NCBI RefSeq assembly: GCF_010726085.1
Contig: NZ_AP022560.1
Location: 2,356,001 to 2,420,000, forward strand
Origin: Mycolicibacterium moriokaense
Lineage (GTDB): Bacteria > Actinomycetota > Actinomycetes > Mycobacteriales > Mycobacteriaceae
Direction of reading: 5' to 3'
DNA: 64,000 bases
Shown here: one piece after another, positions 1 to 64,000 of the stretch
Layout: the number at the start of each line of letters is the position of its first letter
Position numbering within the stretch: position 1 is the first letter of the stretch
Translations under genes and position numbers: made by a program
Notes under the pieces: generated by a model
What the model saw: only the letters and a program-made list of their open reading frames with translations
Told to the model about the DNA's origin: nothing
The model's database searches: none

Positions 1-463
1 TCGAGACAGCGATCGGTGGGTAGTCGTCGAGGTCGACGCCCTTGGCGCGCAGTGCGACCGTCACCGCCGCGGTCTCGATGTCCCGTACCCGCTCCGCGTA
101 CGCCTTCAGTTCCGTGCGAATTGCCTTGCGGTGGTTGGCCAGGGCCATGAATTCGGTGTTCAGGCCGGTCATCCGGGAATCGCTGTTGATCAGCCACAGC
201 GTGTGCAAGGGATCGTCGTCGGTAAGCGCGGCGCGCATGTTCTCCAACGAGGCTTCGGCGCCGGAGCGCAGCACCTCCACGAAGAGGTCGTCCATCGTGG
301 GGAAGTAGTAGTAGACCAGCGCCTGTTTGACGCCGGCCTCGGTGGCTACCCGGCGAGAGGTCGCCGCCGCGTAGCCTTCGTCGCGCATGATCTTCGCGGT
401 CGCCTCGATGAGGCGCTGCCGTGCGCCGGTGTCAGCGGGCTTGCGGGTCTTGGAACCAGGCAT
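1..463 (-). CDS. TetR-family transcriptional regulator (cut by left edge)
   Basis: The gene begins at an ATG at 463 reading leftward and stays open to base 1, giving about 154 residues without a stop, so its C-terminus lies outside the window. The N-terminal helix-turn-helix is clear: ATAKIMRDEGYAAATSRRVA, then AGVKQALVYYYFPTMDDLF, the usual TetR recognition helix. The rest would be the ligand/dimerisation domain. It is divergent from the P450 at 585 and the perfect palindrome at 533-550 lies between them, so it probably represses the P450 and itself. The ligand is unknown. The family call is safe; the target is inferred from position. Confidence 0.9.
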   Translation of the reverse strand, partial: MPGSKTRKPADTGARQRLIEATAKIMRDEGYAAATSRRVATEAGVKQALVYYYFPTMDDLFVEVLRSGAEASLENMRAALTDDDPLHTLWLINSDSRMTGLNTEFMALANHRKAIRTELKAYAERVRDIETAAVTVALRAKGVDLDDYPPIAVS

Positions 464-532
464 TCAGCGGCCCCCAGCTCGATTGCTTGACCGGGTTTCG
501 CGGTCCATGGTACGCATGTCGCATATTATCAG

Positions 533-550
533 TTTGATCGATCGATCAAA
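533..550. promoter_or_regulatory. 18-bp perfect palindrome, probable TetR operator
   Basis: TTTGATCGATCGATCAAA is its own reverse complement. It lies between the divergent TetR gene (start 463) and the P450 (start 585), 34 bases before the P450 ATG, where it would overlap the promoter. TetR proteins commonly bind such palindromes next to their own genes. Confidence 0.7.
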
Positions 551-584
551 TATTGCTCCGGACTTCAGAGGGAGACCGATACGC

Positions 585-1868
585 ATGACTGATCTCGCGT
601 CTGTCGACTACTTCTCCGACCAGGCGATCAGTCAGGACCCCTACGAGTACTGGGATTACCTGCGCTCGCAAGGTCCGGTGTTCAGGGAGCCGAACTACGG
701 CGTCGTCGCCGTGACGGGCTATCGGGAAGTGATGGCCGCGTTCAAGGATCACGAGTCGTTCTCCGCCGTGAACGCCATCGGGGGACCGTTCCCACCGTTG
801 CCGTTCACCCCGGAGGGTGACGACATCTCCGAGCAGATCGAGGCGCACCGTCACCTGTTTCCGATCTACGAGCACATGGTCGTGATGGATCCGCCTGCCC
901 ATGAGCGGGCTCGGTCACTGCTCGCCAAGCTGCTCACCCCGCGGCGGTTGAAGGAGAACGAGGACTACATATGGCAGCTGGCCGACACCCAGCTCGATCA
1001 CGTCATCTCTGCCGGTCGCTGCGAGTTCCTCTCGGAGTACGCGAAACCCTTTGCCACGTCGGCGATCATCGACCTGCTCGGGGTTCCGGAGGAGGATCGA
1101 CCGGAGTTCCTCGCGGCGCTGGGCGCCGAGCGGCCCGACGGTTCGCGCGTGGGAGCTCTCGACGGCGAGCCGGTCGGTTCCGACCCGCTGCAGTACCTCG
1201 ACGACAAGTTCGCCGGATATCTCGCCGAGCGTCGCCGCGAACCGCGTAATGACGTCCTCTCGGGGATGGCCACCGCCGTCTATCCCGACGGTTCGACGCC
1301 GGAGCTGATGGAGGTGGTCAAGCCGGCGACGTTCCTGTTCGCCGCCGGACAGGAGACCGTCACCAAGCTGCTGAGCGCGGCGGTGCAGGTGCTCGGCGAC
1401 CGGCCGGAGTACCAGCAGCTGCTCCGCGAGCAGCCGGACCGGATTCCGGCGTTCATCGAGGAATCGTTGCGCATGCACTCCCCGACGAAGGTCGACTTCC
1501 GGCTGGTCCGCAAGACCACCACGCTCGGAGGGGTGCACCTGCCGGCGGGCACCGTGGTGATGCTCTGCCTCGGGGCCGCCAACCGCGATCCGGAGAAGTT
1601 CGAGGATCCTCACGAGTTCCGACCGGACCGTAAGAACGTGCGTGAACACATCGCGTTCGGCCGCGGCATCCACACCTGCGCCGGAGCCCCGTTGGCCCGC
1701 GTCGAGGGACGGATCACCGTCCAACGGCTGCTCGACCGCACCCGCAACATCGCCATCGACGAGGCCGCGCACGGCCCCGTAGGCGAGCGTCGGTATGCGT
1801 ACGAACCCACCTTCCTGCTGCGCGGCCTCACCGAACTGCACATCGAATTCACCCCTGCGACCAGCTGA
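585..1868 (+). CDS. Cytochrome P450
   Basis: A 427-residue soluble bacterial P450 and haem monooxygenase. Landmarks are the I-helix AGQET oxygen-activation motif, the K-helix EESLR (ExxR), and the haem loop FGRGIHTCAG with the ligand Cys near residue 365. The ATG at 585 is preferred over upstream in-frame starts because a purine-rich GAGGGAG lies just before it and MTDLASVDYFSD matches the N-terminus of the P450 at 25767 (MTEDLTSVDFFRD). The two are paralogues and share the KENED..WQLAD segment. No ferredoxin is adjacent, so electrons must come from a partner elsewhere, possibly one of the four ferredoxins in the window. Substrate unknown. It is probably controlled by the divergent TetR. Confidence 0.93.
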   Translation: MTDLASVDYFSDQAISQDPYEYWDYLRSQGPVFREPNYGVVAVTGYREVMAAFKDHESFSAVNAIGGPFPPLPFTPEGDDISEQIEAHRHLFPIYEHMVVMDPPAHERARSLLAKLLTPRRLKENEDYIWQLADTQLDHVISAGRCEFLSEYAKPFATSAIIDLLGVPEEDRPEFLAALGAERPDGSRVGALDGEPVGSDPLQYLDDKFAGYLAERRREPRNDVLSGMATAVYPDGSTPELMEVVKPATFLFAAGQETVTKLLSAAVQVLGDRPEYQQLLREQPDRIPAFIEESLRMHSPTKVDFRLVRKTTTLGGVHLPAGTVVMLCLGAANRDPEKFEDPHEFRPDRKNVREHIAFGRGIHTCAGAPLARVEGRITVQRLLDRTRNIAIDEAAHGPVGERRYAYEPTFLLRGLTELHIEFTPATS

Positions 1869-1961
1869 CCTGGCGATTCGGCGTGCTGGGTCACGCTGAG
1901 CGAGACCAGCCACGCCCAAGTCACAAAGGCAATTTCGATGAGACCCTTGTCACAGCAGACA

Positions 1962-1993
1962 AACCTACCTACTGTGTGTTCACTAGGTTGGTT
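1962..1993. promoter_or_regulatory. Inverted repeat before a TetR gene, probable operator
   Basis: AACCTACCTA (1962-1971) and TAGGTTGGTT (1984-1993) form a 10-base inverted repeat with one mismatch and a 12-base spacer. It sits just before the GTG start at 2009, suggesting autoregulation of that TetR gene. Confidence 0.5.
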
Positions 1994-2008
1994 CAACGAA
2001 GGAGCCCC

Positions 2009-2617
2009 GTGTCAGCCCCACGGCCCTATGCGAGCCTCTTCGCGAAAGGCGAGGATCGCAGGCAGCGGATACTCGCTGTGGCTGAGCGGCTCCTCGCCCG
2101 CAACGGCTGGCGCAACACGTCGCTGGCGCAGATCGCCAAGGAAGCCGGAGTGACGCCTGCGGGGCTGTTGCACCACTTCGAATCCAAGGAGCAGTTGCTC
2201 AACGCGGTGCTCGACGCCCGCGACGCCGACGACGAGATCCATGCCGACTATCGCTCCGGCGACCTGGTCACCGAACTCAGCCGCGTACCCGAGCGGTTCG
2301 ACCGCGCACCCGAACTGGTCGGCACGTTCACGGTCCTGCTGGTCGAGAACATCGCCCCCGATGCGCCGCTGCACGACCGGTTGCACAACCGCTACCGAGA
2401 AGCCGCGAACATCATCATCGAGCTCATCAAGCGTGGCCAAAGCGACGGCCAGTACCGCCCAGACGTCGATGCGGCCAGTAAGGCCGTCGAGATCCTCGCC
2501 TTTATCAACGGAATGGAGACCCTATGGCTACTCGATCCCTCAATACCGCTGACCGAGGTGTTCAAGGGGTACGCGGAGTCTCTGGCACGCGACTTGTCGC
2601 CTCGGAGCCCGATGTGA
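2009..2617 (+). CDS. TetR-family transcriptional regulator
   Basis: A 202-residue TetR repressor. The N-terminal domain has AERLLARNGWRNTSLAQIA followed by AGVTPAGLLHHFESKEQLL, the HTH signature; the C-terminal half is the ligand-binding domain. The GTG at 2009 is chosen because AAGGAG lies at 1999-2004 and the protein then starts at the usual distance before the HTH; a longer reading frame from 1883 has no support. Its stop overlaps the start of the next gene (GTGA), so the two are translationally coupled. It may regulate itself through the inverted repeat at 1962-1993. Target pathway unknown. Confidence 0.88.
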   Translation: MSAPRPYASLFAKGEDRRQRILAVAERLLARNGWRNTSLAQIAKEAGVTPAGLLHHFESKEQLLNAVLDARDADDEIHADYRSGDLVTELSRVPERFDRAPELVGTFTVLLVENIAPDAPLHDRLHNRYREAANIIIELIKRGQSDGQYRPDVDAASKAVEILAFINGMETLWLLDPSIPLTEVFKGYAESLARDLSPRSPM

Positions 2618-3117
2618 GGTACCGCCTCGACGTCGTCGCCCCGACTGTGCTCGACGTGGTGCGCTACGCGGGCGGCTGGATCTACGACCGCGTGATGGCC
2701 GGGTGGGACGTCACCGTGCTCGTCGCCAACCCCGACGATCTGCGGCCGCTGCACATCCTCGGTGCGCAGACGCTGGATCTCGAGTCGGTGTTGGAAGACT
2801 GGGAGGCCCGGCCCCATCCGCAGACCGTCGCCGTCGCGGCCGATCTCGTCGACCGCGACCCCCGCGTGCTCACCCATGTGCGCAACGCGCTCGACCAGGG
2901 CGCCACGGAGGTGACACTGTGGGGCGAGAGTCTGCCCGCCGATCTGAACGACAGCGTCGACTCCGCCTCGCACCACTTGAGCGCTGCCGCACGGGCTTTC
3001 AAGTCCCGCGCGCTCGCGGCGGCCAACGCGCCGGATGCCGGCGCCGTCACGGCCAGCGAGACCTTCCGCTGCGGTTTGATGGCCTCGGTCGCCGCCGATT
3101 TGGTCCCCGCCAGCTAG
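2614..3117 (+). CDS. Conserved hypothetical protein coupled to TetR
   Basis: A 167-residue protein starting at the GTG that overlaps the TetR stop (GTGA), then VRYRLDVVAPTVLDVV. I do not recognise the family. It is soluble, with alternating strand and helix character (for example WDVTVLVANPDDLRPL) and an Ala-rich C-terminal helix, and has no signal peptide or cysteine motif. Coupling to the regulator suggests an accessory or ligand-related role, but this is only context. The in-frame ATG at 2524 lies inside the TetR gene and is rejected. A strong hairpin follows directly. Confidence 0.7.
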   Translation: MRYRLDVVAPTVLDVVRYAGGWIYDRVMAGWDVTVLVANPDDLRPLHILGAQTLDLESVLEDWEARPHPQTVAVAADLVDRDPRVLTHVRNALDQGATEVTLWGESLPADLNDSVDSASHHLSAAARAFKSRALAAANAPDAGAVTASETFRCGLMASVAADLVPAS

Positions 3118-3165
3118 ATTTGTGTGCGTTTTGGAGCGCTGACCGCTCGCGAACGCACACAAATC
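3117..3165. terminator. Bidirectional hairpin terminator between convergent genes
   Basis: GATTTGTGTGCGTT (3117-3130) pairs perfectly with AACGCACACAAATC (3152-3165). A second, inner stem GAGCG/CGCTC (3134-3138 and 3144-3148) sits in the loop. It lies between a + strand gene ending at 3117 and a - strand gene ending at 3173. There is no long T-run, as is common for mycobacterial terminators. Confidence 0.75.
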
Positions 3166-3172
3166 GCAGGGA

Positions 3173-4138
3173 TCAGGTCAGGTCGATCAGTATCTTGCCG
3201 ATGGCGCGCCCGTCGGCGACGTGCTCGAGCGCCCGAACCGTCTCGGTCAGCGGGTAGACCGCCCCGACGTGCGGTCGCACCCGGCCGCTGACGAGATGCT
3301 CGCGCAATTCGTCTTCGTTGCGGGTGAACTCGTCGGGCGGAACGTCCTGGAATTGGAAGCCCAGCACCGCGATTCCCTTCATCAGCACCAGGTTCAGTGG
3401 GATGCGCGGGATGTCGCCCGACGCGAAACCCACTGTGACGAACCGTCCGCCCCGCCCCAGCGAGCGCAGGGCGGGCTCGGACAATTCGCCGCCGACAGGA
3501 TCGACCACGGCGTCGGCGCCGCCTGGCAGAACAGCCTTGAGCGCGCCACGCAGGTCGTCCCTCTTGTGGTTGACTACGTGCCGTGCGCCGTATGACGATG
3601 CCACGTCCAGCTTTTCGTCGGACGAGGCGACGGCGGTTACCGACGCGCCGAGTTGCACCGCGAGCGCAACGGCGGCCAGGCCCACGCCGCCGCCCGCGCC
3701 GAGCACGACCACCTCGTCACCGGCTTTTACCCGCGCCACCGATCGCAGCGTGTGATACGCCGTCCGATAGGCGACGCCGAAGGCAGCGGCGGTGCGGTCG
3801 TCAACACTGTCGGGGATTGGGGCGAGGCCCGCCGCCGCGACGGCGACCTCTTCGGCGAACGCCCCGTACATCCCGGCACCGGTCACCCGGTCACCGACCG
3901 CGAAACCCTCTGCATCCGAGCCGGTTTCGACGATGACGCCGGAGAACTCACTCCCCGGGACGAACGGCGCCGGCACGCTGACCTGATACTTGTCAGCGAT
4001 CAGCAGCACATCGGGGAAGTTCACTGCCGCGGCCGCGACACGTACCCGAACCTGTCCCGGGCCGACCGTGGGCGACGGGAGTTCCTCGATGCGGACGACG
4101 TCGGGCCGTCCGTACGCCGGGCAGACCGCTGCCCTCAC
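3173..4138 (-). CDS. NADPH:quinone oxidoreductase-like MDR protein
   Basis: A 321-residue zinc-free medium-chain reductase of the QOR family. The N-terminal GroES-like domain carries AAAAVNFPDVLLI and PGSEFSGVI; the Rossmann domain has LGAGGGVGLAA at about 147-156. The catalytic-zinc Cys of alcohol dehydrogenases is absent, as expected for QOR. Such enzymes reduce quinones or the double bond of enones and enoyl-CoAs with NADPH. The GTG at 4138 overlaps the stop of the upstream kinase gene (GTGA), so it is the last gene of a TetR/ADH/ACAD/kinase/QOR operon. The longer frame up to 4429 lies in the kinase gene and is rejected. In this setting it could reduce an unsaturated intermediate. Confidence 0.9.
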   Translation of the reverse strand: MRAAVCPAYGRPDVVRIEELPSPTVGPGQVRVRVAAAAVNFPDVLLIADKYQVSVPAPFVPGSEFSGVIVETGSDAEGFAVGDRVTGAGMYGAFAEEVAVAAAGLAPIPDSVDDRTAAAFGVAYRTAYHTLRSVARVKAGDEVVVLGAGGGVGLAAVALAVQLGASVTAVASSDEKLDVASSYGARHVVNHKRDDLRGALKAVLPGGADAVVDPVGGELSEPALRSLGRGGRFVTVGFASGDIPRIPLNLVLMKGIAVLGFQFQDVPPDEFTRNEDELREHLVSGRVRPHVGAVYPLTETVRALEHVADGRAIGKILIDLT

Positions 4139-5160
4139 CGGTAGTCGCTGGACTCGGCGAGCTCGGCCGCCGACCGCATCAAGTCCAGGATGACGGGGCC
4201 GTAGGCGAGCAGTTTTTCGTTGTCCCCGGCACGCTGGAAACCCTGTTCGAGCACGATGGCGAGCTTCCACTTGGCCAGCACCAGGTAGTAGTCGAGGTCG
4301 TCGACCTGACGGCCGGACACCTTGGCGTAGTGGTCGACAACCTCGGCCCGCGAAGGCATTCCACGCATGTCGACGTAGCTCATCGCCGACTTTGCGTCGG
4401 TATCTTCCGGCCAACTCTGCACCATCCACCCAAGATCCAGCTTGGGGTCGCCGACGGTACCCATCTCCCAGTCGACGATCGCAGCGAGCTGTGCGGGTGC
4501 GCCGTGCCGATACATCACGTTGGCGAACTGATAGTCGCCGTGCATCAGACCGGGGATGAAGTCGAGCGGGCGGTGGTTACGCAGCCATTCGGTGGCGACG
4601 TCGAGACCGTCGATCTCGCGGCCCTTGATGCGCTCGAAAAACGCCGTCCACCGGTCGACCTGTCGTTCGTGGAAGCCGTCGGGACGCCCAAGATCATGCA
4701 GCCCCTTGGCCTTCCAGTCCACCTTCGACAACAGCGCGATGCCCTCCGCCAATTGAAACGACAGTCCCGGTCGGGTCGCGAGGTCGCTGTTGAACGGCTC
4801 CGGCCACTTGCCGTGCTGGTCCATCGGCGACCAACCGTCGACGAACCCCATCAGATAGAAAGGCCTGCCGAGGACTTCAGGATCCGGGCACACGCCGATG
4901 GCCGCGGTGTGCGGCACATCGGTACCGTCGAGGGCCTCGATGATCCGCCACTCGCGCAGGATCCCCTTGTCGCGATCCGGCGGGGCTCCCGGCGGCGGCA
5001 TCCGGAGCACGCAACTGTGCTCACCGCGGCGTAGCTCGTAGATGACGTTCTGGGTGCCGCCGGACAGGAACCGGGTTTCCAGCGGTTCGCCCTTGCCGGG
5101 CAGTGCCGCTTCGTCCATCCACGCCGACAGGCGTGCGACGTCGATGTCGTTCTCGCTCAC
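4135..5160 (-). CDS. APH-fold phosphotransferase, ACAD10/11 kinase-domain-like
   Basis: A 341-residue protein-kinase-like phosphotransferase (APH/choline-kinase fold). The catalytic loop is MHGDYQFANVMY (H207, D209, N214), and the metal-binding motif is VDWEMGTVGDPKLDLGW (D230). The N-terminal lobe has SGGTQNVIYEL and VLRMPPPG. It immediately follows an ACAD11-like dehydrogenase, overlapping its stop (GTGA). In mammalian ACAD10/11 these two domains are fused, and in the Pseudomonas levulinate pathway (LvaA with LvaC) an APH kinase phosphorylates a 4-hydroxyacyl-CoA. By analogy this is a candidate hydroxyacyl-CoA kinase; antibiotic phosphorylation is less likely. The function is inferred. Confidence 0.85.
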   Translation of the reverse strand: MSENDIDVARLSAWMDEAALPGKGEPLETRFLSGGTQNVIYELRRGEHSCVLRMPPPGAPPDRDKGILREWRIIEALDGTDVPHTAAIGVCPDPEVLGRPFYLMGFVDGWSPMDQHGKWPEPFNSDLATRPGLSFQLAEGIALLSKVDWKAKGLHDLGRPDGFHERQVDRWTAFFERIKGREIDGLDVATEWLRNHRPLDFIPGLMHGDYQFANVMYRHGAPAQLAAIVDWEMGTVGDPKLDLGWMVQSWPEDTDAKSAMSYVDMRGMPSRAEVVDHYAKVSGRQVDDLDYYLVLAKWKLAIVLEQGFQRAGDNEKLLAYGPVILDLMRSAAELAESSDYR

Positions 5161-6458
5161 AGGTTGCCGACCTGATGCTCGAGGAAGTCCGCGTACTTGG
5201 TCCGCGCCTCCTCCCGCTTGCGCGGCGTCCACTCGGTAGGCCAGGTGTCTTCGGTGGCCTGGTAGTCCCGCAGCACCTGCTTGGCGACGGTCGTCTTGTG
5301 CACCTCGGTCGGGCCGTCGGCCAAGCCCATCACCGCCGCGCCCGTCACCATGCCCATGAACGGCATCTCGTTGGTGACGCCGAGCGCCCCGTGCACTTGC
5401 ATTGCCCGCCAGGCAATATCGTGCAGCACCGTCGGCATGGCGACCTTCACCGCGGAGATGTCCTTGCGCACCTTCTTGTAGTCGTTGTACTTGTCGATCT
5501 CCCACGCGGTGTAGAGGACCATCAGTCGGAACTGCAGCAGCTGCGCATACGAGTCGGCGATATACCCCTGCACGAACTGCTTGTCCGAAAGGCGGCTGCC
5601 CTGGGTCTGTCGACTCAGCGCGCGCTCGCACATCATGTCGAGCGCCCGCTGGGCCAGTCCGATGGTGCGCATCGCGTGATGGATGCGGCCACCGCCTAGT
5701 CGGGTCTGGGCGATGACGAACGCCTGGCCCTCGCCTCCGAGCAGGGCCTCTGCCGGCACCCGGACGTTTTCGTAGTGGATCAGCGCATGCCCACCCTGGC
5801 CCTCGGGTTCGCCGTAGAGGCCGATGTCGCGCACGATGTTCACGCCCGGTGTGTCGGTGGGGACGAGGAACATCGACATGCCTTGGTAGGCGCTCACGTC
5901 CGGGTTCGTCACCGCCATCACGATGAGGAACGACGCCGTTCGGGCGTTGGAGGAGAAGAACTTCCAGCCGTTGATCACCCAGTCATCACCGTCGCGGACC
6001 GCCCTGGTCTTGAACAGGGTGGGGTCGGCGCCCGCATGCGGTTCGGTCATCGAATAGCAGGAGAACAACTCACCGTTGAGCAACGGCATGAGGTACTTCT
6101 GCTTCTGTTCCTCGGTGCCGTAGTGGGCGATGATCTCGGCGTTACCGGTGTCGGGGGCCTGGCAGCCGAACACGATCGGCGCCCACTGCGAGCGGCCGAG
6201 AATCTCGTTGAGCAGTGCGAGTTTCAGCTGTCCGTAGCCCTGCCCGCCGAGTTCGGGTCCCAGATGCGTCGCCCACAACCCGCGCTTGCGCACCTCATCC
6301 TTGAGTGGGTCGACTGCGTCGCGTCGTTTGCCCTCCAGCGGCACGAACTGCTGGTGCGGAAACGCCAGGTCCAGCGGCTCGACCTCCTGGCGGACGAACT
6401 CGTCGGCCCAGTCCAGCACCTTCTGGTACTCGGGGTCGGTCTCGAAATCCCATGCCAT
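5157..6458 (-). CDS. ACAD11-like acyl-CoA dehydrogenase
   Basis: A 433-residue flavoprotein of the acyl-CoA dehydrogenase fold. Visible features are SCYSMTEPHAGADP (FAD loop), WVINGWKFFSSNA, GGGRIHHAMRTIGLA, and near the C-terminus LADGPTEVH in place of the usual YEGTSQIQ; the catalytic Glu position is therefore Asp. GGRIHH and LADGP-EVH are typical of the ACAD10/11 group. The start MAWDFETDP at 6458 has GAGAGGAG upstream; the earlier in-frame region overlaps the ADH gene. A paralogue lies at 44307. With the overlapping kinase gene it probably turns a 4-hydroxyacyl-CoA into an enoyl-CoA, but a plain dehydrogenase role is possible. Confidence 0.9.
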   Translation of the reverse strand: MAWDFETDPEYQKVLDWADEFVRQEVEPLDLAFPHQQFVPLEGKRRDAVDPLKDEVRKRGLWATHLGPELGGQGYGQLKLALLNEILGRSQWAPIVFGCQAPDTGNAEIIAHYGTEEQKQKYLMPLLNGELFSCYSMTEPHAGADPTLFKTRAVRDGDDWVINGWKFFSSNARTASFLIVMAVTNPDVSAYQGMSMFLVPTDTPGVNIVRDIGLYGEPEGQGGHALIHYENVRVPAEALLGGEGQAFVIAQTRLGGGRIHHAMRTIGLAQRALDMMCERALSRQTQGSRLSDKQFVQGYIADSYAQLLQFRLMVLYTAWEIDKYNDYKKVRKDISAVKVAMPTVLHDIAWRAMQVHGALGVTNEMPFMGMVTGAAVMGLADGPTEVHKTTVAKQVLRDYQATEDTWPTEWTPRKREEARTKYADFLEHQVGNL

Positions 6459-6471
6459 GTCGGGACTCCTC

Positions 6472-7482
6472 TCAGTTGAACGTGACGACGACCTTGTCGG
6501 CGGCGCCCGGGGTGGTGGCCAATCGCAACGCCTCATCGACGTCGTCGAATGGAATTGTGTGGCTGACGATCTCGGCGTATTTCTCCCAGTTCGCGACGAT
6601 GTCCGCGGTGACCTCGAAGATCTCGTCGGGGTAGGCCATTGATCCGACGATCGTGATCTCGTTGCTCATGACGCTGAGGAAGTCGACGGACACCGGTTCC
6701 TTGTGGACCGCGACGATGCCGAGGCGAGCGCCTGTCTTGGCGGCACCGATCGCCGCCGAGATCACCGCGGGAACACCGGCGGCGTCGAGATAGATATCGG
6801 TGTCCGCCTTGCCGGGGAACATCGACTCACCAGGACCGTGCAGTTCAATGAGACGCGCTGTGAGGTCCTCGTTCGCGGTATTGATCACCGCATCGGCGCC
6901 CACTTTCAGCGCCTTGTCCAGACGGCTGGGAATCAGGTCGACGACGACGATGTGTGCTACGCCAAGGGATCTGAAGGCCATGGTCGCGCCCAGCCCGATC
7001 GGGCCTGCGCCGAACACCACGACTCTGTCGCCCGGCGCAGGCGCGCACTGGTTGACCGCGTGCCGGGCCACCGCCATCGGCTCGTTGAGCGCCGCCACCT
7101 CGAACGGAATGTGATCCGGCACCACTTCCAGGCTCTTCCCTCGGACAGCCTCCTCGATGAGGAGGTACTCGGCGAGCGCACCGCCCGGGCCGCCGTTGCC
7201 GATGAATCCGGAAGGGGCGGCCAGCGGGTTGATGACGACGTGATCCCCGACCGCGATTCCGGTGACGGCGCTGCCGATCTCGACGATCTCACCTGCCGGT
7301 TCGTGTCCCAGCGGTTGGCACCCCTGTCGGGGAGGTATCCCGCCCATGGCGATGTACAGCGAATCGGATCCACAGATACCGCACGCCCGCATCTTGACCA
7401 GGGCATCGTTCGGTCCGACCGTCGGTGTCGGCACGTCGAGCACCTCCGTTTCACCGGGCGCGGTCACCATCGTCGCTTTCAT
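6472..7482 (-). CDS. Zinc-type NAD-dependent alcohol dehydrogenase
   Basis: A 336-residue medium-chain dehydrogenase. The catalytic zinc site is visible: ACGICGSD (Cys37) and LGHEPAG (His60/Glu61). The structural-zinc lobe with its four cysteines is missing; NPLAAPSGFIGNGG stands in its place. The Rossmann motif is FGAGPIGLG, and an Asp after the second strand (VVVDLIPS) favours NAD over NADP. The ATG overlaps the TetR stop (ATGA). It is the first enzyme of this operon and would oxidise an alcohol, perhaps supplying the acid that the downstream dehydrogenase and kinase handle. Confidence 0.9.
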   Translation of the reverse strand: MKATMVTAPGETEVLDVPTPTVGPNDALVKMRACGICGSDSLYIAMGGIPPRQGCQPLGHEPAGEIVEIGSAVTGIAVGDHVVINPLAAPSGFIGNGGPGGALAEYLLIEEAVRGKSLEVVPDHIPFEVAALNEPMAVARHAVNQCAPAPGDRVVVFGAGPIGLGATMAFRSLGVAHIVVVDLIPSRLDKALKVGADAVINTANEDLTARLIELHGPGESMFPGKADTDIYLDAAGVPAVISAAIGAAKTGARLGIVAVHKEPVSVDFLSVMSNEITIVGSMAYPDEIFEVTADIVANWEKYAEIVSHTIPFDDVDEALRLATTPGAADKVVVTFN

Positions 7483-8135
7483 TTCGCCGCCTTCAGGTTG
7501 AATCCGGCCACCAGGGCCGCGATATCGTCAGTGACCACCTCGGCGAACGACCGACCGCCGAAACCGCCTGAGGCCCAGTGCCGCACGCCCTCGCTGACGT
7601 GCATCCCGGCGAGGTGCGACAGATGTTTCACGTCGACACCCGCAGCGAGTTTGCCGTCGCGCTGAGCCTTGGCGAACAGGTCGCCGAACATGTCGGCATC
7701 GATGTCGGTCTGTTCGCGCCCGGACAGGATCCGGTGCTCGTGCCGGTACCCCTCGAGGATCGTCTCGACGATGAGGTCGCGCGGGTTGCGCGCCATCGAA
7801 CGTTCGAGGCTGCGTAGCGCCTCCGCGATCACGTCCTCGACCTCGTAGTCGGCGCCGAGCATCGCGCGCACGGTCTTCTGCGCCGCCCGCGTCGACAGCA
7901 GGCCGACTTCGAACAAGATGTCCTCTTTGGCGGGGAAATAGAAGTAGAACAGTGCACGGGACACGCCCGCGGCACGGCAGATGTCGGCGACCGTGGTCTG
8001 GGAGTAGCCGTTGGTGCGCCACAGCGCCATCGCCGCCTGCACCAGAGCACGCTTGGTCTCGTGCGAGCGGGCCCGCTGAAACGACGCGCGGCGCTGACTA
8101 CCGTCAACGCCATTCGCCGTCACAGACTTGGGCAC
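7479..8135 (-). CDS. TetR-family regulator of the ADH/ACAD/kinase operon
   Basis: A 218-residue TetR protein starting with GTG at 8135. HTH: AAMALWRTNGYSQTTVADIC then AGVSRALFYFYFPAKEDIL. It is the first gene of the five-gene operon 3173-8135 and is divergent from the SDR at 8199, so it is well placed to control both directions through the inverted repeat at 8170-8192. The likely effector is a CoA thioester or free acid of the pathway substrate, but nothing in the sequence identifies it. Confidence 0.88.
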   Translation of the reverse strand: MPKSVTANGVDGSQRRASFQRARSHETKRALVQAAMALWRTNGYSQTTVADICRAAGVSRALFYFYFPAKEDILFEVGLLSTRAAQKTVRAMLGADYEVEDVIAEALRSLERSMARNPRDLIVETILEGYRHEHRILSGREQTDIDADMFGDLFAKAQRDGKLAAGVDVKHLSHLAGMHVSEGVRHWASGGFGGRSFAEVVTDDIAALVAGFNLKAAK

Positions 8136-8169
8136 AGCCGCACTGTAACAGCTGTATTGGGGCTTGCAT

Positions 8170-8192
8170 ATAGTTGACGTTTGTCTAACTAT
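8170..8192. promoter_or_regulatory. Inverted repeat in divergent promoter, probable TetR operator
   Basis: ATAGTT (8170-8175) and AACTAT (8187-8192) form an inverted repeat over an 11-base spacer. The inner GAC/GTC extends the symmetry with a one-base offset. It lies between the TetR start (8135) and the SDR start (8199). No clear ribosome-binding site separates it from the SDR ATG, so that message may have a very short leader. Confidence 0.5.
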
Positions 8193-8198
8193 CTAGTG

Positions 8199-8954
8199 AT
8201 GACAGGATCCTTGGATGGCAGACGAATACTGGTGACCGGCGGGGCGACGGGTATCGGCGCGGCAGCCGTCGAAGTGCTGACGGAGGCGGGCGCCGGCGTC
8301 GTCGCGACCTACCACACGACGCCTCCGCCCGACGTCGACGGCGTCTCATGGCTGCAGTGCGACGTGCGGGACGCCGCCGCGGTGGACGACATGGTGGCCA
8401 CGGCTGTCGAGCAACTCGGTGGCCTCGACGTGCTGCTGCACGCCGCCGGTCTGTGGCAGGCGGGCATCCCCGGTCAGATCACCGGCGAGGACATTGACTT
8501 CCTCGTCGCGACCAACCTCAAGGCCACCATCTTCACCAACCAGGCCGCCTACGCGGTGATGCGTAAGACCGGGGGTGGGCGGATCATCAACTTCGGGTCG
8601 GGGGAGGCGGTGATGGGCAGCCCGATCTCGGCCGTCTACGCCGCGACCAAGGGTGCGGTGTCAGCGTGGACCCGCTCGATCGCGAAGGCATGGGCCGCCG
8701 AGAAGGTGTCGGCGATCGCGCTGGCCCCCGCCGTGCAGACGCCCGGCGCCGACCGGTTACGCGAGTTCCTGGGCCCCGCCGCAGCGGCGTTCATCGACGA
8801 AGAGATCAAGAAGACGATTCCACTCGGCGGTGCGCTGGGTGACCCGAAGACTGACCTGGGCCCAGCACTGGTCTTCTTCTGCAGTGACGCTTCACATTTC
8901 ATGACCGGTCAGCTCGTCGCCATCGACGGCGGCCTCGTCATGCTGGGCGCATAG
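8199..8954 (+). CDS. Short-chain dehydrogenase/reductase (SDR)
   Basis: A 251-residue classical SDR. Cofactor motif TGGATGIG; structural LLHAAG in place of NNAG; catalytic Ser in FGSGEAVMGS and YAATK for the Tyr/Lys pair; the C-terminal GQLVAIDGG is typical. Substrate unknown; alcohol/ketone oxidoreduction is expected. ATG 8199 is preferred because it opens directly into SLDGRRILVTGG, though GTG 8196 and TTG 8181 are also in frame. It is followed after two bases by a VOC-family gene, so the two form a small operon divergent from the TetR. Confidence 0.9.
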   Translation: MTGSLDGRRILVTGGATGIGAAAVEVLTEAGAGVVATYHTTPPPDVDGVSWLQCDVRDAAAVDDMVATAVEQLGGLDVLLHAAGLWQAGIPGQITGEDIDFLVATNLKATIFTNQAAYAVMRKTGGGRIINFGSGEAVMGSPISAVYAATKGAVSAWTRSIAKAWAAEKVSAIALAPAVQTPGADRLREFLGPAAAAFIDEEIKKTIPLGGALGDPKTDLGPALVFFCSDASHFMTGQLVAIDGGLVMLGA

Positions 8955-8956
8955 CC

Positions 8957-9391
8957 ATGGCGCCAAGACTCCACCACGTGGTGATGCGCAGCCATTCGGC
9001 GCCGACGTTCGTCGCCTTCCTGACGGACGTGGTCGGCATGGAGGTGCAGTTCCAGATGCGCGTGCCGGGGGAGATTCTGGAGAAGACGCTGGGTTGGCCG
9101 CCGTCGGACGGGGCGGATGTCACGATGCTGGGCACCGGCGATGCCGGTCTGGTAGAGGTGCTCGACGTTCCCGAGCACTTGCGCGGCGTCGCTCCCGAGG
9201 GCCTGGCGGCACTGTCGTTTCTCACCGACGACTTCGCCGGTGCGCGCGAGCGGGCCAAGGCCCACGCCAGCGACGTCACCGTGTTCGACACCGGTGTCCC
9301 GGGCGTCGACCTGTTCTTCTGCACGATGGGCGGCGTGCCCGTGGAGTTCATGGGTTCCTATGCCCCGGAATCGGATTCGGACGTCTCCTGA
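8957..9391 (+). CDS. VOC-superfamily (glyoxalase/dioxygenase fold) protein
   Basis: A 144-residue protein with the vicinal-oxygen-chelate fold: LHHVVMRSHSAPTFVAFLTDVVGMEV at the start and a second half ending in FFCTMGGVPVEFMGSY. Residues in metal-ligand positions (first His in LHHVV, late Glu in VEFM) are present, so it may bind a metal. VOC proteins include lactoylglutathione lyases, methylmalonyl-CoA epimerases and ring-cleavage dioxygenases, and this sequence does not decide between them. It is in an operon with the SDR two bases upstream and converges on the LLM gene with an 18-base gap. Confidence 0.75.
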   Translation: MAPRLHHVVMRSHSAPTFVAFLTDVVGMEVQFQMRVPGEILEKTLGWPPSDGADVTMLGTGDAGLVEVLDVPEHLRGVAPEGLAALSFLTDDFAGARERAKAHASDVTVFDTGVPGVDLFFCTMGGVPVEFMGSYAPESDSDVS

Positions 9392-9409
9392 GGGCCGTCG
9401 GCCCGGGTA

Positions 9410-10372
9410 TCACGAGCTCAGCGACGCGATGTTGGAGGCCAGGAACTCCTGTGTCCGGGAACGTGATTCGCTGCGGCTCTTGGCGTCGTCGCCCAACGGC
9501 ACGACTCGTACGGCGAGGTCGGTGACACCGGCGTCGCGATACCGGCGCAACCGGGCGAGGATGCTCGCGTCGTCGCCCGCCGCCATGGTGTCGCCGACGT
9601 CTTCGGCGTCCCCGTGCTCGAGCAGCCGCACGTAGTTGGGGGAGAAGTCGGCGTGGCCGAGCACCTCGCTGGCGTAGGACCGGGCGCGATCCACCTCGCT
9701 GTTCGAGCACAGTGCGACGGGGACGCCTGCGACGACGCGGATGCCGGTCCGGCCCGCGGCCTCCGCCGCAGCGACGATGCGCGGGACGACGTAGTCGCCG
9801 ATCGCCCGCTCGTCGGCCATCCAGAGAATCGTTCCGCCCGTGCGTTCGCCTGCGAGCCGCAGCATCGCGGGGCCCAATGCGGCGACGAGCACCTGCACCG
9901 TGAAAGCCTCGGTGACGTCCACCGGGCTGTGCACATGAAAGCTGTTGTTGTCCACCGCGATCGGACCGGGACCGGAGAAGGCCGCATCGAGCACGTCGAG
10001 GTAGTCACGCACCAGCAGCGCCGGCTTGTCGTAGGGCAGCCCGAGTTGGTCGGTGATGATCCAGTGGTGCGACGGCCCGACACCGAGTGTGAAGCGTCCC
10101 GCACACGCGACCTGCGTCGTCAACGCCTGCTGCGCCATGATCAGCGGATGGCGGGTCTGGATCGGCACCACCGCGGTGCCGATCTCGATGTGGTCGGTGA
10201 CCTGCCCGAGCAGCGCGACGGCCGTCATCGCGTCGAGATAGCCGGGCACCTGCGGCATCCAGAACGAGGCGAAACCATCTCTCTCGGCGGCTTTTCCGTC
10301 GTCCAGGAGTCCGGTCAACCGATCGGCACGCGAACGCTCCTTGTCGGAGCCGACCATCAAGCCGATCCGCAT
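9410..10372 (-). CDS. LLM-class F420-dependent oxidoreductase
   Basis: A 320-residue luciferase-like TIM-barrel oxidoreductase: FASFWMPQVPGYLDAMTAVALLG, IEIGTAVVPIQTRHPLIMAQQALT, RFTLGVGPSHHWI and later AALGPAMLRLAGERTGGTILWM are all standard landmarks. Mycobacterial members usually use coenzyme F420; FMN remains possible. It ends an operon with the epimerase and an unknown gene. GGAGGAC precedes the ATG at 10372. Ketone/alcohol or alpha,beta-unsaturated substrates are typical for the family. Confidence 0.88.
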   Translation of the reverse strand: MRIGLMVGSDKERSRADRLTGLLDDGKAAERDGFASFWMPQVPGYLDAMTAVALLGQVTDHIEIGTAVVPIQTRHPLIMAQQALTTQVACAGRFTLGVGPSHHWIITDQLGLPYDKPALLVRDYLDVLDAAFSGPGPIAVDNNSFHVHSPVDVTEAFTVQVLVAALGPAMLRLAGERTGGTILWMADERAIGDYVVPRIVAAAEAAGRTGIRVVAGVPVALCSNSEVDRARSYASEVLGHADFSPNYVRLLEHGDAEDVGDTMAAGDDASILARLRRYRDAGVTDLAVRVVPLGDDAKSRSESRSRTQEFLASNIASLSS

Positions 10373-10381
10373 CGAGTCCTC

Positions 10382-11125
10382 CTACGGCACATAGCGGTCC
10401 CACTCGTGCGGGACGACGGGATAGAAGGGCGCGGCCAGCATCGGTTCGACACCGGTCTGCTCCCACCGGGTGGCCAGCACCGGGTCCAGCCGCTTCGCGG
10501 TGACCACCGGGTCGTCGTCGAGGAAGCAGTACGTGATCGACTGGCCGCCCGGTGCGCTCGCCAACCGCGCGTCCACGTCCAGCGACGTCGCCGACCACAC
10601 ACCTGCCACCCCGTCGACACCAAGCAACGGATCCGTCGGGGCCCCACCGTTTTCCAGCAGCAGGTACACCCCCTTCACCGGCCACCACGGCAGCACGTCG
10701 GAACCGATCTTCACGCGGGGCGCCGCCGACTTGTGTGTCACGTCGTAGATGCCGCGTTCGACCGGCGGCAGCAGCGGAAGTTTCCGCTTGCCCCCGATGA
10801 GCGCCTTCGCCAGCGCGAGAAAGCCGTCCATGCCCGCGATGTCGGTGAAGAAGTACGTCATCACGTGGTCGATCGAGTTGTGGGGGTCGTGGGTCGCGGC
10901 GCGGGCGGCGCGACACTCGGGCGTCGACACCAGCCGCAGCGAGGCGCGCACGGCCGACAGCCGGTGCTGCTCGGGGCGGTGGTCGAGGGTGTGCCAGCGC
11001 AGGTATTCGGCGTCCGCGCCGTCGGGATGCCGGGTGGCCATCGAGACGAACAGCGTGGTGATATCGCCGCGACCGGTGGCAAGGACGTCGTCGATCTCAT
11101 CGGAGGGGGTCCCGGGTAGCTGCAT
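10382..11125 (-). CDS. Conserved hypothetical protein between LLM enzyme and epimerase
   Basis: A 247-residue soluble protein that I cannot place firmly. The first part (YLRWHTLDHRPEQHRLSAVRASLRLV) and the segment IDHVMTYFFTDIAGMDGFLALAKAL recall ferredoxin-like alpha/beta-barrel (EthD/dimeric barrel) proteins, which are often found with catabolic oxygenases, and the second half may repeat that fold. No signal peptide, membrane segment or cofactor motif is visible. It sits in a - strand operon, 10 bases after the epimerase and 9 bases before the LLM gene. Confidence 0.7.
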   Translation of the reverse strand: MQLPGTPSDEIDDVLATGRGDITTLFVSMATRHPDGADAEYLRWHTLDHRPEQHRLSAVRASLRLVSTPECRAARAATHDPHNSIDHVMTYFFTDIAGMDGFLALAKALIGGKRKLPLLPPVERGIYDVTHKSAAPRVKIGSDVLPWWPVKGVYLLLENGGAPTDPLLGVDGVAGVWSATSLDVDARLASAPGGQSITYCFLDDDPVVTAKRLDPVLATRWEQTGVEPMLAAPFYPVVPHEWDRYVP

Positions 11126-11135
11126 CGGATGTCCT

Positions 11136-12062
11136 TCAGGGCGTCGAGGTTTCGGGCAGGACGATCTCGGGGTGTCGCGCGGCGATCATGCGTCGGAACC
11201 CGTCGCGCCAGTGCACCTTTGTCCGGCCGAGGACCTCGTGCATGTACGTGACGTCGGGCCACAACGGGGTATGTGCATCTGCCGTGTAGGTGAAGATGGG
11301 TTCGACACCAACAAGCTCACCCATGTACGCGCAGTAGTCCTCGACGCTGATGGTCTCGCTGCCTGCCCAGTTCACGACGATAGGCGGCGTCGCCGCGACC
11401 TCCAGCGCGCGGATACCGAGCTCGACGTAGTCGTCCTCGTAGATGGGGTTGTAGTTGTTCGGTTTGTCGGGGTGCAGCCGGATGGGCTGGTGCGCCAGCA
11501 TCATCTCGAGCCGGTCGGCGGGTGCTCCACCCTGCGGGCCGTAGGTGGAGCAGATCCGGATGATCGTCAGCGGTATGTCGTATTGCCTTGCGATCCAGGT
11601 GCATACGGATTCGGCGGCGATCTTCGAGAAGCTGTAGTTCGGGCGCAGCGGAACACCTGGCGGATCGGATTCGCGCAGCGGTCGTCGTCCTTGATACGCG
11701 TACACCGAACCGGTCGAGCAGAAGACGAAACCCTTGGCGGCGCGGCAGTGGTAGAGCAGATCGCCGGATTTCTGCGCGTTCGTGTCGACGCACTGTTGCC
11801 AGTCGCCCGAGCCGGGGTCGACGGCGGCGTGGAAGACGTAGGTGAAATCGTCGGGAAGGACCGAGAAGTCTCCGACGCTCATGTCGAGCGCGACGGGGGT
11901 GATGCCCGCGGCGGTGAGCTTGTCGCGATCGGCCGTGCTCCTGAGCCTCGCCGCGCCCCACACCTCGTTGCGCTGCGCCAACGCCCGCGCGATCGGGAAC
12001 GCGATCTTCCCGGTCGCGCCGGTGATCAGGATCTTTTCGGAGTCGAGCATCCCATCAGTCAT
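11136..12062 (-). CDS. NAD-dependent epimerase/dehydratase (extended SDR)
   Basis: A 308-residue extended SDR. It has the glycine motif GATGKIA at 15-21, VFHAA, catalytic CSTGSVYAY and YSFSK (Tyr143, Lys147), then the fixed order RICSTYGPQGG and YEDDYVELG. Members epimerise sugars or oxidise 3beta-hydroxysteroids and similar alcohols; the sugar-nucleotide case is less likely here as no sugar genes are near. First gene of the operon running left to the LLM oxidoreductase, and divergent from the FadE at 12107 over only 44 bases. Confidence 0.88.
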   Translation of the reverse strand: MTDGMLDSEKILITGATGKIAFPIARALAQRNEVWGAARLRSTADRDKLTAAGITPVALDMSVGDFSVLPDDFTYVFHAAVDPGSGDWQQCVDTNAQKSGDLLYHCRAAKGFVFCSTGSVYAYQGRRPLRESDPPGVPLRPNYSFSKIAAESVCTWIARQYDIPLTIIRICSTYGPQGGAPADRLEMMLAHQPIRLHPDKPNNYNPIYEDDYVELGIRALEVAATPPIVVNWAGSETISVEDYCAYMGELVGVEPIFTYTADAHTPLWPDVTYMHEVLGRTKVHWRDGFRRMIAARHPEIVLPETSTP

Positions 12063-12084
12063 AGCGCACCACGACTCAAATGTT

Positions 12085-12092
12085 AAGTACTT
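12085..12092. promoter_or_regulatory. Short AT-rich palindrome in 44-bp divergent promoter
   Basis: AAGTACTT is palindromic and lies in the middle of the 44 bases between the divergent epimerase (start 12062) and FadE (start 12107). The surrounding bases are unusually AT-rich for this genome. It may be a shared operator or promoter core; eight bases are too few for confidence. Confidence 0.3.
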
Positions 12093-12106
12093 GATACTCT
12101 TGTGCC

Positions 12107-13282
12107 GTGCAGCTCACCTTCGATGCCGAGGTCGAGGCGTTTCGCGCGGAGTTCGTCCGGTTTCTTGACGAGCACCTGCCCACTGAGGCCGAGGCTGCCG
12201 AGCCGTCGACGTCGACCGCGCATGTGCCGGAGTGGTCAAGGCGGTGGCAGCGGGTGCAGTTCGACCACGGCTGGCTGTTGCCTGGCAACCCGCCCGAGTA
12301 CGGCGGTCGCAACGCCGGCATCCTCGAGCAGTTCGTCCACCGCGAGGTGCTCTCGCGACGACGGATCTACCACGCGTTCAACCCGCAGGGTGTGGGCATC
12401 ATCGCCGCGTCGCTGTTGTCGTTCGGCACCGAGGAGCAGAAGCGGCGGTGGGCCGTGCCCATCCTGCGCGCCGACATGACGGCCGCGCTCGGCATGAGCG
12501 AACCCGGCGCCGGATCGGATCTCGCGGGGTTGAGTACCCGCGCCGAACTGGTGGACGACCACTTCGTGGTGAACGGGCAGAAGGTGTGGACGTCGGGCGC
12601 CCACGATGCCGACATCATCCTGACCTTCGTGCGCACCGACCCCGATGCGCCGAAACACAGAGGCATCAGCGCGTTGATCATCCCGACGGACACGCCGGGA
12701 GTGGAGCGTCGTCCGTTCGCATCGGTCTACGGACGCGACGAAGTCGATTTCAACGAGGTGTTCTTCACCGACGTCCGGGTGCCTGCGGAGAATCTCGTCG
12801 GCCCGCTGGGCGGTGGCTGGAAAGTGGCCAACGGGTCACTGGGACATGAGCGCACCATGATGTGGATGGCATTCGCCAACCGGCTCGAACAGCTGCTGGA
12901 GGACTATCAACCCGACGGCGAGGTCAATCGCGATCGCTACGCCACCATGGTGATGGACTACCAAGCGCTGCGTCTGCTGGGTTCGGTCGCGCTCGGACAG
13001 GCGGCACGCGGCGAGCGCGACATCCCGGGAATCTCGGTGCTGAAGCTCCTCGGATCCGAAGCCGAGCAGAATGCGCTGCGCCACGCGCTGGACGGCGCCG
13101 GTGCGGACGGTCTTCTCAGTCCGGTGTTCACGGGTCCGTACAACCCTTACAGCCCAGACCTTTTCACCGCCAGCTGGTTCACCCGGTACATCAGCAGCTA
13201 TGCCGGCACCATCTCGGGTGGCACGTCGGAGATCCAGCGCAACATCATCGCGCAGCGCGTGCTGGGGTTGCCCGCGCGTTGA
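12107..13282 (+). CDS. FadE-type acyl-CoA dehydrogenase
   Basis: A 391-residue acyl-CoA dehydrogenase starting with GTG (MQLTFDAEVEAFR). Landmarks: LGMSEPGAGSDLAG (FAD/substrate loop), VVNGQKVWTSGAHDAD, HERTMM, and the C-terminal SGGTSEIQRNIIA. The residue before GTSE is Gly rather than the Glu of short/medium-chain enzymes. LCAD and isovaleryl-CoA dehydrogenase share this and take their base from an earlier helix, which suits branched or bulky acyl-CoAs. It is a close paralogue of the enzyme at 42316 but stands alone, without a small FadE partner. Expected role: alpha,beta-desaturation of a CoA thioester in beta-oxidation. Confidence 0.92.
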   Translation: MQLTFDAEVEAFRAEFVRFLDEHLPTEAEAAEPSTSTAHVPEWSRRWQRVQFDHGWLLPGNPPEYGGRNAGILEQFVHREVLSRRRIYHAFNPQGVGIIAASLLSFGTEEQKRRWAVPILRADMTAALGMSEPGAGSDLAGLSTRAELVDDHFVVNGQKVWTSGAHDADIILTFVRTDPDAPKHRGISALIIPTDTPGVERRPFASVYGRDEVDFNEVFFTDVRVPAENLVGPLGGGWKVANGSLGHERTMMWMAFANRLEQLLEDYQPDGEVNRDRYATMVMDYQALRLLGSVALGQAARGERDIPGISVLKLLGSEAEQNALRHALDGAGADGLLSPVFTGPYNPYSPDLFTASWFTRYISSYAGTISGGTSEIQRNIIAQRVLGLPAR

Positions 13283-13283
13283 G

Positions 13284-13336
13284 GCGATTTCGGTGTCGTT
13301 GGTCGCGGTCGGCGCGACTCTCGACACCGAAATCGC
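13284..13336. terminator. Double-stem palindrome after FadE (terminator-like repeat)
   Basis: GCGATTTCGGTGTCG (13284-13298) pairs perfectly with CGACACCGAAATCGC (13322-13336). An inner stem GTCGCG/CGCGAC (13302-13307 and 13313-13318) fills the loop. It begins just after the FadE stop and shares its 13-base outer core and inner stem with the palindrome at 14221-14277, so gene 13380-14237 is flanked by two copies. Confidence 0.75.
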
Positions 13337-13379
13337 GAGGGGTGGAACCGATTGCTGGGTGTATTGCGTCCATTGATAC

Positions 13380-14237
13380 GTGCTCAACGAGTTTCTGCGC
13401 CGACACGACGGTGTGGTGACGTTGCAACACGCGCGCGAAGCGGGCCTGAGCAAGCATGCGGTGTACCGGCGCGTGCGGTCGGGAGAGTGGCGTCGCTGTT
13501 CGCGGGGCGTGTACTTCGCAGACGACCGCCCCTTCACCGACGCGTCCCGTATCCGGGCCGGCGTGTGGGCTTATGGCGACCATGCCGTCGGCAGTGGACT
13601 GACCGCCGCGTGGTGGCATGGTCTGACGCAGTTCGCGCCGGATCGTGTTGAAGTGACGATGCCACGTAACGCCAGCGGTCGCCGCCGGCCGGAATCCGTG
13701 TTGCGGCGACGAGACTTGGATTCCGCCGACATCGTGGAGCGCCGAGGGCTTCTCGTCACCGCCGTGCCGTTCACGGTCGTCGAGGCGGCGATTCGGCGCC
13801 GGGGTGGCATGAAGATCATGGACTGGGCGCTGCTACACGATGTTCGGCTCAGCGAGTTGTGGCGAGCGCACATGCGCAACAAGGGTCGGTACGGGTCGCC
13901 GGCAGCGCGAATTCGCCTGCAGGCCGCCGATGATGGCGCACGGTCTGCAGCTGAACGTCTATTGGTGAGGCTGCTGCGAAAGGCCGGCATCACCGGCTGG
14001 CAGACCAACTATCGCGTGGGCGGATACATGCTGGACGTCGGATTCCCCGACTCGAAGGTGGCGATCGAAGTCGACGGTCTTGCGTACCACAGCGAACCTG
14101 ACGACTTTCATCGCGACCGTGTCCGCCAGAACAACATCATGTTGATGGATTGGCAGGTGCTGCGTTTCACCTGGATCGACCTGGTCGAGTATCCCGATCG
14201 GGTGATTGCGACCATTCGTTCTGCGATTTCGGTGTAA
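13380..14237 (+). CDS. AbiEi-like N-terminus plus DUF559 nuclease-like protein
   Basis: A 285-residue protein starting with GTG. Residues ~1-60 (GVVTLQHAREAGLSKHAVYRRVRSGEWRRCSRGVYF) match the winged-helix domain of AbiEi-type antitoxins. The C-terminal ~90 residues (LDVGFPDSKVAIEVDGLAYHS, then R.NNIMLMDWQVLRFTW) match the DUF559/Vsr-like PD-(D/E)XK fold, with D and ExD in catalytic positions. No partner toxin (AbiEii) is adjacent, so a classical type IV toxin-antitoxin pair is not present. The gene lies between two related palindromes, and its last codons (AISV) are encoded by the left arm of the downstream one. Function unproven; DNA binding or cleavage is plausible. Confidence 0.82.
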   Translation: MLNEFLRRHDGVVTLQHAREAGLSKHAVYRRVRSGEWRRCSRGVYFADDRPFTDASRIRAGVWAYGDHAVGSGLTAAWWHGLTQFAPDRVEVTMPRNASGRRRPESVLRRRDLDSADIVERRGLLVTAVPFTVVEAAIRRRGGMKIMDWALLHDVRLSELWRAHMRNKGRYGSPAARIRLQAADDGARSAAERLLVRLLRKAGITGWQTNYRVGGYMLDVGFPDSKVAIEVDGLAYHSEPDDFHRDRVRQNNIMLMDWQVLRFTWIDLVEYPDRVIATIRSAISV

Positions 14238-14277
14238 CTAGTCGCGCGGGGCGCGACCAACTACACCGAAATCGCAG
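14221..14277. terminator. Bidirectional double-stem terminator shared by two gene ends
   Basis: CTGCGATTTCGGTGTA (14221-14236) pairs with TACACCGAAATCGCAG (14262-14277), with an inner stem GTCGCGC/GCGCGAC (14241-14247 and 14251-14257). The arms contain the 3' ends of both convergent genes. Because the arms are complementary, both proteins end in the same residues, Ala-Ile-Ser-Val. Confidence 0.8.
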
Positions 14278-15955
14278 GTTTTGGGGCGGCGAGCTCGCGC
14301 AACGACGACATGAACAGTTCGTCCATCCGCGGGCTCAGGTCGGCGAGTGTCGCGGCGGCGGCATAACATGCTGCGCCGAACACGCGCTCGAGGACGTCAG
14401 CCGCGGTAGCAGCCCCCAGCGAAAGGCACAGGCAGCCAACGCCGTCGATCCGCAGCTCCTCCAGCGCCCGGTGAGCGTCGGCTTCCGCGTATCGTCCTTC
14501 GTAGCCGTCGTCGTATGGAAATCCGTCAGACAGCACCAGTAGCAAGCGGTTCGGCGTACCGGCGTCGCGTTTGAGGATCTCGCCCGCGCCGCGGACGGCG
14601 GCGCCGAGACGGGTGTAACCCGACGGCTGCAGTTGATTCAGCCGAGCCCGTCCGGTGACGCCGAAGCGTTGGTCGAAGGTCTTGATCGCCGGTAGGTGCA
14701 CGGCATGGCGGCCCTTGGATCGAAAGGCGTACACCGCAACACGGTCGCCCAGGTCTTCGAGGGTGGCGGCGATCGTGGCAGCCGCCCGACGCTGGTGCTC
14801 GTGGACGGCCAGCCCGTCGGGGTCAGCGTCGGTCGCCGAGCCGGACGCGTCGAGGAGTATCAGCACACCCAGATTCCGCGCGACTTTGCGGTGCTCGTTG
14901 TAGATCTGTTCGGGCGGTGAGTAGCCCGAGCGGAGGTCCACCGCGAGATCGACGAGCGCCTCGGTGTCGAGCTCGTCGCCATCGGGCCTGCGACGCAACA
15001 TCTTCGGCCCGAGGCCGATGCGTGACAGGCGCCGGCGCAGGATGTCGTCGCGACGGACCCCGGCCGCGGAGACCTGTGCGTGTGTCGTCAACGGATAGTC
15101 GATGACGCGGCACCAGTCAGGGCGATAGCGGTTCCCGAACACATCCCACTCCGGATAAAGTGCACCGCCCACACCGACCGTGGCGCCCGGATGGTCGTCA
15201 TCGATGAAGCGGATCCGGGTGGGCAGCGGTCGAGCTTCGGGTGTCGCCGTGCGCCCGCGCCTTACGGCGCCGACTCGCATCTCCGCGCCGCCGCGACTGT
15301 CTCCCGACGAACGGGAGGTGCCGAGTAGCTTGCGGAGGAAGTCCCCGACCGCCTCGGAGTTGAACAGAGGGTTGTCGAACAGTCGCAGAATCTTGCTGGG
15401 TTCTGCGGGTTCGTCGTCCGACTCTTCCTCCTCCGGTTGCGCGTATTCCGGACGGAACTGCAGCCGCAGATCGGCATCGGTGGCTCGTCCGGACATGTTC
15501 GCCTCGGCGGTCAACAACCGGGACGGTTTGATGACGCCGAACCAAAACGGCGGGTCGGCGACTTCACCACGACCGCGGGCCGTTTCGAGCGACTCGAGGG
15601 CCGAGGTGGTGCTCGGCGAGTCGATGTGTATTGCTGCGGCAAGGGGTAGTCGGGCGCTCAGGTCGGCGAGTACGCGACGGCCCTCGAGCGCGAGATACCG
15701 GCGAGCGAGCGACGGCCGTGCGCGCAACGGTCTGATCAGCTCTGCAGCCAGACTGCCGGCTCCGAGCAATGCGCACTGCAGCACCACCTCTCGGCGCTGC
15801 CGATCCTGCGAACCCTCAGCGGAGACGAACACGGCACGACCGTCGGTGTACGCCGGCTGACCGGTCGGTGCCTCGGCAATCTCAACAGCTCTGCCGGCGA
15901 TGAAGTTCGCGAGCAGCCGAAAGCGCTCGTGCTGTTGGCAATCGGCGACGCTCAC
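14261..15955 (-). CDS. NorD/CbbO-like protein with C-terminal VWA domain
   Basis: A 564-residue protein whose C-terminal ~195 residues form a von Willebrand A domain with a complete metal-ion-dependent adhesion site: DASGS (369-373), Thr448 in SGYTR and Asp477 in VLSDG. The N-terminal part lacks other known motifs, and an acidic stretch (EEEESDDEP) lies near 185. In NorD/CbbO systems such a protein works with a MoxR-type AAA+ ATPase to activate or insert metal into a partner enzyme. Here the ATPase gene overlaps its start (GTGA), and the upstream gene encodes an AveC-like membrane protein rather than nitric-oxide reductase or Rubisco. Its client is therefore probably that membrane protein (inference). 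Confidence 0.85.
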   Translation of the reverse strand: MSVADCQQHERFRLLANFIAGRAVEIAEAPTGQPAYTDGRAVFVSAEGSQDRQRREVVLQCALLGAGSLAAELIRPLRARPSLARRYLALEGRRVLADLSARLPLAAAIHIDSPSTTSALESLETARGRGEVADPPFWFGVIKPSRLLTAEANMSGRATDADLRLQFRPEYAQPEEEESDDEPAEPSKILRLFDNPLFNSEAVGDFLRKLLGTSRSSGDSRGGAEMRVGAVRRGRTATPEARPLPTRIRFIDDDHPGATVGVGGALYPEWDVFGNRYRPDWCRVIDYPLTTHAQVSAAGVRRDDILRRRLSRIGLGPKMLRRRPDGDELDTEALVDLAVDLRSGYSPPEQIYNEHRKVARNLGVLILLDASGSATDADPDGLAVHEHQRRAAATIAATLEDLGDRVAVYAFRSKGRHAVHLPAIKTFDQRFGVTGRARLNQLQPSGYTRLGAAVRGAGEILKRDAGTPNRLLLVLSDGFPYDDGYEGRYAEADAHRALEELRIDGVGCLCLSLGAATAADVLERVFGAACYAAAATLADLSPRMDELFMSSLRELAAPKPAISV

Positions 15956-16770
15956 GTCCGGGGGAGTACGGCGTCGACGAGCTCACCGAGCGCGCGCACG
16001 ACATCGCGGTCGTCGGTCAGCGCTTCGACGATCGCCGACTGAACGGCTCGGCGTAGGCTGAGTCCTTCGGCGGCGAGGCCGCCGGCGAGGATCAGCATGC
16101 GGGTGGACGACGCCTCTCGGAGCGGAGAGCCGTCGAGGCTGCGGATCGCGGTGCCCACCGCCACGAGGGCGCGGGCCGTCTCGCCGTCGATCCCGGCTTC
16201 ATGGGCGACGATCTCGGCCTCGGCATCCGGTGGCGGGAAGTCCAATTCGATTGCCACGAACCGTTGTCGCGTCGACTCCTTGATGTTCTTCAGCACGCTC
16301 TGGTAGCCCGGGTTGTACGAGATGACCAACTGGAATCCTGGCGCGGCCGACAGCGTCGTGCCGAGCCGGTCGACCGGCAGCTCCCGCCGGTGGTCGGCGA
16401 GCGGATGGATCACCACGGTGGTGTCCTGGCGCGCCTCGACGATCTCGTCGAGATAGCAGATCGCCCCCGCGCGCACGGCCCGCGTCAACGGCCCATCCAC
16501 CCAGACGGTTTCACCGCCCTTGAGCAGGAACCGGCCGACCAGGTCGGCTGATGTCATGTCCTCGTGGCCGGCCACGGTGATCAGATCGCGGCCGAGTTCA
16601 TGCGCCATCGCCTCCACGAACCTGGTCTTGCCGCAGCCGGTGGGTCCCTTCAGCAGCACCGGCAGTCCGCGACGGGCCGCGGCGCGGAAAACCTCCACCT
16701 CATCGCGGACCGGCCGGTAGTACGGTGCAGTCGACCGGGTTTCGATGACGGCACCGTTGTCGGTCGACAA
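15952..16770 (-). CDS. NorQ/CbbQ-type MoxR AAA+ ATPase
   Basis: A 272-residue MoxR-family ATPase. Walker A GPTGCGKT (42-49), Walker B CYLDEI, sensor 1 ISYNPGY, arginine-finger region KESTRQRF, and a CbbQ-type C-terminal helical region. The start is a TTG at 16770, placed right after the stop of the membrane-protein gene; no ATG or GTG fits before the conserved APYYRPVRDEV. Frames reaching 17127 lie in the neighbouring gene. Such ATPases form hexameric rings that with a VWA partner (next gene) remodel a client protein, often to load metal. The order membrane protein, ATPase, VWA is one transcription unit. Confidence 0.88.
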   Translation of the reverse strand: MSTDNGAVIETRSTAPYYRPVRDEVEVFRAAARRGLPVLLKGPTGCGKTRFVEAMAHELGRDLITVAGHEDMTSADLVGRFLLKGGETVWVDGPLTRAVRAGAICYLDEIVEARQDTTVVIHPLADHRRELPVDRLGTTLSAAPGFQLVISYNPGYQSVLKNIKESTRQRFVAIELDFPPPDAEAEIVAHEAGIDGETARALVAVGTAIRSLDGSPLREASSTRMLILAGGLAAEGLSLRRAVQSAIVEALTDDRDVVRALGELVDAVLPRT

Positions 16771-16771
16771 C

Positions 16772-17932
16772 TCAGTCGCCCCGCTCGTGGGGCACGACCG
16801 TCGGCATCTCAACCCCCTCCGGGAGAACCAGCTGACCGTCGGTGTTGATGTAGCCGGAGTGTCTGGTGGGAATCGGCAGCGACGGATCCGGGCACGGCCG
16901 GTCGGTGCCGTCGCCGCAGATCCCCGACGTGAAGTACGAGCGCTTCTGCACATCCTCGGGCCACGGGTCGGCATGCGTAGCCATGAACTGCGCGGGAATG
17001 ATGTAGAAGACGAAGAACGACGCGCTGATCGCGGCGAAGATCGCCAGGAAGCGGACGAACTGCTGTTTGGCGAAACCGCCTCGGACGTTGTCCAATCCGC
17101 GTTCGACGACGGTGCGGCCGCGGTCATCGGTGAAGAACCGTAGGCAGCACAGCGCGGCCTGCACGCCGCCCCACATCAGGCCCTCGTAGATCGGCCACTG
17201 GTAGTAGGTGCCGGCGTTGATCGACAGTGACTGTATGGCGCCGGGGAAGGTGTACATCCCCAACGGCATCAACACGAGGCCCTCCATTACGAAGTCGAAG
17301 ACGAACCCGAACGCGAACGCCACTCCGATCAGGCCTTTGGTGCCGAGCCGTGGCCACCGCTGTTGCGCCTTGCGCATCACCCAGCAGCCGAAGATCGTGC
17401 ATAGCAGCACGCCGTAGGCGTAGCCAGAGACGTTGATTCCCAAGGGTTCAGCCACCTGCGCGCCCGGCCGCTCCGGGGAGAGCCAACCCGGGACGTGCGG
17501 TGCCCACGAGCCCATGTTGAACGCCCAGGCGTTGTAGGTGCACCAGGTGTTGATGTAGTTCAGCAGCGGGTCCTGGAAGAAGAACAATCCCGTGGACACC
17601 ATGATCATGCCGTCCAACGTGATCCGTCGTTCCCGTCGCCACGGCCGGATGATGAACCACCAGATGGCGACGGGGAACAGCACCGGTGAGCCGATCTGCC
17701 AGAGCATCAGCGCGACCTTCATGAAGGTCGGCGGATCGGTCGGCCCGGGGTCGACGCGCGTGAAGTAGGGGCCGGTGATCCAGCGGATCCACACGTAGCC
17801 CTGCAGGGCCAGGATGAGGCCGCCCGCGGTCGCCCAGTAGTAGACGCGCCGCGAGGGTGTCGCCGGCGTATCCAGGCCGGCGGTGTCCAGTGATTCGGTG
17901 GTCGCGGGTTTCCTGTTCGACAGATCGCTCAC
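16772..17932 (-). CDS. AveC-like multi-pass membrane protein
   Basis: A 386-residue integral membrane protein with about seven hydrophobic segments (for example YWATAGGLILALQGYVW, GSPVLFPVAIWWFII, YGVLLCTIFGCW, FLAIFAAISASFFVFYIIP) and a hydrophilic, Cys-containing C-terminus. It resembles proteins annotated as spirocyclase AveC family, named after the avermectin enzyme that forms a spiroketal. Conserved acidic/aromatic patches (FDFVMEGLVLMP, WPIYEGLMWGG) sit in membrane segments and may form the active site. The GTG at 17932 follows GAGAGGGG. First gene of an operon with NorQ- and NorD-like genes and divergent from a TetR gene. The enzymatic role here is unknown. Confidence 0.78.
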   Translation of the reverse strand: MSDLSNRKPATTESLDTAGLDTPATPSRRVYYWATAGGLILALQGYVWIRWITGPYFTRVDPGPTDPPTFMKVALMLWQIGSPVLFPVAIWWFIIRPWRRERRITLDGMIMVSTGLFFFQDPLLNYINTWCTYNAWAFNMGSWAPHVPGWLSPERPGAQVAEPLGINVSGYAYGVLLCTIFGCWVMRKAQQRWPRLGTKGLIGVAFAFGFVFDFVMEGLVLMPLGMYTFPGAIQSLSINAGTYYQWPIYEGLMWGGVQAALCCLRFFTDDRGRTVVERGLDNVRGGFAKQQFVRFLAIFAAISASFFVFYIIPAQFMATHADPWPEDVQKRSYFTSGICGDGTDRPCPDPSLPIPTRHSGYINTDGQLVLPEGVEMPTVVPHERGD

Positions 17933-17959
17933 GACGACGCCCCTCTCATCGTCGGCCAA

Positions 17960-17983
17960 GATACCACCGAGTATCTCAGTATC
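17960..17983. promoter_or_regulatory. GATAC/GTATC repeats in divergent promoter, possible TetR site
   Basis: GATAC (17960-17964) and GTATC (17971-17975) form an inverted repeat; AGTATC occurs twice, 8 bases apart (17970-17975 and 17978-17983). The cluster lies between the AveC-like gene (start 17932) and the TetR gene (start 18020), as expected for a TetR operator. Confidence 0.45.
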
Positions 17984-18019
17984 CAATGGGGATCTTAGAT
18001 TCTGTGGCAGACTCGGGCC

Positions 18020-18622
18020 ATGGTGGAGGAATGGACCAGGGAGCGACGCCTGGAACGCACCCGTTCGCTCCTCCTCGACGCCGCCGAGGAAGTGTTCGCC
18101 GAAAAGGGTTTCACCCCAGCCAGTCTCGACGACATCGCGCGTGCCGCCGGCTATACCAAGGGTGCGATCTACAAACACTTCTCGACCAAAGAAGACCTCT
18201 TCCTGGCCGTCAGCGACCGCTACTGGCGTCGCTACTTCGACAATTTCGCCGAGGTCATGGCGTCGGCCAAGCAGATCGGCGCCCGCGAGTTCGACGAGAT
18301 CGCCAAGCGGTGGCGCAAGCTCAGCCGCGACCGCGGCGCCGAACACGCCGCGCTCGGACACGAGTTCACGCTGTATCTGCTGCGCAACCCCGACGCGCGG
18401 GAACGGGTGGCCGCCAAGAGGTCTGAGGTCGTGGAGGCGCTGACCAAGTTCATCGTCAACGGAATAGACCGGATGGGGGGCGCCCTGCTGATCCCCCCGC
18501 GTACCTTCGCTCAGGTGCTCATCGCCACCAGCGACGCCGTTGTCCTCGGCAGCGAACTCGATGACGTCGACCTCTACCGGCCCATCATCGAGATGTACGC
18601 GTCCGCGATCAAACTGCCCTGA
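18020..18622 (+). CDS. TetR-family transcriptional regulator
   Basis: A 200-residue TetR protein: DAAEEVFAEKGFTPASLDDIA, AGYTKGAIYKHFSTKEDLFLAV is a textbook HTH. ATG at 18020. It is divergent from the AveC-like/NorQ/NorD operon and lies 119 bases upstream of the first Rieske gene on the same strand, so it could control either or both. The intergenic stretch 17933-18019 carries GTATC-type repeats; the one before the Rieske gene carries GTCACG/CGTGAC (18636-18651). Confidence 0.9.
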   Translation: MVEEWTRERRLERTRSLLLDAAEEVFAEKGFTPASLDDIARAAGYTKGAIYKHFSTKEDLFLAVSDRYWRRYFDNFAEVMASAKQIGAREFDEIAKRWRKLSRDRGAEHAALGHEFTLYLLRNPDARERVAAKRSEVVEALTKFIVNGIDRMGGALLIPPRTFAQVLIATSDAVVLGSELDDVDLYRPIIEMYASAIKLP

Positions 18623-18635
18623 CCAGGGCATTTCT

Positions 18636-18651
18636 GTCACGACGCCGTGAC
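18636..18651. promoter_or_regulatory. Small inverted repeat ahead of Rieske operon
   Basis: GTCACG (18636-18641) and CGTGAC (18646-18651) with a 4-base loop lie in the 119-base gap between the TetR stop and the first Rieske gene. It could be an operator or a weak terminator; a shorter CCCTG/CAGGG-like hairpin directly precedes it at the TetR 3' end. Confidence 0.35.
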
Positions 18652-18741
18652 GCAACGGATGAATATCAACTACTTGCGATTGATTCGTCGAGCAGATAGC
18701 GTCAGCTCTACAGCCCCCACAGATGTCGACAGGAACATGCG

Positions 18742-20007
18742 ATGGCTCGATTCCCGAAACCACCCGAAGGCAGCTGGACGGAGCACTATCCGGAACTCGG
18801 CACGGACCCCGTCTCCTATGAGGACTCGATCAGCCCCGAGTACTACGAGACCGAACGCAAGGCCGTGTTCAAACGCGCCTGGCTCAATGTCGGTCGCGTC
18901 GAACAACTTCCGCGCAAAGGCAGCTACTTCACCAAGGAACTGAAGGTCGTCAACACCTCGATCATCGTGGTGCGAACCACCTCCGGAGAGGTCAAGGCGT
19001 ACCACAACATCTGCCGTCACCGCGGCAACAAGCTGGTGTGGAACGACATGCCGCTGGAAGAGACCAGCGGGGTGTGCAGGCAGTTCACCTGCAAGTACCA
19101 CGCCTGGCGCTACGACCTCGACGGAAATCTGACGTTCGTGCAGCAGGAGGGGGAGTTCTTCGACCTCGACAAGAGTCGCTACGGGCTGGTGCCTGTGCAC
19201 TGCGAGGTCTGGGAGGGGTTCATCTTCGTGAACTTCGCACCCGAACCCGAGCAGAGGCTGCGCGATTTCCTCGGTCCGATGATCACCGGTCTCGAGGGCT
19301 ATCCGTTCGGCGAGATGACCTCGCGCTTCTATTACCGCTCAGAGGTGAAGGCGAACTGGAAGCTCTACATGGATGCGTTCCAGGAGTTCTATCACGCACC
19401 CATCCTGCACGCGAACCAGTCGCCGTCGACGTATTCGAAAGCGGCCGCGGAGGCAGGCTTCGAGGCGCCGCACTACCGCATCGACGGCCCGCACCGGTTG
19501 GTGAGCACGTCGGGTGTCCGGGCGTGGGAGATGGATCCCGAGATGCGCAAGCCAATGGAGGACATCTGCCAGAGCGGACTGTTCGGGCCGTGGGACAAGC
19601 CGGATCTCGGACCGATGCCCGAAGGCCTCAATCCCGCGAAATGCGAACCGTGGGGCCTGGATTCGTTCCAGCTCTTCCCGAACTTCGTGATCCTGGTCTG
19701 GGGCCAGGGGTGGTATCTGACCTATCACTATTGGCCGACGTCGTACAACACGCACATTTTCGAGGGCACGTTGTACTTCCCGCAGCCGCGAACCCCGCGC
19801 GAGCGCATCGCCCAGGAGTTGGCGGCCGTCTCCTTCAAGGAGTACGGACTGCAGGATGCCAACACGTTGGAGGCCACCCAGACGATGATCGAGGGCAGAG
19901 CCGTCAACGAGTTCCTGCTGTGTGACCAGGAAGTGCTCATCCGCCATCTGCACAAAGAGACCGCCGCCTGGGTGGACGAGTACCAACGCAAGACGGCGGG
20001 GGTGTGA
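18742..20007 (+). CDS. Rieske non-haem iron oxygenase, alpha subunit (copy 1)
   Basis: A 421-residue ring-hydroxylating-type oxygenase. The Rieske [2Fe-2S] centre is C91-R-H93 and C117-KY-H120. The catalytic iron site is E215-FY-H218-APIL-H223, with D395 (CDQE) the likely third ligand. In naphthalene-dioxygenase-type enzymes the residue three before the first His is a bridging Asp; here it is Glu, as reported for the carnitine monooxygenase CntA. ATG 18742 follows an AGGA. About two thirds identical by eye to the second copy at 23181. Followed after three bases by a ~110-residue partner gene, with a 2Fe-2S ferredoxin gene further down the operon. Substrate unknown. Confidence 0.92.
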   Translation: MARFPKPPEGSWTEHYPELGTDPVSYEDSISPEYYETERKAVFKRAWLNVGRVEQLPRKGSYFTKELKVVNTSIIVVRTTSGEVKAYHNICRHRGNKLVWNDMPLEETSGVCRQFTCKYHAWRYDLDGNLTFVQQEGEFFDLDKSRYGLVPVHCEVWEGFIFVNFAPEPEQRLRDFLGPMITGLEGYPFGEMTSRFYYRSEVKANWKLYMDAFQEFYHAPILHANQSPSTYSKAAAEAGFEAPHYRIDGPHRLVSTSGVRAWEMDPEMRKPMEDICQSGLFGPWDKPDLGPMPEGLNPAKCEPWGLDSFQLFPNFVILVWGQGWYLTYHYWPTSYNTHIFEGTLYFPQPRTPRERIAQELAAVSFKEYGLQDANTLEATQTMIEGRAVNEFLLCDQEVLIRHLHKETAAWVDEYQRKTAGV

Positions 20008-20010
20008 CCG

Positions 20011-20340
20011 ATGACTGCGAAGCTGCCGCCCGAATTCGCTGACCTGGAACGGTTCTCGGAGTGGTGCCTGGCGACCGAACCCGAACGCTACGCGAAGCGG
20101 TTGGCCAGTTCGATGGCCGAGATGCAGGCGTTCTACGACGCCATCACCCCGCGTGCGGAGGAGGCGATCGCGTTCTGCGACAAGTTCTCCCTCGACGACA
20201 TGCCCGAGGACGTCCTGAACCTGATGCACCTGCTGTATTCGATGATCATGGTGTCCTTCCCGGTCGAGTGCTGGAAGCAGCCACGCGTGCCCGACTCCGG
20301 CGCCGCGTCGTTGGACTGCCTGTCTGAACCGGTGCCGTGA
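20011..20340 (+). CDS. Small helical protein paired with Rieske oxygenase (copy 1)
   Basis: A 109-residue protein of unknown family, mostly helical. It is clearly homologous to the protein at 24455: both contain WCLATE-ER, EEAI..CDKF, LDD-PEDVLNL-HL and YSMIMVS, and end in PVP. Each copy follows a Rieske oxygenase gene by a few bases. It is too short for, and unlike, the SnoaL-fold beta subunit of classical dioxygenases, so it may be a new accessory or small subunit. No signal peptide or metal motif is seen. The stop overlaps the next GTG start. Confidence 0.85.
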   Translation: MTAKLPPEFADLERFSEWCLATEPERYAKRLASSMAEMQAFYDAITPRAEEAIAFCDKFSLDDMPEDVLNLMHLLYSMIMVSFPVECWKQPRVPDSGAASLDCLSEPVP

Positions 20341-21599
20341 CCGGGCCGACCGTCCTGCGCGCCCAGCGCTGGGCCGACATCGACGCGGGCGAGGTGCGCG
20401 CTCCTGCCGCGATCGTGGTGGACGGCAATCGGATCGCGGAGGTCAATCCCGCTGAGCTGCCTGCGGATGCCACCGTCGTCGACCTCGGTGACGTGACCTT
20501 GCTGCCGGGGTTGATGGACATGGAACTCAACCTGCTGATCGGCGGTCCTGGCGGTCCCGAAGGGCTACCGAACCCGATGCACGGCGTGCAGGACGACCCC
20601 GTCTATCGCACCCTGCGTGGCGCGGTCAACGCACGCACCACGCTGGAGGCCGGCTTCACCACCGTCCGCAACCTCGGTCTCATGGTGAAGACGGGCGGCT
20701 ATCTGCTCGACGTCGCACTGCAACGCGCCATCGACCAGGGTTGGCACGTCGGCCCCCGCATCTATCCGGCGGGACATGCCATCACCCCGTACGGGGGGCA
20801 CCTCGACCCTACGGTGTTCCAGCGGCTGGCACCGGGCATCATGCCGTTGTCCGTCGCCGAGGGCATCGCCAACGGTGTGGACGACGTGCGCGCGTGCGTG
20901 CGCTACCAGGTCCGGCACGGCGCGAAGTTGATCAAGGTGTCGGCGTCAGGTGGCGTGATGTCGCACAGCACGGCACCGGGCGCGCAGCAGTACTCCGACG
21001 ACGAGTTCGCCGCGATCGCCGACGAGGCACACCGCGCCGGTGTACGCGTGGCCGCGCATGCGGTGGGGGACAGCGCTATTCGGGCCTGCATTCGTGCAGG
21101 GATCGACTGCATCGAGCACGGTTTCCTCGCCACCGACGACACGATCAAGCTGATGGCCGACACCGGCACGTTCCTGGTGTCGACCACCTATCTGACCGAG
21201 GCGATGGCCGTCGACCGCATCGCCCCTGAGCTCCGCAAGAAGGCGGAGGTGGTGTTCCCGCAAGCACAGGCGATGCTGCCCAAGGCGATCGCCGCCGGAG
21301 TGCGGATCGCCTGCGGAACCGACGCGCCGGCGATCCCGCACGGGCAGAACGCGAAAGAGCTGTGTGCACTCGTCGACCGCGGTATGACACCGATGCAGGC
21401 GCTCCGCGCGGCCACGGTCACCAGCGCCGAACTGATCGAGACCGACGACGAATTGGGCCGTCTCGCACCGGGTTACCTCGCCGACATCATCGCGGTGCCG
21501 GGCGACCCGTCGCAGGACATCACGACCACGCTCGACGTGCGCTTCGTGATGAAGGACGGCCGCGTCTACAAGCAGGACGGTATTAGCGATGGCGCGTGA
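20337..21599 (+). CDS. Amidohydrolase-superfamily protein lacking the HxH motif
   Basis: A 420-residue imidazolonepropionase/prolidase-like amidohydrolase with flanking beta-sandwich strands (start and C-terminus RLAPGYLADIIAV). Most metal-site residues are present: K200 (KLIKVSASGG), H241 (AAHAVGD), H261 (IEHGF), D329 (CGTDAP). However, the usual DxHxH after LPGL(I/M) reads D61-M-E63-L-N65, so both metal-binding His are replaced. The enzyme may hold one metal, use Glu/Asn as ligands, or be non-hydrolytic. GTG 20337 overlaps the preceding stop. It belongs to the Rieske operon; a ring-opening or lactone/amide hydrolysis step would fit but is inferred. Confidence 0.88.
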   Translation: MTGPTVLRAQRWADIDAGEVRAPAAIVVDGNRIAEVNPAELPADATVVDLGDVTLLPGLMDMELNLLIGGPGGPEGLPNPMHGVQDDPVYRTLRGAVNARTTLEAGFTTVRNLGLMVKTGGYLLDVALQRAIDQGWHVGPRIYPAGHAITPYGGHLDPTVFQRLAPGIMPLSVAEGIANGVDDVRACVRYQVRHGAKLIKVSASGGVMSHSTAPGAQQYSDDEFAAIADEAHRAGVRVAAHAVGDSAIRACIRAGIDCIEHGFLATDDTIKLMADTGTFLVSTTYLTEAMAVDRIAPELRKKAEVVFPQAQAMLPKAIAAGVRIACGTDAPAIPHGQNAKELCALVDRGMTPMQALRAATVTSAELIETDDELGRLAPGYLADIIAVPGDPSQDITTTLDVRFVMKDGRVYKQDGISDGA

Positions 21600-22059
21600 A
21601 ACGAGCATGGAGCTCGTCGACAACCTGCTGTGGCACCTCAAGCAGGCCTGGTACTTCTCGCTGACGGCGGTGAACGACGCGGTCAGCCAGCACGGCGTCA
21701 GCACCGCGCAGATCGGCATCCTGCGTCAGCTCGCCAACGAACCGGGGCTATCGGGTGCAGAGCTCGCCCGCCGGCTGTTGATCACACCGCAGGGAGTGCA
21801 GCTCGCGCTGAAGTCGCTGGAACAGCGGGGCCTGGTCGAGCGCAAGCCGGATCCGCAGCACGCGCGAATCCTGCAGGCGCAGCTGACCGCCGAGGGTCGG
21901 GAGGTGGCGAACGCGGTCGTCGGTGACGCGATCGCAGCCCACGACGCCGTCTTCGGCGTGCTGTCTCCCCAAGAGCAGGAGACACTGCGCGACCTGCTGG
22001 CGCGGGTAGTGGAGAAGGGGACCGGCCACACACTCTTCAACGACCACATCGGGGACTGA
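21589..22059 (+). CDS. MarR-family transcriptional regulator
   Basis: A 156-residue winged-helix MarR protein: VSTAQIGILRQLANEPGLSGAELARRLLITPQ, then SLEQRGLVERKPDPQHARILQAQLTAEG (wing) and C-terminal dimer helices. It overlaps the end of the amidohydrolase gene by 11 bases; ATG 21607 is an alternative. It is embedded within the Rieske operon rather than divergent from it, so it probably senses a pathway compound and acts on the operon promoter or elsewhere. Confidence 0.88.
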   Translation: MARETSMELVDNLLWHLKQAWYFSLTAVNDAVSQHGVSTAQIGILRQLANEPGLSGAELARRLLITPQGVQLALKSLEQRGLVERKPDPQHARILQAQLTAEGREVANAVVGDAIAAHDAVFGVLSPQEQETLRDLLARVVEKGTGHTLFNDHIGD

Positions 22060-22065
22060 CGCGAG

Positions 22066-22374
22066 ATGTCACCAGACGACGTGACCTGTGTCGCCGAGGC
22101 GACCGAGGAAGTGACGATCGAGCTCGACGGTCGGACCACCACGCTGAAGTACCGCGAGGGTGAGACCCTGCTCCAGAGTGCGCGCGCAGCGGCACTGCAG
22201 CCGCCGTACTCGTGCGAAATCGGTTCCTGCGGATCGTGTATGGCCCGGATCGTCGAGGGCAGCGCGCGCATGGTGAACAACGACGCACTAGAAGACGACG
22301 AGGTCGCGGAGGGCTGGGTGCTGACCTGCCAGTCGTTGCCGACGAGCAGAGCCGTGCGGGTGGTGTACGAGTAG
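22066..22374 (+). CDS. Plant-type [2Fe-2S] ferredoxin
   Basis: A 102-residue ferredoxin with the C-x4-C-x2-C-x29-C cluster pattern: C50, C55, C58 and C88 (SCEIGSCGSC ... VLTC). Preceding PPYS and following MARI are typical. It probably delivers electrons to one or both Rieske oxygenases of this operon. No dedicated flavin reductase gene is in the operon, so the reductase must be supplied elsewhere, or the SDR's cofactor pool is used indirectly. Confidence 0.92.
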   Translation: MSPDDVTCVAEATEEVTIELDGRTTTLKYREGETLLQSARAAALQPPYSCEIGSCGSCMARIVEGSARMVNNDALEDDEVAEGWVLTCQSLPTSRAVRVVYE

Positions 22375-22391
22375 TGACGGAGGGTCGTGCG

Positions 22392-23135
22392 ATGAACCGA
22401 GTTGCGGTGGTGACCGGTGGTGCGTCGGGTATGGGGGAGGCGATCTGCCACGAGCTCGGCGCCCGTGGGCACAAGATCGCAGTTCTGGACGTCAACGGCG
22501 AGGCGGCGCAACGGGTCTCGGAGCAGCTGCGAGAGAAGGGCGTGGAGGCGCTGAGTGCGGCGGTCGACGTCAGCGATCGCGCGGCGGTCGAGGCGGCCTT
22601 CGCGAGGGTGCGCGCGGAACTGGGCCCGGTGCACATCCTGGTCACCAGCGCAGGTGTGGTCGACTTCTGCGCCTTCACCGACATCACACCCGAGAAGTGG
22701 ACACGACTGGTCGACGTCAACCTGACAGGAACATTTCACTGCGCGCAGGTGGCGGTGCCGGACATGGTCGAGGCCGGCTGGGGCCGCATCGTGATGATCT
22801 CGTCCTCGAGCGCACAGCGCGGTTCGCCGCGAATGGCGCACTACGCCGCGTCCAAGGGCGCGCTGCTGTCGTTGACCAAATCGCTTGCCCGCGAATACGG
22901 ACCAGCGGGTATCACGGTGAACAACATTCCGCCGTCGGCCATCGAGACGCCGATGCAGCACGCGGGTCAGGCCGCGGGGCATCTTCCGTCCAACGAACAG
23001 ATGGCGCAGAGCGTCCCGCTGGGGCACCTCGGCACCGCCGAAGACGTCGCTGTCGCGGTGGGGTTCCTCTGCACGGAGCAGGCCGGCTTCATCACGGGTC
23101 AGATCCTGGGTGTCAACGGCGGATCGGTGATGTGA
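22392..23135 (+). CDS. SDR-family oxidoreductase in Rieske operon
   Basis: A 247-residue FabG-like SDR: VVTGGASGMGEA, LVTSAGVVDF, ISSSSAQRGS, YAASK, C-terminal GQILGVNGG. Start ATG 22392 is chosen because GGAGGG (22379-22384) lies seven bases upstream; a GTG at 22374 would overlap the ferredoxin stop. It closely resembles the SDR at 53745 (shared SSS motif, YGPAGITVN, GQILGVNGG). In Rieske pathways an SDR often oxidises the cis-diol or alcohol product; that is the likely role. Confidence 0.9.
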   Translation: MNRVAVVTGGASGMGEAICHELGARGHKIAVLDVNGEAAQRVSEQLREKGVEALSAAVDVSDRAAVEAAFARVRAELGPVHILVTSAGVVDFCAFTDITPEKWTRLVDVNLTGTFHCAQVAVPDMVEAGWGRIVMISSSSAQRGSPRMAHYAASKGALLSLTKSLAREYGPAGITVNNIPPSAIETPMQHAGQAAGHLPSNEQMAQSVPLGHLGTAEDVAVAVGFLCTEQAGFITGQILGVNGGSVM

Positions 23136-23180
23136 CCGTGCCATCACGTCCGAATCTTGGAGTACCAGAGGGAGGTTCAC

Positions 23181-24452
23181 ATGGGTAAGTGGCCCAAACC
23201 GGCCGAGGGCAGCTGGACCGAGCACTACCCGGGACTCGGCACCGGAGGAGTGTCGTTCCGCGATTCGACCTCGCCCGAGTTCTACGAACTCGAGCGCGAA
23301 GCGGTCTTCAAACGGGCCTGGCTGAACGTCGGCCGAGTGGAGGAACTGCCACGTGTCGGCAGCTACTTCACCAAGGAGATCGAGGCCGCACGGACATCGG
23401 TGATCGTGGTGAAGGGCAAGGACGACACGATCCGCGCCTTCTACAACATCTGCCGCCACCGCGGAAACAAGCTGGTGTGGAACGACTTTCCCAATGAGGA
23501 GGTCAAGGGCACCTGTCGCCAGTTCACCTGCAAGTACCACGGATGGCGCTACGGGCTCGACGGCGCGCTGACCTTCGTGCAGCAGCCCGGCGAGTTCTTC
23601 GACCTCGACACCGAGCAGTTCGGACTCGGTCCGGTGCACTGCGACGTCTGGAACGGGTTCATCTTCGTCAACTTCGATCCACAGCCGCGGTGGAGCCTGC
23701 GGGAGTTCCTCGGACCGATGATCACGGCGCTGGACGACTACCCGTTCGGCCAGATGACCGAGCGGTACGACTTCATCGCGCACAACAACAGCAACTGGAA
23801 GATCTTCGCCGACGCCTTCCAGGAGTACTACCACGTGCCATCGCTGCATTCCCAACAGGTTCCGTCGGCCGTGCGCCAGCCCAATGCCACGTTCGAGTGC
23901 GGACATTTCCAGATCGACGGGCCGCACCGGCTGGTCTCGACCGCGGGTACCCGGCGGTGGCTGCTCGATCCGGAGTTCATGTATCCCGTCGAACGGGCCA
24001 CCCGCAGCGGACTGGTCGGCCCCTGGCGGACGCCGGAGACGCATTTCTCCGCCGGCCTGAACCCCGGTGGCATCGAACCGTGGGGCATCACCAACTTCCA
24101 GATCTTCCCCAACCTGGAGATCCTCATCTACCACGGCTGGTACCTGCTGTACCGCTACTGGCCGACGTCGCACAACACCCACAGGTTCGAGGCGTACAAC
24201 GCATTTCATCCCGCGCGCACAGTGCGTGAACGCATCGAACACGAAGTCGCGTCGGTGGTATTGAAGGAGTTCGCGCTGCAGGACGCCGGCATGCTCGGTG
24301 GTACCCAGGCCGCCCTCGAGTACGGCCTGGACGAGCCGATCGTCGACGACTTCCCGCTCAACGACCAGGAGATCCTGGTTCGTCATCTGCACAAGGTGGT
24401 CGTCGACTGGGTCGAGGAATACCAGAACGAGCGCCGTCCGGTGGGGGTGTGA
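23181..24452 (+). CDS. Rieske non-haem iron oxygenase, alpha subunit (copy 2)
   Basis: A 423-residue oxygenase, paralogue of the one at 18742. Motifs occupy the same positions: C91/H93 and C117/H120 for the Rieske centre; E215, H218, H223 and D395 for the mononuclear iron. The bridging residue is again Glu. Strong Shine-Dalgarno GAGGGAGG before ATG 23181. Differences are concentrated after residue 225, the region that normally shapes the substrate pocket, so the two copies may act on different substrates or successive positions. Followed by its own copy of the small partner gene. Confidence 0.92.
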   Translation: MGKWPKPAEGSWTEHYPGLGTGGVSFRDSTSPEFYELEREAVFKRAWLNVGRVEELPRVGSYFTKEIEAARTSVIVVKGKDDTIRAFYNICRHRGNKLVWNDFPNEEVKGTCRQFTCKYHGWRYGLDGALTFVQQPGEFFDLDTEQFGLGPVHCDVWNGFIFVNFDPQPRWSLREFLGPMITALDDYPFGQMTERYDFIAHNNSNWKIFADAFQEYYHVPSLHSQQVPSAVRQPNATFECGHFQIDGPHRLVSTAGTRRWLLDPEFMYPVERATRSGLVGPWRTPETHFSAGLNPGGIEPWGITNFQIFPNLEILIYHGWYLLYRYWPTSHNTHRFEAYNAFHPARTVRERIEHEVASVVLKEFALQDAGMLGGTQAALEYGLDEPIVDDFPLNDQEILVRHLHKVVVDWVEEYQNERRPVGV

Positions 24453-24454
24453 CC

Positions 24455-24790
24455 ATGGCCGACGCCCGACTGCCGAGTGCGTTCGCCGAATTCGAGACCT
24501 ACGCCGAGAAGTGGTGTCTGGCAACAGAAGCCGAACGGTGGAACACGCGATTGGCCACCCCGATGCCCGAGATCCGCGAGTTCTACGATGCTTTCACGCC
24601 ACGGTTTGAGGAGGCGATCGACTATTGCGACAAGTTTCCTCTCGATGACCTGCCCGAGGACGTCCTGAACCTGCTGCATCTCATCTATTCGATGATCATG
24701 GTTTCGATGGCCGTCGAGGTCTTCGGCACTCAGAAACCGACCGACTCTGCGGACGCGGAACTGCACCGCGTCAGCGCGCCGGTGCCGTGA
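24455..24790 (+). CDS. Small helical protein paired with Rieske oxygenase (copy 2)
   Basis: A 111-residue protein homologous to the one at 20011 (shared KWCLATE-ER, FYDAFTPR-EEAI, CDKFPLDDLPEDVLNLLHL, YSMIMVS and terminal PVP). ATG 24455 mirrors the spacing seen in copy 1; a GTG at 24449 overlapping the Rieske stop is also in frame. Repetition of the Rieske/small-protein pair within one operon argues for a physical or functional partnership. Family unknown to me. Confidence 0.82.
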   Translation: MADARLPSAFAEFETYAEKWCLATEAERWNTRLATPMPEIREFYDAFTPRFEEAIDYCDKFPLDDLPEDVLNLLHLIYSMIMVSMAVEVFGTQKPTDSADAELHRVSAPVP

Positions 24791-24809
24791 CAGACAGGAC
24801 GACTCGAAA

Positions 24810-25655
24810 ATGACTGTGCTGACCATCAACAAGCTCACGTCCTCGGTCGGTGCCGAGGTAATCGGACTGGATTCCGACCGCCTGGTGGCCGACGACGCGA
24901 TGGGCGCTGCGGTGCTCGAAGCGCTCGAAGACAACGGCGTGCTGGTGTTTCCGCAATTGCATCTCGATCCGCAGGCTCAGGTGGAGTTCTGCCGCCGACT
25001 CGGCGAGGTCGACCACTCCTCGGATGGGCATCATCCCGTCGCGGGCATCTATCCGGTCACGCTCGACAAGTCCAAGAACGCGTCGGCGGCGTATCTGCGC
25101 GCGACGTTCGACTGGCATATCGACGGGTGCACGCCGACCAACGACGAGTACCCGCAGAAGGCCACGCTGCTGTCGGCCCGGCAGGTGGCCGAGCGTGGAG
25201 GGGAGACCGAGTTCGCGAGCAGCTACGGCGCCTACGACACGCTCACCGAGGACGAGAAGGAGCGCCTGTCGTCACTGCGCGTCGTGCACTCGCTGGAGGC
25301 GTCGCAGCGTCGCATCACGCCCGATCCGTCACCCGAGCTGCTGGCGCGGTGGCGAGCCAGGCCCACGCACGAGCATCCACTCGTCTGGACGCACCGCAAC
25401 GGCCGCCGCTCGCTGGTGCTCGGGGCCTCCGCCGATTACGTGGTCGGGATGGATCTCGAGGATGGCAGGGCGCTGCTCGCCGAGCTGCTCGACCGCGCCA
25501 CGACGGCCGAGAAGGTCTATCGCCACAGTTGGTCGGTCGGGGACACCGTCATCTGGGACAACCGCGGGGTCCTGCATCGGGCCGCTCCGTATGACCCGGA
25601 TTCACCTCGGGAAATGCTACGAACCACCGTCCTGGGCGACGAGCCCATCCAGTAG
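24810..25655 (+). CDS. TauD/TfdA-type 2-oxoglutarate-dependent dioxygenase
   Basis: A 281-residue Fe(II)/2-oxoglutarate dioxygenase. Iron triad: H103-x-D105 (DWHIDG) and H256 (NRGVLHRA); Arg271 (REMLRTT) is placed to bind 2-oxoglutarate. The LSARQVAERGGETEFASSY segment is characteristic of the TauD family. Length is normal. Last gene of the Rieske operon, 19 bases after the small partner. Likely a hydroxylation or oxidative cleavage in the same pathway; the substrate cannot be assigned. Confidence 0.92.
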   Translation: MTVLTINKLTSSVGAEVIGLDSDRLVADDAMGAAVLEALEDNGVLVFPQLHLDPQAQVEFCRRLGEVDHSSDGHHPVAGIYPVTLDKSKNASAAYLRATFDWHIDGCTPTNDEYPQKATLLSARQVAERGGETEFASSYGAYDTLTEDEKERLSSLRVVHSLEASQRRITPDPSPELLARWRARPTHEHPLVWTHRNGRRSLVLGASADYVVGMDLEDGRALLAELLDRATTAEKVYRHSWSVGDTVIWDNRGVLHRAAPYDPDSPREMLRTTVLGDEPIQ

Positions 25656-25721
25656 CGCTGAGCGGGTGCACAGCCCTCTCGTTGACGCCAACGTGCCACT
25701 ATGGAAATCTAATACCCGCAT

Positions 25722-25740
25722 ATGAGAATCACGTTCTCGT
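25722..25740. promoter_or_regulatory. Shared palindromic operator, site 1 (P450/ferredoxin unit)
   Basis: ATGAGAAT-CAC-GTTCTCGT: two 8-base half-sites of the form AYGAGAAY around a 3-base spacer. It lies 26 bases before the P450 ATG at 25767. The same arrangement occurs at 41261-41279, 54487-54505 and, weaker, 54652-54670. Confidence 0.65.
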
Positions 25741-25766
25741 ACTCACCAGAGATTACGGAGTGACGC

Positions 25767-27053
25767 ATGACGGAGGACCTCACCTCGGTCGATTTCTTCC
25801 GGGACAGTCGCCTGACGGATGACCCGTTCCCGTTCTACGAGGCGCTTCGCAACAAGTGCCCGGTCACCCGCGAGGATCACTACGGCGTGACGATGGTGAC
25901 CGGCTGGCAGGAGGCCGTCGACGTCTACAACGACGCAGAGACCTTCTCGTCCTGCATCTCGGTGACGGGCCCGTTCCCCGGGTTTCCCGTCCCCCTCGAG
26001 GGTGACGACGTCACCGAGCTGATCGAAGCGCACCGCGACGAGATTCCGTTCAGCGATCAGCTGCCGACACTCGACCCGCCGACGCATACGAATCACCGTG
26101 CGTTGCTGATGCGGCTGATCACGCCCAAGCGCCTCAAGGAGAACGAGGACGCGATGTGGCAGCTCGCCGACGACATCCTCGACGACTTCCTGGCCCCCGG
26201 TGAGGGCGAGTTCATCAAGGGCTTCGCCGGTCCGTTCACACTGCGCGTCATCGCCGACCTGCTCGGCGTGCCGGACGAGGACCGCCCCGAGCTGCTGGAG
26301 CGGCTCGCACGCGGTACGCACGGCAGCGGGCTGGGCAACGCCGAGAAGACCCTGGCCAAGACGCCGCTGGAGTACCTGTACGAGGTGTTCGCGACCTACG
26401 TCGAGGACCGGCGGGCAGAGCCGCGCGACGACGTGCTCACCGGGCTCGCAACGGCCACCTTCCCGGACGGCACGATGCCGGAGGTCGGTGACGTCGTCCG
26501 GGTGGCCACCAACGTGTTCTCCGCGGGGCAGGAAACGACGGTGCGGCTGCTGTCCACCGCGCTGAAGGTGATCGGCGACAACCCCGATATTCAGCGCAGG
26601 CTGCGCGACGACCGCAGCCTGCTGCCGAACTTCATCGAGGAGTGCCTGCGCATCGAGAGTCCGGTCAAGGGCGACTTCCGGTTGTCGCGGGTGCCGACGA
26701 CTGTCGGCGATCAGGAGATCGGCGCGGGGTGCACGCTGATGGTGATCAACGGTGCAGCCAACCGCGACCCTCGCCGGTTCGAGGATCCCGACACGTTCGA
26801 CCCCGAACGCAAGAACGCGCGCCAGCATCTGGCGTTCGGCAGGGGAATCCACAGCTGCCCCGGCGCTCCGTTGGCTCGCGCGGAGACCAGGGTCGGTCTC
26901 GAGCGTCTCCTCGATCGCACGACCGACATCCGCATCAGCGAGGCGCACCACGGACCCGCGAGTAACCGCAACTACCAATACATTCCGACATATATCCTGC
27001 GCGGGCTGACGGAACTGCATCTGGAATTCGATCTCGCCGAGGACCAGCCATGA
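25767..27053 (+). CDS. Cytochrome P450 with adjacent ferredoxin
   Basis: A 428-residue P450: I-helix SAGQETTVRLL, ExxR as EECLR, haem loop FGRGIHSCPG with the ligand Cys near 364. Paralogue of the P450 at 585. GGAG precedes the ATG. Its last codon overlaps the ferredoxin start (ATGA), so oxygenase and electron donor are co-translated. The palindromic site 26 bases upstream points to control with the FadE and mce-linked units. Substrate unknown; hydroxylation of a hydrophobic compound is likely. Confidence 0.93.
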   Translation: MTEDLTSVDFFRDSRLTDDPFPFYEALRNKCPVTREDHYGVTMVTGWQEAVDVYNDAETFSSCISVTGPFPGFPVPLEGDDVTELIEAHRDEIPFSDQLPTLDPPTHTNHRALLMRLITPKRLKENEDAMWQLADDILDDFLAPGEGEFIKGFAGPFTLRVIADLLGVPDEDRPELLERLARGTHGSGLGNAEKTLAKTPLEYLYEVFATYVEDRRAEPRDDVLTGLATATFPDGTMPEVGDVVRVATNVFSAGQETTVRLLSTALKVIGDNPDIQRRLRDDRSLLPNFIEECLRIESPVKGDFRLSRVPTTVGDQEIGAGCTLMVINGAANRDPRRFEDPDTFDPERKNARQHLAFGRGIHSCPGAPLARAETRVGLERLLDRTTDIRISEAHHGPASNRNYQYIPTYILRGLTELHLEFDLAEDQP

Positions 27054-27244
27054 GGGTCACCGTCGACGAGGACCGCTGCGCCGGCCACGGCATGTGCCTG
27101 ACGCTGTGCCCGGAGGTCTTCCAAATGACCGACGACGGTTGGGCGGTCGCGGACCCGTCCGAGGTGCCCGCGGGTCTCGAGAGCGCGGCCAAGGACGCCA
27201 TCGCCAACTGCCCGGAACAAGCCATCTCTGAAATCGACGGATAA
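27050..27244 (+). CDS. 3Fe-4S ferredoxin (P450 partner)
   Basis: A 64-residue ferredoxin: C10-AGHGM-C16 and C54-P. The middle position of CxxXxxC is His13, where 4Fe-4S ferredoxins have Cys, as in many mycobacterial P450-linked ferredoxins that carry a 3Fe-4S cluster. Its start overlaps the P450 stop; it is almost certainly that enzyme's electron donor. Confidence 0.92.
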   Translation: MRVTVDEDRCAGHGMCLTLCPEVFQMTDDGWAVADPSEVPAGLESAAKDAIANCPEQAISEIDG

Positions 27245-27258
27245 TCAAGGAGAATCGA

Positions 27259-27546
27259 ATGCCCAAGGCGTACATCCTCATCACGGAGGACGTCAAAGAT
27301 CCGGCCGGGATGGCGGAATACGGCAAGCTGGCGAGCCAGACGATGGGCAGCGCCGCGCTGCTGTCGTTCGACACGAACGCCGAGGTGATCGAGGGCCAGT
27401 GGCACGGTACGCAGACCGTTCTCCTGGAGTTCGAGTCGGAAGAGGCGGCCAAGGAGTGGTACTACTCCGACGCCTATCAGGAGGCGCTCAAGTTGCGTCA
27501 GGCCGCCGCCGACTGCAACGGCGTCATCCTGCACGGCCTGGGCTGA
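27259..27546 (+). CDS. DUF1330-family protein
   Basis: A 95-residue protein matching the DUF1330 family: KAYILITEDVKDPAGMAEYG, then GQWHGTQTVLLEFESEEAAKEWYYSDAYQEALKLR. These are small dimeric ferredoxin-like alpha/beta proteins of unknown role, often found beside catabolic genes. AAGGAG precedes the ATG. It ends the P450/ferredoxin operon and is followed by a strong bidirectional terminator. Confidence 0.9.
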   Translation: MPKAYILITEDVKDPAGMAEYGKLASQTMGSAALLSFDTNAEVIEGQWHGTQTVLLEFESEEAAKEWYYSDAYQEALKLRQAAADCNGVILHGLG

Positions 27547-27566
27547 TCTTCCGCGCACGAATCCCC

Positions 27567-27626
27567 GCGAGCAGACGTGAAAACCCCCATTTTGGCGGAA
27601 ATTTGGGGGTTTTTGCGTCTGCTCGC
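27567..27626. terminator. Strong bidirectional terminator
   Basis: Outer stem GCGAGCAGACG (27567-27577) with CGTCTGCTCGC (27616-27626). Inner stem AAAACCCCC (27580-27588) with GGGGGTTTT (27605-27613), followed by T on the + strand and flanked by A/T runs on both strands. It lies between the convergent DUF1330 and hydrolase genes. Confidence 0.88.
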
Positions 27627-27650
27627 CGAGGAAGCTAGTGCCGAGGAAGG

Positions 27651-28409
27651 TTAGTTCGGCACCAGCGGGCCGGTCGGCACCGTCATGGTGGCGTGGACCA
27701 GTAACTCCGCCAGCTCCTCGGGCCTGCTGAGGAACGGCGAGTGTGACGTGTCGATCGTCAACTGCTCGACGCCGAGTCGGCGCGTAACGGAGTCGGCCAG
27801 CCATTGCGGCATCGACTGATCCTGAAGGCAGCGGATGAAGCTGCGGGGGAGGTCTGCCGCCCAGAAGTTCGGCACCGACACCGGGGTGACGGTGGTGTCG
27901 CCGAAGCGTTCGGGGCCTAGGCGTTCGAACGCCCAGCGGGCGGTGGCCTCGTCGCAGTCGTGGTAGAAGTACTTCCACGCGCCCTCGAAGTCGGCGAACC
28001 ACATCGCGCCGTCATCGTCGAACTTCAAGTAGCCCAACATCTCTCCGACATCGGCTTCGAACTCGCCGTCCTCGGCGTCGCGCATCGCCATGGCCTCGGG
28101 GTAGGTACGGCCTTCACGTGGTAGGGCCGCGGCCAGGTAGATGATGTGGCTGACCAGTTCAGGTACGGCGTCGGCAGCCAAGGTGGCGTCGAATCCGCCG
28201 CCGGAGTGTCCGACGAGGACGTCACCGGCCTGTAGCGCTGAGACGATGGCGTCGCGACGGTTCGCCAGCGTCGACTCGTGGTCGACCAACGCGCCGTGGC
28301 CGGGCAGGTCGACGGCTACGCCGACGTGTCCGAGCGCTTCCAGTTCCGCGATCGTCCGTTCCCAGCACCAGGCGGCGTGAAATCCGCCGTGCACGAACAC
28401 GAATCGCAT
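27651..28409 (-). CDS. Alpha/beta-fold hydrolase
   Basis: A 252-residue alpha/beta hydrolase resembling plant-type esterases (HNL/methylesterase group): FVHGGFHAAWCW at the N-terminus (oxyanion region), nucleophile Ser69 in VGHSGGG, catalytic His223 in DTSHSPFLS. No signal peptide, so cytoplasmic. It follows the P450 at 28416 with a six-base gap and ends the long - strand operon. Ester or lactone hydrolysis, or C-C cleavage, would be consistent. Confidence 0.88.
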   Translation of the reverse strand: MRFVFVHGGFHAAWCWERTIAELEALGHVGVAVDLPGHGALVDHESTLANRRDAIVSALQAGDVLVGHSGGGFDATLAADAVPELVSHIIYLAAALPREGRTYPEAMAMRDAEDGEFEADVGEMLGYLKFDDDGAMWFADFEGAWKYFYHDCDEATARWAFERLGPERFGDTTVTPVSVPNFWAADLPRSFIRCLQDQSMPQWLADSVTRRLGVEQLTIDTSHSPFLSRPEELAELLVHATMTVPTGPLVPN

Positions 28410-28415
28410 CGGGCG

Positions 28416-29621
28416 CTAGTCCAGCACCCGGACCGGAACATGCGACCAGCCGGCGACGTTCTGCGCGGCCACCCGCTCGCACTCGTCGAAGAACACCTCG
28501 TAGCGCGGCATGAAGTCGAGCAGCCGTTCGAGCGCTATCGCGCTCTCCATGCGGGCCAGCGCCGCACCCAGGCAGCTGTGCACCCCGTACCCGAACCCGA
28601 GGTTCTGCGCCTCGGTGCGGTCGCGGTCGATGTCGAAGGTGTCGGCATCCGTGAACGCATCGGGGTCCCGGTTGGCCGACCCGGTGAGCAGGAACACGGG
28701 TTTGCCCTCGGGGATCGTGACACCGTGCAGCTCGATCTCTTTCATCGAGCGGCGGACGTTGTACTGATTGGGCGCCTCGTACCGAAGCAGCTCCTCGACC
28801 GCGGCAGGGATCTTGCTGCGGTCGTCGAGCAGCTTCTGCCACTGGTCGGGGAAGCGTGCGAAGGTGACCGCCGCGTTGCCGATCAACTTGGTGACGGTCT
28901 CTGCGCCTGCGCCGCCCAACAGCGTTGCGAATCCGGCGATTTCGAAGTCGTCGAGCGACTGCTTCTCGCCATCTTCGCGCTCGATCTCGGCGGCGATCAA
29001 CCTGCTGAACATGTCGTCGCGTGGTTCGGCTCGGCGCTGCTGAATGACGTTGTAGTACAGCCCCATCAGTTCGCCGACCGCCTGCATGCCTTCCTCGGAC
29101 ATGTCGATCTGCCCGGGCTCGCGACGCAGCGTGGTGTCGACCCATTCGCCGACCTGCTGGCGGTACTCCTCAGGGACGCCGAGCATCTGCGTGATGACCT
29201 GAACCGGAAAGAGCGCGGAGAAGTCCTGTACGACGTCGAAGCGCTGCGGGTTGACGCGCGAGAAGTACCGATCGATGGTCTCGGTGACCATGGGGCGCAA
29301 GGCCTCGATGGCCCGCGGCGTGAAAACCTTGTTGACCAGGCTGCGCATCTGTCGATGCTCCGGCGGGTCCATGACGATGATCATCTTCGCCATCATCGGC
29401 TCATCGGAGCGCACGGTCGAAAGGTCCAAACCGTAAGCAGACGAATAGGTTTCGTAATCCTTGTAGGCCGCGGCGACGTCCTCATGCCGGGACAGGGCGT
29501 AAAAGTCGTATTCTTCGTTGTAGTAGACCGGCGCCTCCTCGCGAAGGCGCCGATAGATCTCCCACGGTCCGTTGAAGAACTCTTCGGAGAACGGATCGAA
29601 GACGACCTTGGCAGCGGTCAT
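28416..29621 (-). CDS. Cytochrome P450 (tandem pair, second gene)
   Basis: A 401-residue P450: I-helix GGAGAETVTKLI, ExxR as EELLR, haem loop FGYGVHSCLG with Cys near 350. ATG 29621 overlaps the ferredoxin stop (ATGA); an upstream in-frame start lies inside the ferredoxin gene. It is a close paralogue of the P450 at 29830, with near-identical blocks (EAP-YY-E, MDPPEHR-MRSL, RVLD/RVLK end). The ferredoxin lies between them, so both P450s may share it. Confidence 0.93.
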   Translation of the reverse strand: MTAAKVVFDPFSEEFFNGPWEIYRRLREEAPVYYNEEYDFYALSRHEDVAAAYKDYETYSSAYGLDLSTVRSDEPMMAKMIIVMDPPEHRQMRSLVNKVFTPRAIEALRPMVTETIDRYFSRVNPQRFDVVQDFSALFPVQVITQMLGVPEEYRQQVGEWVDTTLRREPGQIDMSEEGMQAVGELMGLYYNVIQQRRAEPRDDMFSRLIAAEIEREDGEKQSLDDFEIAGFATLLGGAGAETVTKLIGNAAVTFARFPDQWQKLLDDRSKIPAAVEELLRYEAPNQYNVRRSMKEIELHGVTIPEGKPVFLLTGSANRDPDAFTDADTFDIDRDRTEAQNLGFGYGVHSCLGAALARMESAIALERLLDFMPRYEVFFDECERVAAQNVAGWSHVPVRVLD

Positions 29622-29818
29622 TCGTCTTTGATGAAGATCGCCTGCCGAGGGCACTGCCGCACGGCTTCCTTCACCTGCTGCTCGTTCTCGGGAGTCACCT
29701 CGTCCTGCAGGACGTGCAGATAATCCTCGTCATCCAGATCGAAGACCTCGGGGATGATGCCCATGCACACCCCGTTGCTCTCACACAGACCGAAATCAAC
29801 CTCGATTTTCTGTGCCAT
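29618..29818 (-). CDS. 3Fe-4S ferredoxin between two P450s
   Basis: A 66-residue ferredoxin: C12-ESNGV-C18 and C56-P; the variable cluster position is Asn15. AGGGGG at 29825-29830 favours the ATG at 29818 over the in-frame ATG at 29824. It lies in a P450/ferredoxin/P450 arrangement with a coupled downstream start, so it probably serves both enzymes. Confidence 0.9.
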   Translation of the reverse strand: MAQKIEVDFGLCESNGVCMGIIPEVFDLDDEDYLHVLQDEVTPENEQQVKEAVRQCPRQAIFIKDE

Positions 29819-29829
29819 GCGCATCCCCC

Positions 29830-31032
29830 TTACTTGAGCACCCGTACCGGCACGTTGTGGTAACCGGCGACGTTCTGCATGGTGACGCGGTGCAGTCCGC
29901 TGAAGTCGACCTCGTAGCGCGGCATGAAGTCGATCAGATGCTCGAGCGCAATGGTGCTTTCCAGCCGGGCCAACGCCGCGCCGAGGCAGCTGTGGATGCC
30001 GTAGCCGAGGCCCATGTGCGGCGACTGGGTCCGGTCTCGGGTGATGTCGAATTCATCGGCGCGGTCGTACGCGCGCGGATCACGGTTGGCCGCGGCCTTC
30101 ATGATGAAGACCGGCTTGCCCGCCGGGATCGTGCCGCTGGGCAGTACGGCTTCCTTCAACGTGAAACGCACGTTGTACTGCACCGGTCCGACATAGCGCA
30201 GCAACTCTTCCACCGCGTCTGGAACCTTGCTCCGGTCATCGAGCAGCAGCTGCCACTGGTCGGGATGTTTGGCGAACTCGACCACCGCGCTGCCGATCAA
30301 CTTGGTGACTGTCTCGGCGCCAGCTCCGCCGAGCAGCGCGCAGAAACCGGTGATCTCGATGTCGTCGAGCTTGCGCATTTCGCCGTTTTCACCGGGGATC
30401 TCCGCTGCGATCAGCCGGCTGATCATGTCGTCCTGCGGGTTCTGGCGTCGCTCCTGGACCAGGCTGTAGTAGTACATGCCCGAGTCGATGTTGGCCTGCA
30501 TGTTCTTTTCGGACAACTCGATCTGACCGGGCTGCCGCTCGAGGCTGGTGTCGATCCAGTGCCGCACCTGCTGGCGGAATTCCTCGGGCACACCGGCCAT
30601 CCGGGTGATCACCTCGACCGGGAACGGCCCCGAGAAATCCTGCACGACGTCGAAGCCGTCGGGGTTGCACTGCGACAGGTAGTGCTCGACGACCTCGATG
30701 ACGGTTTCGCGCTGCGACTGGATGGCGCGCGGGGTGAAGGCCTTGTTCAGCAGGCTGCGCATATGCCGGTGCTCAGGCGGATCCATGAAGATGATCGACT
30801 TCTGCGGCGGCTCACCGGAGCGAACCATGGCGAGGTCGCAACCGCGGGAGGACGAGAACGCGTCGGTGTCCTTGAGCGCGGCAGCGACGTCCTCATGCCG
30901 GGTGATCGCGTAGAAGTCCTCTTGCTCGTCGTAGTAGATCGGAGCTTCTTCCTGCATCCGCTTGTAGATGTCGTACGGATTCTCGAAATACTCCTGCGAT
31001 ACCGGGCTGAACACCAATTTGGGCTTGGTCAT
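29830..31032 (-). CDS. Cytochrome P450 (tandem pair, first gene)
   Basis: A 400-residue P450: I-helix GGAGAETVTKLI, ExxR EELLR, haem loop LGYGIHSCLG with Cys near 349. ATG 31032 has AGAGGAG upstream, which decides it over the longer frame to 31110. Paralogue of the neighbouring P450 at 28416, probably a tandem duplication around the ferredoxin. A 111-base gap separates it from the dehydrogenase gene upstream, with a GCATA-G-TATGC palindrome, so it may have its own promoter. Confidence 0.93.
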   Translation of the reverse strand: MTKPKLVFSPVSQEYFENPYDIYKRMQEEAPIYYDEQEDFYAITRHEDVAAALKDTDAFSSSRGCDLAMVRSGEPPQKSIIFMDPPEHRHMRSLLNKAFTPRAIQSQRETVIEVVEHYLSQCNPDGFDVVQDFSGPFPVEVITRMAGVPEEFRQQVRHWIDTSLERQPGQIELSEKNMQANIDSGMYYYSLVQERRQNPQDDMISRLIAAEIPGENGEMRKLDDIEITGFCALLGGAGAETVTKLIGSAVVEFAKHPDQWQLLLDDRSKVPDAVEELLRYVGPVQYNVRFTLKEAVLPSGTIPAGKPVFIMKAAANRDPRAYDRADEFDITRDRTQSPHMGLGYGIHSCLGAALARLESTIALEHLIDFMPRYEVDFSGLHRVTMQNVAGYHNVPVRVLK

Positions 31033-31094
31033 TGTCTCCTCTTTCGCCGCGGGCTGGCGTCGGCTTCCTTTACGCGAGGCTGCATTTGTGTAAC

Positions 31095-31121
31095 GCATAG
31101 TATGCCTCACGGCAAGGCCTT
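31095..31121. promoter_or_regulatory. Palindromes upstream of tandem P450s
   Basis: GCATA-G-TATGC (31095-31105) and AAGGCCTT (31114-31121) lie in the 111-base gap before the P450 start at 31032 (reading leftward). They are candidate operators for an internal promoter. They do not match the AYGAGAAY site seen elsewhere. Confidence 0.4.
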
Positions 31122-31143
31122 AGGTAAACGGATCGGCGCCGTT

Positions 31144-31935
31144 TCATGACTGAATTCCTGCGTCGATGACGTCGTCGAGCAGGCCGAGCGCCTCGCCCAG
31201 TTCCGCGGCGATCTTGCGCACGACCTCGACGTCCTTACCGATGAACTCACTTGTCCGCTCGACGAACGTGTCGACCGAACCACCTGCGGCGACGAAGCCC
31301 GCGACCGTGCTCGCCCCGCTGCCGTGGGTGATGGCCTCGAGCAGCTCGGCCTCGCCCACGCCGAAACGGTCGCCCAGGGCGACCGCCTCCCGCAGCAGTC
31401 CGATCTGGGCGGCGAACAGCGCGTTGTTGGTCAGCTTCACGGCCTGCCCCGCGCCGAGCGGCCCGACGTGCAGGATCGGGTCGCCGTAGGCGGCGAGCAC
31501 CGGCCGGACACGTGCGACGGCGTCATCGGGACCGCCGACGAACAATGTGAGCGCACCGGCGGCAATGTTGTGCGGTCCACCGCTGACCGGCGCATCGAGG
31601 ACGTCGATGTTGGGGGAATGGGCTGCGACCGTCTGGACGGTGCGCGGACTTCCGGTCGTGTGAACGACGAGTGTGGAGCCGGGGGACATCGCGGCGAGCA
31701 CGCCGGGGGAGCACACCTGCGCCACCTGCTCGTCGGTGAAGACGCAGACGATGAGGACGTCCGCGTCCCTGGCGATGTCGTGAAGTCCCGCGACCGGCTG
31801 TGCGCCGAGCTCAGCGACGGCTCGGCGCTTTTCGTCCGTCCTGCCCAGTGCGCGGACCTCGTGGCCGGCCTCGACGAGACGGGAGACCATCGGCCCGCCC
31901 ATCCGGCCTGCGCCGACGAATCCGACTCGGGTCAT
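31144..31935 (-). CDS. Beta-hydroxyacid dehydrogenase, 3-hydroxyisobutyrate type (copy 1)
   Basis: A 263-residue NAD(P)-dependent beta-hydroxyacid dehydrogenase: VGFVGAGRMGG (dinucleotide binding, 7-14), DAPVSGG substrate loop (114-120), catalytic Lys167 in GQAVKLTNN. ATG overlaps the stop of the paralogous gene upstream (ATGA). Two members in tandem suggest oxidation of two related hydroxy-acids or -thioesters, or a heteromer. Members act on 3-hydroxyisobutyrate, tartronate semialdehyde and similar compounds. Confidence 0.9.
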   Translation of the reverse strand: MTRVGFVGAGRMGGPMVSRLVEAGHEVRALGRTDEKRRAVAELGAQPVAGLHDIARDADVLIVCVFTDEQVAQVCSPGVLAAMSPGSTLVVHTTGSPRTVQTVAAHSPNIDVLDAPVSGGPHNIAAGALTLFVGGPDDAVARVRPVLAAYGDPILHVGPLGAGQAVKLTNNALFAAQIGLLREAVALGDRFGVGEAELLEAITHGSGASTVAGFVAAGGSVDTFVERTSEFIGKDVEVVRKIAAELGEALGLLDDVIDAGIQS

Positions 31936-32750
31936 CGCGGGTGGTCCATGGATTTCAGCGCGGTGTCGGCCGCGGTGAACACGGCACCCTCCGGTGCCGA
32001 AGCGCTGGCGGCGATGGTCGCCGCGTGGCGAACGTCCTTCTGCAGCAGCGCACCTGCGATTGGTGCGAGACCCTCGACGGTGCCGCCGAATACGGCGATG
32101 CTGCCCAGTGCCTTGCTGGTGGCCGAACCGCCGTTGAGCACCTCTGCGAGCCGCACCCTCGGGATGCCAAGGGCTTCACCGAGATCCAGTGTGCTCAGGG
32201 CGCTGCCCAGGTTGGCGGTGAAGAGCAGATTGTTCAGGATCTTCGTGACCTGCCCGCTGCCGAGCGGACCCAGGTGGACGATCGGATCGGCATAGGTCGC
32301 GAACACCGGGCGGCACCGCTCCGCGATCTCCTCGTCGCCGCCGATCATGACCAGCAGCTTGCCCTCCTCGACAGCGGGTCCACCGCCGCTCACCGGAGCG
32401 TCGATCACCGAAACACCCTGCGCGGCAGCCTTCTCGGCGATCTCCCTACAAGTGTCGGGATGCACCGTGCTGTGAATGGCGACGATCCCGCCGGGCGCCA
32501 GGCCGGCGAGCACACCGGTTTCGCCGTAGAGCACCTCGCGCACGTCATCGTCGCCGACCACACACAGGCAGACCAGGTCGCTGGCAGCACCCAGTTCGGC
32601 GGGCGAACCCGCGGTCTTCGCCGCGGTGTCGGCATACGGTTCGAGGCTGGCCGCCCGGCGCGCCCACAGCGTCGTCTCGAATCCGCCTTCCACGATCTTG
32701 CGTGCCATCGGACCGCCCTGGCTGCCCAATCCGATGAATCCGACGCGCAT
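31932..32750 (-). CDS. Beta-hydroxyacid dehydrogenase, 3-hydroxyisobutyrate type (copy 2)
   Basis: A 272-residue paralogue of the next gene: FIGLGSQGG, DAPVSGGG (117-124), catalytic Lys170 in GQVTKILNN. ATG 32750 overlaps the hydrolase stop by one base (TGATG). Its frame extends upstream to 32954, but that part lies in the hydrolase gene. The role is as for copy 1: oxidation of a beta-hydroxy group, here probably in ring or side-chain breakdown. Confidence 0.9.
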   Translation of the reverse strand: MRVGFIGLGSQGGPMARKIVEGGFETTLWARRAASLEPYADTAAKTAGSPAELGAASDLVCLCVVGDDDVREVLYGETGVLAGLAPGGIVAIHSTVHPDTCREIAEKAAAQGVSVIDAPVSGGGPAVEEGKLLVMIGGDEEIAERCRPVFATYADPIVHLGPLGSGQVTKILNNLLFTANLGSALSTLDLGEALGIPRVRLAEVLNGGSATSKALGSIAVFGGTVEGLAPIAGALLQKDVRHAATIAASASAPEGAVFTAADTALKSMDHPR

Positions 32751-33646
32751 CAACCCGCCTCCATTGCTTCTGATGTATTGGTCTTCGCGGCAACGCATTC
32801 CCCGACGAACGACAACACCGAGTTGTGGTACGCGGCCGCGTTGAGAGACAAGGACATGTTGTGGCCGGTCCCCGGCTGCTCGTTGGTCACGAACCGTGGT
32901 GACGCGCTGAACAGGGCGGCGATCTGCGCCATGGCCTCCGCGTCCGATCGCCACACCCGTTCGTGCTCGGCGACACTGAACTGCACCGGCACCCGAACCT
33001 GCGGTGCGAGGGCCGGAAAGTCCTGCCGGGGCCAGTTTCTCGTCATGTTCATCTCGTAGAGGGCGCCGGTCGACGAGTTCGTCATACCGGACAATACGTC
33101 GGGGGGATAGAGCTCCGCGGGTTGCCAGAGCACCTCACGCAGCCCGGTCGGGCGGCCCGTGGCCGTCGCGGCCTTCATGATGTCCGCCATCTCCGGGTGG
33201 TACTGCAGTCCGGTGCCCGCCAACTCCAGTCCGATGACGTCGGACTCATCGGCGTGCTCATCCGCGGCCAGCCGCACCACCAATTCGCAACCGGCCGAGT
33301 GGCCGACGAGGAACAGGCCGGCGCCGCGGGGATTCGTACCGAGGATCTTGTCGATCGCGCCGTAGGCGAGCGCCACACGCTGCTCCGGTCGCTCCATGGC
33401 GTCCGGGTAGGGCGCCGAACTCCCGTACCCGGGTCGGTCCAACGCCACCATCGTGTAACCGTTGCCGGCGCCCAACCGCAGCAGCGACAGCGACGGATGC
33501 CCCGGGCAGTCGAAATACGCTGCGGTGCTTGAGCCTCCGTGGAATGCGACGACGACGGCCTTCGGCTCCTCGACCGCCGCGATGAGGCCGGACATTGGAA
33601 CGCCGTCGACGAAGACGACGCGTGGCCGCACGGTCGGGTCGCTCAC
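32750..33646 (-). CDS. Alpha/beta-fold hydrolase
   Basis: A 298-residue hydrolase: oxyanion-loop FHGGSS, GYGSS, nucleophile Ser117 in VGHSAGC, catalytic His262 in GTGHNMS. Cytoplasmic. Start GTG overlaps the stop of the DUF35-thiolase gene (GTGA). It sits between a putative aldolase/thiolase and two hydroxyacid dehydrogenases, so it may hydrolyse a CoA thioester or ester released at that stage (inference). Confidence 0.88.
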   Translation of the reverse strand: MSDPTVRPRVVFVDGVPMSGLIAAVEEPKAVVVAFHGGSSTAAYFDCPGHPSLSLLRLGAGNGYTMVALDRPGYGSSAPYPDAMERPEQRVALAYGAIDKILGTNPRGAGLFLVGHSAGCELVVRLAADEHADESDVIGLELAGTGLQYHPEMADIMKAATATGRPTGLREVLWQPAELYPPDVLSGMTNSSTGALYEMNMTRNWPRQDFPALAPQVRVPVQFSVAEHERVWRSDAEAMAQIAALFSASPRFVTNEQPGTGHNMSLSLNAAAYHNSVLSFVGECVAAKTNTSEAMEAG

Positions 33647-35286
33647 CCGTCGGTCCGCATCAGGATCACACCGCTCGGGGTGAGGCCGCCGCTGCTGACG
33701 ACCGCGACATGGGCATCTTTGACCTGCCGCTCACCGGCGTCGCCGCGCAGCTGGGTGACCGCTTCGTGAATGAGACCCATGCCGTGCGTGCGCCCGTGGG
33801 AGAGCTGGCCGCCGTGGGTGTTGAGCGGGATGACGCCGTCGCGTGCGATGGCCTTGCCGCCGTCCAGGAAGTCCTTCGCCTCGCCGATGCCGCAGAAGCC
33901 GAGACCTTCCAGCCACGAAAGGCAGTTGAACGTGAAGCCGTCGTAGAGCTCGGCGACGTCGACGTCCTTGGGCCGCAGCGATGTTCGGGTCCACAGGTGC
34001 GCTGACTGGCCGAGGACCTGCGGTTCGTGCGTCAGCGTGGTCTGGTCCCAGTCGGTGCGTTCGATGATCTGGGTGCCGACGGCCTCGAAATACACCGGCT
34101 TGCGCGGCATGTCCTTGGCGGCGTCGACCGCCGACACGATGACCGCGACGGCGCCGTCACACGGGACGTCGCAGTCGTAGAGCCCGAACGGGGTCGTGAT
34201 CGGCCGCGCGTTCAGGTAGTCGTCCATGGTCATCGGATCGCGGTAGATCGCTGTCGGGTTCAGCGCGGCGTTGGCGCGCTGGTTCAAGGCGATCCAGCCC
34301 AGCGTCTCCCGGGTCGTCCCGTACCGCTGAAAGTGCCGCTGTGCGTTGAGCGCCAGCACGTGGGCCGCCGAGGTGGCGCCGAACGGCATCTGCCAGCTGG
34401 AGGTGCGCGGCCCGCCGGGCGGGCTGGTCCTGCCCTCCTTCATCAGCTGCTGGAACGTCGCCTCCCACAGCGTGCGGAAGCACAGCACGTGGCGCGCCAT
34501 GCCCGTCGCGATCGCCATCATGGCGGCGATGACGGATCCGCCGGGACCGAATGTGTCCATGCCGCCGTTGATCCACGTGGGGCGGATGCCGAGCGCGCCT
34601 TCGAGCGCGGTCACGCCGCCTTCACCCATGCCCGCGACGTCGAGTCCCGGGTAGGTCGACAGCCCGTCGATGTCGTCGATAGTCAGGCCGGCGTCGGCGA
34701 TCGCGGCCTCACACGCGTCGATGGTCAGCGACAGCGGGGCCACCATCAGCCGGCGGCCGAGCCGTGAGGCGCCGATGCCGGTGATCGCCGACTGCTCTTC
34801 GAACTTCGTCGCGGTCAGCGGTGCGCTCACGTGACGGGCGAAATCGGTTGGCGTGATTTCGTCCTCGGGAAGCGGCCCGATCTCCTTGACTGCTGTCGGA
34901 CGGAACAGCGGAAGCCAGACGTCCTCGATCTTCTCGAACGTCACCTCGACCGTCTGCCCGAGCTCGAGCTCGTCGGGTTCGCACTCGACGATGTTGGTGG
35001 TCAGGCGAACTCGTGGGTCCTCGACGACGGCGACCTGCGCCACGACATAGGGCGGCGGGAGGTCGGGAAAGCCGAAGCGGTGGTTGACGGTGAATGCCGA
35101 CAGCGTCGCCTTGCCGGAGACGTCCCGCACGCCCATGTTCCGGCTGCGGCAGTACCGGCACACCGGCTGCGGCGGGTGGATCAGCGCCTCGCAGTCACGG
35201 CACTCCTGGATGCGCAGGACGCCGTCGCCTCCGGCGGTCCAGAAGAATTCGTTCTGGGCGGTGAGTTCGGGAAGTGGTCTGGTCAC
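33643..35286 (-). CDS. DUF35 (zinc ribbon/OB) fused to thiolase-like domain
   Basis: A 547-residue fusion. Residues 1-130 form a DUF35 module: zinc-ribbon cysteines C29, C32, C43, C46, then an OB fold. Residues ~165-547 are an SCP2/Ltp-type thiolase fold (DACEAAIADAGLTIDDIDGL; GGQLSHGRTHGMG). The nucleophilic Cys of thiolases is not seen at its usual place (NGGMDTFGPGGS), which favours an Ltp2-like retro-aldolase over a thiolase. In the steroid side-chain system Ltp2 needs the DUF35 of ChsH2 as a separate protein; here both are in one chain. GTG start overlaps the ferredoxin stop. Likely a C-C cleaving step on a CoA thioester. Confidence 0.88.
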   Translation of the reverse strand: MTRPLPELTAQNEFFWTAGGDGVLRIQECRDCEALIHPPQPVCRYCRSRNMGVRDVSGKATLSAFTVNHRFGFPDLPPPYVVAQVAVVEDPRVRLTTNIVECEPDELELGQTVEVTFEKIEDVWLPLFRPTAVKEIGPLPEDEITPTDFARHVSAPLTATKFEEQSAITGIGASRLGRRLMVAPLSLTIDACEAAIADAGLTIDDIDGLSTYPGLDVAGMGEGGVTALEGALGIRPTWINGGMDTFGPGGSVIAAMMAIATGMARHVLCFRTLWEATFQQLMKEGRTSPPGGPRTSSWQMPFGATSAAHVLALNAQRHFQRYGTTRETLGWIALNQRANAALNPTAIYRDPMTMDDYLNARPITTPFGLYDCDVPCDGAVAVIVSAVDAAKDMPRKPVYFEAVGTQIIERTDWDQTTLTHEPQVLGQSAHLWTRTSLRPKDVDVAELYDGFTFNCLSWLEGLGFCGIGEAKDFLDGGKAIARDGVIPLNTHGGQLSHGRTHGMGLIHEAVTQLRGDAGERQVKDAHVAVVSSGGLTPSGVILMRTDG

Positions 35287-35594
35287 CGGACGAACTCCGA
35301 GATCGCTTCGTTGTCATCGGTTTTCGGCGCAGGTTCGGGCGCCTCTTTGGCGTCCTGATGCGCGGCCCCGTCGTTGGACGGCCGGTGCTCACCCATATAG
35401 ATGATGGCGTGCACGGGGCAGTCCAGCAGTGCCCGCATCACCGCGTCGCGGTCTTTCTCAGGCACCGTTCCGTCCCCGATGAGCGAGGCATAGCCCCAGT
35501 CGTCGAGCGAGAAGTAGTCCGGTGCGTGCTTGGCGCAGATGCCGAAGCCGTCGCATAGCGTCCGATCCAGGCGAATCCTCAAGCCGTCACTCAT
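35283..35594 (-). CDS. 3Fe-4S-type ferredoxin with C-terminal tail
   Basis: A 103-residue ferredoxin: C14-DGFGI-C20 and C59-P; the variable cluster position is Phe17. After the ~67-residue core comes a charged, Pro/Ala-rich tail (PEPAPK) not seen in the other ferredoxins of the window. Start overlaps the NuoF-like stop (ATGA), so it is probably the electron acceptor of that flavoprotein and may pass electrons to P450s in the same operon. Confidence 0.88.
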   Translation of the reverse strand: MSDGLRIRLDRTLCDGFGICAKHAPDYFSLDDWGYASLIGDGTVPEKDRDAVMRALLDCPVHAIIYMGEHRPSNDGAAHQDAKEAPEPAPKTDDNEAISEFVR

Positions 35595-36892
35595 GATCGG
35601 GCCACCGCCTCCACTTCGTAGGGTCGCACCGGGCGGAACGCACCGCTTCGGCAGGACGGGCAGTCCTTGGCGAGGTGGCTGCTGATGAGCTGCGGGAACT
35701 GGCGCAGCAGGCTCGCGGCGACGTTGGTGGCGCCGTCGAGGGTGCCGCACGCTCCGCGGCCGCGCAGCACCACCGACCACCGCTCCAGGCGCGTGATGTC
35801 CTCCTGGGTCGCCGCGCCGTCGCGCAGCGCGGAGGTCACGGCGGCCATGGCGGCCGTGCCGTTGAAGCATGAGCCGCACTGCCCGGCGTTCTCGCGGTCG
35901 AAGTAGGACAGCACCGCCGCGGCCACGGCGACGGGGCAGTCGTCGGTGAGGATCGAGATCGCCCCACATCCGAGACCGCTGCCGAGTCGGCGGATCGTCT
36001 CGTGGTCGAGTGTCGCATCGAGGATGTCGGTGTTGACCAGCCCGGCGAAGTATCCGCCCATCAGCACCCCGCGTACCGAATCCGCGGGCACGCCGTGCAC
36101 CTTCAGCAGATCGGAAAATGTTGCGCCGTGGGGAATCTCGTACAGGGCGGCAGGCTTGCCCCCACCCGTGATGGTCGCCAGGAACGTCCCCGGTGACATC
36201 GGTGTGCCGACGGCGCGGAAACTCTGCGAGCCGTGCTCGTGGATGTGGGGCAGGTTGGCCAGCGTCTCGACGTTGCTGACCGTCGTGGGCAGCCCCGCAA
36301 CGCCCTCCTCGAACGGCCGGGGTGGTTTGTCCGTCGGTTTGGCGGGGCCGCCGTTGATGCGTCGCACCGCGGCGGTTTCCTCGCCCGCGACGTAGCCGGG
36401 TTCGACGGTCACCAGGACGACGTCGGTCGCGCCGAATACCTGCGAGTCCAGTTGGGACAGCGCCCGGTTCACCGCTGCGGCGGACTGCTCGTCGGAGACG
36501 TAGACGTACGCGCGGTCGGCGTTTATGATCGCGGCCGCCAGCCGCAGGCCGTCCAGCACCAGATGCGGCCGGTTGCGCAGCAGCCACCGGTCCTTCGCCG
36601 AGGCGGGTTCACCCTCCTCGCCATTGGCGACGATGACCGTCTGGGCGCCGCGGCGTCCGGTGTCGCGCACGGTGCGCAGTTTGGTCCCGAGAGGGAAGGC
36701 CGCACCGCCGCGTCCGAGCAGTCCGGACAGGTCGACCTGTTCGAGTAGCGCGTCTGGGTCGTCCAACGGCCGGTAGCCACCGGCCTGGACATAGTCGGCC
36801 AGTTCCTCGGCACCGGCTTGCGTGGGTCGCAGCAGTCGCGGCGCACAGTCGGGCCATGCGGCCACGTTGAGAGCGGTTGCGGCAGTGGTCAT
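35591..36892 (-). CDS. NuoF-like NADH-oxidising flavoprotein with altered Fe-S site
   Basis: A 433-residue relative of the complex I 51-kDa subunit: GRGGAAFPLGTK (FMN loop, ~60-71), ANGEEGEPASAKDR (89-102, NADH/FMN site), a SLBB segment, and a C-terminal Fe-S domain. The usual C-G-x-C-x-x-C...C set is changed: CGSC at 339-342 lacks the third Cys, C382 corresponds to the fourth, and an extra CPSC occurs at 411-414. ATG 36892 is the first start after the divergent gene. No other complex I subunit is near, and its next gene is a ferredoxin, so a stand-alone NADH:ferredoxin reductase feeding P450s is likely. Confidence 0.85.
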   Translation of the reverse strand: MTTAATALNVAAWPDCAPRLLRPTQAGAEELADYVQAGGYRPLDDPDALLEQVDLSGLLGRGGAAFPLGTKLRTVRDTGRRGAQTVIVANGEEGEPASAKDRWLLRNRPHLVLDGLRLAAAIINADRAYVYVSDEQSAAAVNRALSQLDSQVFGATDVVLVTVEPGYVAGEETAAVRRINGGPAKPTDKPPRPFEEGVAGLPTTVSNVETLANLPHIHEHGSQSFRAVGTPMSPGTFLATITGGGKPAALYEIPHGATFSDLLKVHGVPADSVRGVLMGGYFAGLVNTDILDATLDHETIRRLGSGLGCGAISILTDDCPVAVAAAVLSYFDRENAGQCGSCFNGTAAMAAVTSALRDGAATQEDITRLERWSVVLRGRGACGTLDGATNVAASLLRQFPQLISSHLAKDCPSCRSGAFRPVRPYEVEAVARS

Positions 36893-36946
36893 GGCGCCTC
36901 CACCGGGTCTGCGGCCGGGCTGGGACCGCTGGATAGGCTGACGGGC

Positions 36947-37420
36947 ATGAGGACCGCTGTGGTGCGCGTCGGGGTCGACCCGGCGGGCGAGCTCGCGCCC
37001 GCGCAGTTGACCGACGGCATGGTGCGCCTGCGTGAATCGGCTGTTGCGGTGGGCATCGAGGTGGTCGAGAACAATCTCGTTGGCCTGCCTGCGCACCGTC
37101 GTGAGGTCGAGTTGTTGATCGCGGGGGACGACGCCGCGGAACTCGAGCGGACCGCGATCGCCCTGTGCGCCAAGGCGTTCGGCACGACGCCGGTCCCCGG
37201 TGTGCTGACCTTCATCAGCCGGGGAACCGACGACGACGCCCACGGCGTGCTGGCGGGATTCGGGATCACTGGCGAAATCGAACGTGTCGCCGATGAAGAC
37301 GGGTGGGACGTCGTCCACGTGAAGCTGCGCAAGTCCGACCTCGAACGCGTCCCGGAGAGCCGCGTACACACCGCGCTGGAGGCGTCGCTGAACTGCGAAG
37401 TGCATATCCACACGGTGTGA
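36947..37420 (+). CDS. Conserved hypothetical protein
   Basis: A 157-residue protein with no family I can name. It begins MRTAVVRVGVDPAGEL and has regular alpha/beta character (RREVELLIAGDDAAELERTAIALC), perhaps two ferredoxin-like repeats; a cluster GWDVVHVKLRKSDLERVP lies near the end. No signal or membrane segment. The ATG at 36947 is 54 bases from the divergent NuoF-like start, so the two share a promoter region. Converges on the hydrolase at 37440 with a 19-base gap. Confidence 0.75.
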   Translation: MRTAVVRVGVDPAGELAPAQLTDGMVRLRESAVAVGIEVVENNLVGLPAHRREVELLIAGDDAAELERTAIALCAKAFGTTPVPGVLTFISRGTDDDAHGVLAGFGITGEIERVADEDGWDVVHVKLRKSDLERVPESRVHTALEASLNCEVHIHTV

Positions 37421-37439
37421 ACCGACGCCGTGTAGCGCA

Positions 37440-38348
37440 TCAGGCGTCCAGGAACTTCAGGATCGCGGGCGCGGCCTGCACCCACGTGTCGAACAGGCAG
37501 AACTTCTTCCCCCCACTCGCGGCGAACTTCTCGCCCGCGCGCTCCCACGCGTCCTCCGGCCACGGCGGATCGATCAGCGTGGAGCCCTTGACGAGGCAGC
37601 TCACCTCGAGCGAGGTGCGTTTCGGGTGATCCCAGTCGTTCTCGCCGCCGCGGATGATCAACGTGGGAACTTGGATGTTGTCGAACATCTCGTCCTCAAC
37701 GCCGGGGATGGTCTGGCCCGGCTTGGGCACGAACGCGTTGAGCCAGCGCAACATCACCTTGAGGAACTCGTCGACGTCGAGTGCGCGGAAGCGCGCCTCG
37801 TTGTCCGGGTTCTCGGCGATGCGTTCCTTCCACTCGGGGACGTGTAGCAGACCCTCGATTCCCAGGCCGCGCGCCGCGAGGATGCTCGGCACCACGTAGT
37901 GCCCGCCGAGCACGAATGATCCGTAGACCCCGCCGACGATGTTCCACACCACCAGTTTTCGCACGATCTCCGGGTAGAGCATCGTAGTCAGCAGCGAATC
38001 ACGTGCCCCGCCCGAACCACCGGCGATGACGCACGGCCCGATATCGAGGCCGGTGATCAGCGCATGCAGAGTCTCTGCGCGCATGTGGGATTCGCTCTTG
38101 CCGTAGAACTGCACGTCCGACTTGCCGCAGTTCGGCCGGTCCCACAGCAGCACCCGGTACCCGCCCTTGACCAACGCCTGCGCCAGCGGCCGCAGCCCCG
38201 GGATGTCCTTGCTGAACCGGCCACCCGGCGTCAGCGCGATGAATTCGCCCTCTTTGCCGAGGATTTCGTAGACGACGCGGCCGCCGTTGTACTCGAACGT
38301 CTTCTCGCCGCGCTTGAGCTTGAGACCCGAGGACTGCGTAGAGGTCAT
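37440..38348 (-). CDS. Alpha/beta-fold hydrolase
   Basis: A 302-residue hydrolase: TPGGRFSKDIPG (HG-like oxyanion region), LLWDRPNCGKSD, nucleophile Ser112 in AGGSGGARDS, acid/His region IRGGENDWDHPKR. A late catalytic His in the classical place is not evident, so the triad is uncertain. Start overlaps the Rieske ferredoxin stop (ATGA). The GGSGG nucleophile elbow and WDRPN block are like those of ring-cleavage-product hydrolases. Last gene of the amidohydrolase operon. Confidence 0.85.
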   Translation of the reverse strand: MTSTQSSGLKLKRGEKTFEYNGGRVVYEILGKEGEFIALTPGGRFSKDIPGLRPLAQALVKGGYRVLLWDRPNCGKSDVQFYGKSESHMRAETLHALITGLDIGPCVIAGGSGGARDSLLTTMLYPEIVRKLVVWNIVGGVYGSFVLGGHYVVPSILAARGLGIEGLLHVPEWKERIAENPDNEARFRALDVDEFLKVMLRWLNAFVPKPGQTIPGVEDEMFDNIQVPTLIIRGGENDWDHPKRTSLEVSCLVKGSTLIDPPWPEDAWERAGEKFAASGGKKFCLFDTWVQAAPAILKFLDA

Positions 38349-38773
38349 GCCTGCACCATCACTTCGTTGCCGACCACCCGCACCGGGTAGGTCCGGATAC
38401 TCCACTCGGGCTTGACCGCGGTCGTGCCCGTCGCCAGCTCGAAACCCCATTGGTGCCATGGGCAGTAGATGTACTCGAGGTCGCGCACCATCACCGCGTC
38501 ACCGGGAACGTCGTCGTCGACGATGGTGCGGCCGCGCGGGCGCCCCGAACACAGGGGACCGCCCTCGTGCGGGCAGTAGTTCGCGATGGCATAGAAGGTG
38601 CCGTTGACGTTGTAGACGCCGACGCCGTGGCGTCCGATGGGCACCAGTTTGTGTGTGCCGGGCGGGATCTCGTCGACCGTGGCGACTACGTGCTCACGCC
38701 CCTGAGCGAGCCGGGGCGGTTTCTTCTCTTCGGTTATCTTGCCGCTCTTTTCGCTCGTGCTCTTGTCGCTCAA
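38345..38773 (-). CDS. Rieske-type [2Fe-2S] ferredoxin
   Basis: A 142-residue single-domain Rieske protein: C67-P-H69 and C104-PW-H107. The 34-residue gap between the ligand pairs is long for the family and contains an insertion (RGRTIVDDDVPGD). A Lys/Glu-rich N-terminal tail precedes the domain. Start TTG 38773 follows the amidohydrolase stop by one base. It could supply electrons to an oxygenase, but no catalytic Rieske subunit lies in this operon. Confidence 0.88.
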   Translation of the reverse strand: MSDKSTSEKSGKITEEKKPPRLAQGREHVVATVDEIPPGTHKLVPIGRHGVGVYNVNGTFYAIANYCPHEGGPLCSGRPRGRTIVDDDVPGDAVMVRDLEYIYCPWHQWGFELATGTTAVKPEWSIRTYPVRVVGNEVMVQA

Positions 38774-38774
38774 T

Positions 38775-39917
38775 TCAGAACACCCGCACCTGACCCTCGA
38801 GCGCCGGCACCGTCTCCGGCAGGTGATAGGTCGCTATCCCGTTGCGGAACATCACGGCCTCGCGTGCGTGTTCGGGCAGATGCTTGACCAGCCAGCGCGG
38901 ATCGTCGAACGTCCAGTGCGGGTAATCGCTGCTGAAGAGCAGGATCTTCTCGCACTCCATCCACTCGAATGCGCGGGTCAACTCCGTCTTGTCCTCGGGG
39001 TAGTCCAGCGGCTGGGTGGTGAACTTGATGTGGTCCTTGACGTATTCCGACGGCTTGCGCTTGATGTCCACCCAGGACTTGCGGGCCTCGTAGATGGCGT
39101 CCATGCGCCACATCAGCGGCAGGATCCACGTGAATGCGTGCTCCACCAACACGATTCGCAGCGTCGGGTAACGGTCGAAGACTCCGTCGAAAATCAGGCT
39201 CATCACCTGGTTCGCGGCGAGCAGCGAGTAGGTGACCATGAAATCGTGGTTGTAGCTGGGGAAGCCGACCGGCGGGATCGGCAGCTCCTCGTGGTGGCTG
39301 CGCGACAGGTGGCAGCTGACCGTGATGTCGTGCTTGGTGGCCGCCTCCCACACCGGGTTGTACTTGGGATCGCCCCATGCCGGGCGGTTTTCGGCCTTGA
39401 TGAGGATCTGCGCCATGTAGGGATGGCCGGCCCAGCGTTCGATCTCGCGGGCGGCGTCCTCCGGGGCCTCGACCGCCGCGCAGATCGAGCCGCGCCAGCG
39501 GCCGTGCCAGTTGTTGTGGCTGTCCAGCCAGTGGTTGGCCTGCCAGTCGTTGAGCGCCATGCTCATCGCGTGGTTGACCTCGGGGAAGCGCGCCGGGTAG
39601 GCGGCGGGTTCGAGGATCGCGATGTCGGCGCCGGCCTCCATGATCAGCTGCCGGAAGGCGAGGTCAGGGTCACTGCCCGCGAAGTTGCCGTCCGACGGGA
39701 ACGTGTCCACGCGCATCGCATAGGCGTGTGCGTAGTCCGGTGCGTCGTAATAGATCTGGTCACCGATTCGGCGCGTCAGGAAGTACTTGCTGCGCCACGG
39801 CTCGGGGATGTACGGCGTCAGCTCGCCCGCCCTCGGCGTCGGGTGGACGTCGGAGTCGACGCAGCGGACGGCGACGTGCTCCGTTGCGGGCTTTCGCTCT
39901 GTCGCTGTGACCGTCAT
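38775..39917 (-). CDS. Amidohydrolase (ACMSD-like, PF04909-type), intact site
   Basis: A 380-residue TIM-barrel metal hydrolase/decarboxylase. Likely metal or catalytic residues: D23-V-H25 (VDSDVHP), the His in SCHLS, the His in VEHAFTW, and the Asp in FSSDYPHW. The strong GAGGAGG fixes the ATG at 39917. Relatives include decarboxylases and ring-opening hydrolases. It is a paralogue of the next gene upstream (39947), in which several of these positions are lost. The operon is amidohydrolase, amidohydrolase, Rieske ferredoxin, hydrolase. Confidence 0.88.
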   Translation of the reverse strand: MTVTATERKPATEHVAVRCVDSDVHPTPRAGELTPYIPEPWRSKYFLTRRIGDQIYYDAPDYAHAYAMRVDTFPSDGNFAGSDPDLAFRQLIMEAGADIAILEPAAYPARFPEVNHAMSMALNDWQANHWLDSHNNWHGRWRGSICAAVEAPEDAAREIERWAGHPYMAQILIKAENRPAWGDPKYNPVWEAATKHDITVSCHLSRSHHEELPIPPVGFPSYNHDFMVTYSLLAANQVMSLIFDGVFDRYPTLRIVLVEHAFTWILPLMWRMDAIYEARKSWVDIKRKPSEYVKDHIKFTTQPLDYPEDKTELTRAFEWMECEKILLFSSDYPHWTFDDPRWLVKHLPEHAREAVMFRNGIATYHLPETVPALEGQVRVF

Positions 39918-39934
39918 AGTGGTGGCCTCCTCTT

Positions 39935-39947
39935 GAGAAGTCTTCTC
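39935..39947. other. 13-bp palindrome at amidohydrolase junction
   Basis: GAGAAG-T-CTTCTC spans the stop codon region of the upstream amidohydrolase, just before the Shine-Dalgarno of the next gene. The spacing differs from the AYGAGAAY operator, so it is more likely a small RNA hairpin at the gene junction. Confidence 0.35.
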
Positions 39948-41035
39948 TACTGTGCGCCGACGCCTGCCCCGACGTCTATGCCGTACAGCTGGGCGGCGTT
40001 TCGCCAGCACAGCTTGTCGCGCTGTTCGTCGGAATACGAGGCGGGCACCTTCAGCTCGTTGTACTGCCAGTGCGGATAGCTCGACCCGTACATCACCATG
40101 TCGTCCTTGCCGGTGAAGCCGAACCACTCGCCTGCGAAGTCGGTGTCACCGGGGCCGTCCATCGCGCCCTGCACGAAGTAGGTGTGCCCGGGCAGATAGT
40201 CGCTCGGCATCCTCGGCGCCCACGGCGTCTGCTCCAGGTGCGGACGGCCGAAGCAGTCCATCCGCCAGATGAACGGCGTCAACATGTCCGCGGCCCCGTC
40301 CGCCCATACGAACTTCAAGTCGGGCATCCTCTCGAATACCCCTTCGACGATGAGATTCATCAGGTGGTACAGGAAGTTGAGCGCCATGAAGCTCACGTAG
40401 TTCTCGTACGTGCGGGGCACCCCCGACGGTGTCGGCGCGAACGAGACGCCCGCACCGACCTCGATGTGCACGCCGACCGGCAGATTGGCTTCCACCGCGG
40501 CCTCCCACAGCGGCCAGAACTGCGGCTTTCCGTACAACTCCCGCGACTGCAGCGGGACGGCGACCTGGACGACGCGCGGATGGTCCCTGTACTTCGCGAT
40601 CTCCCGGAGGGCACCGGTGATGTCGTCGGGATTGACCCGGATGGTGCCCCGGAAGTGTTCCGCGTACGGGTTGTCCTCGAGCCAGCGTGTCACCATCAAT
40701 TCGTTGTGCGCCGCCGCGATCGCCGTGCCGAGATGACGGTCGGGCATGATTCCGCGGGTCATCGGGTGCAGGACGGCGAAGTCGGCGACGCCCTCGTCGA
40801 AGATGTGCTTGCCGACGATCTCGGGGTCAGAGCCTGGATACTGCCGGTCCGGCCCCTCGGCCTTCGACAGGTATTCGCCGCCAGGCGCGCCGTACCAGTC
40901 CATCTCGTAGTCGGGGAAGCCGCGGCTCTTGAACGGCTCGCGCATGAAGCTGCGCAAATCCTTGTTCGACTGGCTGAAGATGTGCACGCTGGCGTCGATG
41001 ACCGGGGTCGTCGTTCCGTCGGGATGTGTGATCAC
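39947..41035 (-). CDS. Amidohydrolase-like protein with degraded metal site
   Basis: A 362-residue homologue of the downstream amidohydrolase. It keeps H18 (IDASVH) and a His in GVHIEV, but the partner positions read Ser16, Gly (WADGAAD instead of VEHAF) and Ser (GSSYPHW instead of SSDYPHW), so three predicted ligands are missing. The GTG at 41035 is chosen for the GGAGG seven bases upstream. It may be a structural partner of the intact copy or use a different chemistry. First gene of its operon and divergent from the FadE operon; a weak copy of the shared operator lies upstream. Confidence 0.85.
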   Translation of the reverse strand: MITHPDGTTTPVIDASVHIFSQSNKDLRSFMREPFKSRGFPDYEMDWYGAPGGEYLSKAEGPDRQYPGSDPEIVGKHIFDEGVADFAVLHPMTRGIMPDRHLGTAIAAAHNELMVTRWLEDNPYAEHFRGTIRVNPDDITGALREIAKYRDHPRVVQVAVPLQSRELYGKPQFWPLWEAAVEANLPVGVHIEVGAGVSFAPTPSGVPRTYENYVSFMALNFLYHLMNLIVEGVFERMPDLKFVWADGAADMLTPFIWRMDCFGRPHLEQTPWAPRMPSDYLPGHTYFVQGAMDGPGDTDFAGEWFGFTGKDDMVMYGSSYPHWQYNELKVPASYSDEQRDKLCWRNAAQLYGIDVGAGVGAQ

Positions 41036-41136
41036 GCAGGGCCTCCGAAGTCCATCCGGGCGGCCGGAATGCGCGTGGGGCTGCAACATGTACCGGCACC
41101 GGACATAAAGCCATAGTAAAGCCTTGTTCTTCAAAG

Positions 41137-41155
41137 GCAAGAATTGTGTTCTCCA
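41137..41155. promoter_or_regulatory. Weak copy of the shared palindromic operator (amidohydrolase side)
   Basis: GCAAGAAT-TGT-GTTCTCCA keeps the AGAAY-N3-RTTCT core of the shared site but loses the outer bases (six of eight consensus positions in each half). It lies about 100 bases upstream of the amidohydrolase start at 41035, in the 287-base divergent region that also holds the perfect site at 41261. A GCCTT/AAGGC repeat (41121-41138) is adjacent. Confidence 0.35.
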
Positions 41156-41260
41156 GCGGATCGCTTACTTCTTCGCAGGTCAGAGTGTGCGCTGGTCAGT
41201 CGCTTGGCGCTCAGCTGGCGAAATGGGGTAGCCGGAACCAGAGAACGGTTACAGCATCTA

Positions 41261-41279
41261 ACGAGAATGTTATTCTCGT
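41261..41279. promoter_or_regulatory. Shared palindromic operator, site 2 (FadE operon), perfect
   Basis: ACGAGAAT-GTT-ATTCTCGT is a perfect inverted repeat with 8-base arms and a 3-base spacer, 43 bases before the GTG at 41323. It is the best copy of the motif in the window. The rest of the 287-base gap 41036-41322 shows no gene. Confidence 0.7.
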
Positions 41280-41322
41280 GCCTACCGACGGGGTAGTGAC
41301 GAGGTCCACCAGGAGGCCACAC

Positions 41323-42315
41323 GTGTTACTGGAGTTCGACGCCGATCAGCGGCTGTGGCAAGAGACCGTGCGGGACGCGGTGACCAAGGCCTGCCCGGCG
41401 TCGCTGGTGCGCGGCGTCGCCGAGAACGGCGTGGACCCGACCCCGCTGTGGAAGACCTATGTCGACGCGGGCTGGACCGAGCTGGCCGACCCGGAGCACG
41501 CGGTCGAACTGGCGATCGTGGCCGAAGAGCTGGGCCGAGCCACCGATCCCACCCCGTTCCTCGCGACCCTGACGCAGTTCGCACCGCTTGCCGGCGACCG
41601 GTTCGACCCGCAGGTCTCCGGCACGGCCGTGCACAGCGGGGTGAACGCCTACCGGGACGCCGACGGTTGGGTGCTGAACGGCACGGCGCAACACGTCCTC
41701 GACGGCGACCGCGCCGAGAGGCTCGCGGTCGTCACCGCCGCCGGGGTGTTCGTCGTCGACGCGGGCGTCGCCATCACCCGGCGCAGCAATGTCTTCGACC
41801 CCGTATTGCACATCGGCGAGGTCACCTTCGCAGGGGTCCACGTCCCCGACACCGACCGCGTCCACGTCGACACCGAACGGGCCCGCCATGTGGCGCTCAC
41901 CGGCATGGCCATCACCACCGTCGGTGCGTGCCAACGCATCCTCGATCTGGTGCTCGAGCACGTGAAGCAGCGTCAGCAGTTCGGCGTGGTGATCGGAACG
42001 TTCCAGGCCGTCCAGCACAAGGCCGTCGACATGCACGTGGCGATCGAACGGGCGCGCGCGCTGTCCTACTTCGCCGCGCTGACGATCGCCGAGGACGATC
42101 CGCGTCGGCGGCTGGCCGCGGCGATGGCCAAGGCGTCGGCGGGGGAGGCGCAGGCGCTGGTCTTCCGGCACGGTATACAGCTGTTCGGCGCCATGGGATT
42201 CACGTGGGAGAACGACCTGCAGTTCGCGCTGAAACGGGCGAAGGCCGGTGAACTGCTGCTGGGTGGTGCCGCTGAGCATCGCGCCGTGATCGCTGCGGAA
42301 TACAGGGGTTTCTAA
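41323..42315 (+). CDS. Small FadE-type acyl-CoA dehydrogenase (partner subunit)
   Basis: A 330-residue acyl-CoA dehydrogenase homologue, shorter than usual. It has the C-terminal domain (GACQRILDLVLEHVKQRQQFG, FQAVQHKAVDM, LFGAMGFTWE) but a short N-terminal and FAD region and no GTSE-like C-terminal motif. AGGAGG (41311-41316) six bases before GTG 41323 fixes the start. The full-length FadE gene follows immediately. Such small/large pairs form alpha2-beta2 FadE heterotetramers in steroid degradation, and the same is likely here. The perfect operator at 41261 precedes it. Confidence 0.88.
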   Translation: MLLEFDADQRLWQETVRDAVTKACPASLVRGVAENGVDPTPLWKTYVDAGWTELADPEHAVELAIVAEELGRATDPTPFLATLTQFAPLAGDRFDPQVSGTAVHSGVNAYRDADGWVLNGTAQHVLDGDRAERLAVVTAAGVFVVDAGVAITRRSNVFDPVLHIGEVTFAGVHVPDTDRVHVDTERARHVALTGMAITTVGACQRILDLVLEHVKQRQQFGVVIGTFQAVQHKAVDMHVAIERARALSYFAALTIAEDDPRRRLAAAMAKASAGEAQALVFRHGIQLFGAMGFTWENDLQFALKRAKAGELLLGGAAEHRAVIAAEYRGF

Positions 42316-43491
42316 ATGCAACTGACATTCGATTCCGATGTCGAGGAGTTCCGCGCAGAGTTCGCCGCGTTCCTCGATGAGCATCTGCCGCCGGAGACGG
42401 CGACTCAGGAGCGGCCGCGTTCGGTGTCGCACATGCCACAGTGGGCGCGCGACTGGCAGCGCCTGCTGTTCGATAACGGCTGGCTGTTGCCCGCGCAGCC
42501 ACCGGAATTCGGTGGTCGTAATGCGAACGTACTGCAGCAGTTCGTGCACCTCGACGAGTTGTGCCGACGGCGGATCTATCACAGTTTCAACCCGCAGGGT
42601 GTGAACATCGTTGCGGCGTCGCTACTTTCGTTCGGTTCCGAGGAGCAGAAGCATCGGTGGGCGGTGCCCGTGCTGCGCGCCGAGCTCACCGCGTCGTTGG
42701 GGATGAGCGAGCCGAGTGCGGGCTCCGATCTGGCGTCGCTGCGTACCAGGGCTGAGTTTGATGGCGACCATTTCGTGGTCAACGGCCAGAAGGTGTGGAC
42801 CTCGGGCGCACATGACGCCGACTTCCTGTTGACGTTTGTGCGCACGGACCCCGATGCGCCCAAACACAAGGGCATCAGCGTACTGATCATCCCCACCGAC
42901 ACTCCCGGTGTGGTGTGCCGACCCTTCGCCGACATGACCGGTGAGGAGAACAAGGACTTCAACGAGGTGTTCTTCACAGACGCCCGGGTGCCCGCCGAGA
43001 ATCTCGTCGGACCGCTGAACGGCGGCTGGGGCGTGGCCAACGGATCCCTCGGTCACGAGCGCACCATGATGTGGCTGGGCTTCGCCGACCGCATCGACAA
43101 CATGATCGCCGACTTTCAGCCGCGCACGGAGTTGGAGCGCGACCAGTATGCGACGACGATCATGGATTACCAGGCGTTGCGGGCCATGGGCTCGGCGGCA
43201 CTGGCGCGCGCGGCGCGCGGCGAGATGGACACCGCATCGGTATCGGTGCTCAAGCTGTTCGGCTCCGAGGCGGAGCGGCAGGCCTTCGAGAACGCCCTGA
43301 CCGCTGCCGGTGCCGACGGGCTGACGCACCCGTCGACGACCGGCCCGTACGAGCACATGAACCTCGACCACTACTTCGTTAGTTGGTTCGAACGCTATGC
43401 GCGCAGCTTCGGCGGCACCATCGCGGGCGGGACATCGGAGATCCAGCGCAATATCATCGCGCAACAGGTGCTCGGTCTGCCGCGGCGCTGA
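42316..43491 (+). CDS. FadE-type acyl-CoA dehydrogenase (large partner)
   Basis: A 391-residue acyl-CoA dehydrogenase starting directly after the small FadE stop. LGMSEPSAGSDLAS, VVNGQKVWTSGAHDAD, HERTMM and AGGTSEIQRNIIA; the base position before GTSE is Gly, as in LCAD/IVD-type enzymes. Highly similar along its length to the FadE at 12107. Probably pairs with the small FadE to oxidise a bulky acyl-CoA side chain. Confidence 0.93.
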   Translation: MQLTFDSDVEEFRAEFAAFLDEHLPPETATQERPRSVSHMPQWARDWQRLLFDNGWLLPAQPPEFGGRNANVLQQFVHLDELCRRRIYHSFNPQGVNIVAASLLSFGSEEQKHRWAVPVLRAELTASLGMSEPSAGSDLASLRTRAEFDGDHFVVNGQKVWTSGAHDADFLLTFVRTDPDAPKHKGISVLIIPTDTPGVVCRPFADMTGEENKDFNEVFFTDARVPAENLVGPLNGGWGVANGSLGHERTMMWLGFADRIDNMIADFQPRTELERDQYATTIMDYQALRAMGSAALARAARGEMDTASVSVLKLFGSEAERQAFENALTAAGADGLTHPSTTGPYEHMNLDHYFVSWFERYARSFGGTIAGGTSEIQRNIIAQQVLGLPRR

Positions 43492-43493
43492 CG

Positions 43494-44264
43494 GTGACCG
43501 ACACGCTGATCCTCGACCGGTCGCACGCCGGAGTTGTTGTGCTGCAACTGAACCGGCCCCGACAGCTAAACGCCATCAACGAGGTGATGCGCGACGAGCT
43601 GATCGAGACGCTCGCCGCCATCGGCACGGATGCGTCCGTGCACGCCGTTGTGATCACCGGAGCCGGCCGCGGCTTCTGCTCGGGTATCGACGTGCGCAAT
43701 TTCGCCCCGCGGGCGCTCGAGACGTCCGACCCCGCGATCGACCGGCTGCGGTTCCAGGAGGCGATGGCCGCACTGCCACAGGCGATGTGGAATCTGCCGC
43801 AGCCCGTCATCGCCGCGGTGAACGGACCCTGCGTCGGTGCGGGCTTCGCCCTCTGTCTGTCCTCCGACATCCGGATCTGCTCGACGGCGGCGACGTTCGG
43901 CAACGGGGCGATCCTGCTGGGACTCTCCGGTGCCGAGATGGGCATGAGCTATCACCTGCCCCGCATCGTCGGCACGAGTGTGGCCGCCGACTGGATGATG
44001 ACGGGGCGGACGGTATCGGCGACCGAGGCCGACCGCCGCGGCCTGGTCAGCGAGCTCACCGAGCCGGAGCAGCTGATACCTCGCGCACTCGAACTCGCGC
44101 GGGCGATCGCCGATCTGCCGCCGTTCGGCACCCAGTTGACGAAACGGGCGCTGCAGGTGAACACCGATGCGGCGGGGCTGGGCGCCGCGCTGGAACTGGA
44201 GAACCGCAACCAGGTGCTCAGCCACGCGACGGACGAAGCCGAGGCACGACGGCGGCCTCGCTAG
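43494..44264 (+). CDS. Crotonase-family enzyme lacking both hydratase glutamates
   Basis: A 256-residue enoyl-CoA hydratase/isomerase-fold protein: VVITGAGRGFCSGIDVRNF and AVNGPCVGAGFALCLSSDIRI are the CoA/oxyanion segments. The two catalytic Glu of enoyl-CoA hydratase correspond to Ala119 and Ala139, while Glu148 (GAEMGMSYHLPR) sits where some actinobacterial crotonases have Asp/Glu. A normal hydratase mechanism is therefore unlikely; an isomerase or another crotonase reaction is possible. GTG 43494 begins three bases after the FadE stop. In frame upstream sequence lies in FadE. Confidence 0.85.
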   Translation: MTDTLILDRSHAGVVVLQLNRPRQLNAINEVMRDELIETLAAIGTDASVHAVVITGAGRGFCSGIDVRNFAPRALETSDPAIDRLRFQEAMAALPQAMWNLPQPVIAAVNGPCVGAGFALCLSSDIRICSTAATFGNGAILLGLSGAEMGMSYHLPRIVGTSVAADWMMTGRTVSATEADRRGLVSELTEPEQLIPRALELARAIADLPPFGTQLTKRALQVNTDAAGLGAALELENRNQVLSHATDEAEARRRPR

Positions 44265-44306
44265 TCCGACGTGAGTAGCCGAACGATGAAAGGGCTGTGA
44301 TCCACA

Positions 44307-45602
44307 ATGGCGTGGGACTTCTCGACCGACCCCGAATGGGCAGAACAACTGAAATGGGTCGAGCAGTTCGTCCGCGAGGAATGCGAGCCCATCGACTACG
44401 TGGTCAAGGAGTCCCATGATCTGCGGGATCCGGTGCGGCAGGCGCTGATTCCACCGCTGCAGCAGATCGTCAAGGAACGCGGCCTGTGGGCCACTCACCT
44501 CGGTCCGCACCTCGGTGGTCCCGGGTTCGGTCAGGTCAAGCTCGCCCTGCTCAACGAGATCCTGGGGCGGTCGGAGTGCGCCCCGATCGTCTTCGGCTCG
44601 CAGGCACCCGACTCCGGCAACAGCGAGATCCTGGCGCATTACGGCACCGACGAGCTCAAGGAGCGGTACCTCGAACCGTTGTTGGACAACAGGATCGTGT
44701 CGTGCTTCTCGATGACCGAACCGCAGGGCGGCGCCGATCCGAAGGTGTTCACCACCACGGCCGTGCAGGACGGCGATCACTGGGTCATCAACGGCGAGAA
44801 GTGGTTCTCCTCCTTCGCGTCGATGGCGTCGTTCATCATCGTGATGGCGATAACGGACCCGGATGCGCCGCCGTATGAACGCTATTCGATGTTCGTGGTG
44901 CCGGGCGATACGCCGGGGATCAACGTCATGCGCGATGTCGGGCTGGGCTACCAGCCGATCGGCGGCGGGCGCGAGGGATATGTACGGTACGAGAACGTCC
45001 GGGTACCCGCCGACCACATGCTCGGCCCCCGCGGCGGGGCCTTCGTCGTCGCGCAGACGCGGTTGGGCGGCGGCCGGATCCATCACGCCATGCGCACCGT
45101 GGGCCTCGTGCGGCGCATCTTCGACATGCTGTGCGAGCGGGCCGTGTCGCGGTACACCCAGGGCGACATGCTGTCCAACAAGCAACTGGTCCAGGAGATG
45201 ATCGCCGACTCGTGGATGGAGATCGAGGCATTCCGGCTCCTGACGATGCAGACGGCGTGGAAGATCGATCAACACAACGACTATAAAGCGGTACGGGCGG
45301 ATATCTCGGCGGTCAAGGCGATGATGCAGAAGGTGCTCCACGACGTTTCCGCGCGCGCTCTACAGGTGCACGGCTCGCTCGGCACCACCCACGAGATGCC
45401 GTTCGTGCAGTACCTCGTCGAGTCCTTCGTGCTCGGCCTCGCCGACGGCCCCACGGAGGTCCACAAGGTCACCCTGGCGCGGTTGCTGCTCAAGGACCGC
45501 AAGCCGGCACCCGACATGTTCCCGTCCGAGCACCTGCTGAGGTTGCGCCAAGCGGCCGAGGCGAAGTTCGCCGACAAGCTCGCGGGAATTCCGCGGAGCT
45601 AG
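44307..45602 (+). CDS. ACAD11-like acyl-CoA dehydrogenase (second copy)
   Basis: A 431-residue dehydrogenase, paralogue of the one at 5157 (both start MAWDF-TDPE and share GLWATHLGP, LALLNEILGR, GGGRIHHAMRT and LADGPTEVH). The catalytic Glu position is Asp. Unlike the first copy, no APH kinase gene is adjacent, so it either uses the kinase at 4135 or works as a plain dehydrogenase. The 42 bases before the ATG hold no clear terminator, so it is probably in the FadE operon. Confidence 0.9.
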   Translation: MAWDFSTDPEWAEQLKWVEQFVREECEPIDYVVKESHDLRDPVRQALIPPLQQIVKERGLWATHLGPHLGGPGFGQVKLALLNEILGRSECAPIVFGSQAPDSGNSEILAHYGTDELKERYLEPLLDNRIVSCFSMTEPQGGADPKVFTTTAVQDGDHWVINGEKWFSSFASMASFIIVMAITDPDAPPYERYSMFVVPGDTPGINVMRDVGLGYQPIGGGREGYVRYENVRVPADHMLGPRGGAFVVAQTRLGGGRIHHAMRTVGLVRRIFDMLCERAVSRYTQGDMLSNKQLVQEMIADSWMEIEAFRLLTMQTAWKIDQHNDYKAVRADISAVKAMMQKVLHDVSARALQVHGSLGTTHEMPFVQYLVESFVLGLADGPTEVHKVTLARLLLKDRKPAPDMFPSEHLLRLRQAAEAKFADKLAGIPRS

Positions 45603-45612
45603 GAGGTTCGCA

Positions 45613-46389
45613 ATGACGTGTCAGGGGAAGGTAGCCCTGGTGACCGGCACCAGTCGGGGGCTGGGCAAGGCGATTGCGAAGCGGCTGGCCGCCGAGGGGG
45701 CGACCGTCGCCCTCACCGCCCGCACCGCCGAGCCCGATCGCAAGTACCAGGGCTCACTGGCACAGACGCTTGAGGAGATCGAGCAGGCCGGCGGATCGGC
45801 GATCACTGTGCCCGCCGACCTCTCGAAACCCGAAGAGCGCGAACGACTCTTCACCGAGGTGGTCTTGAAGGTCGGGGCGCCGGACATTCTCGTCAACAAC
45901 GCCGCCGTCACGTTCCTCCGGCCGCTGGACGACTTCCCAGACCGGCGGGTGCGGCTCATGATGGAGATGCACGTGCTGGCGCCGTTGCACCTCACTCAGC
46001 TGGCGATCCCCGCGATGCGCGAGCGGGGCCGAGGGTGGGTGCTGAACGTGACATCGGTCGCCGGCGACCTACCCGAGGGTCCGCCCTTCTCCGAATTCGA
46101 CCGTCAGGCCGGCTTCGGCATCTACGGGACGGTCAAGGCCGCGCTCAATCGGTTGACGAAAAGCCTTGCGGCAGAGCTCTACAACGACGGGATCGCTGTC
46201 AACGCCGCTGCGCCGACCAACCCCGTCGCCACCGAGGGCGCGGGCGCGCTCGATCTGGCCAAGACGGACACCGAGGACATCGCGCTGATCACCGAGACGG
46301 CATTCGCGTTGTGCACGGGGGATCCGAAGACGCTGACGGGTCGCATCGCGCATACGCAGGCGTTCCTTCGCGAGATCGGCCGGCTGTGA
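45613..46389 (+). CDS. SDR-family oxidoreductase
   Basis: A 258-residue SDR: VTGTSRGLGKA, LVNNAAVTF, NVTSVAGDL and YGTVK for the catalytic Tyr/Lys, with an insertion (LPEGPPFSEFDRQAGFG) between the Ser and Tyr. A strong AGGAGG precedes the ATG. It overlaps the following LLM start by four bases (GTGA). Likely beta-hydroxyacyl-CoA or alcohol dehydrogenation in this operon. Confidence 0.9.
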   Translation: MTCQGKVALVTGTSRGLGKAIAKRLAAEGATVALTARTAEPDRKYQGSLAQTLEEIEQAGGSAITVPADLSKPEERERLFTEVVLKVGAPDILVNNAAVTFLRPLDDFPDRRVRLMMEMHVLAPLHLTQLAIPAMRERGRGWVLNVTSVAGDLPEGPPFSEFDRQAGFGIYGTVKAALNRLTKSLAAELYNDGIAVNAAAPTNPVATEGAGALDLAKTDTEDIALITETAFALCTGDPKTLTGRIAHTQAFLREIGRL

Positions 46390-47549
46390 ACCACTCGGCG
46401 CTCAGGGTCGGAAGTGCGCCGGTGAAGGTTCAGCCGGCCGCCTATCTGCGGACCACGCTTCCGCTGGATCTGTCGGTGCTGGAACAGCTGGACAGCGGCC
46501 GCTACCACTCGATCTGGCTGCCGGACCACCTGGTCAGCTTCTGGCCCGACTCGATTTGGACGTCCGAATTCACCGATCTGGCCACGGTTTCCGCGTCGCC
46601 CCACCGCCACCTCGACGCGATGGCGGTCGCCGCGGCGGCGGCGGTTCTCACGCAGAACGTGCCGCTGGTAACCAGCGTGGTAGACACGGTGCGCCGTCAT
46701 CCGGTGATGCTCGCGCAGAGCGCGCTGACCATCGATCATCTCGCCAAGGGCCGCTTCATACTCGGCCTCGGCAGCGGCGAGACCGAGAACACCGTGCCCT
46801 ACGGGTTCGACTTCGCCAAGCCGGTGAGCCGGTTCGAGGAGGCGCTGAAGGTCATCCGGCTGCTCTGGGACAGTGAGGGACCGGTCGATTTCGACGGTCG
46901 GTTCTATCATCTACATCACGCCCGCCTCGACACCGAACCGTATGACGGCACACCGCCGCGGATCTGGATAGGGGCGAGCGGGCCGCGGACACTGGAGATC
47001 GTCGGGCGCTACGCCGACGGGTGGTGGCCGACGGGGGCGTGGAGTCCCGACGACTATGCCCAAAAGCTCGGAACCGTAAGGGCTTCCGCGGAACGCGCCG
47101 GACGCGATCCCATGGCCATCACACCGTGCTACATCCAGGTGTGTCTGATCGGACGCGACGACGCCGCGCTCGCCGAGATCCTGAACGCTCCACTGGTCAA
47201 GGCGTTCCTGCTGCAGGTGTCGGCCGAGTTACTGGCAAGCCTCGGCTACGAACACCCGATGGGCGAGAACTGGCGGGGCTACCAGGACATCGACCCGGCG
47301 ACCCTGACCCGCGAACGCATCGTCGAGTTCCTCGACCGCGTCGACCCCGAATCAATCCTGGCCATCGTCCCGCACGGCACACCCAAGCAGGTCGCACACG
47401 TGATCAAGGACTACGTCGATGCGGGCCTACGCGTGCCGAAGATCCTGGATTATGGCGGGATGGCCGGGCTCTCATACTCCGCCGCGTCGGCCGACAACGT
47501 GCGTGCCGTCGAGGACGAACTGCTGAGCCTGTGCGAGGACATCCGGTGA
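46386..47549 (+). CDS. LLM-class F420-dependent oxidoreductase
   Basis: A 387-residue luciferase-like oxidoreductase: YHSIWLPDHLVSFWPDS, DTVRRHPVMLAQSALTIDHLAKGRFILGLGSGE, PPRIWIGASGPRTLEIVGRYADGWWP are standard. This subgroup resembles F420-dependent methylene-H4MPT reductase-like and phthiodiolone-reductase-like enzymes. GTG 46386 overlaps the SDR stop; its own stop overlaps the sulfotransferase start. A reduction step on a pathway ketone or enone is the likely role. Confidence 0.88.
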   Translation: MNHSALRVGSAPVKVQPAAYLRTTLPLDLSVLEQLDSGRYHSIWLPDHLVSFWPDSIWTSEFTDLATVSASPHRHLDAMAVAAAAAVLTQNVPLVTSVVDTVRRHPVMLAQSALTIDHLAKGRFILGLGSGETENTVPYGFDFAKPVSRFEEALKVIRLLWDSEGPVDFDGRFYHLHHARLDTEPYDGTPPRIWIGASGPRTLEIVGRYADGWWPTGAWSPDDYAQKLGTVRASAERAGRDPMAITPCYIQVCLIGRDDAALAEILNAPLVKAFLLQVSAELLASLGYEHPMGENWRGYQDIDPATLTRERIVEFLDRVDPESILAIVPHGTPKQVAHVIKDYVDAGLRVPKILDYGGMAGLSYSAASADNVRAVEDELLSLCEDIR

Positions 47550-48715
47550 GCGCGACGCTGAACGCTGCCGACATGCTGCAACGGGCGCAGGACGCGACAG
47601 GCCTGACCGACTACGGTGATCCGACACTGCCAGAGCGATTCGCAACGGCGGTCGACCTTCTCAACGGCATGGGCATGGACGTCGACGGCCGCAAGCGGGC
47701 CGAGGACGTCTGTCATTGGCTGCTCACCTCGCGCCTGGAGTTCTTCGAAGACCGCAAGCGATACCCGGTCGCCGACGAGGTGATCGAGCGACCCATGTTC
47801 GTCACGGGCGAACCGCGGTCGGGGACCACGCTGATGCACGCCCTGATGTCGGTCGATCCCGATGCGCGCGCCCTTCGGTTCTGGGAGGTGATGTACCCGT
47901 CGCCGCCGCCGGGTGCCTCCGACGACGACGATCCGCGCCGCGCCCAGTCCGACGCCGACTGGCGCGAGATCAACGCCAAGATGCCGAAATGGCTGCACAG
48001 TCATCCCTACAACGACATGCTCGGCAACGGTCTACCGGAGGACGAGCGCACCTGGGCATTCGACTTTCGCGTCATGACACCGACAGCATGGTGGCGGGTG
48101 CCGATGCCGACGGTGGTCGGCGGACTGCCCACCGACGCCGCCGCGCAGTACCGCATCCACAAGGCGATGCTGCAGCAGTTCCAGTACGGGCGGTCGCCGA
48201 AACAGTGGGTTCTGAAGGGGTTTCACGGCTTTCGTCTGCAGGAGTTCTTCGACTGCTATCCGGACGCGACCCTGCTGTGGCTGCACCGCGACCCCGTCCA
48301 GGTCGCGGCGTCGCGCACCATGATGATGGCCGACATCGCCGAGGGCATCGTCGGCGCCGTCGACCTGCAGGCCGCGGCGAAGATGCATCTCGAACTGACG
48401 CGGGCCTCCATCGCCAACACGATGACCAACCCGTTGACCGACGACCCTCGAATCCTGCACGTGCGCTACACCGATTTCGTCGCCGACCCAGTGGGAACCG
48501 TGGCCCGCTACTACCAGTTCTGCGGGCGAACCCTTCGCGCCGACGCAGAAGCCGAGATGCGGGCCTATCTGAAGAACAATCCCGGTGACCGGCACGGGAA
48601 GTTCCGCTATTCGACCAAGTTGCTCACCGACATCGGCGAGGACCTCGACGCGCTGCACGAGGAATTCCGGCCGTTCCGTGAGCGATTCGGCGTCGCGGTG
48701 GAGAAGAGGGACTGA
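47546..48715 (+). CDS. PAPS-dependent sulfotransferase
   Basis: A 389-residue sulfotransferase: 5'-phosphosulfate loop TGEPRSGTT (87-95), and 3'-phosphate-binding segment LHRDPVQVAASR with Arg248 and Ser256. C-terminal PGDRHGKFRYS is typical of this bacterial family. It would transfer sulfate from PAPS to a hydroxyl group. Sitting in the middle of a catabolic operon is unusual; it may sulfate a sterol-like alcohol or act in signalling or detoxification. GTG start coupled to the LLM gene. Confidence 0.88.
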   Translation: MSATLNAADMLQRAQDATGLTDYGDPTLPERFATAVDLLNGMGMDVDGRKRAEDVCHWLLTSRLEFFEDRKRYPVADEVIERPMFVTGEPRSGTTLMHALMSVDPDARALRFWEVMYPSPPPGASDDDDPRRAQSDADWREINAKMPKWLHSHPYNDMLGNGLPEDERTWAFDFRVMTPTAWWRVPMPTVVGGLPTDAAAQYRIHKAMLQQFQYGRSPKQWVLKGFHGFRLQEFFDCYPDATLLWLHRDPVQVAASRTMMMADIAEGIVGAVDLQAAAKMHLELTRASIANTMTNPLTDDPRILHVRYTDFVADPVGTVARYYQFCGRTLRADAEAEMRAYLKNNPGDRHGKFRYSTKLLTDIGEDLDALHEEFRPFRERFGVAVEKRD

Positions 48716-48720
48716 GCACC

Positions 48721-49485
48721 GTGCGCGGCCGGCTGTCGGTGCACAGCGTGACGTTCCTCGGCACGCCCGTCGCCGAGCAGCACGCGATATGGCGCGCGCT
48801 CGGACTCACGCGGCTCAGCCTCATCGACTCCCAACTCACCGAACCCGGGCTGCGGCAACTCATCGAGCACAACGGCTACACGGTCGACACCGTCTACCAC
48901 CTGTTCGAGTCGGGCGCGGGACTGTCCCGTGTCATCGAGAGCGCTGCCGCCGTCGGCGCCCGCGTCGTGTACATGCTGACCGGCGGCAGGGCCGAATTGA
49001 GCTGGGAGCACGCGGCCGAACGCTTCTGCGAAGCGGTCGCGCCCTGTGTAAATGCGGCGCGGCAGGCCGGCGTGGCGTTGGCGATCGAAAACGCCTCCGC
49101 CCTCTACGCCGACATCCACTTCGCTCACACGCTGCGCGATACCACCGCGCTTGCGGAGATGGCCGGAGTCGGGGTCTGCGTCGACCTGTTTCACTGCTGG
49201 GCCGAGGCCGATCTCGCGGGTCTCCTCGACCGCGCATTGCCGCGCACCGTCCAGATTCAGCTCAGCGACTACGTGCTCGGTGATCGCGCACTGCCGGCCC
49301 GTGCCGTTCCCGGTGACGGGGCGATCCCGATCGAGCCGTTCGTCCGGCAGGCCCTCGAAGGTGGCTACGCCCACGGCTTCGACCTGGAGTTGATCGGCCC
49401 GCGTATCGAAGTCGAGGGTCGAGTCGAGGCGACGCGCCGCGCCTGCGAAGCGGTGTCGGCGATGCTGGAAAGACTTGGCGCATAG
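48721..49485 (+). CDS. Xylose-isomerase-like TIM-barrel protein
   Basis: A 254-residue sugar-phosphate isomerase/epimerase-fold protein: VALAIENASALYADIHFAHTLRD (metal Glu), VCVDLFHCW (Asp/His), QLSDYVLGDRALPARAVPGDG and FDLELIGP (Glu). All four metal-ligand positions look intact. GTG start five bases after the sulfotransferase stop. The family includes isomerases, epimerases, dehydratases and lyases; the substrate here is unlikely to be a free sugar. Confidence 0.85.
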   Translation: MRGRLSVHSVTFLGTPVAEQHAIWRALGLTRLSLIDSQLTEPGLRQLIEHNGYTVDTVYHLFESGAGLSRVIESAAAVGARVVYMLTGGRAELSWEHAAERFCEAVAPCVNAARQAGVALAIENASALYADIHFAHTLRDTTALAEMAGVGVCVDLFHCWAEADLAGLLDRALPRTVQIQLSDYVLGDRALPARAVPGDGAIPIEPFVRQALEGGYAHGFDLELIGPRIEVEGRVEATRRACEAVSAMLERLGA

Positions 49486-49494
49486 GGGATAACG

Positions 49495-50703
49495 ATGGCT
49501 TTTGGCGACGGCACCGACGATGCGGCGTTGAATGCCGCGTGGGCGCAGTTCTGCGACCGGTTGAAGGCCGCGGGCGAGCGGGTCTTCAAGGACGACAACG
49601 CCACCTCCGGTCTGCAGCGGGCCGACGGCTTCCGGTTCCTCACCCAGAACCTCGGCCAGGCATTCGACCTGGCGCTGGAGACCAAGGACACCCGCTACCC
49701 GGCGCTGCACACTTTCTGCAATCCGACGCGCAAGCTCGGCGGCGACTGCGCGGACTTCGTGTACCAGCAGGCATGGATCGACGGTGAGTCGACGTACCGG
49801 ATCGTCGGTGAGCGGGGGACCGCCCGGTTTCTCAACATCACCGTGCAGGGTCCGCGCGCAGACGGCCCCGGTGTCCTGCACGAACCTTTCGGTGATGTGC
49901 CGGAGGCGAATCTGAGCGGACAGCAGCTCGACACCGCGCCCGACGGCACCTTCGAGATCTACATCGGCGGCCAGGAGCGCGGTCCGAATTGGCTGCCCAC
50001 CACGGCCGGATCGCGAAAGCTGTTCATCCGCCAGGGTTTCGACTCGTGGGATGAAAGGCCCGCGCGCATGCGGATCGAGCGGGTCGGCATGGACGCTCCT
50101 AAACCGCCGCCCACGCCGGCGGTGATGATCGCCGCGATGGATTGGGCGGGCGAGTTCATCACGGGCCTGATGGACGACTGGCCGGAGTTCCCGTTCAGCT
50201 ACGGCGGGGTGGACGCCGAGAACCCCAATCGGTTCCCGCAGCCACCGGCCACCGACTCAGATGCGAAACGCGGTCGCGCAGCGACGAACATGCACTGGGT
50301 GCTGAGCGCCGACGAGACGCTGGTCATCGAGTTCGACGCGCATGACGGACTGTGGATGTTCACGAACATGGGCGTCTTCTTCACCAGCATGGACTACCTG
50401 TACCGACCGGTGAGCTACACGCCCAGCCGCACCGCGGTGGATAGTGACGGCAAGGTCCGGCTGGTGCTCGCCCACGACGATCCCGGCGTCCACAACTGGA
50501 TCGACACACAGGGTTTCGAACGCGGTAACGTCACCTATCGCCACATGCTGGAAGGCGAGCCTGCCGAGTTGCACACCCGGGTGGTCAAGCGTGCCGACCT
50601 GTTCGACACGCTGCCGCCCGACACGACAACCGTCACCGCGGACGAGCGCGTCGCGCAGATGTGGGCTCGGTTCAACGGGATTCGCCAGCGATACGACCTG
50701 TGA
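49495..50703 (+). CDS. DUF1214-domain protein
   Basis: A 402-residue protein whose C-terminal half (ETLVIEFDAHDGLWMFTNMG through RTAVDSDGKVRLVLAHDDPGVHNWIDTQGFERGNVTYR) matches the DUF1214 beta-sandwich. The N-terminal ~130 residues are helical with paired Cys (HTFCNP, GGDCADF). No signal peptide. Members often occur in steroid and lipid gene clusters in actinobacteria, but no function is established. Last gene of the FadE operon, converging with the secreted-protein gene at a one-base gap. Confidence 0.85.
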   Translation: MAFGDGTDDAALNAAWAQFCDRLKAAGERVFKDDNATSGLQRADGFRFLTQNLGQAFDLALETKDTRYPALHTFCNPTRKLGGDCADFVYQQAWIDGESTYRIVGERGTARFLNITVQGPRADGPGVLHEPFGDVPEANLSGQQLDTAPDGTFEIYIGGQERGPNWLPTTAGSRKLFIRQGFDSWDERPARMRIERVGMDAPKPPPTPAVMIAAMDWAGEFITGLMDDWPEFPFSYGGVDAENPNRFPQPPATDSDAKRGRAATNMHWVLSADETLVIEFDAHDGLWMFTNMGVFFTSMDYLYRPVSYTPSRTAVDSDGKVRLVLAHDDPGVHNWIDTQGFERGNVTYRHMLEGEPAELHTRVVKRADLFDTLPPDTTTVTADERVAQMWARFNGIRQRYDL

Positions 50704-50704
50704 G

Positions 50705-51145
50705 TCAGAGCCGCTGCAGCTTGAACGTCCAGAACTGTTTGCCCGGCGGGCCGTTGAAACAGCCGACGTCATAGACCGAGTCGATGGTTCCGACAAGTGA
50801 CACCGCATCCCACGAATAGGTGTCCCGGGTCGGCATGCTGTAACCCGGGAGGCAACGCAGGCCGTCGTTGACGTCGACGGTGAACGAATAGCGGCCATCC
50901 ACCAGATAGGCCTTGGACTGGTAGTAGGCGTAAAACTTCAGCCGCGGAATCCCGTGGACGTCGACGCACTCCGCTGACTTCTCTGGAATGCACTGCGCGA
51001 CGAACCAGACCCACGAGGCCTGCGTGTACCTGTTGGTGAGCAGGTCGTAGTTACCCAGCAACATCGCCGCGTTGGCCGGCGCAGGGACCACCATGGCGGC
51101 CGCTGACAGCAGGACCGCGGCCACGACCGCCTTCAACGACCTCAC
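50705..51145 (-). CDS. Small secreted protein
   Basis: A 146-residue protein with a clear signal peptide: RSLKAVVAAVLLSAAAMVVPAPANA, with the expected cleavage ANA-A near residue 26. The mature part has four Cys (VAQC, SAEC, LRC, VGC), probably two disulfides, and is rich in aromatic residues. GGAGGG before GTG 51145 supports the start. Family unknown; looks like a mycobacterial culture-filtrate-type protein. It lies between the FadE operon and the P450 operon and may be monocistronic. Confidence 0.85.
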   Translation of the reverse strand: MRSLKAVVAAVLLSAAAMVVPAPANAAMLLGNYDLLTNRYTQASWVWFVAQCIPEKSAECVDVHGIPRLKFYAYYQSKAYLVDGRYSFTVDVNDGLRCLPGYSMPTRDTYSWDAVSLVGTIDSVYDVGCFNGPPGKQFWTFKLQRL

Positions 51146-51209
51146 GAGTGCCCTCCAATCTCGATTGCTGGCTGCATCAAACCACTCGGTCAGGAACTGG
51201 GACGGTGAT

Positions 51210-52589
51210 TCAGTCAATCACGACGGCACTCTTGTGTTCGGTGATAGGCCGGGCCGGCTGCTGTTCGTCGCAGATACGCTGCAGTTTCTCCAGGGTTTCG
51301 TCCAGACCCGGGCCGAGCGGTTTGCTCGGCGTGAACGTCGCGGGCAGGTGCTTCATACCCTGAATGACGCCGATCGTCTCGTAGTGCTCGGTGCCCTCGG
51401 GGTCGCAGACGTAGTCCGGCATCCGGTCGAGTACCGCCGTGAGCATCGACTTGAACACCGTGCGGGCCACGTTGGAGCCGACACAGCGGTGCACACCGAT
51501 GCCGAAGCTGAAGTGCCGGTTGCCCTTCCGGTCCAGGATGACTTCGTTGGGCTTCTCGAACACCGCCGGATCGCGGTTCGCCATCGCCCACGAAATCCAA
51601 AGGCGTTCGCCTTCCTTGAACCTCGTGCCTTCCACCTCCACGTCGTCGGCGAAGGTGCGCCCGTCACCCGGTGCGGGCGTGAAGTAGCGCAGGAACTCCT
51701 CGGTGGCGGGGTCCAGCAGGGTGTCGCGTTCGCGGCTGAGCAGCTCGCGCTGATCGGGGTGCTGGGACAGCCATTCCAGCGAATGCGCGGTCAATGCGGT
51801 CGTGGTGTCGAAGCCGCCGCCGATGATCAAGCCGAGATTGCCGAGGATCTCGAGGTCGGGAGCGGGCTCACCGTTGATGCGCAGCTGCAGCAGGGCATTG
51901 ATCAGGCCGGGCCTGGGGTTCTCCCGAACCTCCATCATCGTGTTGATCATGTCGATGCCCATCTGCCTGTTCATCTCGGCGACGCGCGGGGCGTCGGGCG
52001 AGTGTTCGGGAGTGGACACCGACAGGTGCGCGGGCTCGCTGTAGACCGGCCACTTCTTCAGCTCGATGCCCATCATCGCCAGGGTGAGCACCGCGGGCAC
52101 GATGTTGGCGAGGTCGTCGACGAAGTCGATGCGACCCGACTCGATCTTCTCGTCCAGCGCCGCACGGGTGATCTCGTCGACGAAGGGCTTCCAGCGCTTG
52201 ACCGCAGCGGGGGACAGATACGGATTCAACGCGCCGCGGTAGATGCTGTGTTCGGGCTCGTCCATCTCGAGGATGCCGCCGCGAACCACGGTGGCCCGCT
52301 GCGCTCTTGGGATCGTGATGCCCTGATAGCCCCTGCGCTCACCGTTGATGTCGTGGTCGTTGGACACCACCGGACAGCGGGCCAGCTCGAACACATGCTT
52401 GCTGTCGGCGGCGACCCAGTGTCCGTCGTAGACGTCCGTCCACGCCATCGGGCACTTGGCGTGCATCTCCTCGGTGATCTTCTCGAACTGCTCCCGATAC
52501 TCCGGGGTGTGCCGGTCGAAGTGGTACCGATTCTTCTTGCGCTCGCTGTCGGCGGCAGCGCGATCCGCAATGTCGTCGACGTTACTCAA
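51210..52589 (-). CDS. Cytochrome P450 (long form)
   Basis: A 459-residue P450, longer than the others here. I-helix GGGFDTTTALT, ExxR as EEFLR, haem loop FGIGVHRCVG with Cys near 369, then a C-terminal extension of about 40 residues (LDETLEKLQRICDEQQPA). The start is TTG 52589 with GGGAG upstream. The ferredoxin gene is 37 bases upstream. Part of the SDR/SDR/ferredoxin/P450 operon under the palindromic operator at 54487. Substrate unknown. Confidence 0.92.
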   Translation of the reverse strand: MSNVDDIADRAAADSERKKNRYHFDRHTPEYREQFEKITEEMHAKCPMAWTDVYDGHWVAADSKHVFELARCPVVSNDHDINGERRGYQGITIPRAQRATVVRGGILEMDEPEHSIYRGALNPYLSPAAVKRWKPFVDEITRAALDEKIESGRIDFVDDLANIVPAVLTLAMMGIELKKWPVYSEPAHLSVSTPEHSPDAPRVAEMNRQMGIDMINTMMEVRENPRPGLINALLQLRINGEPAPDLEILGNLGLIIGGGFDTTTALTAHSLEWLSQHPDQRELLSRERDTLLDPATEEFLRYFTPAPGDGRTFADDVEVEGTRFKEGERLWISWAMANRDPAVFEKPNEVILDRKGNRHFSFGIGVHRCVGSNVARTVFKSMLTAVLDRMPDYVCDPEGTEHYETIGVIQGMKHLPATFTPSKPLGPGLDETLEKLQRICDEQQPARPITEHKSAVVID

Positions 52590-52626
52590 CGCTTGTCTCC
52601 CTGTACTTTCGGCGATCGAGCCGGCT

Positions 52627-52821
52627 TCACTCTTCGATCGAGATGGCCTGCTCGGGACACGACTGCACCGCTTCGCGCACCGCGTCCTCCTGGTCGGGCG
52701 GCACCACTTCGTTGACCGGCGAGGCGGTCCCGTCAATGTCGCTGAGCTCAAAGGAATCCGGCGCGATCATCGAGCACAGTGTGTGGCCCTGGCAGCGCTG
52801 CGGATCAACGAAAACCTTCAC
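52627..52821 (-). CDS. 3Fe-4S ferredoxin (P450 partner)
   Basis: A 64-residue ferredoxin: C10-QGHTL-C16 and C55-P; His13 takes the variable cluster position, as in the ferredoxin at 27050. Lies just upstream of the P450 at 51210 and is its likely electron donor. Confidence 0.92.
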   Translation of the reverse strand: MKVFVDPQRCQGHTLCSMIAPDSFELSDIDGTASPVNEVVPPDQEDAVREAVQSCPEQAISIEE

Positions 52822-52842
52822 GGCGTTCTCCTGCCCTCCGCG

Positions 52843-53703
52843 TCAGTTGTGGTAGTCGTACCACTTGAGGTAGCCGCCGGCGTCGACGCGAACCTGCATG
52901 CCGGTGACATAGCGCGCCTCGTCGGAAGCCAGCCACAGCACTGCGTTGCTGATGTCCACCGGCTCGATCCACGGCACCTTCATGGCTTGTTGGACATAGA
53001 AGACGGGTTCGGCGTCCTCGAGCGTCGGCTTGTCCAGGTCGGGCCGGAACGACCGGTACATCGGCTCGCTCTGCAACATGTCGGTGTTGCAGTTGGTCGG
53101 ATGGACCACGTTCGCGCGGATGCCCCGCGGTGCGAGCTCGGTCGCCAGGTCGTGCACGTAGGCCGACAGCGCGCGCTTGCTGTGTACATACGCCATACCG
53201 CCCGGATCGTTGCCCGGGTTGGGCTTGTTGTGGGTGTCCATCAATGCGGCGGTCGAACCGGTCGCGACGATCGCCCCGCCCTCGGTCAGATGCGGCAGCG
53301 CGACATTGATTGCGTTGAGCGTGCCGACGAGGTTGGTGTTGATGACGTCGACCCAGGCCTGCAGTGGCGGGTCACCCTTCATACCCGCGATACCGGCCTG
53401 CGCCACCACGATGTCGAGATGGCCGAACTGGGAGATGCCCTCTTCGAGTGCGGTGCGCAGCTGCGACGCCTCACGCACGTCGGCCTGGGCGGTGAACACG
53501 CTGCGGCCCGTCTTCTCGACCAGCTTGGCGGTCTCCTCGAGATCCTCCGGCGTCGCCATCGGGTATCCGATCGTCGGAATGTCCTGGCAGAGGTCGACCG
53601 CGATGATGTCGGCGCCCTCTTCGGCGAGCCGGACCGCGTGGCTACGGCCCTGTCCGCGCGCAGCGCCGGTGACGAACGCGACCTTGCCCTGTACTCGTCC
53701 CAT
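52843..53703 (-). CDS. Mycofactocin-coupled SDR family oxidoreductase
   Basis: A 286-residue SDR: VTGAARGQGRSHA, ATGSTAAL, YVHSK, and a C-terminal LKWYDYHN. An insertion after the second strand (VDLCQDIPTIGYPMATPEDLEETAKLVEKTGR region, ~36-68) is the hallmark of mycofactocin-dependent SDRs, which bind NAD(H) so tightly that mycofactocin must reoxidise it. AAGGA precedes the ATG. Probably oxidises an alcohol made by the operon's P450. No mycofactocin biosynthesis gene lies in the window. Confidence 0.88.
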   Translation of the reverse strand: MGRVQGKVAFVTGAARGQGRSHAVRLAEEGADIIAVDLCQDIPTIGYPMATPEDLEETAKLVEKTGRSVFTAQADVREASQLRTALEEGISQFGHLDIVVAQAGIAGMKGDPPLQAWVDVINTNLVGTLNAINVALPHLTEGGAIVATGSTAALMDTHNKPNPGNDPGGMAYVHSKRALSAYVHDLATELAPRGIRANVVHPTNCNTDMLQSEPMYRSFRPDLDKPTLEDAEPVFYVQQAMKVPWIEPVDISNAVLWLASDEARYVTGMQVRVDAGGYLKWYDYHN

Positions 53704-53744
53704 CCAGATGTCCTTTCGAATTCCGCTGTTGGTCCCGCTATTGG

Positions 53745-54449
53745 TTACGTGTTCCGGCCGCCGTTGACGCCCAAGATCTGTCCGGTGATGTAACCCGCCT
53801 CCTCTGAGATGAGGAACGCGCACGCCGCGGCGATGTCCTCGGGCTTGCCGATACGGCGCACCGGTGTCGACTCGATGGTCTGCTGCACGGCCAGATAGCC
53901 GCGTGCTTCGGACTTGCGCAGCATCGGGGTGTCGATGAAGCCGGGCGGCACCGCGTTGACGGTGATGCCTGCGGGGCCGTACTCGAGTGCGAGTGACTTC
54001 GTGAGTCCGTTGACGGCCGACTTGGCGGCGACGTAGGGGGACATGTAGGGCTGGCCGGAATGGGTGCTCGACGAGGAGATGTTGACGATGCGGCCCCAGC
54101 CGGCCTGGATCATGTCGGGCAGCACGGCTTGGATGCAGTGGAACACGCCGTTGAGGTTGACGTCGACGACCCGCTGCCAGTCCTCGAACGAGATGTCGGT
54201 GAAGCGTTTGAACTTCTCCAGCCCCGCGGCGTTCACGAGAACCGTCACCGGGCCGAGCTTGGAGCGAACGGCGTCGAGGGCGGCATCGACCTGTGCCCGG
54301 TCGGTGACGTCGGCGACGTAGGTGTGGTCACCGTCCCCGGGATTGAGATCGAGGACCGCGACATTCATGCCGTCGGCGCGTAGCCGGTTCGCGACAGCCT
54401 GCCCGATGCCGGAGCCCCCTCCGGTCACAACAGCGTTCTTCAACCCCAC
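53745..54449 (-). CDS. SDR-family oxidoreductase (FabG-like)
   Basis: A 234-residue SDR: VVTGGGSGIGQA, LVNAAGLEKF, ISSSSTHSGQP, YVAAK and GQILGVNGG. Close to the SDR at 22392 of the Rieske operon. GTG 54449 start; the palindromic operator 54487-54505 lies 37 bases upstream. First gene of the SDR/SDR/ferredoxin/P450 unit. Likely hydroxyacyl or alcohol dehydrogenase. Confidence 0.9.
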   Translation of the reverse strand: MGLKNAVVTGGGSGIGQAVANRLRADGMNVAVLDLNPGDGDHTYVADVTDRAQVDAALDAVRSKLGPVTVLVNAAGLEKFKRFTDISFEDWQRVVDVNLNGVFHCIQAVLPDMIQAGWGRIVNISSSSTHSGQPYMSPYVAAKSAVNGLTKSLALEYGPAGITVNAVPPGFIDTPMLRKSEARGYLAVQQTIESTPVRRIGKPEDIAAACAFLISEEAGYITGQILGVNGGRNT

Positions 54450-54486
54450 ACCTGCCGGTCACGCATCAAGAATCATCCTTCCGATT

Positions 54487-54505
54487 ATGAGAACCGTACT
54501 CTCGT
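54487..54505. promoter_or_regulatory. Shared palindromic operator, site 3 (SDR/P450 operon)
   Basis: ATGAGAAC-CGT-ACTCTCGT, half-sites of the AYGAGARY type with a 3-base spacer, 37 bases from the SDR start at 54449. Together with the weaker site at 54652-54670 it brackets the 258-base divergent region between the SDR and aldehyde dehydrogenase genes. Confidence 0.6.
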
Positions 54506-54651
54506 GACCTGCAATATCGCAAGACAGGGTGGAGGCCGGATTCGCACTGGTGAGACGTTTGCTCTGCGATTGTCGCACCGTTAACCGCAGGCAGGGGGAG
54601 TTCTCGACATTTCCTTGAGTTCTCTTGTCACGAATGTATGATTCGCCGGTG

Positions 54652-54670
54652 ATGAGAATGAAGTTTCCAT
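54652..54670. promoter_or_regulatory. Shared palindromic operator, site 4 (aldehyde dehydrogenase/CoA-transferase)
   Basis: ATGAGAAT-GAA-GTTTCCAT: the left half matches fully and the right half has two mismatches. It lies 37 bases before the ATG at 54708, the same distance as site 3 from its gene. A further CGAAT/ATTCG repeat (54631-54645) sits just upstream. Confidence 0.45.
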
Positions 54671-54707
54671 CACACTCGGTCTGTTGGGTTGTGTGCTGAG
54701 GAGGATG

Positions 54708-56201
54708 ATGCAGGGAACGACGACGATCTCGAGTGACGAGTCAGCCGCCAACACCCAGAAAGGTGTCGACCGGCGACTGCTGATCGACGGCAAGCTCCTC
54801 GACACGTCGCGGACGTTTCCAAGCGTCAACCCCGCAACCGGTGAGGTGATCGGCCACGCGCCGGACGCCACCGTCGCCGACGCCGAAGCCGCCGTCGCGG
54901 CGGCACGGCGTGCCTTCGACGAGACCGATTGGTCGACGAACACCGAATTGCGTATCCGTTGCCTCGAGCAGTTCCATCAAGCGCTACTCGACCACCGCGA
55001 CGAGCTCGCCGCGCTGACCATCGCCGAGGTCGGCGCGACGGAGGCGTTGTGCCAGGGCGCGCAGCTGGACCAGCCGATCGCGATCGTCCGCTACTACGCC
55101 GATCTGCTGAAGACCTACCCGATGACCGAGGATCTCGGGAACGTCGAGAGCCGCGGTATGCAACACCACCGCTGGGTGGAGAAGGAAGCGGGCGGCGTCG
55201 TCGCCGCGATCATCGCGTACAACTATCCCAACCAGCTGGCACTGGCCAAGCTCGCGCCCGCACTTGTCGCTGGCTGCACCGTGGTCCTGAAGTCCGCACC
55301 CGACACCCCATTGATCACGCTGGCGCTGGGCGAGTTGATCGCCAACCACACCGATATCCCCGCCGGCGTCGTGAACGTGCTCAGCGGGGCCGACCCCGAG
55401 GTCGGTGCCGCACTGACCACCAGCCGCGACGTCGACATGGTCACCTTCACCGGCTCCACCCCGACCGGCCGCCGGATCATGTCGGCCGCGAGCGACACCC
55501 TGAAGAAGGTGTTCCTGGAACTCGGCGGCAAGTCAGCCGCGATCGTGCTGGACGACGCTGACTTCAACACCGCGGCGTTGTTCTCGGCCTTCAGCATGGT
55601 CACCCACGCCGGCCAGGGTTGCGCCCTGACGTCGCGGCTGTTGGTGCCCAGGAAGCAGCACGACGAGATCGTCGAGCTGATCAAGAACAACTTCGAGCTC
55701 GTGCGCTATGGCGATCCGGCCGACCCGTCGACGTACATGGGTCCGCTCATCAGCGAGAAGCAGCGCGACAAGGTCGACGGCATGGTCAAGCGCGCCGTCG
55801 AGGCGGGCGCCACGCTGGTGACCGGCGGCGAGAAGGTCGGTCCGGGCTACTTCTATACGCCCACTCTGCTGACCAACGTGGACCCCGACAGCGAGATCGC
55901 CCAGGAGGAGGTCTTCGGTCCGGTCCTCGTCGTGATCGCCTACGACGACGATGACGACGCGGTGCGGATCGCCAACAACTCCATCTACGGCCTATCCGGA
56001 GCGGTGTTCGGCAGCCAGAACCGCGCACTCGCGGTCGCCCGCCGCATCCGGACGGGCACCTTCTCGATCAACGGGGGCAACTACTTCAGCCCCGACAGTC
56101 CGTTCGGCGGGTACAAGCAGTCCGGTATCGGACGCGAGATGGGCACCGCCGGCTTGGAGGAGTTCCTCGAGTCCAAGACCTTCGCGACGGTGGTGGGCTG
56201 A
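54708..56201 (+). CDS. Aldehyde dehydrogenase (NAD(P)-dependent)
   Basis: A 497-residue aldehyde dehydrogenase: N172 (AYNYPNQ), K195, FTGSTPTG, catalytic Glu271 (LELGGKS) and Cys305 (GQGCALTSR). AGGAGG at 54699-54704 lies very close to the ATGs at 54705 and 54708; 54708 is taken but a few residues' uncertainty remains. It would oxidise an aldehyde to the acid ahead of CoA activation. Its stop overlaps the CoA-transferase start (TGATG). A weak copy of the shared operator lies 37 bases upstream. Confidence 0.92.
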   Translation: MQGTTTISSDESAANTQKGVDRRLLIDGKLLDTSRTFPSVNPATGEVIGHAPDATVADAEAAVAAARRAFDETDWSTNTELRIRCLEQFHQALLDHRDELAALTIAEVGATEALCQGAQLDQPIAIVRYYADLLKTYPMTEDLGNVESRGMQHHRWVEKEAGGVVAAIIAYNYPNQLALAKLAPALVAGCTVVLKSAPDTPLITLALGELIANHTDIPAGVVNVLSGADPEVGAALTTSRDVDMVTFTGSTPTGRRIMSAASDTLKKVFLELGGKSAAIVLDDADFNTAALFSAFSMVTHAGQGCALTSRLLVPRKQHDEIVELIKNNFELVRYGDPADPSTYMGPLISEKQRDKVDGMVKRAVEAGATLVTGGEKVGPGYFYTPTLLTNVDPDSEIAQEEVFGPVLVVIAYDDDDDAVRIANNSIYGLSGAVFGSQNRALAVARRIRTGTFSINGGNYFSPDSPFGGYKQSGIGREMGTAGLEEFLESKTFATVVG

Positions 56202-57409
56202 TGAGTGGGCCGCTGGACGGAATCCGTGTCCTCGAGGTCGCGATGTACGGCTTCGTGCCGTCGGCGGGCGCCGTGCTGCGCGAATGGGGTGCCGACGTCA
56301 TCAAGGTCGAGCATGCGGTGACCGGTGATCCACAGCGCGGGCTGCGTCAGACCGGTCTGCTGCGGGTCGAGGGCGATCCCAACCCCAATATCGAGCACGC
56401 CAACCGCGGCAAGCGCAGCCTCGGCCTCGACATGTCCGTGCCTGAGGGCAAGGAGATACTGCTCGAACTGGCCAAGCGCGCTGACGTGTTCCTGACGAGC
56501 TTCTTGCCCGGTCATCGGCAGAAGTTCGGCATCGACGTCGACGACATCCGAGCCGTCAACCCGAAGATCATCTACGCCAGAGGTAGTGCGCTGGGGCCGC
56601 GCGGCGAAGAGTCGGTCAAGGGCGGCTACGACATGACGGCATTCTGGTGCCGTGCGGGGACGGCGGCGACGATCACCCCGCCGGGCACACCGGGCATGGT
56701 CGGCCCGCCGGGCCCGGCATACGGCGACACGATCTCCGGTACGAACCTTGCCGGCGGAATCGCCGCGGCGCTGGTGAAGCGTGAACGCACCGGTGAGCCG
56801 TCGGTGGTGGACGTCTCGCTGCTCGGCAGCGGGCTGTGGTCGCTCGGCCACACGGTGGCGTTGACCAAGCACCTCGGTCAGCGGATGGAGGCCTTCCCTC
56901 CCGGAGTGCACGGATCGCCGATCAACCCGCTGGTCGGCCTGTACCCGACGGCCGACGACCGCTACATCTCCTTCGTGATGATGCAGCCTACCAAGTTCTG
57001 GGCCGATGTCTGCAAGCACATGGACCTGGACGAGCTGGCCGACGATCCGCGATTCGCGACGGCCGAATCGATCGCCGAGCACACTGAAACCGCCGCGGAG
57101 ATCCTCAAGGAAGCGATGAGCAAGCGTCCGCTTGCGGAGTGGAGTGACAGGTTCGCCACCCTGCTCGGTCCATGGGCGCCGGTGCAGGACACCCTGCAGG
57201 CTGCCGAGGATGCGCAGGTCCGTGCCAACGACTATCTGGTGCCCGCGGGAGAACTCGAACTGGTCGCGAATCCGGTGCAGTTCGATGTGAGTCCTCCGGA
57301 AACGGGCCCCGCTCCGGGATTTGCGGAGCAAACTGACGAAATCTTGCTGGAACTCGGACTGGATTGGGATCGCATCATCGAGCTGAAGACGGCCGGCGCC
57401 GTCACGTGA
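56201..57409 (+). CDS. Family III (CaiB/BaiF-type) CoA-transferase
   Basis: A 402-residue class III CoA-transferase: start GPLDGIRVLEVAMYGFVPSAGAVLREWGADVIKVE, catalytic Asp144 in GGYDMTAFW, and GTNLAGGIAAALVKRERTG. It moves CoA between a donor thioester and an acid. Coupled to the aldehyde dehydrogenase, so aldehyde to acid to CoA thioester is a plausible pair of steps. The mce operon starts 288 bases downstream on the same strand. Confidence 0.92.
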   Translation: MSGPLDGIRVLEVAMYGFVPSAGAVLREWGADVIKVEHAVTGDPQRGLRQTGLLRVEGDPNPNIEHANRGKRSLGLDMSVPEGKEILLELAKRADVFLTSFLPGHRQKFGIDVDDIRAVNPKIIYARGSALGPRGEESVKGGYDMTAFWCRAGTAATITPPGTPGMVGPPGPAYGDTISGTNLAGGIAAALVKRERTGEPSVVDVSLLGSGLWSLGHTVALTKHLGQRMEAFPPGVHGSPINPLVGLYPTADDRYISFVMMQPTKFWADVCKHMDLDELADDPRFATAESIAEHTETAAEILKEAMSKRPLAEWSDRFATLLGPWAPVQDTLQAAEDAQVRANDYLVPAGELELVANPVQFDVSPPETGPAPGFAEQTDEILLELGLDWDRIIELKTAGAVT

Positions 57410-57697
57410 GGACCAGAGGGACACAGCCCATGCCCGACGTCGCATCGACCTGCACACATGTGTCGCGCCGAATTGACGCATGCCGTGTGGCCGAAGTTCA
57501 CGATTTCGACATGGGGGATGAGTTGGTCAAGTATGGATTCCTCGGCGTCGGCGAGTGGCTGCGGGGGCTGTGCACTCGTCGACGTGAAGCTCATCACGAT
57601 CGACTGGGGGGTTTGAACGGTGCGCGGATCGGCTTGTCGCACAATACTGTTGGCCCGGCGGCGATGGCCGCAGTGATGATTCTGGAGGGAGCTACTC
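57410..57697 (+). other. 288-bp gap before mce operon, probable leader/promoter region
   Basis: No convincing gene. A short frame (to 57711) crosses it, but it runs into yrbE and has no start context. It holds a 10-base palindrome ACACATGTGT (57454-57463) and a TTGACG (57473-57478) without a clear partner -10. No intrinsic terminator is visible after the CoA-transferase, so mce expression may partly read through from the aldehyde dehydrogenase promoter. Confidence 0.4.
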
Positions 57698-58510
57698 GTG
57701 GCGCGGGGTAGTGGGCCGGAGCGTTGGTCGCCGGGGTTGCCGCAGTTGAGCAGTTTTGCCGGGCCGATGCAGGCTGTTGGTGGGTTTTTTGCGATGTCGG
57801 CTGATGCGGTGCGGTTTGTGTTCCGGCGGCCGTTTCAGTGGCGTGAGTTCGTTGAGCAGTGTTGGTTCATTGCGCGGGTGGCGTTGGCGCCGACGTTGTT
57901 GGTGGCGATTCCGTTCACGGTGTTGGTGAGCTTCACGCTCAATATTTTGTTGCGCGAGTTGGGTGCGGCTGATCTGTCGGGGGCGGGTGCGGCGTTTGGT
58001 GCGGTGACTCAGATCGGGCCGATCGTGACGGTGTTGATCGTCGCTGGTGCGGGGTCGACGGCGATTTGTGCGGATCTGGGGTCACGCACGATTCGTGAGG
58101 AGATCGACGCGATGGAGGTGTTGGGGATCAACCCGGTGCAGCGGCTGGTCACTCCGCGGATGCTGGCCTCGGGGTTGGTGGCGTTGTTGCTCAACAGTTT
58201 CGTGGTGGTGATCGGCATTCTGGGTGGTTATTCGTTTTCGGTGTTCATCCAGGATGTGAATCCGGGGGCGTTCGCGGCGGGGATCACGTTGTTGACCGGG
58301 GTGCCTGAGGTGGTCATCTCGTGTGTGAAGGCGGCGTTGTTCGGGTTGATCGCGGGGTTGGTGGCCTGTTATCGCGGGTTGGTGATCAGCGGGGGTGGGG
58401 CCAAGGCGGTCGGTAACGCGGTCAACGAGACCGTGGTGTATGCATTTATGGCGTTGTTCGTGATCAATGTGCTTGTCACAGCGATCGGTATCCGGATGAC
58501 GACGGGATAG
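57698..58510 (+). CDS. yrbEA: YrbE-type (MlaE-like) permease of mce operon, first copy
   Basis: A 270-residue integral membrane permease with about five to six transmembrane segments and the conserved cytoplasmic loop EEIDAMEVLGINPVQRLVTPR. In Mce systems YrbEA and YrbEB form the inner-membrane channel driven by the MceG ATPase (not in this window). GGAGGG seven bases before GTG 57698 fixes the start. Codon use differs sharply from the neighbours: in the first ~100 codons Leu is TTG 9 of 11 times and Phe is often TTT. Confidence 0.93.
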   Translation: MARGSGPERWSPGLPQLSSFAGPMQAVGGFFAMSADAVRFVFRRPFQWREFVEQCWFIARVALAPTLLVAIPFTVLVSFTLNILLRELGAADLSGAGAAFGAVTQIGPIVTVLIVAGAGSTAICADLGSRTIREEIDAMEVLGINPVQRLVTPRMLASGLVALLLNSFVVVIGILGGYSFSVFIQDVNPGAFAAGITLLTGVPEVVISCVKAALFGLIAGLVACYRGLVISGGGAKAVGNAVNETVVYAFMALFVINVLVTAIGIRMTTG

Positions 58511-58518
58511 CCGGGCTC

Positions 58519-59376
58519 ATGGGCACAGCGACGATCCTGAAGACGACGTATCCGCGGTTTACAAGGGGGGCCAGACGCCCGGTGGAGTGGTTGAGCCGTG
58601 TTGGCGACCACATGCTGTTCTACCTGAGGGCCTTGGGTGGGATTCCGCATGCCTCGGTGCATTACCGCAAGGAGATTGTGCGGTTGATCGCCGAGATCTC
58701 TATGGGGGCGGGCACGTTGGCGATGATCGGCGGCACGGTGGTGATCGTCGGGTTCTTGACTTTGGCTGCCGGTGGGACGTTGGCGGTGCAGGGGTATTCG
58801 TCGTTGGGCAATATCGGTATCGAGGCGTTGACCGGGTTTTTGGCGGCGTTTATCAACGTGCGTATCGCCGCGCCGGTGGTCGCCGGTATCGGGTTGGCCG
58901 CCACCTTCGGGGCGGGGGTGACCGCGCAGCTGGGCGCGATGCGCATCAATGAGGAGATCGACGCGTTGGAGTCGATGGCGATCCGCCCGGTCGAGTACCT
59001 GGTGTCCACGCGCATTATTGCGGGGATGATCGCGATCACCCCGCTGTATTCGATCGCGGTCATCTTGAGTTTCGTGGCCAGCCAGTTCACCACGGTGGTG
59101 TTGTTCGGTCAGTCCGGTGGCCTGTATGACCATTACTTCGATACGTTTTTGAATCCGATCGACTTGTTGTGGTCGTTTTTGCAGGCGGTGTTGATGGCCA
59201 TCACCATCTTGTTGATTCACACCTACTTCGGCTATTTCGCTTCCGGTGGCCCGTCGGGGGTGGGTGTGGCGGTGGGTAACGCGGTGCGTACCAGCCTGAT
59301 CGTCGTGGTCTCGGTGACGCTGCTGGTGTCGCTGTCGATCTACGGTTCCAACGGCAACTTCAACCTGTCGGGGTAG
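58519..59376 (+). CDS. yrbEB: YrbE-type (MlaE-like) permease of mce operon, second copy
   Basis: A 285-residue permease: IVRLIAEISMGAGTLAMIGGT, and the conserved EEIDALESMAIRPVEYLVSTR loop. Partner of the preceding YrbE in a heterodimeric importer for lipids. It shows the same TTG/TTT-rich codon style for most of its length, which ends near the mceA start. ATG 58519, eight bases after the previous stop. Confidence 0.93.
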   Translation: MGTATILKTTYPRFTRGARRPVEWLSRVGDHMLFYLRALGGIPHASVHYRKEIVRLIAEISMGAGTLAMIGGTVVIVGFLTLAAGGTLAVQGYSSLGNIGIEALTGFLAAFINVRIAAPVVAGIGLAATFGAGVTAQLGAMRINEEIDALESMAIRPVEYLVSTRIIAGMIAITPLYSIAVILSFVASQFTTVVLFGQSGGLYDHYFDTFLNPIDLLWSFLQAVLMAITILLIHTYFGYFASGGPSGVGVAVGNAVRTSLIVVVSVTLLVSLSIYGSNGNFNLSG

Positions 59377-59386
59377 GGACGGGTTG

Positions 59387-60583
59387 ATGAAAAGCAGTGC
59401 GCTACGTCCGCTGACCGGTTTGGCGTTGATCGTCGTGATCGGCGCGATCATCGCCTTGGCTGTCAGCCTTTTCCGCGGCAGCTGGGCCGACACCGTCCCC
59501 GTCACCGTCATCGCCGACCGCGCCGGACTCGTCATGAACCCCGACGCGAAGGTCAAGATGCGCGGCGTCCAGGTGGGGCAGGTGTCGTCGATCGAGCCGC
59601 GGCCCGACGGCACGGCTGCCCTCCACCTGGCGATGGATCGGTCCGCGATGCACCTCATTCCGGGCAACGTCTCGGTGGACATCACCTCCTCCACCGTGTT
59701 CGGCGCGAAGTTCGTGCAGATGGTGCCTCCCAAAGATCCCTCCCCGGAGAAGCTGCGCGCCGGTCAGGTGATCCAGAACAAGCACGTCACCGTCGAGATC
59801 AACACCGTGTTCCAGCAACTGGTCACGGTCCTCGACAAGATCGATCCCGCGAAGCTCAACGAGACGCTCGGCGCCATCGCGACGGCGTTCGACGGCCGCG
59901 GCGAGAAGTTCGGCCAGACGCTGGTCGACTTCAACGCGTTGCTGGCGAAGATCGAACCGAGCCTGCCGAATCTGGCCCATGACATCGAGGCGTCGGTGCC
60001 AACCCTGACCGCCTACGGAGACGCCGCGCCGGACCTGGTCTCGACCATCGAGAGCGCGACGCAGCTGAGCAACTCCATCGTCGACGAGCAACGGAACCTC
60101 GACGAATTCCTGGTCAGCACCATAGGTCTCGCCGATGTCGGCAACGATGTGATCGGCGGCAACCGGCAGGGTCTGACCGACGTGTCCCACCTGCTGGTGC
60201 CGACCACCGGCATCCTGGCGCTGTACCACGACTCGCTGCGGTGCGGTCTCGGTGGCCTCGTCCCGTTCGCGAAGTCACCGCCGCAGTACTCGTCCGTCAT
60301 CGTGTCAGCCGGTCTGACGCTGGGCGTCGAACGCTATCGCTATCCGAAAGACCTGCCGAAGGTTGCTGCCAAGAGCGGTGGCGCCAGTTACTGTGAGGCG
60401 CTTGGCCTTCCTGAGCTACCCGCTGGCTTCACGCCGCCATTCATCGCGGGCGATGTCGGCTCGAACCCGGCACAGTATGGAAATCAGGGCATCCTGCTCA
60501 ACTCAGAGGCGTTGAAGAACTGGTTGTTCGGGCCACTGGACGGCCCGCCGCGCAACACCGCACAGATCGGAATGCCGGGATGA
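59387..60583 (+). CDS. mceA: MceA-family lipid-transport protein
   Basis: A 398-residue Mce protein: N-terminal transmembrane helix (LTGLALIVVIGAIIALAVSLF), MCE domain (VTVIADRAGLVMNPDAKVKMRGVQVGQV and on to ~115), a long coiled helical region, and a C-terminal Cys-containing segment (RCGLGG, SYCEALG). In the Mce tunnel MceA-F hetero-oligomerise to carry lipid across the periplasm. A TTG three bases upstream is also in frame. Order after the YrbE pair identifies it as MceA. It overlaps MceB. Confidence 0.92.
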   Translation: MKSSALRPLTGLALIVVIGAIIALAVSLFRGSWADTVPVTVIADRAGLVMNPDAKVKMRGVQVGQVSSIEPRPDGTAALHLAMDRSAMHLIPGNVSVDITSSTVFGAKFVQMVPPKDPSPEKLRAGQVIQNKHVTVEINTVFQQLVTVLDKIDPAKLNETLGAIATAFDGRGEKFGQTLVDFNALLAKIEPSLPNLAHDIEASVPTLTAYGDAAPDLVSTIESATQLSNSIVDEQRNLDEFLVSTIGLADVGNDVIGGNRQGLTDVSHLLVPTTGILALYHDSLRCGLGGLVPFAKSPPQYSSVIVSAGLTLGVERYRYPKDLPKVAAKSGGASYCEALGLPELPAGFTPPFIAGDVGSNPAQYGNQGILLNSEALKNWLFGPLDGPPRNTAQIGMPG

Positions 60584-61605
60584 CGCGCTCGGTCGGCACC
60601 ATCGTCAAGTTCGCAATCTTCGGCGTGGTGATGACGGTTCTCACCGCGTTCCTATTCGTCGTCTTCGGCGAGTCGAGAAGCGGTGCGACCGAGGAGTATT
60701 CGGCCGTCTTCACCGATGCGTCGCGACTCGAGGCCGGGGATTCGGTACGGATCGCGGGCATTCGCGTCGGCACGGTCAAGAAAGTCTCGCTTCAGGCCGA
60801 CCGCAAGGTGCTGGTCGAGTTCGACGCCGACCGTAGCACCAAGCTGACCGACGGCACCAAGGCCGCGATCCGGTATCTCAACCTGGTGGGGGATCGGTAT
60901 CTGGAGCTCGTCGACACCCCCGGGTCGGCCAGGATCCTGCCGGCCGGCGCGCAGATCCCCGCCGATCGCACGGCACCCGCACTGGACCTCGATCTGTTGC
61001 TGGGTGGGCTGAAACCCGTTATCCAGGGCCTGAATCCGCAGGATGTCAATGCCCTCACGACGTCGCTGGTCCAGATCCTGCAAGGGCAGGGCGGCACGAT
61101 CGAATCGCTGTTCTCCAAGACGTCGTCGTTCTCGAACTCGCTCGCCGACAACAATCAGGTGATCGAGCAGTTGATCGACGAGCTGCGGACGGTGCTGGAC
61201 ACCCTGTCCAAGGACGGCGACGAGTTCTCCGGAGCCATCGACCGGCTCGAGCAGCTGATCAAGGGCCTGTCCTCGGACCGTGACCCGATCGGTACGGCGA
61301 TCGAATCCCTGGACAACGGAACGTCTTCGCTGGCAGATCTTCTCGGCCGGGCGCGGCCTCCGCTGGCGGGCACCATCGACCAGTTGAACAAGCTGGCCCC
61401 GATTCTCTACAACGACAAGGACCGCGTCGACGCGACGATTCAGCGTCTGCCGGAAATCTACCGCAAGCTCGCACGCGTGGGCTCCTACGGCGCGTTCTTC
61501 CCGTACTACATCTGCGCGGTCACCTTCCGTGCCAGCGACCTCGAGGGCCGAACCGTCATCTTCCCCTGGGTCAAGCAGGAAGAGGGAAGGTGCAGGGAGG
61601 GCTAG
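60580..61605 (+). CDS. mceB: MceB-family lipid-transport protein
   Basis: A 341-residue Mce protein: N-terminal TM helix (IVKFAIFGVVMTVLTAFLFVVFG), MCE domain with EEYSAVFTDASRLEAGDSVRIAGIRVGTV, extended helical region (QGQGGTIESLFSKTSSF), and a C-terminal YYICAVTFRASD segment. Start ATG overlaps the mceA stop (ATGA). Second position in the MceA-F series. Substrate class (sterol, fatty acid, mycolate) cannot be read from sequence alone. Confidence 0.92.
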   Translation: MTRSVGTIVKFAIFGVVMTVLTAFLFVVFGESRSGATEEYSAVFTDASRLEAGDSVRIAGIRVGTVKKVSLQADRKVLVEFDADRSTKLTDGTKAAIRYLNLVGDRYLELVDTPGSARILPAGAQIPADRTAPALDLDLLLGGLKPVIQGLNPQDVNALTTSLVQILQGQGGTIESLFSKTSSFSNSLADNNQVIEQLIDELRTVLDTLSKDGDEFSGAIDRLEQLIKGLSSDRDPIGTAIESLDNGTSSLADLLGRARPPLAGTIDQLNKLAPILYNDKDRVDATIQRLPEIYRKLARVGSYGAFFPYYICAVTFRASDLEGRTVIFPWVKQEEGRCREG

Positions 61606-62709
61606 ATGCTTAAGTACCGCGGATCCCAACTCATGCGGGCCGGCTTCATGGGCGTGGTCCTCATCATCCTGGTCATCGCGATCGGGCTGCAGCCGGAGCG
61701 GTTGTACTCCTGGGCCACAGCGCTGCGCTATGAGGCGATGTTCGCCGAGGCCGGCGGTCTCAACGTCGGCAACGACGTGACCATGTCGGGTATCAAGGTC
61801 GGCTCGGTGTCTTCGATCGAACTCGTCAACGGAGACGCGCTGGTCGGTTTCACGGTCGAGGGCAAGTACGCGCTGGGATCCGACACCACCGCGCATATCC
61901 GCACCGGAACGCTTCTCGGTGAACGTGTTCTGACGCTGGAGTCCAAGGGCACCGGGACGCTGGATCGCCGCCAGGTCATTCCCGCGACGCGAACCTCGTC
62001 GCCGTACTCGCTGACCGACGCCGTGAGCGAGCTGACCGCGAACACCGCCGGTACCGACACCGATGCGCTCAACCAGTCGCTGGACACGCTGGCGCAGACG
62101 CTCGATCAGATCGCCCCTCAGCTGGGACCCACGTTCGAGGGGGTGTCCCGGCTCTCGCGTTCGCTCAACAATCGCAACGAGAGTCTCGCGGAGCTGCTGA
62201 GGACGGCCGGTGACGTGACCGCGATCTTCTCTGAGCGCAGTCAGCAGGTCAACCAGCTGATCCTCAACTCCAACGATCTGCTGGCCGTGCTCAACGAGCG
62301 TCGGTACGCGATCACCAGCCTGCTGTCCGCGACCTCGGCGGTGTCGCAGGAGCTGACGGCTCTCGTCGCCGACAACGAGCAGGAACTTGCACCGACGCTG
62401 GAACGGCTGAACACCGTCACCGCGATGCTCGAGAAGAACCGCGACAACCTCGCCAAGATGCTGCCGGGCGCCGCGAAATACTATCTGACACAAGGCGAGA
62501 TCGTCTCGAACGGCGCGTACTACAACGCGCTGGTGCCCAACCTCGTCTTCGGACAGCTTTTGCAGCCGTTCCTCGACTACGCCTTCGGCTTCCGGCGCGG
62601 CATCGACGCCGGTCAGCCGCCGGACACCGCCGGGCCGCGGGCGGAACTGCCGTTCCCCGTCAACAGCCTTCCCCAGCCAGGAGACCTCCCCAATGATGGC
62701 AACCCGTAA
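61606..62709 (+). CDS. mceC: MceC-family lipid-transport protein
   Basis: A 367-residue Mce protein: TM helix AGFMGVVLIILVIAIGL, MCE domain LRYEAMFAEAGGLNVGNDVTMSGIKVGSV, a long coiled-coil-like region with repeated heptads (LNQSLDTLAQTLDQIAPQL; SQQVNQLILNSNDLLAVLN), and a Pro-rich end. Starts directly after the mceB stop and overlaps mceD by 17 bases. Confidence 0.92.
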   Translation: MLKYRGSQLMRAGFMGVVLIILVIAIGLQPERLYSWATALRYEAMFAEAGGLNVGNDVTMSGIKVGSVSSIELVNGDALVGFTVEGKYALGSDTTAHIRTGTLLGERVLTLESKGTGTLDRRQVIPATRTSSPYSLTDAVSELTANTAGTDTDALNQSLDTLAQTLDQIAPQLGPTFEGVSRLSRSLNNRNESLAELLRTAGDVTAIFSERSQQVNQLILNSNDLLAVLNERRYAITSLLSATSAVSQELTALVADNEQELAPTLERLNTVTAMLEKNRDNLAKMLPGAAKYYLTQGEIVSNGAYYNALVPNLVFGQLLQPFLDYAFGFRRGIDAGQPPDTAGPRAELPFPVNSLPQPGDLPNDGNP

Positions 62710-64000
62710 GCGACTGGTGGCCGGCACCGCCATCGTGCTCGCCATCGTCCTCCTGGCCGGAGCCGCGTTGCTCGTCCGCAACGTGTTCTTCGGGCCGACC
62801 ACGATCACCGCGTATTTCCCGACCGCGACGGCGATCTATCCCGGCGACGAGGTGCGGGTCTCCGGGGTGAAGGTGGGCAGGATCGAATCGATCACGCCCG
62901 AGGGCACGCAGACTAAGATGGTCCTCAAGGTCGACCGCGATGTGCCCATCCCGGCCGACGCCAAAGCGGTGATCGTGGCGCAGAACCTGGTGGCGGCCCG
63001 CTACGTCCAACTCACCCCTGCCTACCGGACCGGGGGCGGTCCGACCATGCGCGACGGCGCGGTGATCGGAAGCGACCGAACGGCCGTGCCCGTCGAGTGG
63101 GATGAGGTCAAAGACCAATTGATGCGCCTCGCAACCGAATTGGGCCCACAGCCCGGCGCCAAGCCCGGCGTTGCGGACACCTCCACTGCCCGATTCATCG
63201 ACAGTGCGGCGAACGCATTGGACGGTAACGGTGAGAAGCTGCGGGAGACGCTCTCACAACTGTCCGGCGTGGCAAGGGTTTTCGCCGAGGGCAGCGGGAA
63301 CATCGTCGACATCATCAAGAACCTGCAGGTCTTCGTCTCGGCGCTGCGGGACAGCAAGCAGCAGATCGTGCTGTTCCAGAACCGCCTGGCCAGCCTCAGC
63401 AGCGTCATCAATGACAGCCGGTCCGATCTGGATGCGGCGGTGTCGAACCTGTCGGTCGCGATTGGCGAGGTGCAGCGATTCGTCGCGGGCACCAGAAACC
63501 AGACCGCCGAGCAGATTCAGCGGCTCGCCAACCTCACCCAGATTGTGATCGACCACAAACTGGCGTTCGAGAACGTTCTGCACATCACGCCCAACGCGAT
63601 CGCGAACTACAACAACATCTATTACCCCAACGGCGGCTCGGTGACGGGAGCATTCTCGCTCGTCAACTTCTCGAACCCGGTGTACGCGATCTGCGGCATG
63701 ATCGGCGCCGTCGCGAACACCACTGCGCCGACGACCGCGAAACTCTGCGAGCAGTACCTGGGACCCGCGCTGCGACAATTGAACTTCAACGGCATCCCGT
63801 TGCCCATCAACGCCTACCTGCGACCTGCCATCAACCCGGACCGGATGATCTACACCGATCCGAAGCTGGCGCCTGGGGCCGCAGGCCCGGGCGACCCGCC
63901 CGAGTCGCCGCCCACGGTGTCGGCGTACACCGGTCAGGGCGATGTCCCGCCGCCACCCGGCTGGAACGGGCCTCCCCCCGGTCCGGGCGGGTTGTACAAG
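62693..64000 (+). CDS. mceD: MceD-family lipid-transport protein (cut by right edge)
   Basis: The frame opens at ATG 62693 (ATG 62696 also possible) and is open to base 64000, 436 codons without a stop. TM helix VAGTAIVLAIVLLAGAALLV, MCE domain TITAYFPTATAIYPGDEVRVSGVKVGRI, helical region (KQQIVLFQNRLASLSSVIND), and a Pro/Gly-rich C-terminus typical of MceD. AGGAGA precedes the start. MceE/F and accessory Mas genes would be expected past the window. Confidence 0.9.
   Translation, partial: MMATRKRLVAGTAIVLAIVLLAGAALLVRNVFFGPTTITAYFPTATAIYPGDEVRVSGVKVGRIESITPEGTQTKMVLKVDRDVPIPADAKAVIVAQNLVAARYVQLTPAYRTGGGPTMRDGAVIGSDRTAVPVEWDEVKDQLMRLATELGPQPGAKPGVADTSTARFIDSAANALDGNGEKLRETLSQLSGVARVFAEGSGNIVDIIKNLQVFVSALRDSKQQIVLFQNRLASLSSVINDSRSDLDAAVSNLSVAIGEVQRFVAGTRNQTAEQIQRLANLTQIVIDHKLAFENVLHITPNAIANYNNIYYPNGGSVTGAFSLVNFSNPVYAICGMIGAVANTTAPTTAKLCEQYLGPALRQLNFNGIPLPINAYLRPAINPDRMIYTDPKLAPGAAGPGDPPESPPTVSAYTGQGDVPPPPGWNGPPPGPGGLYK

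Follow-up and report, generated by a model that had tools for sequence, protein, structure and literature searches.

In the alpha3beta3 Rieske oxygenases, such as the naphthalene and biphenyl dioxygenases, the beta subunits are non-catalytic proteins of an alpha+beta fold that are usually encoded directly behind the alpha subunit. The di-iron monooxygenases have small hydroxylase-binding proteins, including MmoB and TmoD, which are encoded beside the hydroxylase. Amongst the alpha-only Rieske enzymes, the carnitine monooxygenase CntA is a plain alpha3 trimer with a bridging glutamate, E205 (PMC7948474). The caffeine demethylase NdmA/NdmB is an alpha3alpha'3 assembly of two different alpha-type subunits, for which no small helical subunit is tabulated in a 2025 review; the quaternary-structure table of this review holds only alpha3, alpha3beta3, alpha3alpha'3 and alpha3alpha3 Rieske oxygenases (PMC12445004). 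In the Rieske clade described here, a gene for a small protein, termed Sm, lies alongside that of the alpha subunit. A search of the literature, confined to open-licence PMC articles and hence a weak negative, found nothing on Sm, on the gene block or on cluster-less Rieske oxygenases.

The locus lies in a 64,000-nucleotide stretch of the Mycolicibacterium moriokaense genome, referred to as the window, and its layout is given in Table 1. The coordinates agree with the original prediction of two Rieske alpha reading frames, each followed by a homologous small one, and the WCLATE-ER, CDKF, PEDVLNL and YSMIMVS blocks that it singled out are present in the small proteins; its assignments of MarR, 2Fe-2S ferredoxin, SDR, amidohydrolase and TauD genes are borne out by Pfam. 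In both pairs the gap between the Rieske and Sm genes is within 3 bp, and an alternative GTG start at 24449 would extend SmB to 113 residues, overlapping the end of RieB. The ferredoxin is likely to serve as the electron donor to the Rieske subunits.

Table 1. Genes of the Rieske-Sm locus and its immediate neighbours, in window coordinates
Feature	Position	Strand	Basis
TetR-like regulator gene (neighbour, upstream)	18020..18622	+	ORF; label read off sequence, no family scan
RieA, Rieske oxygenase alpha subunit, clade A	18742..20007	+	PF00355 + PF00848
SmA, small four-helix partner protein (predicted), 109 aa	20011..20340	+	No Pfam/NCBIfam family; AlphaFold
AmH, amidohydrolase	20337..21599	+	PF01979
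MarR-type regulator	21589..22059	+	PF12802
2Fe-2S plant-type ferredoxin	22066..22374	+	PF00111
SDR dehydrogenase	22392..23135	+	PF13561
RieB, second Rieske oxygenase alpha subunit, clade B	23181..24452	+	PF00355 + PF00848
SmB, second small partner, 111 aa	24455..24790	+	59% identity to SmA
TauD-type alpha-ketoglutarate dioxygenase	24810..25655	+	PF02668
Cytochrome P450 (neighbour, downstream)	25767..27053	+	PF00067

RieA and RieB share 59% identity over 427 alignment columns and both score above the cut-offs of the Pfam Rieske and Ring_hydroxyl_A families. Alignment assigns C91, H93, C117 and H120 of RieA as the [2Fe-2S] ligands, H218, H223 and D372 as the iron ligands and E215 as the bridging residue. 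The CxH...CxxH cluster ligands and a 2-His-1-carboxylate iron site, the latter also placed by alignment, are found in RieA, RieB, RieC and RieD. E215 is likewise present in these four, as well as in 120/120 aligned homologues among the matches listed, and is taken as the counterpart of CntA E205, the two being equated by motif rather than by structure alignment. The best NCBIfam match of both proteins is GbcA, an alpha-only glycine betaine monooxygenase, but at 124.4 bits for RieA and 114 bits for RieB they fall far under the 670-bit cut-off of this equivalog model. CntA, with about 19% identity to the clade, is the best PDB match for the Rieske part of the modelled fusion protein P0331, described below (Foldseek E 1.4e-22, TM 0.81 by target length). 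The window's genome encodes 15 Rieske-type (PF00848) proteins, of which four belong to the RieA/RieB clade; these score at least 668 bits, the next one reaching 166 bits.

Over 108 alignment columns SmA and SmB share 59% identity. With 4911 homologues in the database at E<=1e-3, SmA is no chance reading frame. Sm has no significant match in Pfam, NCBIfam or the PDB, SmB giving only a below-threshold Pfam match. At E<=1, Pfam returned no match to the di-iron monooxygenase effector family (MmoB/DmpM), and 13 diverse Sm proteins gave none to the Rieske beta family PF00866. The AlphaFold model of SmA (pLDDT 90.2) contains helices at residues 7-18, 23-32, 35-56 and 66-88 and no strand, so that Sm is confidently predicted to be a four-helix bundle, unlike the alpha+beta Rieske beta subunits, which are also longer. 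Sm resembles the classical beta subunits in its gene position behind alpha and differs from them in family and predicted fold. MmoB and TmoD, too, differ from Sm in predicted fold. Nine residues are invariant in 105 aligned Sm sequences; no Cys or His is amongst them, although E13 and E86 are, for which weak metal binding is conceivable.

By source names, Sm occurs in mycobacteria, Streptomyces, Actinomadura and Amycolatopsis. Where database names are given, they read 'hypothetical protein' or 'Xaa-Pro dipeptidase', the latter probably a carry-over from a neighbouring gene. Outside the actinobacteria, an Sm with 87% identity to SmA appears under a Sericytochromatia name and an alpha homologue under a Myxococcota name; both come from metagenome-assembled genomes and are likely to reflect wrong binning.

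The genetic partnership of the clade Rieske proteins with Sm is near-obligate and close to one-to-one. Amongst 251 sampled genomes of the source's family, Sm is found in 53 and the Rieske clade in 52, and at 123 of the 126 Sm places a clade Rieske gene lies directly upstream on the same strand (accepted at -60 to 600 bp; observed -5 to 376, median 23). Two of the three exceptions sit at contig ends (G433:C32 and G492:C8), and the third (G443:C5) is a fragment in a genome that has no clade Rieske. Conversely, only one of 124 Rieske places is without its own Sm, and this place contains just part of a gene, the assembly being fragmented. In the phylum sample, Sm and the clade Rieske occupy the same 7 of 296 genomes with 19 places each. 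A further Sm-only place is a fragment (G746), and a genome outside the family (G745) has an intact Sm 8.7 kb from its only clade Rieske, the sole unlinked pair met. In the window's own genome, four Sm genes go with the four clade Rieske genes. The two findings that would speak against the partnership, Sm occurring mostly without Rieske neighbours and Sm clearly belonging to some unrelated family, were looked for and neither was seen.

Two near-identical natural proteins, P0331 and P0332, carry a clade Rieske protein followed by Sm in one chain, the Sm part being 60% and 57% identical to SmA, respectively; in none of the 123 pairs from genomes are the two genes fused. As modelled by AlphaFold, the fusion protein reaches pLDDT 85.6 and pTM 0.75, and 0 of 60 Sm rows were misplaced in its alignment, but it has no interface scores and its Sm tail is poorly ordered, and therefore it provides no docking evidence. 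Rieske and Sm distances correlate at 0.877 over 118 of the 123 pairs, four from G518 (75% complete, 950 contigs) and one duplicate sequence having been left out of the tree and correlation, against a mean of 0.147 and a maximum of 0.310 in 200 control draws in which Sm was swapped among the copies of one genome. Such co-diversification is expected of adjacent genes from linkage alone. The linkage, the matching copy number in the window's genome and the natural fusion lend strong support to the earlier proposal of a real partnership, perhaps with a new small subunit.

The surroundings of the module are less constant. In 80 mycobacterial loci, which are the best 80 of 555 confirmed matches and so close relatives, RieA is directly before Sm and an amidohydrolase directly behind it in all 80, followed further downstream by MarR (77), ferredoxin (72), SDR (74), RieB (73), SmB (60) and TauD (58), counts that are limited by some loci ending early. 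In L007, L012 and L049 later genes are missing though the locus continues. In 34 of the 80 loci a homologue of the TetR-like gene (75-90% identity) is present upstream, and homologues of the P450 (91-94%) lie behind TauD in L005, L006, L016 and L050, most others ending earlier. Behind the 123 Rieske-Sm pairs, the downstream enzyme is an amidohydrolase in 70 and TauD in 40, and elsewhere the module has just one of these genes behind it. AmH lacks the usual HxH metal motif, with MDMELN instead, and HxH is absent from 70/70 AmH homologues behind Sm. The idea of a self-contained pathway is thus upheld in that the block is kept in many mycobacteria, and weakened in that the module also occurs elsewhere and no flavin reductase was found among the ten window genes scanned with Pfam.

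Whilst 108 of the 123 pairs have a normal Rieske cluster, the [2Fe-2S] segment is deleted in the alpha subunit of six (L143-L148) and the cluster ligands are changed in another six, for example to CxxC for CxxH. The segment is also missing in 19/120 homologues among the matches listed, the protein of L148 included; by source names, cluster-less alpha subunits occur in Aldersonia and Rhodococcus. All 12 altered proteins retain N205, D211, E215, H218, H223 and D372 as well as Sm, and Sm is therefore unlikely to serve the Rieske cluster; probably, judging from these sequences, it serves the catalytic part of the oxygenase. Parsimony gives four events of loss or change, which could be three because a node separating the two clade-B events has a low support of 18. 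Every one of the 26 genomes with RieA also has RieB. In 6 of these 26 pairs one partner is altered, but in no case both, an observation of little statistical weight given a hand-estimated chance expectation of about 0.2 double cases. Both facts are compatible with mixed complexes but do not prove them.

The linkage, the co-diversification, the natural fusion, the predicted helical fold and the retention of Sm after cluster loss are the basis for regarding Sm as, on balance, a third kind of Rieske terminal-oxygenase subunit. As such, we infer, the four-helix protein of about 110 residues would bind its cognate alpha subunit on the catalytic part, which carries the mononuclear iron, probably docking near the alpha C-terminus, and the oxygenase would need it in order to fold, assemble or be active. 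The window would then encode a paired system of RieA with SmA and RieB with SmB. Many metalloenzymes have maturation factors of their own, and a chaperone or iron-loading factor that leaves the catalytic domain after maturation would equally be linked to one alpha clade, outlast the cluster and belong to no known family. Such a role is rather doubtful, as the fusion and the presence of one Sm per alpha paralogue favour a stoichiometric partner and the invariant residues of Sm offer neither Cys nor His. The maturation factor first suggested is disfavoured for the Rieske cluster, Sm being kept by cluster-less partners, but could apply to the mononuclear iron site, in its maturation or its loading.

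By analogy with MmoB and TmoD, which Sm resembles in size and operon position, a reversible effector gating substrate or electron access would also be tied to the catalytic domain and not to the cluster, but this is unlikely in view of the missing Pfam match to such a family, the all-helical prediction and a fusion that favours permanent association. Assembly of the Rieske cluster, or electron transfer to it from the ferredoxin, would accord with the ferredoxin gene in the operon and with the normal cluster of most partners; it is very improbable when 12 of 123 pairs keep Sm without such a cluster and Sm has no invariant cofactor ligands. That Sm has a pathway activity of its own, linked by the operon only, is hardly credible, even with the varied downstream enzymes and the unlinked Sm of G745, since the alpha subunit is the constant neighbour whilst the other enzymes vary, and Sm is both fused to alpha and present once per alpha paralogue.

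The subunit reading may be taken further, if tentatively, to a helical-subunit Rieske line working in mixed complexes of two alpha paralogues, for which NdmA/NdmB provides a precedent. RieA and RieB would share one complex, held together by Sm, in which electrons cross from the Rieske cluster of one chain to the iron of the other; with electrons moving from chain to chain in this way, either paralogue could lose or change its own cluster and yet retain a working iron site that is fed by the cluster of its partner.

A helical third subunit would, if true, constitute a new Rieske oxygenase architecture, and attempts to express such enzymes without Sm might fail if it is a subunit. Electron transfer between subunits could be tested naturally in the cluster-less relatives with intact iron-site residues; alternatively, these relatives may point to a non-heme iron enzyme that has no need of a Rieske cluster.

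In the source genome, a single contig of 6.2 Mb, the window (G000:C1:2356001-2420000) carries a block in which the small proteins SmA and SmB stand directly behind the Rieske oxygenase alpha subunits RieA and RieB, at spacings of 3 bp and 2 bp respectively, the latter becoming an overlap if SmB starts at GTG 24449. The two alpha subunits are 59% identical, as are the two small proteins. The genome encodes 15 PF00848-domain proteins, four of which belong to the Rieske clade of RieA and RieB (668 to 795 bits; next best 166 bits), and its four genes of the small-protein family, Sm, each lie behind one of these four.

Features of the block, further modules and cluster-altered members of the Rieske clade
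Feature	Position or identifiers	Strand	Remark
TetR, RieA, SmA, amidohydrolase, MarR, ferredoxin, SDR, RieB, SmB, TauD, P450	18020-27053	+	in this order
Amidohydrolase of the block	20337-21599	+
AveC-like spirocyclase family protein	16772-18763	-	PF17198; just upstream of block, opposite strand
Further Rieske-Sm modules, source genome	G000:C1:2344475-2346140 and 4768133-4769715		one followed by amidohydrolase, the other by TauD
Deletion loci	L143-L148 (G492, G433, G319, G472, G406, G336)		[2Fe-2S] segment gone, iron-site residues kept
Ligand-changed alpha subunits	L176, L183, L187, L194, L201, L237
Cluster-less listed proteins	P0241-P0247, P0257, P0258, P0266, P0269-P0271, P0273, P0274, P0281, P0285, P0294, P0342		without whole [2Fe-2S] segment

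The pairing extends across genomes, counted here in samples of one genome per species. Across 251 Mycobacteriaceae genomes the Sm profile found 126 places, spread over 53 genomes, and the Rieske clade profile, at a cut-off of E<=1e-60, found 124 places in 52 genomes. A clade Rieske lies directly upstream on the same strand in 123 of the 126 Sm places, at a spacing of -5 to 376 bp (median 23 bp). Of the exceptions, Sm is cut by a contig end in G433:C32, where a Rieske remnant is still seen, and in G492:C8, and is a fragment in G443:C5, from a genome without a clade Rieske; the sole Rieske among the 124 places without its own Sm is a gene piece in a genome that is 75% complete (G518). Within the phylum sample both occur in the same 7 of 296 genomes, at 19 places each, and the only case outside the family (L090) reads Rieske-Sm-amidohydrolase. 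The order sample has Sm in 32 of 249 genomes, with a Rieske upstream in 19 of the 20 Sm-centred loci examined (L270-L289), some of which are places already counted in the Mycobacteriaceae Sm search; in the exception, G745, the only clade Rieske is on the opposite strand of that contig, at a distance of 8.7 kb. G597 holds a divergent adjacent pair (35-36% identity), and the Sm fragment of G746 has no Rieske beside it. L301 (G746) and L153 (G443), short remnants of Sm with no Rieske alongside, are likely to be decayed copies. Rieske and Sm distances correlate at 0.877, against 0.147 for swapped copies, which shows that copies keep their partners, a pattern that linkage alone can give.

At E<=1 SmA has no match to a Pfam or NCBIfam family, and 13 diverse Sm members gave only scattered chance-level matches to Pfam. 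The protein database holds 4911 SmA homologues at E<=1e-3, one source among those listed being a MAG labelled Sericytochromatia; a search with another Sm member, from a genome of Streptomyces size, gave 597 matches, and of the 120 listed, those with a named source are actinobacterial. All 80 named loci fetched with Sm (the best 80 of 555 matches) are from Mycobacteriaceae. Some source records name Sm 'Xaa-Pro dipeptidase', probably a carry-over from the adjoining amidohydrolase gene. The AlphaFold model, built with 105 sequences, predicts four helices (7-18, 23-32, 35-56 and 66-88; pLDDT 90.2 on average), the C-terminal tail being less certain, and no clear match was found among the solved structures compared. 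The invariant positions are P6, E13, W18, R26, R30, M35, F41, L71 and E86, with no Cys or His among them.

The segment bearing the [2Fe-2S] ligands C91, H93, C117 and H120 is deleted in six of the 123 pairs, and the ligands are replaced in six more (CRCC twice, CQCC twice, CHCC once and CHCR once). CxxH has become CxxC in five of these latter six, and the motifs of G474, CPRC and CKRC, are zinc-ribbon-like. Three other odd sequences are G518 gene pieces, apart from the twelve. All 12 altered pairs keep N205, D211, E215, H218, H223 and D372 together with Sm. Among 120 homologues listed from the wider database, 19 are cluster-less, some of these being genes of the six loci, and none of the 120 has lost the catalytic residues. 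Two of 120 homologues listed for a cluster-less relative are P0331 (544 aa) and P0332 (617 aa, its tail altered), in which a clade Rieske and Sm form one chain, the Sm parts being 60% and 57% identical to SmA; as the two are near identical, they count as one fusion event. No fused Rieske-Sm occurs among the 123 genome pairs or in another set of pairs examined. The AlphaFold model of the fusion has a pTM of 0.75, given without interface scores.

What stays constant is the pairing of catalytic domain and Sm. On the reading with most support, the terminal oxygenase would contain Sm as a stoichiometric helical subunit, presumably bound to it physically; the main rival is that Sm acts as a chaperone for the catalytic domain.

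On a tree of 118 pairs, with the cluster columns left out, parsimony gives four changes of the cluster trait: one in clade A (G406), two in clade B, where one node is weakly supported (18), and one ahead of the deletion clade, to which midpoint rooting makes clade C the sister. For 11 of the 12 altered genes the tree has an intact clade member from that genome; in the twelfth case, G492, a contig end cuts an Sm-amidohydrolase pair and so hides its Rieske. Clade A occurs in 26 genomes, all 26 of which have clade B, and B stands alone in one (G472); A and B share a contig in 25 cases, 2.5 to 10.3 kb apart, and no genome has both altered. In known Rieske oxygenases the iron of one chain receives electrons from the Rieske cluster of its neighbour (PMC12445004, PMC7948474), and therefore a partner chain could, by analogy, supply a chain without a cluster.

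The next gene is an amidohydrolase behind all 26 A modules and TauD behind 26 of 27 B modules. Across the 123 pairs, counting the top match that begins no more than 400 bp after Sm, the enzyme is an amidohydrolase in 70, TauD in 40, P450 in six, SDR in one and none of these in six. In the amidohydrolases behind Sm, including that of the block, the HxH metal motif, present in a solved homologue, is missing in 70/70, with MDME[VLI]N instead, and the Lys, His, His and Asp further along remain in 70/70.

Among solved structures, CntA is the one most like the fusion model's Rieske part, and a bridging glutamate is a feature of the clade; despite these, a quaternary-amine substrate for RieA and RieB is only a weak lead, because both are far from the GbcA equivalog. 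The genes around the block, encoding P450s, the AveC-like protein, and thiolase/ChsH2-type and NAD-binding proteins, suggest a role in lipid or terpenoid breakdown.
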